36,725 bases of DNA, from contig WRJM01000005.1 of the NCBI GenBank assembly GCA_009782265.1, positions 1 through 36,725 on the forward strand, read 5' to 3'. Origin of the DNA: Oscillospiraceae bacterium (lineage in GTDB: Bacteria; Bacillota; Clostridia; Oscillospirales; Ruminococcaceae). Within the stretch, counting starts at the first letter, position 1. The number at the start of each line of letters is the position of its first letter. The notes under the pieces were generated by a model. That model did not search any database, was not told the DNA's origin, and saw nothing but the letters and a program-made list of their open reading frames with translations. Positions 1-36,725 of this stretch are shown piece by piece. The position numbers and the translations under genes were made by a program.

Positions 1-1
1 G

Positions 2-259
2 CCCGTGCGTTTCGCCAAAACTTGCGTGCAGGAAATTTTCAGTTACTACGGGCAATTCACTTTTTTCAGCGTCACAGTCTTGGCGGATATTTTATTATGG
101 GCGTTTTTGCCCGCGCCGAGATCGCGTTATTTCGCGTCGAATTGTTTTCGCGTCACGGCGTTTTTTTACGCGTTCGTGACGGTTGTTTTGATTCTCCGAA
201 TTCCGTTCCGCGTTGTCCGCGAATACAAACGCATCTCGTTGGCGGACAAGTCGGATTGA
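2..259 (+). CDS. Possible 3' end of a membrane protein (5' partial)
   Basis: The frame is open from the window edge to a TGA ten bases before feoA. The translation has two hydrophobic stretches (around FTFFSVTVLADILLWAF and FFYAFVTVVLILRI) ending in a basic segment, as in the C-terminal membrane hairpin of an inner-membrane protein. Codon choice (TTG, GCG, TCG, GTC) matches feoA and the 5' third of feoB, which supports coding. I do not recognise the family. An alternative frame (22..267) is also open but has no protein-like character. The start lies outside the window, or could be the ATG-less GTG near position 5. Whether this is a real gene is uncertain. Confidence 0.4.
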   Translation, partial: PVRFAKTCVQEIFSYYGQFTFFSVTVLADILLWAFLPAPRSRYFASNCFRVTAFFYAFVTVVLILRIPFRVVREYKRISLADKSD

Positions 260-268
260 TTTTATAAA

Positions 269-505
269 ATGCATAAAACACTTAAAGACATTTCAATCGG
301 GCGGGAGGCGCGGGTGGTCGCCGTCGGGGGGGAGAGCGCGTTGAGACATCGTTTGCTCGATATGGGCATCACACCGAAAACCGTCATCCGCGTCAGAAAA
401 GTCGCGCCGCTGGGTGACCCCATCGAACTCACGCTGCGAGGTTATTCGCTGACGCTCCGAAAGGAAGACGCGGCGAGAATCACGGTCGAGGAGGTGGAGG
501 AATGA
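269..505 (+). CDS. feoA: FeoA ferrous iron transport accessory protein
   Basis: This 78-residue cytoplasmic protein has the SH3-like FeoA fold pattern: an N-terminal LKDISIGREARVV strand region, the conserved RHRLLDMGITP segment and a C-terminal DPIELTLRGYSLTLRKEDA stretch. FeoA proteins are small partners of the ferrous iron transporter FeoB and are thought to modulate its activity at the membrane. The length is typical for a stand-alone FeoA. The gene overlaps feoB by four bases (ATGA), so the two should be translationally coupled. No Fur box could be identified upstream because another reading frame occupies that DNA. Codon use is rich in GCG, GTC and TTG, unlike most of the window but like the start of feoB. 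Confidence 0.93.
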   Translation: MHKTLKDISIGREARVVAVGGESALRHRLLDMGITPKTVIRVRKVAPLGDPIELTLRGYSLTLRKEDAARITVEEVEE

Positions 506-2508
506 TCATCGCGCTGGTCGGAAATCAAAACTGCGGCAAGACCGCGCTTTTCAATCAGTTGACCGGCGCCAAGCAGCGCGTGGGAAATTTTCCGGGCGTT
601 ACGGTCGAAAAAAAACACGGCGCGGTGCGGCTGGCGTCGAGCGCGAGCGTAGTGGATTTGCCGGGCATTTATTCGATGACCCCATACACGGGCGAGGAAA
701 AAGTAACGCGCGATTTTCTCCTCAACGAAAAGCCCGACGGCATCATCAACATCATCGACGCGACGAACATCGAGCGCAATTTGTACCTCACTCTGCAATT
801 GCTCGAACTGGGGATTCCGGTCGTGCTCGCGCTCAACATGATGGACGAGTTGCAGAACAACGGCGGCTCGATTCGCTTGGCGGAATTGATCGCGGAGTTG
901 GGAGTTCCGGCGGTGCCGATTTGCGCGATTCGCAACGAGGGCGTGGACGAATTGGTGCGCCAGACGATCGCGACGGTCGAGGCGAAAACGCGTCCGCACA
1001 AAGTCGATTTTTGCGAAAGCGGCGCCGTGCACCGTTGCATTCACGGCATCTCGCATTTGATTGAAGACCACGCCCAAAAGCAGGGCGTTCCGGAGCGTTT
1101 CGCGGCGGTGAAGCTTGTTGAAGGCGACGAGCTTATGCTTGAAACTTTGTGCCTTGACGAAAACGAAATTGAACTGCTTGACCACGCCGTCAAGGAAATG
1201 GAAACCGAGCTTGACACCGATAGAGAAGCCGCACTCGTGGACTCACGGTATCAGTTCATCGAGGGCGTCTGCGAAAAGTGCGTAGTGAAAGCAAAGGAAA
1301 GCCGCGAATATAAAAGACGCGTAAAATTTGATTCGGTTTTAACCCATAGAATCTGGGCGGTTCCTTCATTTCTCGGAATCATATTAGTTGTGTTCATGCT
1401 GACTTTCGGCGTTATCGGCGCGCCTTTAAGCGCGTTATTTAAAGAGGGGATTGAAATCTTCAGCGGATTTGCCGGTCACGCTTTGGAGAATTACGGCATG
1501 AATCCGGTAATTCGCTCGTTAATCATAGAAGGCATTTTCACGGGCGTAGGCGCGGTTTTAAGCTTTGTGCCGATTATTGTTACGCTGTTCTTCTTCCTGT
1601 CTGTATTAGAGGATTCAGGTTATATGGCAAGAGTAGCGTTCGTCATGGATAAGCCCTTACGGAAAATCGGGCTGTCCGGACGAAGCTTTGTGCCGATGTT
1701 AATGGGCTTCGGCTGTACTGTTCCGGCGTGCATGGCGACGCGGACGCTCGCCAGCGAACGCGACAGAAAAATGACCATTTTTCTTACCCCGTTTATGAGC
1801 TGCAGCGCAAAGCTCCCGATTTATGCCTTGTTCACTGCCGCTTTCTTCCCGAAATACGCGCCTTTTGTGATGATGAGTTTATATATTACCGGGATTGCGC
1901 TTGGTATTCTTTCGGGTTTTATTATGAAAAAAACGGTTTTTAAAGGCGCGCCCGTCCCTTTTGTCATGGAACTCCCGAATTACCGCTTTCCGTCCGCGAA
2001 AACCGTATTCCGCCTTGTATGGGATAAAGCGGAGGATTTCATTAAAAGAGCGTTTACGGTTATATTAATGGCAACGATTTGCATTTGGTTTCTGCAATCG
2101 TTTGATATTCGTTTGAATCCTGCCGCTGACGGTACAGACAGTATATTAGCCGTAATCGGGCAATCCATCAGCGTATTATTCAAACCGCTCGGTTTTTCGG
2201 ACTGGCGGGCTTCTACCGCTTTAATTACAGGGTTTGCGGCAAAGGAAACAGTCATCAGCACATTAGCGGTTCTGACCGGCGGGAGTATATCAGGACTTGG
2301 GGATATGCTTCACACGCTGTTTTCATCGCTTTCCGCGTTCAGCTATTTAATTTTTATCCTGCTTTATACGCCCTGCGTTGCGGCAATCGCAACGGTGAAG
2401 CGCGAGCTCGGCAGTCTGAAAGGCACGTTTTTGATTATATTATATCAAACCGGTATTGCGTGGGTTGCGGCTTTCATTGTATATCAGGTAGGACGGTTAA
2501 TTATATGA
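502..2508 (+). CDS. feoB: FeoB ferrous iron transporter, GTPase/permease
   Basis: FeoB moves Fe(II) across the cytoplasmic membrane and carries a cytosolic G domain. The G1 motif GNQNCGKT lies at residues 7-14, followed by the GNFPGVTVE switch I region, the DLPG G3 motif and a NMMD G4 motif. From about residue 285 come multiple hydrophobic segments with the two conserved gate signatures, MLMGFGCTVPACMATRTL and PFMSCSAKLPIY. The 668-residue length is normal for clostridial FeoB. The start ATG overlaps the feoA stop and follows a GGAGGTGGAGG ribosome binding site. Codon use changes abruptly near base 1105 (about codon 201): before it 10 of 21 Leu codons are TTG and none TTA, after it CTT and TTA dominate. 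The reading frame nevertheless stays intact across this point. Confidence 0.96.
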   Translation: MIIALVGNQNCGKTALFNQLTGAKQRVGNFPGVTVEKKHGAVRLASSASVVDLPGIYSMTPYTGEEKVTRDFLLNEKPDGIINIIDATNIERNLYLTLQLLELGIPVVLALNMMDELQNNGGSIRLAELIAELGVPAVPICAIRNEGVDELVRQTIATVEAKTRPHKVDFCESGAVHRCIHGISHLIEDHAQKQGVPERFAAVKLVEGDELMLETLCLDENEIELLDHAVKEMETELDTDREAALVDSRYQFIEGVCEKCVVKAKESREYKRRVKFDSVLTHRIWAVPSFLGIILVVFMLTFGVIGAPLSALFKEGIEIFSGFAGHALENYGMNPVIRSLIIEGIFTGVGAVLSFVPIIVTLFFFLSVLEDSGYMARVAFVMDKPLRKIGLSGRSFVPMLMGFGCTVPACMATRTLASERDRKMTIFLTPFMSCSAKLPIYALFTAAFFPKYAPFVMMSLYITGIALGILSGFIMKKTVFKGAPVPFVMELPNYRFPSAKTVFRLVWDKAEDFIKRAFTVILMATICIWFLQSFDIRLNPAADGTDSILAVIGQSISVLFKPLGFSDWRASTALITGFAAKETVISTLAVLTGGSISGLGDMLHTLFSSLSAFSYLIFILLYTPCVAAIATVKRELGSLKGTFLIILYQTGIAWVAAFIVYQVGRLII

Positions 2509-2696
2509 CTAAATTAAAACTGACATCCGAAAGCCGCATTATTCTGCCGGACGGCACAGAAAAACCTTTTTCCTTGCTTTCGGAGGAAGAAAAACAAGAG
2601 CTGTTTACCCGTATGGAAAAGCGTTTAAGCGCAGATTTACGACCGGCGGTTTGCCGGTTATCACAATCCGGAATACGCTCCTCCGTACTGACTTAG
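2505..2696 (+). CDS. Small hypothetical protein after feoB
   Basis: This 63-codon ORF begins at an ATG overlapping the feoB stop (ATGA), so it is probably translated by coupling. The product is hydrophilic, with a short IILPDGTEKPF strand-like start and a charged helix LSEEEKQELFTRMEKRL. The final ~18 residues (RPAVCRLSQSGIRSSVLT) look unlike the rest and may reflect an old frameshift or truncation. It does not resemble FeoC or the Cys-rich FeoB-associated membrane proteins often found at this position. Function unknown. The four-base overlap and in-frame continuation are the main support. Confidence 0.5.
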   Translation: MTKLKLTSESRIILPDGTEKPFSLLSEEEKQELFTRMEKRLSADLRPAVCRLSQSGIRSSVLT

Positions 2697-2780
2697 TATG
2701 TATCCTGCCAATTTCGGGTTTTTATTATGTATTCTGACAGGCATCTGTGTTCTTTTTTCAAAAATAAACATAAGCCGCAC

Positions 2781-3047
2781 CTATATCCTTTCTGACGGCC
2801 ACGCGCCGCAAAGCCAATCCCATTCGCCGTTACAGCCTGCGCCGCATTCGCGCAGAGGGTAACAACAGCTTTCAAACGCTTCAAAGCAAGCGCAGTATTG
2901 CTTGCACGCTTCCTTGAACATCGCCAGCGCGTCCGCGTCTTCGGGGTGTGTGTCCAAATAAAGTTTGAGGTCGTGTACAAAAAAATGCGCTTCGCATAAA
3001 CTGTCCATCAGCGCGGAACAGTTCGGCGGATAATTTTTATCGTTCAT
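2781..3047 (-). CDS. cotJB: Spore coat protein CotJB
   Basis: The 88-residue product matches the CotJB pattern: a short N-terminus leading into helix-rich sequence containing HDLKLYLDTHPEDADAL, followed by a segment ending in CCYPL. In Bacillus, CotJB is an inner-coat component encoded with CotJA and the catalase-like CotJC. The C-terminus here is unusually Cys- and Trp-rich (ECGAGCNGEWDWLCGAW). The gene overlaps cotJA by 11 bases on the minus strand. No cotJC follows: the DNA between its stop and the small ORF after feoB is under 100 bases. Presence of this pair indicates endospore formation or descent from a spore-former. Confidence 0.88.
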   Translation of the reverse strand: MNDKNYPPNCSALMDSLCEAHFFVHDLKLYLDTHPEDADALAMFKEACKQYCACFEAFESCCYPLRECGAGCNGEWDWLCGAWPSERI

Positions 3048-3240
3048 GCCGAATCCCCCTTGTATAATCGTGTGCCGGTATATTTAATTCGGGAAAAATC
3101 GTTCCCGCCGCCAGCGCGCGTTTAGGCGGATAAACCTTGCCTAAGTGCTGGGGCTGAACAAACGCATAACCGACCATCGGATACGATGAGAAAGAACCAT
3201 TGCCGCTTCTTGCGCTTCCCGGGTTTCGCATATACTCCAT
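3037..3240 (-). CDS. cotJA: Spore coat associated protein CotJA
   Basis: The 67-residue product has the CotJA signature: a YAFVQPQHLGKVYPPKRAL core followed by GTIFPELNIP, close to the family's typical AGTIFPELDLPF motif. I place the start at the ATG preceded by AAAGGAG with good spacing. The longer ORF-track start (3294) adds a non-conserved stretch and lacks a ribosome binding site. It is the first gene of a two-gene minus-strand unit with cotJB, which it overlaps. In Bacillus the cotJ genes are expressed in the mother cell under sigma-E, and a matching -10-like element is proposed upstream. Confidence 0.88.
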   Translation of the reverse strand: MEYMRNPGSARSGNGSFSSYPMVGYAFVQPQHLGKVYPPKRALAAGTIFPELNIPAHDYTRGIRHER

Positions 3241-3271
3241 GATTGTGCTCCTTTCTGAAAGAAATTTATAA

Positions 3272-3301
3272 TATATTATGATAATTGCCCGCAAGCGGTG
3301 T
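3272..3301 (-). promoter_or_regulatory. Possible sporulation (sigma-E/K type) promoter for cotJA
   Basis: On the minus strand upstream of cotJA there is CATAATATA, which fits the CATAnnnTA form of mother-cell sigma-factor -10 elements, with ACACC 16 bases further upstream resembling the AC-type -35. No good sigma-A promoter is seen. The assignment rests on a weak motif match plus the identity of the gene. Confidence 0.35.
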
Positions 3302-3373
3302 CACATTTATGAAGAATTGCATATGCTGTAATACGACATAAATCGTCAAATATGAACAAGGGAGGAACATAAA

Positions 3374-3475
3374 ATGCGCTTTTTCCCGAATCGCCGCGGT
3401 TTTCCGCTATGGGTTGCAGGCGTCGGCTTCAGAAATTGCAGAAATAATTGCTGCGGACGCCGTTTCTGGTGGTAA
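3374..3475 (+). CDS. 33-aa basic, Cys/Trp-rich small protein
   Basis: The ORF is below the size cut-off of the ORF track but is well framed: GGGAGGAAC sits just upstream of the ATG, and an excellent rho-independent terminator begins eight bases after the stop. The peptide starts MRFFPNRRGF, contains three Cys in NCRNNCCGRR and ends FWW. It is strongly basic with clustered aromatic residues and lacks a signal peptide. It lies divergently beside cotJA-cotJB, so a spore-coat or spore-core role is possible but only inferred. It could also be an antimicrobial-like or metal-binding peptide. No family recognised. Confidence 0.6.
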   Translation: MRFFPNRRGFPLWVAGVGFRNCRNNCCGRRFWW

Positions 3476-3482
3476 AAAACAA

Positions 3483-3520
3483 AAAAAACACACAGGTCTA
3501 ACCGGACTTGTGTGTTTTTT
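3483..3520 (+). terminator. Rho-independent terminator
   Basis: A 16-bp stem (AAAAAACACACAGGTC pairing with GACTTGTGTGTTTTTT, one G-U pair) has a six-base loop, and the descending arm ends in six T's. It directly follows the 33-aa ORF and isolates it from the FapA-domain gene. Confidence 0.88.
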
Positions 3521-3671
3521 ATTAAAATTTTTTAAAATTTTTTAAATTTTTATTAAAAAACTATGGAATTTTATGTAATAATATGTTATTATTAAATATA
3601 TGGGTTAATTTGAAGGGCTAATTAATAGAGAAAAATGAAAATATCCGGAAAAGGGAAAGGAGGAGAAGCCA

Positions 3672-5135
3672 ATGAGCGAGAATAACCATCCGGTTTCGGC
3701 AGAAACGCACGACGAACACGAAGCGCATGCAAAACACGCGGCTGTAGACGGTGCGGTTGTCATTGACGTGTCGGATGATAAGCTTACTGCCTATCTCCAT
3801 ATAACCGAAGAAAAATTTGACGGCAACCCCGTGACCTACAAAGATATAACAAGCACGGTTGAAAGCCACGGAATCAATTATAAACCCGATTTGGATAAAG
3901 CAAAAGAGCTTATCGAGCATAAATCGTTCAATAAGAAAATCTACCTCTCCAGAGGCTTTTCAGCCGTAAACGGAGAGGACGGAACGATTGAATACTTTTT
4001 TGAAACCAGCAGTACCTTAGTCCCTAAAAAAGGGGAGCACGGCAATGTTGACTTTAAAGATTTGGGATTAGTCCGCAATATAACGGAAGGCGAGCTAATC
4101 GCAAAAATCACCATGCCGACCGAAGGCACGCCCGGAATGGATGTTTACGGGCAGGAGATTCCTCCCGCTCCCGGGAAAGAACCGAAATTCATTGTCGGGC
4201 AGGGAACAGAATTATTTAACCACGGAACTGAAATCAAAGCCGTAAGGGACGGAAACTTGGTTTGGGGGAAGGGCGGATTCACCGTTGAGGAAACCTTGGT
4301 TATTAAAGAAAGCGTAGACGTTTCAACGGGAAACATCGATTTTATAGGCAACGTCCTGATTAAAGGCAACGTGGCTGAAAACTTTATGGTTAAATCCAAA
4401 AAGAATGTTTCGGTAAACGGCTCTGTAACCAATGCAACCATCATCGCGGACGGCGATATAAATATCGGGCTGGGAAGCGTCAACTCCAATATCGTAGCAC
4501 AGGGGAATGTCAAATTAGGCTTCTGCGAAAGCTCGAAGGTTGAGTGTCAGGGCGATTTTTACAGCAAATCCGTTATTGCCGGAGAGGTATACTGCGGCGG
4601 CTCTTTTAATGCCACGCAGGACAGAGGTGTTGTATTCGGCGGCAAGCATACCGCGCTCGCCGGCTTCAACGCGAACATTATCGGTACGGAAAGCTATACT
4701 AAAACGCAGGTTACATTAGGCAACAGCGCGGTTTTAACCGAAGAAAGGCTTGAACTCTCCAATAAAATCAAAGACCTTGACGAGCGCACCAGAAAGCTTT
4801 TGCAGGTTGCGGAGGTTTTACAGGAACATAAAAAGAATTTCGGTTCGCTTTCCGCTGACCGCGAAGCAATGCTGACGACCGCTATCCGTTCAAGGTTTAC
4901 TTTCCAGAGGGAAGTTAAACAGCTCAACGAAAGAATTAAAGAAATCGACAAAGAACTTGAATTTGTCGGCGAGCAGTTTGTTGTGGTTCATAAGAACCTT
5001 TGGCCCGGCGTAACAGTACGTATCGGTACAGAACTGCTCATTGTAGACCGCAATATGCAGAAAGTAATGATAGGTAAGGATTCTGCGGGGCATCTTGCTT
5101 ACCTGCCCATCAGCTCGGCTAAAAGCAAATCCTGA
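3672..5135 (+). CDS. FapA-domain (DUF342) protein
   Basis: This 487-residue protein belongs to the FapA/DUF342 family, whose members carry a right-handed beta-helix. After a His/Glu-rich N-terminus (residues 1-25) comes the FapA N-terminal region. The segment from about 155 (TPGMDVYGQEIPP, DGNLVWGKGGFTV) leads into repeated beta-helix rungs such as GNVLIKGNV, KNVSVNGSVTNATIIADGDINIG and GNVKLGFCESSKV. A predicted coiled coil (about 365-440, LEERLELSNKIKDLDERTRKL-like) follows, then a small C-terminal beta domain. Family members are linked to flagella or cell-surface processes in some bacteria, but the biochemical role is poorly defined. The start has AAAGGAGGAGAAGCC just upstream. It lies 14 bases before the next gene, suggesting an operon. 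Confidence 0.85.
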   Translation: MSENNHPVSAETHDEHEAHAKHAAVDGAVVIDVSDDKLTAYLHITEEKFDGNPVTYKDITSTVESHGINYKPDLDKAKELIEHKSFNKKIYLSRGFSAVNGEDGTIEYFFETSSTLVPKKGEHGNVDFKDLGLVRNITEGELIAKITMPTEGTPGMDVYGQEIPPAPGKEPKFIVGQGTELFNHGTEIKAVRDGNLVWGKGGFTVEETLVIKESVDVSTGNIDFIGNVLIKGNVAENFMVKSKKNVSVNGSVTNATIIADGDINIGLGSVNSNIVAQGNVKLGFCESSKVECQGDFYSKSVIAGEVYCGGSFNATQDRGVVFGGKHTALAGFNANIIGTESYTKTQVTLGNSAVLTEERLELSNKIKDLDERTRKLLQVAEVLQEHKKNFGSLSADREAMLTTAIRSRFTFQREVKQLNERIKEIDKELEFVGEQFVVVHKNLWPGVTVRIGTELLIVDRNMQKVMIGKDSAGHLAYLPISSAKSKS

Positions 5136-5149
5136 GGTTAATTCGGTAT

Positions 5150-6484
5150 ATGAACGTTAAAACGCCCATTTGTGATTTTTTAACAGCGTATACCGGAAAA
5201 AAGCGGACGCGCTGTCATACGCCCGGTTCAAAAGGGCGTGTTTATAAACACGATATAACCGAAATAAACGGCGCGGACAGCCTTTATGAACCCTGTAGCT
5301 GTGCCGCTGACACAACTACCGGTATCATCGCCGAAAGCGAAAATATAGCCGCAAGGCTTTTCGGCGCGGCAAAAACCTTGTATTCCTGCTCAGGAAGCAC
5401 GCTTGCCGTCCAGACCATGCTGAGCCTGATTAAAACATCGGCAGAAGCAAACGGTAAGAACAGAATCGCCGCGTTCCGGTACGCGCACAGAAGCTTTATT
5501 TCGGCGGCGGCACTGTTAGGTTTTGACATTGACTGGATTTATCCGGAGGAATTTCTTTCGGCATGTTTAAAACCCGAAGCGGTTAAAGAGGCTGTAAGAC
5601 CCGACACCGCGGCGGTTTTTGTCAACAGCCTTGATTATTACGGCGGTATGTGCGGGATTCAAGAAATTTCAAGCGTCTGCAAGCAGGCGGATATACCGCT
5701 TCTCGTAGATAACGCCCACGGTGCGTACTTTATACTTACAGGCGGACACCCGATTACGCATGGCGCGTCCATGACCGCAGACAGCGCGCATAAAACGCTT
5801 CCGGTTATGACGGGCGCGGCTTATCTGCATATAAATGATACGCGGTTTACGGAAAACGCAAAATCCGCTATGGCGGTTTTTGGGACTTCAAGCCCGTCGT
5901 ATTTGATTTTAGAAAGCCTTGATACCTGCAATAAGCATATTGCGGAAGCCAAAGACAAGGTAAAACAAGCGGATTTCGCTTTCGCGCTTACCGAAGAATT
6001 AAAACAAAGTCTTAAAGCAAGCGGTTTTGCGTTAAAAGAAAGCGATTTGCTGAGAATCACCGTAAATGCGCGTGAATCAGGCTATACGGGCGTTGAATTC
6101 GCCGCAGAGTTGCGTCAAAACGGCGTTGAGCCGGAATATGCCGATGAAAATTACACGGTTTTGCTTTTTTCAACCGTTACAAACAAAAAAGAAATAACAG
6201 CAGTTAATAAGGCTTTTCAAAAAATAAAAATAAAAAAACCGCTCCCCCCCTTAATTTATCCGGTTATAAAGCCGAAAAGTAATATAAGTGCAAGAGAAGC
6301 ACTTTTTCATTCCAAGCATTACGATATTACGGAACTTAATACGGCGAAAGACAGAATTTGTGCGGAAGTTATCGCGCCCTGCCCCCCCGGAATTCCTTTG
6401 ATTATGCCGGGTGAGCTTATCGGAGCAGATGAAATCGAGCTTCTTAAATCTTTCAGAGTGAAAAGAATCAGGGTTATAAGGTAA
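5150..6484 (+). CDS. Orn/Lys/Arg decarboxylase-family PLP enzyme
   Basis: This fold-type I PLP enzyme resembles the short Firmicute Orn/Lys/Arg decarboxylase relatives. The N-terminal HTPGSKG corresponds to the family's HMPGHKG motif. DNAHGAYF provides the cofactor-contacting Asp and His. SAHKTLPVMTG carries the predicted Schiff-base lysine at residue 215. A C-terminal PCPPGIPLIMPGE segment is also typical of the family. Its 444-residue length fits the group lacking the N-terminal wing domain. The substrate (arginine, lysine, ornithine or other) cannot be assigned from sequence, and several short members have no proven decarboxylase activity. It follows the FapA-domain gene by 14 bases and is probably co-transcribed with it. 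Confidence 0.85.
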   Translation: MNVKTPICDFLTAYTGKKRTRCHTPGSKGRVYKHDITEINGADSLYEPCSCAADTTTGIIAESENIAARLFGAAKTLYSCSGSTLAVQTMLSLIKTSAEANGKNRIAAFRYAHRSFISAAALLGFDIDWIYPEEFLSACLKPEAVKEAVRPDTAAVFVNSLDYYGGMCGIQEISSVCKQADIPLLVDNAHGAYFILTGGHPITHGASMTADSAHKTLPVMTGAAYLHINDTRFTENAKSAMAVFGTSSPSYLILESLDTCNKHIAEAKDKVKQADFAFALTEELKQSLKASGFALKESDLLRITVNARESGYTGVEFAAELRQNGVEPEYADENYTVLLFSTVTNKKEITAVNKAFQKIKIKKPLPPLIYPVIKPKSNISAREALFHSKHYDITELNTAKDRICAEVIAPCPPGIPLIMPGELIGADEIELLKSFRVKRIRVIR

Positions 6485-6494
6485 TTATAACCAT

Positions 6495-6523
6495 TTGAAA
6501 AATGAATCATAATATGTTATAAT
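6495..6523 (+). promoter_or_regulatory. Sigma-A promoter for the BMP-HD-dapL unit
   Basis: TTGAAA, a 17-bp spacer and TATAAT lie 25 bases before the lipoprotein ATG, which has its own GGAGG. This is one of the best-formed promoters in the window and implies that the BMP-family gene opens a transcription unit. Confidence 0.8.
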
Positions 6524-6547
6524 AAGGTTAGCACGGAGGTTAAACTT

Positions 6548-7729
6548 ATGAAAATAAAAAAATTTTTAGCGTTGTTTTTGACGGGAATTTTACTTATATC
6601 GGGCTGCGGCGGCGGCGCAACAATAGACCCCGGTATCTTTATTAATGAAGGCGAAGTCAGCCCTTATCCGCTTGACATGAAAGTAGGTTTCATCTACAGC
6701 GGCTCGGTCGGGTCAGACCCGATGATTGCGACTTTTGAATCCTGCCGGTATCAGCTTGAGGTAACGCTGAAAAGCGTTAAAACCAGCTGTATGGAGAATG
6801 TGCTTTTACAGCAGTTTGAACAGGCGGTTGAAGCCTATATCGACAACGGCTACAACGTCATTGTCGCCGCTGACGCCAAATATAACTCTGCTGTTGTCAT
6901 ATCCGCGAAAAAACATCAGGATATAGCTTTTATCAGCTTCGGCGGGCATGATATTGCGCATAACCTTTCTTCCGTTCAGCCCCTGCTGTATCAGGCGGCG
7001 AATGTTTTAGGGTTCGCGGCGGCGTATAACACCGTCAGCAATAAAATAGGCTTAGTGATTGACCCGAATATGTACAACGCTTACGGAATCGCCAACGCTT
7101 TCGCGCTCGGAACAAGAGAGCTTCCGAACTCTCAGACAAACCTTTCCGTTAAATGGGCTTTATCCAATAATTTTGCCGATACAAAAAGAGCTGTGGACGA
7201 ATTTTACGCGCAGGGGTGCGATATTGTTTTTGTTTACCAGTACGAAGAATACGGGATTAAACGCTGTGAGGAACTTGGCATTAATGTTATGGCGTGTGCT
7301 TTTAATCTGCCGGAGATAGCACCGGAGCATTATTTAACCGGCATGTTTTTAAACCTTGACACATATTTAATCAACGAGGTGCGCAAGGTTCAGTACGGTA
7401 ATTTCGTTTTCGGAGAGCTTACCCGCGAAGGGTTGTTTTATCCGTCCGTGAGCATGGTACAGCTTAACGAAAACACGTGCAAGGAAGGCACAAAAGAAAT
7501 CATGGATAAGCTGATGAATCTTATTTATGAAGGGAAAACACCCATTTTCGGCGGCGAAGTTCGTGACCGTAACGGCGATGTCCGGATTGCGAAGGGCGAC
7601 CACTGGAAATCTCCTCAGGTTCTGCAATTAAGGGCATGGCTGACGAATTTAATTACTTCCGAGCAGAATATGTCTGCCCCGCTCACTGAAGACGATTTAA
7701 TTTATTCCGATTTAAAAATGAAAGATTAA
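6548..7729 (+). CDS. BMP-family substrate-binding lipoprotein
   Basis: The 393-residue product starts with a lipoprotein signal peptide (MKIKKFLALF... ending in the lipobox LISGC, Cys about residue 20). It then has the two-lobed periplasmic-binding fold of the BMP/PnrA-like family: KVGFIYSGSVGSDP near residue 46, FEQAVEAYIDNGYNVIVAADAKY, DIAFISFGGHD, VLGFAAAYNTVSNKIGLV and a later CDIVFVYQYEEYGIKRCEELG. Family members bind nucleosides or related ligands for ABC import, or act in signalling. No ABC ATPase or permease gene is adjacent, so it may serve a distant transporter or sense rather than transport. It is 23 bases from the HD-domain gene and probably shares its mRNA with that gene and dapL. 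Confidence 0.85.
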   Translation: MKIKKFLALFLTGILLISGCGGGATIDPGIFINEGEVSPYPLDMKVGFIYSGSVGSDPMIATFESCRYQLEVTLKSVKTSCMENVLLQQFEQAVEAYIDNGYNVIVAADAKYNSAVVISAKKHQDIAFISFGGHDIAHNLSSVQPLLYQAANVLGFAAAYNTVSNKIGLVIDPNMYNAYGIANAFALGTRELPNSQTNLSVKWALSNNFADTKRAVDEFYAQGCDIVFVYQYEEYGIKRCEELGINVMACAFNLPEIAPEHYLTGMFLNLDTYLINEVRKVQYGNFVFGELTREGLFYPSVSMVQLNENTCKEGTKEIMDKLMNLIYEGKTPIFGGEVRDRNGDVRIAKGDHWKSPQVLQLRAWLTNLITSEQNMSAPLTEDDLIYSDLKMKD

Positions 7730-7752
7730 AAAGGATTCAATAAAATACGCCT

Positions 7753-8337
7753 ATGAACAACATCAAAGCCGAATTCACGGAAATATACAATGCAAACATA
7801 ACCCGTCCAGGCGCGGCACAGTTTTTGGAATTCCTGAACGCCGGCGATTTTTTCACCGCGCCCGCAAGCACGCGCTATCACGGCTCTTACGAAGGCGGTT
7901 TGGCTGTTCACAGCGTCAATGTCTACAAATGCCTTACCGATTATCTTGAGCGCGAGAGAACACGGGAAGTCTACAAAATGGAATATTCTGAAGAAAGCGT
8001 GGCTATAGTCGCGCTTTTACATGATGTGTGCAAAATTGACACCTATAAAAAAAGCACCCGTAACGTTAAAAATGAAGCAACCGGTGTTTGGGAAAAAGTC
8101 CCCTGTTATAACTTTGAGGATAACCTGCCTTACGGGCACGGTGAAAAGTCAGTTTACATGATTAGCGGGTTCATGCGCTTAACAAGGGAGGAAGCCATGG
8201 CAATCCGCTGGCATATGGGTTTTTCGGGAATTGAAGATAAAAATACAATCGGCAGTGCTTTGGAAAAATACCCGCTTGCGTTCGCGCTGACAGTCGCGGA
8301 TATGGAAGCGACGTATTTTTTGGAAGGAGAAAATTAA
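7753..8337 (+). CDS. HD-domain phosphohydrolase-like protein
   Basis: This 194-residue cytoplasmic protein carries an HD metal-binding domain: His53 in GGLAVHSVNVY, His90-Asp91 in ALLHDVCKIDTY, further histidines in GHGEKSVYMI and IRWHMGF, and Asp in VADMEAT. The arrangement is like the HD nucleotidyl- or RNA-processing hydrolases related to YhaM, but without the OB-fold domain. The substrate is therefore unknown, with nucleic acid or a nucleotide likely. The stop codon touches the ATG of dapL, so the two genes are almost certainly translationally linked. Its GGAG-poor start (AAAAGGATTC about 15 bases upstream) is acceptable but not strong. Confidence 0.8.
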   Translation: MNNIKAEFTEIYNANITRPGAAQFLEFLNAGDFFTAPASTRYHGSYEGGLAVHSVNVYKCLTDYLERERTREVYKMEYSEESVAIVALLHDVCKIDTYKKSTRNVKNEATGVWEKVPCYNFEDNLPYGHGEKSVYMISGFMRLTREEAMAIRWHMGFSGIEDKNTIGSALEKYPLAFALTVADMEATYFLEGEN

Positions 8338-9537
8338 ATGTCAAAAATTAACCAAAACTTTTTAAACCTGAAAGAAAACTACTTATTTATTGAAATAGGC
8401 AAGCGAATCCGCGGATACACCGACAAAAACCCTGATAAGTCCATAATCCGCATGGGGATTGGCGACGTAACACAGCCGCTTGCGCCTGTTGTCGTTGAAG
8501 CCATGAAAAAAGCCTGTGATGAAATGGGCGTGAAAGAAACTTTTAAAGGCTATGAAGATTCCGGACGGGGTTATTTGTTCCTGCGCGAAGCCGTCGCAGG
8601 ATATTACAAAGGCTTTGGTGTAACGATAGAACCTGATGAAATCTTCATCAGTGACGGCGCAAAGTCCGACAGCGGTAATATCACCGATATTTTCAGCGAA
8701 AATAACATCGCGCTTGTCAGCGACCCCGCTTATCCCGTGTATGTAGACAGCAGTATTATGAACGGCAAAAACGTGATTTACGCCGACGCTACCGAGCGAA
8801 CAGGGTTCGCACCCATTATCCCGACAAATACAAAGGCAGACATCATTTACTTATGTTCTCCCAATAATCCCACAGGCGCGGTTTTTACAAAAGAACAGAT
8901 TCAAAAATGGGTTGATTATGCTATTTTTAATAAAGCCGTGATTATTTATGACGCGGCTTATGAAGCGTTTATTTCTGATGAATCCTTGCCGCGGAGCATT
9001 TTCTGTATAGAAAGTGCAAGAAAGTGCGCGATTGAAATCGCTTCTTTATCCAAAACCGCCGGCTTCACGGGAACACGCTGCGGGTATACAATTATTCCGA
9101 AAGAGCTTGAATTTTATGACGAAAACGGGAATTCTTATAACGTCTTAAAAATCTGGGCAAGGCGGCAGGGCAGTAAATTCAACGGCGTGCCTTATATCAT
9201 TCAGCGCGGCGCGGAAGCTGTATTCACGCCGGAGGGCTTGAAGCAAACCCGCGAAACAATCGGTTATTACATGCAAAACGCTGAAATTATGTCTGACACT
9301 TTTGACGAGCTGGGAATTAAATATACAGGCGGGAAGAATTCACCGTACATTTGGTTTAAATGCAATATGCCGAGCTGGGAATTTTTCGATAAATTACTTA
9401 CCGAAAAGCAAATTGTCGGGACGCCGGGCGCGGGCTTCGGGAAAAACGGGGACGGCTGGTTTCGCCTGACGGCTTTCGGGACACGGGAGAATACGATAGA
9501 AGCGATGAGAAGGGTTAAAGAATTGCTGAAAAAATAA
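8338..9537 (+). CDS. dapL: LL-diaminopimelate aminotransferase
   Basis: DapL converts tetrahydrodipicolinate and glutamate directly to LL-2,6-diaminopimelate, supplying lysine and peptidoglycan by the short route found in Clostridia, plants and some other bacteria. The 399-residue protein shows the family features: RMGIGDVTQPL at the N-terminus, FKGYEDSGRGY, CSPNNPTGAVF, the YDAAYEAF cofactor contact, the PLP lysine in SLSKTAGFTGTRCG (residue 239) and a C-terminal GWFRLTAFG with the carboxylate-binding Arg. Length is normal. The ATG starts right after the HD gene's stop and uses AAGGAGA inside that gene as its ribosome binding site. A palindromic repeat follows four bases after the stop. Confidence 0.95.
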   Translation: MSKINQNFLNLKENYLFIEIGKRIRGYTDKNPDKSIIRMGIGDVTQPLAPVVVEAMKKACDEMGVKETFKGYEDSGRGYLFLREAVAGYYKGFGVTIEPDEIFISDGAKSDSGNITDIFSENNIALVSDPAYPVYVDSSIMNGKNVIYADATERTGFAPIIPTNTKADIIYLCSPNNPTGAVFTKEQIQKWVDYAIFNKAVIIYDAAYEAFISDESLPRSIFCIESARKCAIEIASLSKTAGFTGTRCGYTIIPKELEFYDENGNSYNVLKIWARRQGSKFNGVPYIIQRGAEAVFTPEGLKQTRETIGYYMQNAEIMSDTFDELGIKYTGGKNSPYIWFKCNMPSWEFFDKLLTEKQIVGTPGAGFGKNGDGWFRLTAFGTRENTIEAMRRVKELLKK

Positions 9538-9540
9538 AAC

Positions 9541-9565
9541 GTAGGGGCGGATTCCATATCCGCCC
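9541..9565. repeat. Half copy of the GTAGGGG repeat, convergent terminator
   Basis: GTAGGGGCGGAT, five loop bases and ATCCGCCC form an 8-bp GC-rich hairpin. The left end matches the GTAGGGGCG terminus of the element at 10936, but no right end CCCCTAC is present. It lies between the convergent ends of dapL and the cohesin-like gene. On the minus strand it is followed by TTTTATTTTTT, so it may terminate transcription from that side. Confidence 0.7.
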
Positions 9566-9582
9566 TTAAAAAATGATTTGAA

Positions 9583-10251
9583 TTATTTCCTTTTGCGGGT
9601 AATGATTGCCGCGCCTGCTGATACAAAAGCCGGAATGACAGCAAATATTACGCCGGAATTAGGGTTATGTCCTACGCAAGGCGTGCAATCCGCACAATTG
9701 CAATTTTCTTCGCAATCAAGGCATCCGCCGCATTTATCGCAATGTTCGCATATACATGTATTCCCTTCCGGTTCGTCACCTATGGTTGCTATATCCCCTT
9801 GACCGTCCGAAATAACTGTTTCATAAAGTTCAAGGATTTCATCGCTTGAGTAAAAGATTTCAATGCCTTTAAATTCATAGGCGTTTTGTCTGTCTACACT
9901 TGTGAAAGAGATAGAAAGGTCGCCGTCAGCGTCTGCGATTGTAAACACAAAATAAGCAAGAATGTCACCGGAATCAACCCCAACACCCGCGAAAGAGAGA
10001 AGCCCGGAGTCATCGTTGTAAACCCAAAGACTAATTTCGCCGGCACGGCTGTTGCTTTCAAAGAAATCGAAAACAAGTCCGTCGCCGTAATCCACTTCAA
10101 TTAACCCCTCAAGGCTACCGTCTTCGTCCGCGATAAGGAATACTTTTACTGTATCGCCGTCTGCTTCTGTTTCAGTGGTAATCGCGGAAGTGCTGATTGT
10201 AAATATAGCCGCTAAAGCTACGATTACAAAAATTGATAAAATTTTCTTCAT
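9583..10251 (-). CDS. Secreted cohesin-like, Cys-rich surface protein
   Basis: This 222-residue protein has a signal peptide (MKKILSIFVIVALAAIF...) and a beta-sandwich-like region at about 35-150. Spacing such as LEGLIEVDYGDGLVF and SGDILAYFVFTIADADGDLSISF resembles cohesin domains. A Cys-dense segment (about 165-195) containing CICEHCDKCGGCLDC and CNCADC follows. The C-terminus has NPNSG, a hydrophobic stretch and RKRK, the layout of a sortase sorting signal or a simple membrane anchor. If it is a true cohesin it could hold dockerin enzymes on the cell surface. The Cys-rich part looks metal- or disulfide-forming. AAAGAGGT lies before the ATG. It is 30 bases downstream of the hydrolase gene and may be co-transcribed. 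Confidence 0.65.
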   Translation of the reverse strand: MKKILSIFVIVALAAIFTISTSAITTETEADGDTVKVFLIADEDGSLEGLIEVDYGDGLVFDFFESNSRAGEISLWVYNDDSGLLSFAGVGVDSGDILAYFVFTIADADGDLSISFTSVDRQNAYEFKGIEIFYSSDEILELYETVISDGQGDIATIGDEPEGNTCICEHCDKCGGCLDCEENCNCADCTPCVGHNPNSGVIFAVIPAFVSAGAAIITRKRK

Positions 10252-10281
10252 TGTTTAATACCTCTTTATGTTTTAATATTA

Positions 10282-10914
10282 TTACCGGCAATGATAAATC
10301 GGGTTATTTTCTTTTTCATGCCGAATCGTGGTACTGCCGCCGTGCCCGGGGTAAACAACGGTTTCATCAGGCAGAGTAAACAGTTTGTTGATAATCGAAT
10401 CCGCAAGTTTTTCCTGACTTCCGGTCGGAAAATCCGTTCTGCCGAAGCTTTCGTTAAAAAGCGTATCACCGCAGAAAAGCACATTTTCGTTTTCGATATA
10501 ATAGCAAACGCTTCCTGATGTGTGCCCGGGCGTTGCGATTGTTTTGACGAAAAACCCTGCAAGCTCGGTAATTTCGCCGTCTTTCAGCCATTTATCGGTT
10601 TTTACCGTGAGCGGCGTTCTGCCGAGCTTGGCAGAACCGTTGAGCGCGGGGTCGGCTAACAGCTTTTCTTCTTCCGCGCCCGCGTAAACGGGAAGCTTCA
10701 GCAGTTCTTTTAAATCCCCAACCGCGCCGACATGGTCAAAATGCCCGTGCGTCAGCAGAATAGCAACAGGCTTCACTTGCAGTTCCTTGCATTTTTTAAT
10801 TATATAATGAGCGTCCTCCTCAGGGTCAATAATGAATGTTTCATTTATATCTTCATTAATAATAAAGTAGCTGTTGGTTTGAACAGGTCCTAATACGTTT
10901 ATGATGATTTTCAA
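10282..10914 (-). CDS. Glyoxalase II-like metallo-beta-lactamase-fold hydrolase
   Basis: The 210-residue protein has the complete glyoxalase II-type metal signature THGHFDHVGAV (about residues 55-65), TPGHTSGSVCYY, FCGDTLF and a late YPGHGGSTT. The small size and single domain match YcbL-like hydrolases, which hydrolyse thioesters such as hydroxyacyl-glutathione or bacillithiol/CoA analogues. They lack the C-terminal helical domain of true glyoxalase II. It is cytoplasmic, with no signal peptide. The gene lies downstream of rlmN, separated from it by a palindromic element that may attenuate read-through. The exact substrate cannot be assigned. Confidence 0.88.
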   Translation of the reverse strand: MKIIINVLGPVQTNSYFIINEDINETFIIDPEEDAHYIIKKCKELQVKPVAILLTHGHFDHVGAVGDLKELLKLPVYAGAEEEKLLADPALNGSAKLGRTPLTVKTDKWLKDGEITELAGFFVKTIATPGHTSGSVCYYIENENVLFCGDTLFNESFGRTDFPTGSQEKLADSIINKLFTLPDETVVYPGHGGSTTIRHEKENNPIYHCR

Positions 10915-10935
10915 ATTAATTCTCCTTTGTAATTC

Positions 10936-11017
10936 TGTAGGGGCGCACAGTGTGCGCCCGATTACGCCTGATATTATAATGATTTTTAATTACGGGCGAA
11001 CAATGTTCGCCCCTACA
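10936..11017. repeat. TGTAGGGGCG...CGCCCCTACA palindromic element overlapping rlmN 3' end
   Basis: The 82-bp element has 10-bp terminal inverted repeats TGTAGGGGCG and CGCCCCTACA. Each end forms its own hairpin (GGGCGCACAGTGTGCGCCC and GGGCGAACAATGTTCGCCC), with an AT-rich centre. It resembles a MITE-like dispersed repeat. The last eight codons of rlmN and its stop lie inside it. Related copies are at 9541 (half), 23887 and 34026. Confidence 0.85.
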
Positions 11018-12063
11018 TCTGCCCTTAACTGTCCGCACGCGGCTTTGATTTCGCCGCCGAATTCCCGCCTGACCACCGCCCTGATACCGCCTTGAATCAA
11101 AATCGAATAAAACGCCTTGATTCTGTCAGCGGAAGAGCGTTTAAATCCCAGATTCGTTTCATTGTACGGGATTAGATTTACATAGCAGTAAATACCTTTC
11201 AATAGGGAAACAAGCTCCCGCGCACAGTCATCGCTGTCGTTCACGCCGTCAAGCATAATGTATTCAAGCGTGGTTTTTTTATTTTTAACAGCGGTAATTT
11301 CCCGCACGGCTGCTAACAATTCATTGATTCCGTAAACTTGATTGACCGGCATAAGCCGGCTTCTGATTTCATCATTCGGCGCGTGCAGACTGACGGCAAG
11401 ATTACACGGTATTTTCTCGGATAAAAGCCTTTTCATTTCCGGAACAAGCCCGCAGGTTGAAACCGTGATATGCCGCGGCGCGATTGAAAGCCCGTCCTTA
11501 TGCCCGATGATGTCAATAAAATCTTTAACATTTTCATAGTTATCGAGCGGTTCGCCGATACCCATTAAAGTTAATCGTGAAATTTTTTCGCCGTTAGCTT
11601 CCTGCGCTTTTAAAATTTGCAAAACCATTTCATACGGTTCAAGATTCCGGATTTTCTTCTGCGTACTGCTTTGACAAAAAGCACAGCCCATATTACAGCC
11701 GACCTGCGTAGAAATGCACAAAGCGTTACCGTAATCGTGCCGCATTAACACCGCTTCTACCGCCGCATTGCATGCGGACGCAATTCCCCCTGCGGCGGGA
11801 GTTTCTCCGCTTTTAAGTTCAAAAAGGAATTTTACCGCGTCTTCGCTGTTTCTTTGCTCCGTAATTTCAACAAAATTGAAATTACAATCAAAATCACGTT
11901 CAAGCAAATTTGTGATTCTTTCGCTTAATCCGTGCGGGATATTTCTGTAAAGATAATTATAAATAATCTTTGCTTTTGAAGCGGCTTTGCTGTGATTTTC
12001 ACCGTGTTCGATAAAATAATTTTCAAGAGCGGTGAAGGTTAAATTATAAATATTACTTTTCAT
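10990..12063 (-). CDS. rlmN: RlmN, 23S rRNA A2503 (and tRNA A37) C2-methyltransferase
   Basis: RlmN is a radical SAM enzyme that methylates C2 of A2503 in 23S rRNA and A37 in some tRNAs. The 357-residue protein contains the cluster motif CNMGCAFC, preceded by ALCISTQVG. It also has LMGIGEPLDNYENV, HITVSTCGLVP, NLAVSLHAPND, a LIPYNETN segment and the C-terminal RREFGGEIKAACGQL with the methyl-carrying Cys. Start: the ATG sits one base after the GH5 stop, so translation is probably coupled, with only a weak GAGATA ribosome binding site. The last eight residues (VGANIVRP) are encoded by a dispersed palindromic repeat rather than native sequence. The catalytic core is complete, so activity should be unaffected. 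Confidence 0.95.
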   Translation of the reverse strand: MKSNIYNLTFTALENYFIEHGENHSKAASKAKIIYNYLYRNIPHGLSERITNLLERDFDCNFNFVEITEQRNSEDAVKFLFELKSGETPAAGGIASACNAAVEAVLMRHDYGNALCISTQVGCNMGCAFCQSSTQKKIRNLEPYEMVLQILKAQEANGEKISRLTLMGIGEPLDNYENVKDFIDIIGHKDGLSIAPRHITVSTCGLVPEMKRLLSEKIPCNLAVSLHAPNDEIRSRLMPVNQVYGINELLAAVREITAVKNKKTTLEYIMLDGVNDSDDCARELVSLLKGIYCYVNLIPYNETNLGFKRSSADRIKAFYSILIQGGIRAVVRREFGGEIKAACGQLRADVGANIVRP

Positions 12064-12064
12064 A

Positions 12065-13678
12065 TTATCTCAGTTGACTTAATGAAATCCCGTTTGAGCC
12101 GAGCGGGATTTGACTGTCAAGCCCGACAAATTTTCCGTCCTGTTGCCATAAAACTTCTTTTACAAACGCATATTTCTGCTCATCCCATGTCTTGAAGTCG
12201 TCAAGCACCAACCCGCCCGTATCGCCGGAATTGGCGTTGAAGCACCAAAATGTATGATGAAGCCTATTATCCTTAATCAGCTTTCTTAAATGCGTCATCC
12301 ACGTTAAATTCGGCTCTGTCATAAACCCGCCCCATTCGCCTATAAGAATCGGGGCAATATTTTCCTTATAAATAAAAAACCAGTTGTCATACCAGCAGTC
12401 CTTCATTAAACTGTCAAAGGTATAACCGCCCTTAAACCACGGCTGTTCATAAACCGCCGGACCGTAATCATGCGGCGAATAAACCAATTTATTCTGAAAC
12501 CCGCCTAAATTTATCGGGTTATCCCGCACGCCGCGCAGATTCCCGCCCCACCAGTTGTAATAATAATCCCCGTCATTTTTAGACGTAAAGTTCGGATTTG
12601 CTTTTATATCGCGGGGGTAAATTTCAATCCCCTCAACCAAAACAAGCGCGTTCGGGTTCGCGTTTAAAACAGCCGTAGCCGCTTTTTCTGCGATATACTT
12701 CCAATTGTCTGCGTCCTTTGAATTGTCCCATTTAGCGCGTGGGAATTCATTCGGTTTACCGTGCGGTTCGTTTTTGAGGTCGTAAGCAATAATTGTATCG
12801 TCATGCGCGTAACGCTTTGCAATCCACGCAAGCGCGTCAAGATAATCCTGCTCTGTTATATCCCCGTCATACCAAACAGGCTTCATGTGCCCCATGGGGT
12901 CTGTTTTCGCGCTGTGAAAGTCAATGATGATTTTCAAGCCGTTCTTTTTACATTGCCCGATTACGTAATCAAAAATTTCAAGGCTGTTTTTACCGTTAAG
13001 GTAAGAATTAACCGCCTGATTATAATTGGCGTTCGGATATTGCCCGTTTGACCATTGCTTAATAAGCTCGGTAGAAATCGGAATCCGCAAAACATTAAAA
13101 CCCCTGTCGGCAATCGCGGCGATTGAATCGTTTAAATCCGCCGTCCAAAGCCCGTCAAAGGTGTTTGTGCCTGTATTATACCCAAACCAGTTGATACCTG
13201 TCAGCCAGACTTCCCTACCGTTTTTATCAACGATTTTATTGCCTTTAGCAAAAAACCAATCCCCTGTATTATCTGCAGGGATATTGTCGTTCTGCGTAAT
13301 TACAGGCACTTCTTCGGTGTTTGATGTTGTTAAATGAGGGTATTTGTGAATCATATAAGAATCCGTGGTATGTGCGGAGGTTTGTTCTGTGTTCATTTGC
13401 GTGTTTTCCTGTGTATTATCGGATTTTTCCGGTTTATTAAAATCAGATTCAGGCAGTTTTGTTTCGGCGGCCGGAGGGGTCACGGTAACAGGGGGGCTTG
13501 CGGGCGGGATAACGGATGTGTTTTCAGGAGGCGTATTTGCTTCAAGCTCATCGTCAGCTGCAACTTGTTGCGGCAAGTCAACTTGTTGCGGTAAATCAGC
13601 CTGTCCATTACAGCTTGTAAAAACAGAAAAAGCAATTAAAACCGCAATCAAAAGCACAAACCTTTTTCCTGCTTTCAT
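12065..13678 (-). CDS. GH5-family cellulase-like lipoprotein
   Basis: The 537-residue product has an N-terminal export signal ending in VFTSC (a possible lipobox) and a Pro/Thr-rich linker (about 25-140) that includes DLPQQV twice. A GH5 catalytic domain runs from about 150. Landmarks are [44 protein letters not shown] with the acid/base Glu, [16 protein letters not shown] with the nucleophile Glu, and [15 protein letters not shown]5 enzymes of this type usually cleave beta-1,4-glucans, and endoglucanase is likely. No carbohydrate-binding or dockerin module is visible. I choose the ATG preceded by AGAGGAG; the ORF-track start is 66 bases longer, lacks a signal and overlaps the upstream gene. 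It sits between HD-GYP genes and rlmN. Confidence 0.88.
13561..13596. repeat. Two 18-bp tandem repeats in the GH5 linker
   Basis: Two adjacent 18-base units beginning CAACTTGTTGCGG differ at only a few positions and encode DLPQQV twice in the linker of the GH5 lipoprotein. They look like a recent slippage duplication that lengthens the spacer between membrane anchor and enzyme. Confidence 0.8.
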
Positions 13679-13691
13679 AAAAGCACTCCTC

Positions 13692-14951
13692 TTACACATT
13701 CTGCACTTCAGCTTCCGAAACATTTGTATTAAACATGGATACACAGTGCAGTTCAGGTGAAGTCGTGATGATTTCCCCTCCGACTTCTACCATGGGGTAC
13801 ATTAAATTGCGCACATTTACCATTTTAACAACCGCGATTGAACCATCGGACAATACAACCGTCTTTCCGCGCAGTTCCTCCGCCATGCAGTCTATGAACA
13901 GCTTGACATAATTAATATCAAGCTGAGAATAACCCTCTTTGGAAAAATTTTCAAGGATTTCAAAGGGCGAATGGGCTTCTTTGTATACCCGGCGCGCCAC
14001 CATCGCATCATAAATATCCGCAATTGAAGTGATTCTTGCGAACTCTGTAATCTCAACCGAGCTGATAGCGCAGGGATACCCTGTCCCGTTCAGCTTTTCA
14101 TGGTGCTGGAGTATGCCGAGCAGTACGTTTTTTTCTTTATAACCGGATTTCACCATCATATCAAAGGAATGATAGGGGTGCTTTTTAATTTCCGCGAATT
14201 CTTCCTTCGTCAGGCGGGCAGGCTTGTTTAAAATTTCAGGCGGCACTTTTAATTTGCCTATATCGTGAAGAAGCCCGACTTTTACCAATTCGTCGTGCTT
14301 TATTTTATCGAATTTAAGCCATTTTGCCATTAACCCGTTCAGAAAAGCAACATTAAGGCTATGTGTATGCAAATATTCATCAACGGAGCGTATACCGTTT
14401 ATGCTTTGCAGAATCAAGGTAACATCGGTGGTTTCAAGCTTCAGCTTTATTTCCTGTACAAACTCATCGGTTTTATCCTTGCTGATAACGTCCGCTTCGG
14501 CAATATCCGCGAAAAACTGCCTTGTTTCTTCCTTGGCGGTTTCATAAATCTGCTGAACCCGTTCAAATTCAGTTTTCGGCTCACCTTTGGGTTTTGGTTT
14601 TGGCTCGGGCGGCGGTTTTTGCTGCGGCGGTTTTGGCTCAGGTTCGGGTTCGGATATAACAACAGGTTTTGATTTGGGTTTAATTTCTAAAACTTCAAAT
14701 TCCAAAGGCGGCGGGGGCGGGGGCGTCCAGCCTAAATCAATCCCTCTGTCATAGAAGCTTCTCATATAATCGGCAGTTATATAAACAGAGTCTTCGGGGA
14801 AAGCTTTTGTTTTAAAAGTTTCGAGAAGCGCGGGCGTTACAATTACATTTTCGCACAGGAAAGAAATGTCTTCACCCTTTTTTACATAAATCTTACAGTT
14901 GAGATTTAAATCCGGGGGTATATTCGCAATTTTTACGGCTATATGTTCCAA
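13692..14951 (-). CDS. HD-GYP domain protein with Pro-rich linker (paralogue 1)
   Basis: The 419-residue cytoplasmic protein has an N-terminal domain of about 85 residues ([15 protein letters not shown]...). A striking Pro/Lys/Glu linker follows, with six consecutive prolines and EPKPKPKG-type repeats (about 78-125). An HD-GYP domain runs from about 200: [46 protein letters not shown] and [13 protein letters not shown] domains hydrolyse cyclic di-GMP, and the metal-ligand residues appear present. A C-terminal ~75-residue beta region contains [11 protein letters not shown]. It is the downstream member of a tandem pair with the gene at 14964, 12 bases away, and its 3' end is 13 bases from the GH5 start, suggesting one mRNA. 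Confidence 0.9.
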
Positions 14952-14963
14952 TATTAAACCTCC

Positions 14964-16157
14964 TTATACCTTTTCTACCTCTTCCAAAGAAACATTGTGA
15001 TTATTCATAGAAACGCAGTAAAGCTCAGGGGAAGTGGAAACCACCTTACCGTTTACCTCTACCACCGGATATTGAAGATTCTGTTCGCTGACAATCAGTA
15101 CCTTTGCCACAGAACCGTCCGACAGCTCCACCATCTTGCCTTTCAGTTCCTCAATCATACAGCTTATAAACAGCTTTACATATTTAATATCAAGCTCGGA
15201 ATACCCCTCATTCGAGAAGTTTTCAAGAATAGTGAAAGGAGAATGTGAATCCTTGTGGACGCGCTGGGTTACGGTCGCGTCGTAAATATCGGAAATCGCC
15301 GTAATTCTTGCAAACTCGGTAATTTCATTGGCTCGTATGCCGCTCGGATAACCCGTGCCGTTCAGCTTTTCATGGTGCTGAATAATACCCATTAAAACGT
15401 CTTCTTCGTTAATACCCGAATTCACCATGATTTCATAGGCATAATAAGAATGTCTTTTGATTTCATCAAATTCGCTTGTGGAAAGGCGGGACGGCTTGCT
15501 TAATATTTTAAGCGGAATCCTCAGCTTGCCTACATCATGCAGAAGCCCTGTTTTCACTAATTTTTTATGTTTAACCTTATCATATTTCAGCCATCTGCCC
15601 ATAAGCCCGTTCAAAAAAGCCACATTCAAGCTGTGCGTATGCAGGGATTCGTCAAAGGTACGGATTCCGGTGATACTCTGCAAAATCAACGCTATATCGT
15701 TGGATTCAAGCTTAAAGCGTATATCGTCAACAAAGTCGTTGGTTTTTTTATCGTCAACCTTGCCGCTTTCGGCGATTTCGGAAAAGAGCTTCTTAGCTTC
15801 CTCCTTGGCTTGGTCATATTGCTTTTTCACTTTTTCAAAATCGGTTTCGGGTCGTTTTCTGCCCGTATTTTGAATTTTTTCGCTTTTTGCGGGCTTTACG
15901 GGTTTTTCCGGCTTCTCATCCTCTGCGGGCAGCGGTGCTAATTCTACCCCTTTGCTTTGAAGTGCTTTTAAATAATCGCGTGAAACATAAACCGAATCGT
16001 CCGGAAAAGCAAGTTTTGTAAAACTTTTTAAAAGCGCGGGCGTTACGGTTTTATTTTCGCACAGAAATGAATAGCTCCTGCCCTTTTTCAGATAGACCTT
16101 GCTGTCAAGGTACAGGTTTTCAGGGATATTGGCAATTTTTACAGCAATATGTTCCAT
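14964..16157 (-). CDS. HD-GYP domain protein (paralogue 2)
   Basis: The 397-residue protein is collinear with its neighbour: the same [12 protein letters not shown] start, a short charged linker (EKPEKPVKPAKSEK, about 80-95) instead of the Pro-rich one, and an HD-GYP domain with [35 protein letters not shown] and ISDIYDATV. The C-terminal region with MVELSDGSVAKV is also shared. Predicted activity is cyclic di-GMP phosphodiesterase. The GYP motif and HD residues are intact in both copies, so neither looks degenerate. GGAAAGGAT precedes the ATG. This is the first gene of the minus-strand series leading to the GH5, rlmN and hydrolase genes. I did not find a convincing sigma-A promoter in the ~95 bases upstream. 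Confidence 0.9.
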   Translation of the reverse strand: MEHIAVKIANIPENLYLDSKVYLKKGRSYSFLCENKTVTPALLKSFTKLAFPDDSVYVSRDYLKALQSKGVELAPLPAEDEKPEKPVKPAKSEKIQNTGRKRPETDFEKVKKQYDQAKEEAKKLFSEIAESGKVDDKKTNDFVDDIRFKLESNDIALILQSITGIRTFDESLHTHSLNVAFLNGLMGRWLKYDKVKHKKLVKTGLLHDVGKLRIPLKILSKPSRLSTSEFDEIKRHSYYAYEIMVNSGINEEDVLMGIIQHHEKLNGTGYPSGIRANEITEFARITAISDIYDATVTQRVHKDSHSPFTILENFSNEGYSELDIKYVKLFISCMIEELKGKMVELSDGSVAKVLIVSEQNLQYPVVEVNGKVVSTSPELYCVSMNNHNVSLEEVEKV

Positions 16158-16255
16158 ATTTATTTTATCCTTTCCGGATTAGATTTATAATATTACAATT
16201 TGGATAATTATCAGATGTTTTTTTGTCTGTTATCAGGTGCAGAATTAATAATAAA

Positions 16256-16867
16256 TTAATCATAACTATCATTGTTTTGCACAAAATGCCTTACGCGGAG
16301 CGGAATTTCCATGCTTGCAGCAAACGCTTCACATTTTTGCAGATTTTCTTCCCCGATGACGTCAACAGCCGTGAAGCCGACAGCGGTCACTTTCTTTGCT
16401 TCAAGCGCGAAATCAAGCATTGCCCGATACGAACCCGCCCCGAAGCGGGGGTTGGTTACACGCAGATAGGCTTCTTCGTCCGGAGCGTTAAGGCTGATTG
16501 AAACAAAATCGAAAACAACGAGCCGTTTCACGTCAAAATCAGGATTTATCAGCTTTACAAGCCCGTTTGTGTTCAAACGTACGGGGAGCGCGCATTTTTT
16601 CTTAATATATTCCGCGGTTTGTATGACTAAATCCGCTCTTTCCATCGGCTCGCCGTACCCGCAGAACGTAATTTCCGCAACACCCTCAAGACTCACCGCG
16701 TCAAACGCTTGCTTAATTTCCGAAAAATCAGGTTCATACTCAAGCCAAAGCGAATCCGCGCTGCCTACGGACGGGCTGTTGTTCCTGATACAAAAAACAC
16801 AGGCGCACGAACAAGCGTTCGTTATATTTACATACAGCTTGTTATAAAGCATATAAAATATAGTCAT
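16256..16867 (-). CDS. Small radical SAM protein (TatD-associated type)
   Basis: The ~203-residue protein matches the short radical SAM family often found beside tatD: LYNKLYVNITNACS leads into the cluster motif CSCACVFC, followed by CIRNN, VAEITFCGYGEPMER, LPVRLNTNGLV and FVSISLNAPDEEAYLRV. It lacks a SPASM or other C-terminal extension, as usual for this family, and its substrate is unknown. The start is taken at the ATG at 16867 because a consensus promoter places the transcription start almost on it. The ATG at 16852 is the alternative, and homologues begin near there. The ORF-track extension to 17230 runs through the divergent promoters and is not real. No tatD gene is adjacent. Confidence 0.85.
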   Translation of the reverse strand: MTIFYMLYNKLYVNITNACSCACVFCIRNNSPSVGSADSLWLEYEPDFSEIKQAFDAVSLEGVAEITFCGYGEPMERADLVIQTAEYIKKKCALPVRLNTNGLVKLINPDFDVKRLVVFDFVSISLNAPDEEAYLRVTNPRFGAGSYRAMLDFALEAKKVTAVGFTAVDVIGEENLQKCEAFAASMEIPLRVRHFVQNNDSYD

Positions 16868-16873
16868 ATTTTT

Positions 16874-16902
16874 ATTATAACATAAAATCGTCGTCATTGC
16901 AA
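16874..16902 (-). promoter_or_regulatory. Sigma-A promoter giving a near-leaderless radical SAM mRNA
   Basis: On the minus strand TTGCAA, 17 bases and TATAAT end six bases before the ATG at 16867. Transcription should begin at or within a base or two of that ATG. No Shine-Dalgarno sequence precedes either possible start. Confidence 0.75.
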
Positions 16903-16925
16903 GAATTTTTATATTTTGTTTAATA

Positions 16926-16954
16926 TTGACTTTAAAAAGGATTAAGGGTATAAT
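16926..16954 (+). promoter_or_regulatory. Sigma-A promoter for the retropepsin cassette
   Basis: TTGACT, a 17-bp spacer and TATAAT lie 33 bases upstream of the 72-aa gene. It diverges from the radical SAM promoter, with the two -35 boxes about 23 bases apart. Confidence 0.8.
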
Positions 16955-16987
16955 AATAAGTGATAAAACGAATGGGAGGCTGCGGTT

Positions 16988-17206
16988 ATGTATAAGACCA
17001 TGGAAGAAATCGAAAGAGAATACGATGGGAATTTTATCTGCATGATAAATTATAAAAAAAATGAATATTACGGCATTATAGGGGGGGAGGTTATTGCCGT
17101 AAGTAAAAATAAAAAAGAAATCCTTGAAATTTGGGGTAAAACCCCGAGAAGTTTTTACCAATGGGTGGGGGAATTTCCGGATGCTCCGGGGGGGTATCTT
17201 CTGTAA
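16988..17206 (+). CDS. 72-aa protein, first gene of retropepsin cassette
   Basis: The ORF has a strong GGGAGG ribosome binding site and its own promoter. The product begins MYKTMEEIEREYDGNFICMI and continues with an IGGEVIAVSKNKKEILEIW segment. That 'entity holds and carries the gene product's own value' strand-helix pattern is reminiscent of small DUF5678-type proteins, but this likeness is from memory and unproven. No signal peptide, membrane segment or Cys pattern is present, so it should be cytoplasmic. Its stop overlaps the ATG of the retropepsin gene (TAATG), implying obligate co-expression. It may be the partner or substrate of the protease. Confidence 0.75.
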   Translation: MYKTMEEIEREYDGNFICMINYKKNEYYGIIGGEVIAVSKNKKEILEIWGKTPRSFYQWVGEFPDAPGGYLL

Positions 17207-17604
17207 TGATGTATATTGAAATAAAAACAAGAAATGATTTAATTTATGCTAATGTTCCGGTTTGGAGTATAATTGATAACGATTATAAAGAAGCACTTGT
17301 TTTAATTGACACGGGTGCGACTGTAACCGCTTTTTCAGATGCCGCTTTAAAAAGTTTAGGCTGTTACAATGAAGAGAAGAAAGCAAGCGTAAGAACCGCA
17401 AGCGGTTTTGTTGATGTATATGAAGTAAATATTCCTAAAGTTCAATTAGGCTCTTTTGAATTAATCAATATAACGGTTCACGCCCATACATATCTTGACG
17501 ATTTTCATTTTGACGGTATAATCGGTATGAATATATTAAACCAATTTAATTTCGGTGTTAATTTTGACACTCAAATAATGACATTAGAAAAAAGAAAAAT
17601 ATGA
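17206..17604 (+). CDS. Retropepsin-like aspartic protease (clan AA)
   Basis: The 132-residue protein is a single-domain retropepsin-like enzyme. The catalytic motif LIDTGATVTAFSD lies at about residues 28-40, followed by a flap-like region, then HFDGIIGMNILNQFNF, the hydrophobic-hydrophobic-Gly element typical of these folds. Such proteins act as homodimers, each supplying one DTG aspartate. No membrane anchor or signal is seen. I choose the ATG overlapping the upstream stop; the ORF-track start at 17161 lies inside the upstream gene. Coupling to the 72-aa gene suggests a two-component unit. The physiological substrate is unknown. Base composition is AT-rich relative to neighbouring genes, which would fit a transferred cassette. 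Confidence 0.83.
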   Translation: MMYIEIKTRNDLIYANVPVWSIIDNDYKEALVLIDTGATVTAFSDAALKSLGCYNEEKKASVRTASGFVDVYEVNIPKVQLGSFELINITVHAHTYLDDFHFDGIIGMNILNQFNFGVNFDTQIMTLEKRKI

Positions 17605-17609
17605 TAAAC

Positions 17610-17676
17610 GGTCGGGCATAGAAGCCAGACCTCACTTAAAATGCGGGTTTGCAGGGTTCGATTTCCTGTGAAACCC
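17610..17676 (+). other. Two hairpins, the second resembling a tRNA T-arm
   Basis: Just after the retropepsin stop, GGTC-GGGC...GCC-GACC forms one hairpin (17610-17631). A second (17645-17676) has GGGTTT pairing with AAACCC around CAGGG-TTCGATT-TCCTG, which is exactly a 5-bp tRNA T-stem with the seven-base T-loop. No D-arm, anticodon arm or 5' acceptor strand could be found, so this is not an intact tRNA. It could be a remnant of a tRNA 3' half used as an integration site, or a structured RNA element between the cassette and the symporter. Confidence 0.5.
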
Positions 17677-17739
17677 CATTGTTATAATAACCCCGATTCC
17701 TTTTGAATACAATAGTTAAAAAGGACAAGGTGTAATTAT

Positions 17740-19068
17740 ATGCTCGATATTATAAACTTTCTAAACGAAAAAATCATCTGGGGTGTTCCCGCGTTGATTT
17801 TATTTTTAGGAACAGGCATTTATTTAAGCATTAAACTTAATTTTTTCCAGTTCAACCTGCCCCGTATTATCAAAATGACATTTTTCAGCAGCGGTAAAAA
17901 CCCTGATAAAAACTCACCGTCCGAAACTAAAACCTTATCGCCTTTCCAAACACTGACTTCGGCTTTAGCCGTGACGCTCGGCACGGGAAACATTGTCGCG
18001 CTCGGCACGGCAATCGCGCTCGGCGGCGCGGGCGCGGTGTTCTGGATGGTTGTCAGCGCGTTTCTCGGTATGGCGACCGCATATGCGGAAAATTATCTTG
18101 GTATAAAAACCCGCAGGACAAAACCGGACGGAAGCCGCTTCGGGGGTGCGTTCTTCTACATAAAAGAAGTATTGGGGAGTAAATGGGCGAAGTTTTTCGC
18201 GCTCTGCTGTATACTTGCCAGCCTTGGTATGGGCAACATGACGCAAATTAACGCGCTTGCGGTTTCTTTGGAACGCGGCTTCGGCGTTCCTTTATGGACT
18301 TCGGGCGTGATGGCAATGGTTTTAGTGGGTTTGCTTGTTTTCGGCGGAGCTGTGTTCTTCGGGCAGGTGACGGAAAAGGTGATTCCGGTGCTTTCGGTTG
18401 TTTATATTATCGGGTGTTTTATTGTCATTATAATGAATTTTTCAGAACTGCCGACTGCGTTTTCACGAATCATACAGGAAGCCTTTTCTTTGCGCTCCGT
18501 AGGCGGCGGCGTTTTAGGAAGCGCGCTTATGAGGGGTATGAGCTGGGGGTTCAGACGCGGGATTTTTTCGCATGAAGCCGGATTGGGTACAGCGGTCATC
18601 TTCAACAGCATGTCATCGGAAGAATCCGCTATGAAGCAAAGCTTATGGGCGTCTTTAGCAGTGTTCATCGACACTGTAATCATCTGCGTTTTAACCGCGC
18701 TTGCGATTTTGGTGACAGGTGCGGATAAGCTTGGAATTGAGGGCGCGCTGTTCGCGTCAGCCGCGTTCGGAACAGCGTTCGGGAAGTACGCCGATATGTT
18801 CCTGTCCGCCTGTATTGCATTGTTTGCTGTTGCAACCGCTTCCGGCTGGTCATTCTTCGGTACGGTCTGCGTAGAATACCTGTTCGGGAAAAAATTTATC
18901 AAGCTTTTCGCGGTGATTTTCACGCTTTGCTGTTTTATCGGCGCGACGGCAAGATTGGAGCTGATTTGGGGCGCGGCGGATGTGTTCAACGGGCTGATGG
19001 CAGTCCCGAATCTGCTTGCTGTGCTTATTTTTGCATGGAAGTATAATAAAATAAAAATGCAGGATTAA
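17740..19068 (+). CDS. AGCS-family sodium:alanine/glycine symporter
   Basis: The 442-residue integral membrane protein is a typical AGCS (amino acid-cation symporter) member. After the first membrane segment comes the motif region PFQTLTSALAVTLGTGNIVALGTAIALGGAGAVFWM, which holds the sodium and substrate contacts. FLGMATAYAENYLG, GGAFFYIKEVLG and the family-typical RGIFSHEAGLGTA follow. It should import alanine, glycine or D-alanine with sodium. Ten or more hydrophobic segments are visible. The ribosome binding site is AAGGACAAGGTG. A TATAAT at 17683 may be its -10, but the -35 is poor. It ends 72 bases before the pckA promoter spacer and may end transcription there without a clear terminator. 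Confidence 0.92.
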   Translation: MLDIINFLNEKIIWGVPALILFLGTGIYLSIKLNFFQFNLPRIIKMTFFSSGKNPDKNSPSETKTLSPFQTLTSALAVTLGTGNIVALGTAIALGGAGAVFWMVVSAFLGMATAYAENYLGIKTRRTKPDGSRFGGAFFYIKEVLGSKWAKFFALCCILASLGMGNMTQINALAVSLERGFGVPLWTSGVMAMVLVGLLVFGGAVFFGQVTEKVIPVLSVVYIIGCFIVIIMNFSELPTAFSRIIQEAFSLRSVGGGVLGSALMRGMSWGFRRGIFSHEAGLGTAVIFNSMSSEESAMKQSLWASLAVFIDTVIICVLTALAILVTGADKLGIEGALFASAAFGTAFGKYADMFLSACIALFAVATASGWSFFGTVCVEYLFGKKFIKLFAVIFTLCCFIGATARLELIWGAADVFNGLMAVPNLLAVLIFAWKYNKIKMQD

Positions 19069-19112
19069 AATATAAAACTTGCAAAATTCATATAAAATTT
19101 TCATTTACCCCC

Positions 19113-19141
19113 TTGACCCGCCTTTAAAAAAAGTGTATAAT
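19113..19141 (+). promoter_or_regulatory. Sigma-A promoter of pckA
   Basis: TTGACC, a 17-bp spacer and TATAAT are positioned about 103 bases before the pckA ATG. The predicted 5' leader (from about 19148) contains the strong 17-bp hairpin at 19162-19198. Confidence 0.8.
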
Positions 19142-19161
19142 AATATTAAGCTAAAATATTC

Positions 19162-19198
19162 GTTTGTGTTCCCCCGCCCAAGGCGGGGGAACACAAAC
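19162..19198 (+). repeat. 17-bp-stem GC-rich hairpin (copy 1) in the pckA leader
   Basis: GTTTGTGTTCCCCCGCC and its perfect complement are separated by CAA only. A very similar element with the same 17-bp stem and 3-base loop is at 29725. No T-run follows, so it is not a standard terminator. It falls between the predicted pckA transcription start and the ribosome binding site, so it would be a stable 5' structure on the mRNA. Confidence 0.85.
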
Positions 19199-19244
19199 AC
19201 AAATTTCCTGCTGTTAAATTTTTTATTTTGAAAGGGGAATACTT

Positions 19245-21020
19245 ATGGCATTAACAAACAACCAAAACGTATTAAACTGGGTCGAGGAAATGAAGTCCTT
19301 GACAAAACCCGACAATGTCGTCTGGATTGACGGAAGCGAAGGGCAAATCGCAGAGCTTCAGAAACAGGCAATCGACTTGGACATCATCAAACCCTTGAAT
19401 CAGGAAAAACTCCCCGGCTGTTATATTCACCGCACCGCGCTGAACGACGTTGCGCGTGTGGAACACAGAACCTTCATCTGCTCAAAAAAAGAAGAAGACG
19501 CAGGTCCTACCAACAACTGGTGCGCGCCCGACGAAATGTACGGCAAATTAAAAGCCTTGTTCGACGGCGTAATGAAAGGGCGCGTCATGTATGTCATTCC
19601 GTTCTGCATGGGACCTATCGGCTCAAAGCTGAGCAAAGTCGGCGTGGAAATTACCGACTCGATTTACGTTGTGCTGAACATGGTTATTATGGCGAGATGC
19701 GGGCAAGCGGCGGCAGACTTCCTCGGCGACAGCAACGACTTTGTGCGCGGACTGCACTCTACCGGTCAGCTTGACGATGAAAAACGCTACATCTGCCACT
19801 TCCCCGAAGACAATGCGATTTGGTCAATTAACTCCGGCTACGGCGGAAACGTGCTTCTCGGTAAAAAATGCTTTGCACTCCGCATTGCGTCCAATCAGGG
19901 CAAAAACGAAGGTTGGATGGCAGAGCATATGCTCATTCTCGGTATAGAAGACCCCAAAGGTGAGGTTACATATATCGCCGCCGCTTTCCCGTCGGCGTGC
20001 GGAAAAACAAATTTGGCAATGCTGATTCCTCCCGAAGGTTATCAGAAAAAAGGTTATAAAGTATGGTGCGTGGGCGACGACATCGCATGGCTCAGGCAGG
20101 GCGACGACGGGCGTTTATGGGCGATTAACCCCGAAACCGGATTTTTCGGTGTTGCACCGGGTACAAACATGAAGTCCAATCCCAATGCGCTTAAAGCAAC
20201 CCAAAAGAACACAATTTTCGCCAATGTTGTGCATAAATTAAACGATAATACCGTATGGTGGGAGGGGCTTGACAAAGAACCCGTTACCAACGCGCTCAAC
20301 TGGAAAGGTGAACCTTGGACAAGCGAAAGCAAAGAACCCGGCGCGCACCCCAACGGACGCTTCACCTCCCACGTGTCCAACTGCCCCTGCATTTCCAAGG
20401 AATACGATAACCCGACAGGTGTTCCGATTTCCGCGCTTGTTTTCGGCGGCAGACGGGCAAAAACTGCGCCTTTGGTGTATCAGGCGTTTAACTGGGAACA
20501 CGGCGTATTTGTAGGTTCAATTATGGGTTCTGAAACGACTTCTGCGGCTATCGGACTTGCGGCAGGTGTAAGGCGCGACCCGATGGCAATGCTGCCTTTC
20601 TGCGGTTATCACATGGGCGATTATTTTGCTCATTGGCTTGAAACGGGTAAAAAATTAGGGGATAAAGCACCGAAAATTTTCAACGTCAACTGGTTCAGAA
20701 CAGATGACAACGGCAAGTTCATTTGGCCCGGTTACGGCGATAATATGCGGGTGCTTGACTGGATGGTACAGCGTTGTAAAGGCAATGCCGACGCAGTTGA
20801 AACCCCTATCGGCTACGAACCGAAGCCTGAGGATATTAACATTGAGGGGCTTGAAAACGACGGAATTACCGCAAGCGTTGTCGAAAACCTGCTCAGCGTT
20901 GATAAAGACCTTTGGAAAGAAGAGGTTGCGGGAACGAAAGAGTTCTATGCAAAATTCGGCGATAAAATGCCGGCAGAATTAAAAGCACAGCTTGCCGCGC
21001 TTGAAGAAAGATTAGGTTAA
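19245..21020 (+). CDS. pckA: Phosphoenolpyruvate carboxykinase (GTP)
   Basis: This enzyme interconverts oxaloacetate and PEP using GTP/GDP. In anaerobes it often runs in the PEP-carboxylating direction or in gluconeogenesis. The 591-residue protein matches the GTP-dependent class: WCAPDEMYGKLKALFDG, MYVIPFCMGPIGS, a GGNVLLGKKCFALRIAS segment, the kinase P-loop FPSACGKTN with the reactive Cys near residue 252, VGDDIAWL with metal-binding Asp, and FVGSIMGSETTSAA. Length is typical. The ribosome binding site is GAAAGGGG. It is monocistronic by appearance, with its own promoter, a structured leader and a strong terminator 15 bases past the stop. Confidence 0.96.
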   Translation: MALTNNQNVLNWVEEMKSLTKPDNVVWIDGSEGQIAELQKQAIDLDIIKPLNQEKLPGCYIHRTALNDVARVEHRTFICSKKEEDAGPTNNWCAPDEMYGKLKALFDGVMKGRVMYVIPFCMGPIGSKLSKVGVEITDSIYVVLNMVIMARCGQAAADFLGDSNDFVRGLHSTGQLDDEKRYICHFPEDNAIWSINSGYGGNVLLGKKCFALRIASNQGKNEGWMAEHMLILGIEDPKGEVTYIAAAFPSACGKTNLAMLIPPEGYQKKGYKVWCVGDDIAWLRQGDDGRLWAINPETGFFGVAPGTNMKSNPNALKATQKNTIFANVVHKLNDNTVWWEGLDKEPVTNALNWKGEPWTSESKEPGAHPNGRFTSHVSNCPCISKEYDNPTGVPISALVFGGRRAKTAPLVYQAFNWEHGVFVGSIMGSETTSAAIGLAAGVRRDPMAMLPFCGYHMGDYFAHWLETGKKLGDKAPKIFNVNWFRTDDNGKFIWPGYGDNMRVLDWMVQRCKGNADAVETPIGYEPKPEDINIEGLENDGITASVVENLLSVDKDLWKEEVAGTKEFYAKFGDKMPAELKAQLAALEERLG

Positions 21021-21033
21021 TAGAATAAAATAT

Positions 21034-21165
21034 AAAAAATCCCCGCTTCTTGCAAAGCGGGGATTTTTGTTTTAGGATAAGAACATCGAAAGCCGCCCGT
21101 AGGCAGCTTTCATTAAAAAAGTATTCCCGAATATATGCCGTAACATATACCCACTATAAATATCT
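21034..21165 (-). ncRNA. Candidate small RNA, ~132 nt, three hairpins
   Basis: A perfect TTGACA-N17-TATAAT promoter on the minus strand points into DNA with no plausible ORF and ends at a strong terminator ~132 nt later. The transcript would fold into GUAUAUG-loop-CAUAUAU, then the 10-bp stem GAAAGCUGCC-UACG-GGCGGCUUUC with a stable C(UACG)G tetraloop, then the terminator hairpin. Both internal stems contain a position that is G-U on the minus strand but A-C on the plus strand, so the structure is specific to the minus transcript. The AT-rich spacer between the stems includes a U-run, which could be single-stranded for target pairing. I could not match it to 6S RNA, SRP RNA or another family I know. 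Its function is unknown. Confidence 0.6.
21035..21068. terminator. Bidirectional terminator shared by pckA and a minus-strand RNA
   Basis: A 14-bp stem (AAAAATCCCCGCTT with its complement) and six-base loop are flanked by T-runs in both directions, so it can end pckA on the plus strand and the candidate small RNA on the minus strand. Confidence 0.9.
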
Positions 21166-21171
21166 GATAAC

Positions 21172-21200
21172 ATTATAGCATAAATAGTATCGGTTGTCAA
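21172..21200 (-). promoter_or_regulatory. Perfect consensus sigma-A promoter for the small RNA
   Basis: On the minus strand TTGACA, exactly 17 bases and TATAAT match the full consensus. The -35 begins one base after the stop codon of the MazF-like gene. It points away from that gene and towards the pckA terminator. Confidence 0.85.
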
Positions 21201-21860
21201 CTATAAATACATACAAAATATATTTTGCCAATAATTTATTATCTCGGATTTTATTTCATTTAACTTTTTCTTATGGATATTTCCGATTTTATTGTTTAAA
21301 TCAATCCTGTATATGCTTATTGGTTTTATCCTTGTTATGTCGGTATATCTATCTCGTATTTCAAAATCATATACTTTAGACACATCTATCTGACGATTAT
21401 TATTCGGGTCTTTTATACCGGATGTAAGCGGAGCGACAATAAGACATTCACCAAGATTTTTTAATATTACAGCAGGATGGAATCCGCCAAACTCTCGACC
21501 AATATTGAAACCAAAACTAACCCAAACAACGTTACCGGAAATTAAAATCATATTTTTTAATAAATATAGGGCATCAGTATAATTAATATTAATCTTTTTC
21601 TTAATATAAGCAGAACCTTGTTGATAATAATATTTATGTAATATCCCTTTATGTTTATTATATTCAAAAGCAGATATTTTGTTTTTGAATATATTTTGTG
21701 GAATTTCCAAAGGATTGGCTTCCTTACGATAAAAAATATTCTGTTCCTTTTGCCATTCTAAATATTTTATTATTTTATCAATTTTAGCGGTATCAGTAGG
21801 ATTTATACAGTTAATAATATCCATAATTTCTTTGGTAGCTCTAAAATATTCCCTATACAA
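21201..21860 (-). CDS. MazF/PemK-like protein with long N-terminal extension
   Basis: The C-terminal half of this 219-residue protein has the MazF/PemK pattern: GNVVWVSFGFNIGREFGGFHPAVIL, then LIVAPLTSG and a late ITRIKPISIYRID strand pair. Proteins of this fold are usually sequence-specific mRNA endoribonuclease toxins. The first ~95 residues form a Lys-rich helical extension not found in compact MazF. No antitoxin gene of the MazE type is adjacent on either side. The ORF starts with TTG (21860) behind GAGGTG; the next ATG codon (MDIINCINP) has a poor ribosome binding site. AT-rich composition and an own promoter suggest acquisition. The ToxN class of RNA-neutralised toxins is an alternative to consider, given the small RNA next to it. 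Confidence 0.72.
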   Translation of the reverse strand: MYREYFRATKEIMDIINCINPTDTAKIDKIIKYLEWQKEQNIFYRKEANPLEIPQNIFKNKISAFEYNKHKGILHKYYYQQGSAYIKKKININYTDALYLLKNMILISGNVVWVSFGFNIGREFGGFHPAVILKNLGECLIVAPLTSGIKDPNNNRQIDVSKVYDFEIRDRYTDITRIKPISIYRIDLNNKIGNIHKKKLNEIKSEIINYWQNIFCMYL

Positions 21861-21897
21861 TATGACACCTCACATCAACTTAAATATAATAAAGTTT

Positions 21898-21926
21898 ATT
21901 ATATCATATTTTATCAAAAATTGCAA
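21898..21926 (-). promoter_or_regulatory. Sigma-A promoter for the MazF-like gene
   Basis: Minus-strand TTGCAA, 17 bases and TATAAT lie about 37 bases before the TTG start. Confidence 0.75.
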
Positions 21927-21947
21927 TAATAAAACGTAAAACTTTAT

Positions 21948-21983
21948 AAAAATCCCCGTTTCAACCGAAACGGGGATTTTTTA
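21948..21983. terminator. Terminator after the chemoreceptor gene
   Basis: AAATCCCCGTTTC and GAAACGGGGATTTTT form a 13-bp or longer stem with a four-base loop. T-runs on both sides make it usable in both directions. It ends the minus-strand chemoreceptor mRNA. Confidence 0.88.
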
Positions 21984-21996
21984 TATATATTATACT

Positions 21997-23715
21997 TTAT
22001 TTCAATTTAAACTGCGCAATCAAATCCTGAAGCATACTGGATTGTCCGCTCATTTGCTCGGACGCCGCCGCGCTTTGCTCTGCCGTCGCGCTGTTCTGCT
22101 GAATGATTTGCGCCACTTGGTCTATACCTGTATTGATTTGGCTGATTCCGGTAGACTGCTCGTCGGACGCCCGGGCAATTTCCCTGATATATTCACTGCT
22201 CTCGTTAATGCCCGCTACAATATCCGTAAGGCTTGCCGCGGTTTCACCCGCTATGCGTGTTCCAAGTTCAGCCTTCGCCATGGAGTTCTGAATCATGTCG
22301 CCGGTTTCCTTTGCCGCTTCGGCGGATTTACCTGCAAGGTTACGTACTTCCTCCGCAACCACCGCGAAGCCCTTGCCGTGCGCACCCGCTCTTGCCGCTT
22401 CTACTGCCGCGTTAAGCGCAAGAATGTTGGTTTGGAAAGCAATGTCGTCGATGACTTTAATAACCTTGCTGATGTTTTGGCTTGCTTGGTTAATTTCCTG
22501 AACAGCGGTCATCATTTCGTCCATCTGACGGCTTCCCTTTTCCGCGTTGCTCATAATGGATTCAGCGAGTTTTGCGGTTTTATCCGCTGTAACAGCGTTG
22601 GTTTTGGTTTTTTCGGCGATTTCGGAAATAGAGCTTGAAAGCTCTTCGATTGACGCCGCCTGTGTCGTAGAACCTTGCGCAAGAGACTGCGCGCCGTCTG
22701 CAACTTGCTTTGAGCCGTGGGAAACCTGTTCGGTGGAGCTGTTGATTTCGCTGAACATCTGATTCAAGCTTTTGACCATTCTTGAAAGCGATATGCCCAT
22801 TTCATCTTCGTCTGAAAGCATTGCAATATGGGTGGTTAAATCGCCCTTCGCTATGGATTCGAGTTCCTGCGCCACAACCGATATATGCTGAACAAAAGAA
22901 GCACAGCCTTTAATGGTCTGCCCGATTTCATCCTGCATTATGGAGAATTCGGCTACATTCGCCGCGTCCGCCGGCGACATATGCAGATTACCCGTAGAAC
23001 CCGCCTTGTTCATAAATGCGGCAAGCGGTTTCAGCGGCTTGCTGATAATCGCGGCTATGTAAAGCGCGATGATAACGGATATAACCGCTACGCCGAGCGA
23101 CGCGCCTACTACGATAACTATAGTTGCTCTTGCGGATTCTTCCGCGCTTTTAATATTAGCGTTTGCCGAGGATTCCGAAATTTCCGTTAAGTTTTTGGTA
23201 ATCGCCGCAAGGTCGTTGGCTAAATCCACGCCCGCGCCTATATATCCCATCGCTCCGGCAGAGTCGCCTTCCGCCGCCGCTTTTGCGACAGGGTCGCAAA
23301 CATCTGTTTTATATCTGGCATATTTTCCTTTAATTTCGGTGAGCTGGTCTGCAAAAGACTGCGCTTTTTCGTTCATATTGCCGCTCAGAACCGAATGTTC
23401 CGCCGCCGCAATTGCCTGCAGTCCCAAGTCGTATGCGTCGTTCGCGTCACCGGTATAATTTTTAACACTGTCGGGGTTGGCGAAAGCAAACAAAGCCATT
23501 GTTGTGGTTGCGCGGCGGAGATTCCCCAAATGCGTGTCAAATATGTGCATTTGAGTTTCCGCTTCTATCGGGTGTTCAATCGCGTATGTGTAAGACGACG
23601 AAATGTTGTTCATTTCTACAATCGAAAAAACCGATAAAGCCGCCATAAGGATAATAACGCCTGTAAAAGCTGTAATCATTTTCGCTCTTACTTTTAAATT
23701 TTTAAACCAAGACAT
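21997..23715 (-). CDS. Methyl-accepting chemotaxis protein
   Basis: The 572-residue receptor has a first membrane helix (about 10-30, MITAFTGVIILMAALSVFSIV), an extracytoplasmic four-helix-bundle-like sensor (about 35-190) and a second membrane helix (VIVVGASLGVAVISVIIALYIAAI). A HAMP region with KPLKPLAAFMNKAG follows. The long cytoplasmic signalling coil carries the conserved hairpin IDDIAFQTNILALNAAVEAARAG and VVAEEVRNLA. It should form the CheA/CheW array and bias motility or a related output. No CheR-binding pentapeptide is seen at the C-terminus. I choose the ATG (MSWFKNL) preceded by GAGGT rather than the GTG of the ORF track. No che genes are adjacent. Confidence 0.93.
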   Translation of the reverse strand: MSWFKNLKVRAKMITAFTGVIILMAALSVFSIVEMNNISSSYTYAIEHPIEAETQMHIFDTHLGNLRRATTTMALFAFANPDSVKNYTGDANDAYDLGLQAIAAAEHSVLSGNMNEKAQSFADQLTEIKGKYARYKTDVCDPVAKAAAEGDSAGAMGYIGAGVDLANDLAAITKNLTEISESSANANIKSAEESARATIVIVVGASLGVAVISVIIALYIAAIISKPLKPLAAFMNKAGSTGNLHMSPADAANVAEFSIMQDEIGQTIKGCASFVQHISVVAQELESIAKGDLTTHIAMLSDEDEMGISLSRMVKSLNQMFSEINSSTEQVSHGSKQVADGAQSLAQGSTTQAASIEELSSSISEIAEKTKTNAVTADKTAKLAESIMSNAEKGSRQMDEMMTAVQEINQASQNISKVIKVIDDIAFQTNILALNAAVEAARAGAHGKGFAVVAEEVRNLAGKSAEAAKETGDMIQNSMAKAELGTRIAGETAASLTDIVAGINESSEYIREIARASDEQSTGISQINTGIDQVAQIIQQNSATAEQSAAASEQMSGQSSMLQDLIAQFKLK

Positions 23716-23760
23716 AATGAAATACCTCACATTAAATAATAGTTTTTGCGCCTAAGTTTC

Positions 23761-23789
23761 ATAATAGCACTTATTTCGCCGTTTGTCAA
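23761..23789 (-). promoter_or_regulatory. Sigma-A promoter for the chemoreceptor
   Basis: Minus-strand TTGACA, 17 bases and TATTAT lie about 45 bases before the chemoreceptor ATG. This is a vegetative-type promoter rather than the sigma-D type common for chemotaxis genes. Confidence 0.75.
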
Positions 23790-23886
23790 CCACAATAAAC
23801 ACCATTTTTCGGGGTTTAATTTGTACAATTCGCTGTATAAATGCAGGAACGTACGATTTTGTCTGCTAAAAACCCAAATAAACCTA

Positions 23887-23964
23887 TGTAGGGGGCGGCG
23901 TCCCCGGCGCCCCGATATAAACGCACAGATTCAACGCGGGACGTCGAGGACGCCGTCCCCTACA
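23887..23964. repeat. TGTAGGGG...CCCCTACA element (copy 3)
   Basis: The 78-bp element is bounded by TGTAGGGG and CCCCTACA, with GGCGTCCCCGGCGCCCC inside the left arm, a CCCGATATAAA core and GACGTCGAGGACGCCGTCC in the right arm. It occupies most of the gap between the divergent chemoreceptor and pilin promoters and shares its core motif with the element at 34026. Confidence 0.85.
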
Positions 23965-24026
23965 TTTTAAATTTCCGCAAATGAAATCTTTGTGAAATAT
24001 TTTTAGTAAATTTTTTACAAATTTTA

Positions 24027-24055
24027 TTGACAATTACATTTATTTATAGTATAAT
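24027..24055 (+). promoter_or_regulatory. Perfect consensus sigma-A promoter of the pilin operon
   Basis: TTGACA, exactly 17 bases and TATAAT match the full consensus. Predicted transcription starts near 24062, leaving a ~90-base leader containing the palindrome CCGCATATGCGG. I tested the leader by eye for a c-di-GMP-I riboswitch and saw no match. Confidence 0.85.
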
Positions 24056-24151
24056 GATTATAAGTATCAGTTGTTGAACCGCATATGCGGGATTTTGACA
24101 GCTGTTAAAACTATCAGATTTGCCGTATTATGCCTTCGGAGGGGTTTGACT

Positions 24152-27100
24152 ATGAAAAAATTTCATCATTTACATAGTGTAAGGAGAAATAAGCAAGCCG
24201 GTTTTACAATGGTTGAAGTGCTTGTTGTTATTGCGATTATCGGTATTCTTGCCGCCATTATTATGCCGATTATGACGGGTATGCTGAACCGTAGCAGACA
24301 GACCAGTCGCGAAAATACGGCAAGAACCCTGTATGTATCGGTGCAGAACCAGCTTACTAAAAGCATGCTGGAAAAAAATATCATGTCAACAGTGACGGGA
24401 TTTTTCTATGAACCTGACCCGTCGAACCCCGGTGAGTTTTTAAAAAATGCTGACGGCACTTATCAATTGAACACTCATAATGTTGTAAAAACCGAATTAG
24501 ACAATAACGGCGGAACTTTTCCTGCGGACGAGGTGCTTAACGGAAACGAGGATAATGTCCGGTACATAAGCAAGCCTGCCGATTACAGACCCGAAAACGA
24601 CCCCGACCCCAACGAAAACGAAACCAAGGCTTTATACAGAATCCTGCTGAACGGTTTTATTGAAAGAGAAGTATTGGACTGCGCGATTCTGATAGAGTTT
24701 AATGTCCGCACCGGATTGGTTATGTCCATCTTTTACGGAAATGCTGACCAAACAGAGTTTATATACGACGACATTGCTGATAACGACATCAATAACGTCA
24801 CCGGCTTGCGCGGCATGGATTATTTAGATACAGCCATTGCCCGCAGGCAGGGTTATTACGGCGCGGAAACCACCGGTGTTCCGCTTCCGCCTTTAAGCAG
24901 GGACGAAAATATTGTTAATATTTATGACGGAGCGGTTTATCCGCTGTTTACCTCTGCCGGCGTTAAGACAAACGTGCTTTATGCTGAGTTTTTATTATTA
25001 GAAGAAGCCGTCATGCCTTCTTATGAATTTAAATTGGTTGAAGCTGACACGGGAATTAATATTCCGGGTACAACACAAATCGTTGACCTCAGTACTGTAC
25101 CGACGAGCTTTACATTAAACGCGTCCGGACCTTCTATTTATCAGGATATTCTTAACCCGATTGAATTAGGCGGAGAAGATGTAAGCGATATATTCAACAG
25201 ATATATCTGGATTATTGATATAGCCGAGGGCGATATGTCCGCCGGAGAGGCTTTTGTGCACAGTATAGGCGATAAATACGGGATTACATGGGCGCAGAAT
25301 GTCCGTGTTTATTCGCTGAGGGACGGAAGCGATGAGGGCAATACTTCTCATACAGAAGCCAACACGCTCTTTTCCCGCGAGTTAGCTACCGATGAGTATG
25401 AAATTATATCGGCAAGGCACTTGAACAATATCCGTTTCCTGCCTGCCGACACATACAGGCAGAGAAAAGACATTGATATGAAACCGGCGTTCCATGAAAT
25501 TACTAATTTCGCACCCATAGAAAATTTCTGCGGAAGCTATTCCGGCATGAAAGGCTTTGCTGACCAGTATGTAATTGAAAACCTTGCAATAAGCGTAACA
25601 TCCGGCGACGGCGGGCTGTTCTCGGATAACAACGGTGTGATTCAGGGGCTTACCGTTTCCGGCGCGGATATAAAAGGTACAAACTGCGGCGTGATTGCCG
25701 CGGCGAATTCAGGTACAATCAGTAAAGTGAACGTCATAGATTCCAAAATCAGCGGACAAAGCGCGAGCGGGAACGCCGGCGGGATTACCGGCATAAATCA
25801 GCCCGGCGCGGAAATCAAGGACGTCTGCGTTATAGAGTTGAGTATATTAAACATGGCTGACAGCGCGGGCGGTATTGCCGGCAGAAACTACGGCGTCATT
25901 TCGTGCGCCGGCGTTGAAGAGTCCGAAATCAAATGCGTAGGTATAAATATAGGCGGTATCGCAGGCTACAACGAAGCCGGTGCGGAAATTAAGGACGTTT
26001 ATTTCCTCTCAACAAATTCTGTGGACTTAGCTTCAATCCCGATTGCGTCCAACGGCGGCGGCATTGTCGGGCAAAACAACGGCTTGATTACGGTTGCGTT
26101 TTACTTAGCGCCCGCGCCTTTTGACCCGGTTTCAGCGAATTATTATCCGATTGTGCGCAGCGGCGACCCCGGCGGGATTTTCGACGGTGCAAAATATACC
26201 GGCTGTTTCTTCTTAGCCGGCTATAAATATTCCACAACTTCGGGAATTTCATGGCCCACAACAAACCTCTATTACAACTGCTCTCCCGATGAATTCCATA
26301 TTTTCAACGGAAACACGGAAAACAACTGCACGTCCATGACTACAGATTTCATGGATAAAGAATGGATAAACTATGTTTACGGGCGCGAGCCTATTCCAAT
26401 CGGCGATGTATGTCCCGACTGCGGTAAAGACCCCTTAGACGAAAATGACCCCTGCGACTGTATCTACGTCAATCTTTCAAACTGGATACATGAGGGCAGT
26501 TATCCTTATCCTGTTTTAAGAACTTTAAAAACACCTGTAAAATGGGCAGAAGCCGCCAGCTCAAGAGACCAGAAAGAGAACGAAAATTTCGGAAAAGAGC
26601 TTAGCGAAGGGAATAAGGTAAAATCCGTAGATTTTAAAAACGGTGCTTTTAATCTGCCTTTCCAATACCCTACCGCTCCGATTTACCGTGATTTTTATAC
26701 GAACACAGATAACGGAAGCGGCAACTGGCTGGTTCAAAAACCCACGCCTTACCCGAGCGTTGACCCCGGCGTAACCGGTGCGGCATGGATGGGCGGAAGA
26801 ACTTTCTGGGTATATTTCAATCAGGATTATATTCAAGGCTGGCAAACCAGACCGGTTGACGGTACTTATACCTGTGTCCGTCCCAGCGGTGTGACTCGAT
26901 GCGCATACTATCCGACCGGCACAATGCCCAGCAATCATACCCATAACTCGTTTGAAAACAAATTCGGGGACAACACGAGGTCTAACGCCCATAACAGCAC
27001 TGACCACGGAATCGGTCAGTTTACATGGGAAGCAATCGAATATCAGCGTCCGAGCAATACCGCCGCTGACAGCCGTGCCCGTATTAATTATAACGGCAAA

Positions 27101-29716
27101 TATAATACAGGGGATACGGCATACGTTGAGCTTAACGCGGAGCTTGAAAGCACGATGTATCAGGTTTGTACAACCAGTCCGGGGCAAAGCTTCTATTACT
27201 CTTTCCACCACCTCACAAGAACCAACGGCACAAATAACCCCGGAGAGAAAATGAGCTTTTATCTCTCCCTCATCCCTACAGACCAAAATGAGCTGGTTAA
27301 AAACCAAGAGCAGCTTGCCGCACGCGACGCCGAGCTTGTGCTTATCAGACCCTGCTGGTCTCCCCGTTCACAGCCGGGCTCTAACCCCTCCGTAACGAAC
27401 GCCGCAAGCTACGCCCAAAACTCCCGTTTTTATAACCCTATCGCGGCAAATACCGTTGCATACGGAAATACTTATGTAGGAAGCCTTTATAAATATTGGA
27501 ACGATAAACCGGAATTTAATCAACTTGAAGGTCAGCCGCTTTCCGCGCAATGCAACTGGGGTACTAACCCTTACATCTATGATGTATGGATAGGGACTGC
27601 CGGAGCAGGAGACACCGGCACAAGAAGCGGTTTCGGCGTTACTTTCTGGTCAAATACGAATATTACGGCATTAAATTCAACCTCACACACCGGATTTGCT
27701 ACTCTTGACGCACTTTATCTTACCGCTCCGCAGGCAAAAACAAATACTTTCGCTTATTGGACGATTAATTACGGCTGGAAGAATTATTACGGTCAATATA
27801 CCGCTCCCACCAACCCCGGCGCGGAATATATCACCGTTGAGGGAACTTCAGTAACTACAAGAACCGAATTTGCTTTCCAGTCAAATACAAACAACCCTAC
27901 ACAGGGTAACTACTTAGCGGGTATAGACTTTAAAGCGCCTTCGTTCTTAACCGTCGGTAAATCCTTTAAGGATGAAAACGGAGATACTGCTTCCTTTGCG
28001 GAAGGCGGCGATTCTATAACCGTTGAACTGACCGTAAAAAACCTCGGTGAAGTGCCTGTTGATAATATTGTTATCACCGATAGGCTTGACCCCTACCATG
28101 AATATTTTGATTATATAGGGAATGTTACTGTAAAAAAAGGTAATTCAACTATACCCTTTACCTTAGGACCTGCGCCCGCCGACGTAAACTTATGGACTTT
28201 AACAGTTGACCTCAAAACTTATGACGAAGAAGGTGACGTAGATGAGAATGAAACGCTGGCTAAAGGCGAAACCATTACCGTTACATTTGAAATTAAAATT
28301 CGCGAGACCTGCCGGAGTGATTACAGTTTACCCACGCTGTTCTTCTATATTAAAAATCAGGGGAAGGTAACTTTTAAAGAAACAGAGTTCCGCAATCAGT
28401 ACCGCGACACAACTGAAGCTCAGCTTTATAACTATTCAAAAGTTGAAAAATTAAGCATATCCCCTGTAGAACTCGTTAAAACAGTGAGCCCGAGCATCAA
28501 CGGTCCGTTTGAGGTTACGCTTACGATTAAAAATGCATCGACAAGCGGCGAAGTCAGAAAAGGCTTTTTCACCGATAACATTCAACCCGGGTTCAGAATA
28601 TCGCAGGTAAAGCGCGACGGGGTATTGCTCGACAGCAGTAGTTTTTCGCGGGACGGCGATTCGCGTATTTCCGTTAAAAATATAGAACTTAATTCCGGAG
28701 AGACCACCACGATTACGTATAGGCTGGAATATTCCGGTCCGGGTTACGGAGCTTCAAATGCTTCCTATGATAAATATCCCGATTTCCGGTTTATCTATAC
28801 CGGCTCGGGTATTACGGAGGATGCAAAAGACTCATTCCCGCCGCAAGCGGTAGGATTTACCGTTAAAGTTCCCGCCGTCCCCGATGATTTCTATATAGAC
28901 GGTAATGATATGTTAAACATTACGCGTAAATCTAATTTCCACGCCGGTAACGCATTAGTTGCCGCCGGTTACACTTTGGAGTCCGAAGTAATGCTGTGCG
29001 ACCCTGCCGGAAATGTTCTTCCGTTCGGCGACAACGGTAAAGACGTAAACGGGCACTATATTGCGGATTATCCGGATTTCTTCGCACGTTTGAATAAAGC
29101 TACCAACTTGGTAGAGTTTGAGCCGAAAACCGCAACCGATTCCACTTTCTTACTGCACTATAGAATAAAACTGACCGCAATTTCAGAAAAAACCACAGAA
29201 GACGACGATTATAATATTGTGCTTAATTCTCCTGTGGCAACGGTAACAATCCACTACGTAACCGACACGCTGGTGTACTACGAGCAGTATGACGACGGAG
29301 AATTCAGTTACGGCTTTTACGCAGGACCGGGCGTTTCTGTTCCGAGAGTTTTACAGAACGAAGAAATCATAGAGAGCGGGTATGCTGTTCTCAGCGCAAG
29401 CGAAATTTCCTTCCCGGGTTACAGTTCGCCTTATGTGAACGGCTTATATGTGAATATTGTCAGCAAAAGCGACGAGCCGGCAGATAATTTAAGCTTAGTC
29501 TCTGTAATGTTTAAAGGCGACCTTATCGGAAAATACCACCCGAACTTTGCTAAAGCGCTGTATTCGCCAACTGCGGACAATGCAGGAAATACCTTTATTA
29601 TCCGTTCATTCCAGCAATTATCGAATATTTTGAAGTTAGAAGAAGGCGGATTAGACACGACTACGCTAACCTTTACACCTGAAAACGGCATGGACCCCTT
29701 TATGCCGCCGCCATAA
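24152..29716 (+). CDS. Giant prepilin-type adhesin (1854 aa)
   Basis: The protein starts with a short basic leader and a class III prepilin signal: cleavage is predicted after Gly17 in QAG/FTMVEVLVVIAIIGIL, with Glu at +5. Such signals need a PilD-type peptidase. The pilin stalk (about 18-90) is followed by a mixed region, then GLUG-like beta repeats at about 480-650 (GTISKVNVIDSKISG, GGITGINQPGAEIKDV, GGIAGYNEAGAEIKDV). A Cys module CPDCGKDPLDENDPCDC lies near 755. A large Trp/Tyr-rich domain at about 830-1265 is unrecognised. Two DUF11-like Ig-type repeats (about 1267-1390 and 1436-1540, with VELTVKNLGEVPVDNIVITDRLDP) precede a C-terminal region ending in MPPP. I choose the ATG after GGAGGGG; the ORF-track start is 81 bases longer. 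It probably sits at a pilus tip or on the surface as an adhesin. Confidence 0.85.
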   Translation: MKKFHHLHSVRRNKQAGFTMVEVLVVIAIIGILAAIIMPIMTGMLNRSRQTSRENTARTLYVSVQNQLTKSMLEKNIMSTVTGFFYEPDPSNPGEFLKNADGTYQLNTHNVVKTELDNNGGTFPADEVLNGNEDNVRYISKPADYRPENDPDPNENETKALYRILLNGFIEREVLDCAILIEFNVRTGLVMSIFYGNADQTEFIYDDIADNDINNVTGLRGMDYLDTAIARRQGYYGAETTGVPLPPLSRDENIVNIYDGAVYPLFTSAGVKTNVLYAEFLLLEEAVMPSYEFKLVEADTGINIPGTTQIVDLSTVPTSFTLNASGPSIYQDILNPIELGGEDVSDIFNRYIWIIDIAEGDMSAGEAFVHSIGDKYGITWAQNVRVYSLRDGSDEGNTSHTEANTLFSRELATDEYEIISARHLNNIRFLPADTYRQRKDIDMKPAFHEITNFAPIENFCGSYSGMKGFADQYVIENLAISVTSGDGGLFSDNNGVIQGLTVSGADIKGTNCGVIAAANSGTISKVNVIDSKISGQSASGNAGGITGINQPGAEIKDVCVIELSILNMADSAGGIAGRNYGVISCAGVEESEIKCVGINIGGIAGYNEAGAEIKDVYFLSTNSVDLASIPIASNGGGIVGQNNGLITVAFYLAPAPFDPVSANYYPIVRSGDPGGIFDGAKYTGCFFLAGYKYSTTSGISWPTTNLYYNCSPDEFHIFNGNTENNCTSMTTDFMDKEWINYVYGREPIPIGDVCPDCGKDPLDENDPCDCIYVNLSNWIHEGSYPYPVLRTLKTPVKWAEAASSRDQKENENFGKELSEGNKVKSVDFKNGAFNLPFQYPTAPIYRDFYTNTDNGSGNWLVQKPTPYPSVDPGVTGAAWMGGRTFWVYFNQDYIQGWQTRPVDGTYTCVRPSGVTRCAYYPTGTMPSNHTHNSFENKFGDNTRSNAHNSTDHGIGQFTWEAIEYQRPSNTAADSRARINYNGKYNTGDTAYVELNAELESTMYQVCTTSPGQSFYYSFHHLTRTNGTNNPGEKMSFYLSLIPTDQNELVKNQEQLAARDAELVLIRPCWSPRSQPGSNPSVTNAASYAQNSRFYNPIAANTVAYGNTYVGSLYKYWNDKPEFNQLEGQPLSAQCNWGTNPYIYDVWIGTAGAGDTGTRSGFGVTFWSNTNITALNSTSHTGFATLDALYLTAPQAKTNTFAYWTINYGWKNYYGQYTAPTNPGAEYITVEGTSVTTRTEFAFQSNTNNPTQGNYLAGIDFKAPSFLTVGKSFKDENGDTASFAEGGDSITVELTVKNLGEVPVDNIVITDRLDPYHEYFDYIGNVTVKKGNSTIPFTLGPAPADVNLWTLTVDLKTYDEEGDVDENETLAKGETITVTFEIKIRETCRSDYSLPTLFFYIKNQGKVTFKETEFRNQYRDTTEAQLYNYSKVEKLSISPVELVKTVSPSINGPFEVTLTIKNASTSGEVRKGFFTDNIQPGFRISQVKRDGVLLDSSSFSRDGDSRISVKNIELNSGETTTITYRLEYSGPGYGASNASYDKYPDFRFIYTGSGITEDAKDSFPPQAVGFTVKVPAVPDDFYIDGNDMLNITRKSNFHAGNALVAAGYTLESEVMLCDPAGNVLPFGDNGKDVNGHYIADYPDFFARLNKATNLVEFEPKTATDSTFLLHYRIKLTAISEKTTEDDDYNIVLNSPVATVTIHYVTDTLVYYEQYDDGEFSYGFYAGPGVSVPRVLQNEEIIESGYAVLSASEISFPGYSSPYVNGLYVNIVSKSDEPADNLSLVSVMFKGDLIGKYHPNFAKALYSPTADNAGNTFIIRSFQQLSNILKLEEGGLDTTTLTFTPENGMDPFMPPP

Positions 29717-29724
29717 AAATTGTT

Positions 29725-29761
29725 TTCGTGTTTCTCCTGCCGCAGGCGGGGGAAACACGAA
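29725..29761 (+). repeat. 17-bp-stem GC-rich hairpin (copy 2) inside the pilin operon
   Basis: TTCGTGTTTCTCCTGCC and GGCGGGGGAAACACGAA form a 17-bp stem with a GCA loop. Two pairs are G-U on the plus strand and would be A-C on the minus strand, so the fold is kept in the plus transcript. It matches the element at 19162 in stem length, loop length and GC core, and lies between the giant pilin and the next gene, where it could stabilise or attenuate the mRNA. Confidence 0.82.
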
Positions 29762-29791
29762 GTAATGAATTAATAAGGAGGGCAGGAATAA

Positions 29792-30763
29792 GTGAACAAA
29801 CGAAAAAGAACCGGAAGAGCCGCACGGCTTTTAGACAATAAAGGCGAATCGTTAATCTATATATTCTCAATCATGCTTTTTCTTATGATTATCTGTTCGT
29901 CAGTGGTGACAGCCGCTATCGCCAACCACGGTTATCAGGTTAAGCAGTACGAATACAATCAAGCGATTATATTGGATGAATCCATCCATAAGAACATCAT
30001 GTACAGCCTGCAAATCGACCCGTCTGATTCTTCTCTGCTGTCAAGACAGCTTGCTGAAGCATTATATGAAATCAGAGGCGGAAATCCCTTTTCCCCTGCC
30101 CGTTTAGGAACGATTGAACTTAATTTAAGCATGGTTTCCGGTACGCCCATTGATTTATACAATGACGGGAGCATTACGCTTCAAAGCGTAGAGCTTTCCT
30201 TCCCTGAGCAGCATGTTATTATCAATCCTTCATCGCCCGCACAGTACCAATTGAAACAGGTGTTAGACCCCCGTGTTGTTTGCAATAATTGCGACGGGCA
30301 AATATTTCCTGTCCCCGCAGACCCTCTTGATGCATGTAATTGCGGAAGTCCGATTCCCATCCCTGACAACGAAAATATGAAAAAAGTATTGGAGTTTATT
30401 ACTCCCAACGGTGAAAGAAGACCTAAAACAATAAATATTATCTCGTCAATGATTGTTACTGTTGTAATTGATGCAAACGGCAAAACGATTATATCAAGAG
30501 CCTATTATCAATATTCCGGCGGAAAGCTTTCAGACGACCCGATTAATTATTACGAGCGTTGTCATAACGATGAAGATATTTTATCCCCGACACACGGACA
30601 ATGCATTGTTTTAGATGAACATTCCTGTGATGTTTGCAGAGGGGGTACAGATTGCGGTATTTCATGGCATTACATTGATTGCATTGATGAAAATGACGAT
30701 AATATGGTATTTACTCATTTCGGAAGATGGGAGTTGATTAGATATGAAACGATTGAAGCATAG
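29792..30763 (+). CDS. Pilin-like protein with Cys modules
   Basis: The 323-residue product starts at GTG behind AAGGAGGGC. A basic leader ends in NKG, followed by ESLIYIFSIMLFLMIICSSVVTAAI, which looks like a prepilin processing site, but the +5 residue is Tyr rather than Glu. Minor pseudopilins of the GspK or PilX kind similarly lack Glu5. The rest is secreted and includes Cys module VCNNCDGQIF...PLDACNC at about 165-190. A second cluster of seven Cys lies between about 255 and 300 (CHNDED, CDVCRGGTDCG, YIDC). Its 'PLD...CxC' part matches the module in the giant pilin upstream. The gene overlaps the next by 20 bases. Confidence 0.75.
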   Translation: MNKRKRTGRAARLLDNKGESLIYIFSIMLFLMIICSSVVTAAIANHGYQVKQYEYNQAIILDESIHKNIMYSLQIDPSDSSLLSRQLAEALYEIRGGNPFSPARLGTIELNLSMVSGTPIDLYNDGSITLQSVELSFPEQHVIINPSSPAQYQLKQVLDPRVVCNNCDGQIFPVPADPLDACNCGSPIPIPDNENMKKVLEFITPNGERRPKTINIISSMIVTVVIDANGKTIISRAYYQYSGGKLSDDPINYYERCHNDEDILSPTHGQCIVLDEHSCDVCRGGTDCGISWHYIDCIDENDDNMVFTHFGRWELIRYETIEA

Positions 30764-31100
30764 ACACCGCCTGATTTCTAACAAGGGCGAGCTTATCGCG
30801 GAAACCATGGTCAGCTTTATGATTTTGGCTATGCTGTTTGCGGCTGTCCTGATGTGTTTAAATTTCGCGCTGAGAGTAACAGGGCGGTCTATACGCGATT
30901 CAAGGGAATTGCAGGAAGATGTTGTAAACCCTACTTTATTAACGCAATACGGCGGCGATGAAGAAGATGTTATCATCTTTTTTGCTTATGACGACCCTGT
31001 GGGAGCGGGCATAAAGAATGCTTCGCATACAACTTATTTCTACGAAAACGACGACGGCGACTACATCGTAAGGGGTTTTTCTCCTGACTTTGAGTTTTGA
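30744..31100 (+). CDS. Minor pilin-like protein (118 aa)
   Basis: The product has a clear prepilin signal: leader ...RLISNKG, then ELIAETMVSFMILAMLFAAVLM, with Glu at +5 after the predicted cleavage at Gly15. The short globular part (about 75 residues) contains QYGGDEEDVIIFFAYDDPVG and ends in FSPDFEF. In type IV pilus systems proteins of this size are usually minor pilins that help start or cap assembly. The ATG lies inside the end of the preceding gene and has GGGAG nine bases upstream, so translation is coupled. The globular domain is too small for a major pilin of known type, though this is not decisive. Confidence 0.78.
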   Translation: MKRLKHRHRLISNKGELIAETMVSFMILAMLFAAVLMCLNFALRVTGRSIRDSRELQEDVVNPTLLTQYGGDEEDVIIFFAYDDPVGAGIKNASHTTYFYENDDGDYIVRGFSPDFEF

Positions 31101-31119
31101 GTAAGGAATGGTTATATTT

Positions 31120-31647
31120 ATGAGAAAGTTATCAAATTTAAAAAGTAAAAAAGGCATGACGTTAGTCGAGCTTTTAACGGGCATTGCCATGCTTTCTTTC
31201 TTGATGATTATGATTACATCGATTTTAATGCCGACGTCCAGAGTGCAATCCAGAGTTATTGACCTTGCGGAGATGAACACGCTGCTTGACAATGTTTCCA
31301 ACCCTATTATAAAGGATTTATCAAGTGCAACAAGCGTAGTGCCCGGGTCAATGATATTCGGAGCAGATGATTTAGTCAGGATTCCTATTGGCAATACTTG
31401 GGTTGAGTATACGGTTGACCCGGCAAGCGGTATATTAATGAGAGAAACGAACAGGGACGGGGGCGTTTCCCGCTTTGTGCTTTCGCCGGCTTATTACAGA
31501 AATAAAAGCATCACTTTCGCCGTTACGGACGCCGGTTTAACTTCCGGAACAGGGTTTATTTTAACGGTTATTATTTTATCCGATACCGGAGAGGAATTGG
31601 CAGACAGGAGTTATGCGATTAAACCGCTTGCGGTTAATTCTTATTGA
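31120..31647 (+). CDS. Minor pilin-like protein (PilW/GspJ-like layout)
   Basis: The protein carries the prepilin motif KSKKG/MTLVELLTGIAML with Glu at +5 and a hydrophobic helix to about residue 38. An extended stalk and a beta-rich globular part follow (VRIPIGNTWVEYTVDPASGILMRET, SITFAVTDAGL, FILTVIILSDTG). The layout, with a 'value printed, then ...YxxxxxxxILxRxx' strand pair, is like GspJ/PilW pseudopilins. I use the second ATG, which has TAAGGA 12 bases upstream; the ATG at 31108 overlaps its own ribosome binding site. It is the last gene of the four-pilin operon, followed by an inverted repeat and a terminator. No pilus assembly genes follow. Confidence 0.78.
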   Translation: MRKLSNLKSKKGMTLVELLTGIAMLSFLMIMITSILMPTSRVQSRVIDLAEMNTLLDNVSNPIIKDLSSATSVVPGSMIFGADDLVRIPIGNTWVEYTVDPASGILMRETNRDGGVSRFVLSPAYYRNKSITFAVTDAGLTSGTGFILTVIILSDTGEELADRSYAIKPLAVNSY

Positions 31648-31667
31648 TTGTTAAATAATTAAATATA

Positions 31668-31765
31668 GTTAATTAACTTAGAAAATGCCCAATAAACAGG
31701 CATGAAAAGCTTTGATATATGGGTTTTTATGCCTGTTTATTGGTGCAATTTTCAAGTTAATTTAC
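31668..31765. repeat. Long imperfect inverted repeat after the pilin operon
   Basis: Arms of about 36 bases are related: a perfect 15-bp core CCAATAAACAGGCAT with its complement and outer parts GTTAATTAACTT versus AAGTTAATTTAC. They flank a ~25-base spacer. The size and structure suggest a MITE-like insertion or a long-stem transcript end. The small ORF of the track here (31712..31936) is a by-product. Confidence 0.7.
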
Positions 31766-31768
31766 TAT

Positions 31769-31797
31769 AAAACGCTGATATATTTATCAGCGTTTTT
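31769..31797 (+). terminator. Terminator of the pilin operon
   Basis: AAAACGCTGATA and TATCAGCGTTTT form a 12-bp stem with a four-base loop, continued by TTATTTTT. It lies about 120 bases after the last pilin gene. Confidence 0.85.
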
Positions 31798-31830
31798 ATT
31801 TTTGACGACTTTCCGCTTTATTTTAATTTT

Positions 31831-31985
31831 GATGGAATATCCCCGCTATAACAATTTATCGCCTCTCCGTAAGGGAGAAGCGATATTGCGTGTCGCGGCT
31901 CGCGACCGCCGCACGGGGATTTATAAAGATAATTAAACCCCTTTTAATGGAATATCCCTGCTACCTTTAGTATAGCAGGGATATT
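31831..31985. repeat. Repeat-rich intergenic DNA, two ATGGAATATCCC units
   Basis: GATGGAATATCCCCGCTAT and AATGGAATATCCCTGCTAC start two related units. The first contains hairpins TCGCCTCTCC/GGGAGAAGCGA and a GC-rich TGTCGCGGCTCGCGACCGCCGCA. The second is a 13-bp hairpin (31951-31985). No credible gene is present. It looks like a decayed dispersed-repeat cluster between the pilin operon and the tRNA gene. Confidence 0.6.
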
Positions 31986-32004
31986 GTCAGCGGCGACCCG
32001 CCGC

Positions 32005-32091
32005 CGGGGAAGAAGGGAATTGAACCCTTGCGCCCTTTTACAGACCTACTCCCTTAGCAGGGGAGCCCCTTCACCGCTTGGGTACTTCCCC
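32005..32091 (-). tRNA. tRNA-Ser (anticodon GCT)
   Basis: The minus strand folds as a class II tRNA: acceptor GGGGAAG with CTTCCCC, D-arm CCC/GGG, anticodon arm CTCCC-CTGCTAA-GGGAG, a long variable region and T-arm AAGGG-TTCAATT-CCCTT. The anticodon GCT reads AGC and AGU. The long variable region is diagnostic for Ser, and the sequence is close to what I recall of Bacillus tRNA-Ser(GCT). CCA is not encoded. The variable stem is weak, mainly wobble pairs. Confidence 0.95.
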
Positions 32092-32127
32092 AATCAAACA
32101 GTGATAAACAATGGTAGCGCAAATTAC

Positions 32128-32156
32128 ATTTTATCACAAAAAACCGTGCTTGTCAA
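32128..32156 (-). promoter_or_regulatory. Promoter of tRNA-Ser
   Basis: Minus-strand TTGACA, 17 bases and TAAAAT place the transcription start about 30 bases before the mature tRNA 5' end. Confidence 0.8.
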
Positions 32157-32207
32157 GCATTAATTTTCACTTTTCACCTAAAATTTAGTTAATACGCCCG
32201 AAAACAC

Positions 32208-32236
32208 TTGACAATGTTAATAATATACTTTAAAAT
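32208..32236 (+). promoter_or_regulatory. Promoter of rny
   Basis: TTGACA, 17 bases and TAAAAT lie about 145 bases before the rny start. The two promoters, for tRNA-Ser and rny, diverge with about 50 bases between their -35 boxes. The predicted ~138-base rny leader has no obvious riboswitch. Confidence 0.8.
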
Positions 32237-32380
32237 AAAAGGTGATATGCTTGTATAAATTGCCCGTTTAGTTAGCAGGGATAATTTTTAATATAAAGCA
32301 AATCAACATTTTTTCAACGCCGTAATTGCCTATTTTCCGCAGTTGCCGCGTTTAAGGATACAAAAAGGAGGATGCAGCCA

Positions 32381-33979
32381 ATGGAAGCATGGCTGATTAT
32401 CTTGCTGTGCCTTCTCAGCTTTGGCGTCGGAGCCGCCGTTTTCGGCTTCGTTTTATACAAAGCAGGCGAGAAACACCGCATGAAGTTCGCCGAGGCTCAC
32501 ATCGAGTCGGCGGAAAAAGAAGCACTGAGAATCATCAACGAGGCTAACGAAAAAGCCCAAACCAAAAAGAAAACCGCTTTGGTAGAAGCAAAAGACGAGA
32601 TTTACAAGATGCGCGGCGAAGCGGAGAAGGACATCAGCCGCCAAAAGCAGGAAACCGAAAGGGATATGAAAGAACGCAGGTCGGAATTATCCCGCAACGA
32701 GAGAAGATTACAGCAGAAAGAAGAAAGCCTTGAAAAGAAAAACGATAAAATTGAAAAGCTTGAAGAATCTTTAGTTCTCAAAAACAAACAAGCGGAGGAA
32801 AAATTAGAGGAAGCGGACTTAATTAAACGCAGTCAGCACGAAATGCTGACAAAAATATCCGGCTTCTCGACAGAACAGGCGAAAGAACATTTGCTTTCGC
32901 TGTTGGACGACCAGCTCGACCATGAAAAGGCAGTCAGAATTTTAGCGCATGAACAGAAAATCAAAGACGAGTGCGACGCAAAAGCGCGCGGGTACATTTC
33001 CTTAGCGATTTCAAGGCTTGCTTCCGAAACCGTTTCGGAACTGGCGGTATCGGTTGTGCCGCTTCCCAGCGATGAAATGAAAGGACGTATAATCGGACGC
33101 GAAGGGCGTAATATCCGCACTTTAGAACAGCTTACGGGTGTTGACCTCATTATTGACGACACGCCGGAAGCCATTACCCTTTCAAGCCACGACCGCGTAA
33201 GACGCGAAATTGCGCGTATTTCCTTAGAACGGCTCATTCAAGACGGCAGAATCCACCCCACGCGCATTGAAGAAATGGTGGAAAAGGCAAAGCAGGAAAT
33301 CGAACTTAAAATCAAGCAGGAGGGCGAGCGCGCCATTCTTGACACAAATGTCGGCGGCGTGAACTCCGAAATCATAAAACTGCTCGGACGGCTTTATTAC
33401 AGAACTTCCTACAGCCAAAATGTACTGGCGCACTCCATAGAAGTCGCGCACCTTTCGGGTATATTGGCGGCAGAGCTGGGTGTTGACTCCAACTTGGCGA
33501 GAAGAGCCGGCTTACTGCACGATATAGGCAAGGCTTTGAGCCATGAAATTGACGGCTCACACGTGCATATCGGCATTGAAGTCTGCAAGAAGTATAAAGA
33601 AAATCCTGAAGTTATCCATGCGATTGAAGCGCACCACGGCGATGTTGAGGTGAAAACCGTCGTTGCCGCAATCGTACAGGCGGCGGACGCAATCAGCGCG
33701 GCAAGACCCGGGGCGCGCAGTGAAAACTACGAGAATTATATCAAACGTCTGCAAAAGCTTGAAGAAATCTGCGCGGAATACAACGGCGTCGATAAAACCT
33801 ACGCAATTCAGGCGGGACGCGAAATCAGAATTCTGATTAAGCCCGACAGCGTAAACGACGACGGCATGGTGATTTTAGCCCGCGAAATCGCACAGCGCAT
33901 TGAAGGCGAAATGGAATACCCCGGACAAATCAAGGTGCATTTGATTCGGGAAAGCAGGGCAATCGACTTTGCAAAATAA
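32381..33979 (+). CDS. rny: Ribonuclease Y
   Basis: RNase Y is the membrane-anchored endoribonuclease that starts bulk mRNA decay in many Firmicutes. The 532-residue protein has an N-terminal membrane helix ([23 protein letters not shown]), a long charged coiled coil (about 30-165) and a KH RNA-binding domain with [19 protein letters not shown] (about 225-243). The catalytic HD domain has [14 protein letters not shown] and [14 protein letters not shown] (about 345-390) and a C-terminal region ending in [13 protein letters not shown] use the second ATG because AGGAGG is nine bases upstream of it; the ORF-track ATG at 32372 overlaps that site. Length is as expected. It has its own promoter and a hairpin after the stop. 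Confidence 0.96.
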
Positions 33980-33983
33980 AACC

Positions 33984-34015
33984 AAGCGGGACGATTAATA
34001 AATATCGTCCCGCTT
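33984..34015 (+). terminator. Hairpin terminator after rny
   Basis: AAGCGGGACGAT and its complement ATCGTCCCGCTT form a 12-bp stem with an eight-base AT loop, four bases after the rny stop. The following T-run is poor, so termination may be partial. Confidence 0.6.
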
Positions 34016-34025
34016 ATTAATAATC

Positions 34026-34149
34026 TGTAGGGGACTGTCCCGATATAAATTATAAAATATTTTTACGGTGCGTCGGGGACGGCGTCCGCAACGTCCCGAT
34101 ATAAATTGTACAATATTTCCACGGGACGCCACGCAGGGCGTCCCCTACA
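34026..34149. repeat. TGTAGGGG...CCCCTACA element (copy 4, longest)
   Basis: The 124-bp element ends in TGTAGGGG and CCCCTACA and contains two internal direct repeats of CGTCCCGATATAAATT, each followed by an AATATTT segment. This suggests it arose by internal duplication of a unit like the one at 23887. It lies in the otherwise gene-free DNA between rny and the next promoter. Confidence 0.82.
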
Positions 34150-34166
34150 AAAGAATATATTTATAA

Positions 34167-34256
34167 AAATATTATTTTCCTTGTTTAAAAATCGAACCGA
34201 TTGCTTTTATCGCTTTGGGAGCGGTTTTAGGCGTTGTTTTAGGTGACAATTTGTAA
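34167..34256 (+). other. Possible remnant of a small hydrophobic protein
   Basis: In the gene-free gap after the repeat, an open stretch without a start codon ends in IAFIALGAVLGVVLGDNL before a stop. The Gly-rich hydrophobic end looks like a membrane-segment remnant, but it is only 30 codons and may be chance. Apart from this, the repeat and the promoter at 34310, I see nothing in 34016-34395. Confidence 0.2.
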
Positions 34257-34309
34257 AATAACGAACGAAAAGCTAAAAAAACTTTACACCAAAATGCATA
34301 CTTTTCCAA

Positions 34310-34338
34310 TTGAAATGTGCCGAAAATTGTAATATAAT
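34310..34338 (+). promoter_or_regulatory. Sigma-A promoter for the addB unit
   Basis: TTGAAA, a 17-bp spacer and TATAAT lie about 57 bases before the start of the sigma-like gene. Confidence 0.8.
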
Positions 34339-34395
34339 GGTATTATTGCATGCAATTATATTCAACCAACGACATTGAAAGGTATGGTTATTAAA

Positions 34396-34833
34396 ATGAC
34401 ATTTAAAGAATTTTTGACACAGGCGAGTAAGCTTAATAAAGCGATTGACAGCGCGATTCTTCAAATTGCGGAATGGAGAGAATTCAGCGTAAAGTCCCGC
34501 AGTTATTTATCTGCGGGCAAGAATCCGAGCCGCGGAAGAAGCAGCAGCATTGAGCAGATTGTTACGAAAATCATGCTTGCCGAGGAACAGCTTAACAAAG
34601 ACATCGACAGATATGTAGACGTTAAAAATGAAATCCGCTCGTTTATAGCACTGCTCAGCGACCCTGAAGAACGCGCAGTTTTAGAACGGCACTATCTGCT
34701 CGGTCAGACATGGGACGTCGTGGCGACGGAAAGCTTCGTCTGCCTCAGAACGATTCATTCCCTGCACAGCAGGGCGCTTAAAAAATTAGAGCCGATTTAT
34801 TACCGGCGGGTTAATGAAAAAACCGCAGTTTAA
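34396..34833 (+). CDS. Sigma-region-4-like HTH protein (phage-regulator type)
   Basis: The ~145-residue protein has an N-terminal helical part (MTFKEFLTQASKLNKAIDS, then MLAEEQLNKDIDRYVDVKNE). Its C-terminal half resembles sigma region 4: SDPEERAVLERHYLLGQTWDVVATES, then VCLRTIHSLHSRALKKL. Similar short proteins are common in prophages and integrative elements (DUF1492 or ArpU-like regulators). Here it stands outside a phage context, 15 bases upstream of addB under one promoter. I use the ATG at 34396 because the protein likeness starts there. A TTG (34375) and an ATG (34384) are also in frame, and the GAAAGG site does not fit any of them well. Whether it controls the addB unit itself is unknown. 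Confidence 0.65.
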   Translation: MTFKEFLTQASKLNKAIDSAILQIAEWREFSVKSRSYLSAGKNPSRGRSSSIEQIVTKIMLAEEQLNKDIDRYVDVKNEIRSFIALLSDPEERAVLERHYLLGQTWDVVATESFVCLRTIHSLHSRALKKLEPIYYRRVNEKTAV

Positions 34834-34848
34834 CTGCAAGGAGTTTTT

Positions 34849-36725
34849 ATGCTGAAACTCATCGTCGCTCCCCCCGGAGCGGGAAAAACAACCTTTATCA
34901 CAGAAAGAATCCGGAAAGCGGCAGTCAATCAAGGCGCAAAGCAAAATCTGCCGCCTTTCCTGATTGTGCCCGAGCAGAGCCATTTTGAAACCGAGCGGAT
35001 GATTTATCAAACGCTCGGCGCGCAAACAGCCTGTAATACTGAGGTTTTGTCTTTCACCAAGCTTGCCGCGAAAATCATAACGGAAAGCCGGAAAGACAAA
35101 GCCTACGCTTCCGATACGGTCAGGGAAATCGGTATGTTCGGCGCAGTCGCCGCAGTTAAGGACAGGCTTGTGTTTTATAAAACCGCTTCCGAAAAGGCGG
35201 ATTTTGCTTCACGTATGCTCGGCGCGGCAAGTGTTTTTCAGCGCGAGGGCATTTCTCCCCAAGACCTTGCGGAATCCGCGGCTGAAATTGAAAGCACCCG
35301 CTTAAAATCAAAAATAGCCGACCTTGCTTTGATTTACGAAAGCTACATGGAGTCTCTGTCAGAAAACTTCTCCGACCGGCAGGATGAAATCAGAACAGCG
35401 GCAAATATCGCGCTTGAAACTGATTTTTTTGAAGGCAGAAAAATTTATATCGACGGCTTTGACGGGTTCACGGGCAGTCAGCTTCTTTTGCTTGAAGCTA
35501 TCATCAGGGGTTCAAAGGAAGCAACCGTTACATTAACCGCGGATAAGCCCGATTCAGCGCATATTCATTACATAACAACCGTAAAACTAACCGAAAAGTT
35601 AAAGGAAACTGCCGTACGATGCCGGATTAACGCAGAAATTGTTGTTTTAAATCCTTTGAACACCTGCGGCAGAACCCCTGAAGAAACCGAAACCTTCCTC
35701 TTTCCCGATACATTCGCCGAAAGCAATTTCGTCGCGGCAAAAATCCGCGAATTAATTACCTGTCATAACTATTTCTTAAACGACATTGCCGTATTAAACG
35801 CGCCGTCGCCGGAAACACTGATGAGCGCGTTTTCGGCATACGGAATCAGCGCGTTCGCCGACCTGCCCGAATCTGTTATTGAAAAACCGATGGTGCGTTT
35901 TATCATTACGGTGTTGGAAGCGGTTTTGGGAATAAAGGGTGCTTTATTAACACTGATTAAAAGCGGATTTATCCGGGTGTCCGGTGAAACCGCGTTCAGA
36001 AACACAGTGAAAGTAAACGCCCTGCGCAAAGTCACGGGTAAAAGAACCTATGATTATGCCCGCCCCGAGAAAAAGTCATACCGTATCGGCAGGGAAATGA
36101 TTAAACGCCTCACCTCTGCCGCGTATGAATGGCAGATGGAGGAAGCTGATTGGTACATGCCTTTTCCCAAAGAATCAAGGTTTGAACCCGCTGAACGAAT
36201 CCGTGCAGAAATTGTCAGCGAAATTTCCGCGCTCTGCGAAAGAATTAAAAACACAACCGGTGATAAAATCACTGAGGAGCTTTCGGATTTTCTGATTAAT
36301 AAAATGGAGCTCGGACGTACGGTGGCAGATATTGTTTACCGCGGCGAAAAAGTCAGCAGTGCTTTAAACGATGAATACCGAAACCTTTGGGAAACGGTTA
36401 TTTCCATATTTGAAGCCATGCACAGCGCATTAAAAAATAAAGAAATAAGTATTGCCGATTATACTGTTATTTTAAAATCCGTTTTCGGCAAAACTAAAAC
36501 AGCCAAACCCCCGCAGGTGCTTGACGCTGTAACTGTCGGTGATTTACGCCGTACAAGAGTCAGCGGGATTAAGGTTGTTTTCCTGATGGGTGCGAATCAG
36601 GGCGAATGTCCGAAAAGCATTTTCAGCGGCGCGGAATTTTCCGCACAGGAAACAGAAAAGCTATGCTTAGCGGGGATTTTCATTGAAGAAAACAAAAGCG
36701 AACGGTATTACCGCGAACGGTTCAT
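34849..36725 (+). CDS. addB: AddB subunit of the AddAB helicase-nuclease (3' partial)
   Basis: AddB works with AddA to resect double-strand DNA ends for RecA-dependent repair. The first 625 residues are visible: Walker A PPGAGKTT near the N-terminus, LIVPEQSHFETER, EVLSFTKLAAKI, YIDGFDGFTGSQ and the late VGDLRRTRVSGIKVVFLMGANQGECP. All are typical of clostridial AddB rather than RecB or RexB-like proteins. The frame is open to the window edge, so the C-terminal nuclease and iron-sulfur region are not visible. CAAGGAG lies eight bases before the ATG. The ORF track omits the gene because no stop is present. addA is expected downstream. Confidence 0.92.
   Translation, partial: MLKLIVAPPGAGKTTFITERIRKAAVNQGAKQNLPPFLIVPEQSHFETERMIYQTLGAQTACNTEVLSFTKLAAKIITESRKDKAYASDTVREIGMFGAVAAVKDRLVFYKTASEKADFASRMLGAASVFQREGISPQDLAESAAEIESTRLKSKIADLALIYESYMESLSENFSDRQDEIRTAANIALETDFFEGRKIYIDGFDGFTGSQLLLLEAIIRGSKEATVTLTADKPDSAHIHYITTVKLTEKLKETAVRCRINAEIVVLNPLNTCGRTPEETETFLFPDTFAESNFVAAKIRELITCHNYFLNDIAVLNAPSPETLMSAFSAYGISAFADLPESVIEKPMVRFIITVLEAVLGIKGALLTLIKSGFIRVSGETAFRNTVKVNALRKVTGKRTYDYARPEKKSYRIGREMIKRLTSAAYEWQMEEADWYMPFPKESRFEPAERIRAEIVSEISALCERIKNTTGDKITEELSDFLINKMELGRTVADIVYRGEKVSSALNDEYRNLWETVISIFEAMHSALKNKEISIADYTVILKSVFGKTKTAKPPQVLDAVTVGDLRRTRVSGIKVVFLMGANQGECPKSIFSGAEFSAQETEKLCLAGIFIEENKSERYYRERF

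Follow-up and report, generated by a model that had tools for sequence, protein, structure and literature searches.

A predicted hairpin RNA with its promoter at the stop codon of a solo PemK/MazF-family gene is probably an RNA antitoxin

The window, a stretch of 36,725 nucleotides from an Oscillospiraceae bacterium (contig WRJM01000005.1), carries pckA on the plus strand (19245 to 21020; PF00821/PF17297), which encodes a GTP-type PEP carboxykinase. Convergent with pckA, on the minus strand, is a solo PemK/MazF-family gene for a protein of 219 amino acids (21201 to 21860; PF02452), with a TTG start and a TAG stop at 21203 to 21201. A candidate promoter for this gene, TTGCAA-N17-TATAAT with 10 of 12 consensus positions, can be read from the sequence at 21898 to 21926 on the minus strand. 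No small gene was found upstream or downstream of the PemK-family gene in the window, and no antitoxin gene adjoins it. Between the stop codon and pckA lies a predicted small RNA on the same strand as the PemK-family gene, and at the other edge is the terminator stem of an upstream chemotaxis receptor gene (21948 to 21986), recognized by its DNA match to the pckA terminator. The pckA terminator on one side and that of the chemotaxis receptor gene on the other bound an interval that the PemK-family gene and the RNA take up together, and the two read as one inserted module with pckA outside it.

The promoter of the small RNA (21172 to 21200, minus strand; TTGACAACCGATACTATTTATGCTATAAT) is a perfect TTGACA-N17-TATAAT with 12 of 12 positions and an extended -10, and its -35 box abuts the stop codon of the PemK/MazF-family gene. 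A preliminary description of this DNA had found the same promoter, the promoter stands, and the predicted small RNA looks real; what it had overlooked is the contact with the PemK/MazF-family stop codon, and its framing of the RNA by pckA is not supported. Dinucleotide-shuffled versions of the window yielded no perfect TTGACA-N17-TATAAT, and a single further copy occurs in the window, at 24027 to 24055 on the plus strand. That second promoter closely precedes the start of a very long open frame (24071 to 29716) with a type IV pilin-like N terminus, GFTMVEVLVVIAIIGILAA.

The predicted RNA runs from about 21165 to 21034 on the minus strand, and its proposed identity as an RNA antitoxin draws on promoter, fold, terminator, and family architecture. 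The minus strand folds at -51.6 kcal/mol (z score, -6.7; -3.4 without the terminator), and the plus strand folds at -38.3 kcal/mol. Hairpin unit 1 (21129 to 21152; GGGUAUAUGU-UACG-GCAUAUAUUC) and hairpin unit 2 (21088 to 21111; GAAAGCUGCC-UACG-GGCGGCUUUC) are each 24 nucleotides long with 10 bp; they are equal in length and loop, differ in their stems, and follow one another with a period of 41 nucleotides. Three G-U pairs in hairpin 1 and one in hairpin 2 become A-C on the plus strand. The terminator (21035 to 21068) has 15 bp, and the same inverted repeat terminates pckA on the plus strand. The preliminary description was thus accurate on an RNA of roughly this size (132 nucleotides in that prediction, about 130 in ours) with hairpins and a strong terminator, on stems that keep their G-U pairs on the minus strand only, and on a 3' end formed by the bidirectional pckA terminator; the UACG tetraloop that it saw in one stem is present in both hairpins.

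The RNA could not previously be assigned to a family, and an Rfam scan likewise gave no family at the gathering threshold. Matches at permissive E values were to hairpin-terminator families and reflect chance only. As a DNA query against plasmids, phages, IMG/VR, and GTDB contigs, the RNA found no homologue, and the idea that it is a relocated resistance gene leader was dropped for that reason. A direct-repeat test on the RNA was not significant (P = 1.0), its two units sharing only size and loop. Position, promoter, fold, and family architecture are the grounds on which the window RNA is assigned. We conclude that an undescribed small RNA at 21165 to 21034 on the minus strand is well supported.

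The protein encoded by the adjoining gene matches PF02452 (PemK_toxin; E value, 5.7e-9) behind an N-terminal extension of about 108 amino acids, and it also matches PHROG 1936/1412. Single-sequence structure prediction gave a mean pLDDT of 36, too low to be of use. Among solved structures, the PemK domain best matches EndoA of B. subtilis. The Thr at a catalytic position of EndoA is kept in the family, and the catalytic Arg of MazF is His in most members; the catalytic positions are those generally given for MazF. As the Arg is mostly His, ribonuclease activity of the family is not assured. Current annotations call proteins of the family a lone "type II toxin" and in some cases "antitoxin mazE-like." The latter is the name of PHROG 1412, which was matched by all nine members of alignment A1, each with a PemK toxin domain, and the name looks to be wrong and to have spread into phage annotations. 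In Geobacillus virus E3, a second, shorter PemK-like gene lies about 700 bp downstream of the long one (L094, 2397 to 2738) and adjoins a putative immunity gene.

Whether the arrangement recurs was surveyed with homologues of the PemK-family protein from genome samples of the order, class, and phylum, from plasmids, from phage records, and from IMG/VR, clustered at 60% identity into 43 clusters; they came from genomes, plasmids, and temperate phages of Staphylococcus and Streptococcus. All of the first eight downstream regions had a near-consensus promoter on the same strand near the toxin stop, and the loci after these eight served as tests of the pattern. Of the 43 clusters, 39 had a promoter with at least 9 of 12 consensus positions that overlapped or closely followed the toxin stop, 32 matched at least 10 of 12 positions, and 10 had a perfect 12; the remaining 4 had no good promoter there, and one locus, L061, seems to lack the RNA. 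At the same site, a promoter of at least 10 of 12 was present in 5% of 320 other open reading frames and in 10% of 104 AT-rich ones. It was present in 12% of 17 shorter MazF-type genes (15 of the 17 had none), in 3% of cases on the opposite strand at the same place, and in 0% at 200 to 290 nucleotides downstream. Among 41 family loci, 8 had a perfect promoter between -30 and +80 relative to the stop, versus 1 of 331 others. The P values reach 1e-18 and are to be taken as "very strong" rather than literally, since open reading frames that share a locus are partly dependent on one another. The pattern also holds at loci collected once it had been proposed, both L104 to L107 and all six of L207 to L212. 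We conclude that a PemK-family gene, a promoter on its stop codon, a short hairpin RNA, and a terminator form an arrangement conserved across Bacillota and their phages and plasmids.

The RNAs of the family are noncoding and about 75 to 165 nucleotides long, mostly with two or three hairpins, typically two tandem units, followed by a terminator; the script that delimited them mischose the terminator at a few loci and in the window took hairpin 2. Many are visible tandem repeats in which the stems differ by compensating changes, as in phage 92 (ACAAGCCGCTGAAATATTTGCGGC and ACAAGTCGCTGAAATATTTGCGAC) and phage K13 (GGAG-UUUAG-CUCC-AUAA and GGAU-UUUAG-AUCC-AUAA). Direct repeats were significant (P ≤ 0.01) at 34% of 41 family loci versus 0 of 17 MazF-type and 0 of 76 other loci. 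Hairpins with a YWWRS pentaloop numbered 0.50 per family locus versus 0.05 in shuffles and 0.05 at other loci, a descriptive comparison given that the pattern was derived from the data. In one Staphylococcus phage from IMG/VR, L198, three copies of a 38-nucleotide RNA repeat follow the PemK-family gene, and its relatives have two. Read from the sequence, this is a change of repeat number in the proposed antitoxin RNA.

Covariation could be followed in one subgroup. The proteins of L207 to L212, from IMG/VR, are 42 to 48% identical to that of L060, and their RNAs align with those of L060 and Streptococcus phage Javan166. In this alignment of eight RNAs, 80 of 80 cells pair, two-sided changes occur in 6 of 12 pairs, and one-sided changes occur in none, versus 17 to 55% paired in slid controls; the structure was written by hand on the same sequences, which favors the percentage paired and, to a lesser degree, the two-sided changes. 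When the Streptococcus sequence was left out of a covariance model, the model still recovered the RNA of the Streptococcus phage (E value, 1e-6), and it also found the RNA of L048 (E value, 0.016); both lie immediately after the toxin gene. What can be read in the sequences themselves comprises the genes, their linkage, the position of the promoter, the tandem hairpin units, the covariation of the subgroup, and the extra repeat of L198.

Toxins of type III toxin-antitoxin systems share the MazF/Kid fold, and tandem-repeat RNAs neutralize them (PMC5086642). The likeness of the pair to these systems extends to a short tandem-repeat RNA with a Rho-independent terminator beside a MazF/Kid-fold toxin and to occurrence on plasmids, phages, and Bacillota chromosomes (PMC5086642). 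In type III systems (ToxIN/AbiQ, CptIN, and TenpIN), however, a single promoter is followed by the RNA, a terminator, and then the toxin (PMC5086642), whereas the RNA of the PemK family lies downstream of the toxin with a promoter of its own, and its toxin partner, extended at the N terminus, belongs to PF02452. All nine members scanned match PF02452, and none of the nine matches a type III model. Against solved structures, the A1 profile matched MazF/PemK and no ToxN, AbiQ, or CptN chain up to an E value of 0.1. Nor does it match the TenpIN toxin of pSK41, which itself matches NF047358. That locus served as a control (L110, 3337 to 4397) and is arranged in the classic way: three RNA repeats, nearly perfect, precede the toxin gene; its toxin is annotated merely as a hypothetical protein. 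Tandem repetition of the RNA as in type III is found across the family, the units of the window RNA having in common their size and loop only. By analogy, the PemK-RNA pair would work like a type III system, yet it belongs to no described family, because the PF02452 toxin matches no type III model or structure, the gene order is reversed, and the promoter is separate.

Two further systems invite comparison. The RNA RCd22 of a C. difficile prophage is 100 to 130 nucleotides long, with two motif copies, a SigA promoter, and a terminator, and it lies upstream of and is cotranscribed with abiF (PMC12373285). This phage-encoded, antitoxin-like noncoding RNA resembles the PemK-associated RNAs in these features, but it is placed upstream, and AbiF is unrelated to the PemK family. 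Pfam scans of the family gave no match to Abi_2, and Rfam gave no abiF RNA motif at threshold. With MazEF/PemIK (type II), the pair shares the PF02452 toxin domain and EndoA as the best structure match. The PemK-family locus, however, has no MazE/PemI-like partner, encodes a longer protein, and has a promoter and an RNA gene at the toxin stop, features of which the promoter is missing from most of the shorter MazF-type genes surveyed above. Among the neighbors inspected, no protein antitoxin is common to the family loci; the toxin genes sit next to rep genes (plasmids of B. subtilis and Natranaerobius), phage repressors, a recombinase or integrase, or unrelated genes. As far as the sequences tell, it is the RNA, and not any protein, that travels with the toxin. 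Finally, a literature search, with preprints and most subscription papers outside its scope, returned no PemK-family toxin with a downstream RNA.

We consider it likely that the RNA at 21165 to 21034 is the RNA half of a two-part module and that the solo PemK/MazF-family gene immediately upstream encodes the protein half. The RNA is probably the antidote of a PemK-fold toxin, a role favored by analogy with type III systems and with the AbiF RNA. We infer transcription, toxicity, binding, neutralization, and the biological role of the module as follows. The strong housekeeping promoter on the toxin stop codon would keep the two-hairpin RNA at a high level, and the hairpins would bind the PemK-fold ribonuclease and block it, possibly after the toxin has cut the RNA into units. 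If the element were lost, or if a phage shut off host transcription, the RNA would decay and the toxin would be freed. Beyond the window, we think it rather probable that the module represents an unrecognized and widespread class in which PemK/MazF-family ribonucleases are neutralized by a tandem-hairpin RNA encoded directly downstream with its own promoter. The carriers of such a class would be common prophages of Staphylococcus and Streptococcus (between repressor and integrase), small plasmids of Gram-positive bacteria, and genomes of Clostridia, again with reasonable probability. If so, many PemK/MazF-family toxins may seem to lack an antitoxin because annotation pipelines miss the RNA antidote. 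RNA-neutralized toxins would also gain a gene order and a toxin family that are new to them, and type II and type III systems would be bridged through one fold. The hypotheses that follow, on prophage and plasmid maintenance and on phage defense, would be directly testable in well-studied bacteria, and many more pairs could be sought computationally by inspecting orphan toxin genes at their stop codons.

The RNA might instead control the PemK-family gene at the RNA level, either as a type I-like antisense RNA or as a 3' untranslated region that attenuates or stabilizes the toxin mRNA. There is no terminator between the toxin gene and the RNA, and therefore the toxin mRNA would read into the hairpins. 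Pairing of the RNA with the start of its own toxin, however, was no better than with the starts of other toxins (mean rank, 0.47), and a position on the same strand is unlike that of a cis-antisense RNA. Protein binding is a better fit to units that are repeated in tandem, keep their loops, and vary in their stems. We regard control at the RNA level as unlikely. A strong promoter and a stable fold, taken by themselves, leave the role of the RNA unspecified, and it could be a small RNA in its own right, acting in trans on unrelated targets and simply carried along with the PemK gene. This is quite improbable, as the RNA accompanies a single protein family in dozens of backgrounds that are not related to one another, and its sequence varies while its architecture stays constant. 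Linkage to one family together with a constant architecture implies a joint function.

Encoding of a short peptide, such as a protein antitoxin, is very improbable. The preliminary description was nearly right in finding no usable open reading frame, although an ATG frame of 24 codons does exist inside the window RNA (21146 to 21072), with a ribosome-binding site that is not convincing. The RNAs of the family have no conserved reading frame, and in only 2 of 31 does a ribosome-binding site accompany a frame of 8 codons or more. The conservation of the loops and the compensatory changes in the stems point to function as RNA.

An effect on pckA, whether through convergent transcription or through antisense regulation of its 3' end, would suit an RNA that faces pckA and shares its terminator. 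In the pckA regions of 29 congeners, however, the flanking sequence differs and the window RNA is absent (about 10 of the loci were reversed, so that the upstream flank was shown). The RNA is also absent from the downstream regions of the two congeners closest by pckA (83% and 82% identity), and a DNA search of 59 relatives with the RNA body gave no convincing match beyond the terminator stem. The PemK-family gene is itself missing from nearly all congeners, and homologous modules adjoin quite different genes. The link to pckA proposed earlier is hence incidental: the RNA is absent at pckA in congeners and has little DNA match in relatives, and it is an accessory element that landed beside pckA, for which a role in pckA control is highly doubtful. 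Conservation in close relatives, the lack of which had been put forward as a refutation, was not found, but that test addresses the wrong neighbor, pckA instead of the PemK gene. Last, the window RNA has no direct sequence homologue and might be no more than a chance resemblance to a promoter, followed by two accidental hairpins, where a mobile gene in decay ends, but with a perfect promoter, so low a fold z score, and the same layout in nearly all clusters, chance is the least credible account of all.

The family RNAs yielded some smaller observations. In L207 to L211, AAUGAAUAC near the RNA start, in the -10 region, is complementary to GUAUUCAUU after unit 2, and L060 has matching changes in both (GGAUAC/GUAUCC), although the 5' half is expected to lie mostly upstream of the transcription start. 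In L098 after position 2244 and in L051 after 2380, one toxin gene seems to be followed by two RNA units in succession, both of which have hairpins and a terminator. An Rfam scan of the window and 40 loci matched no family RNA at the gathering threshold and returned only tRNAs, a traJ-II, and, on the opposite strand, Spy779816. The last of these, a small RNA of S. pyogenes, was matched at 2046 to 2132 of L092 and at 2524 to 2609 of L098, both on the minus strand, and in these streptococcal phages it is flanked by the proposed antitoxin RNA on one side and the integrase gene on the other.
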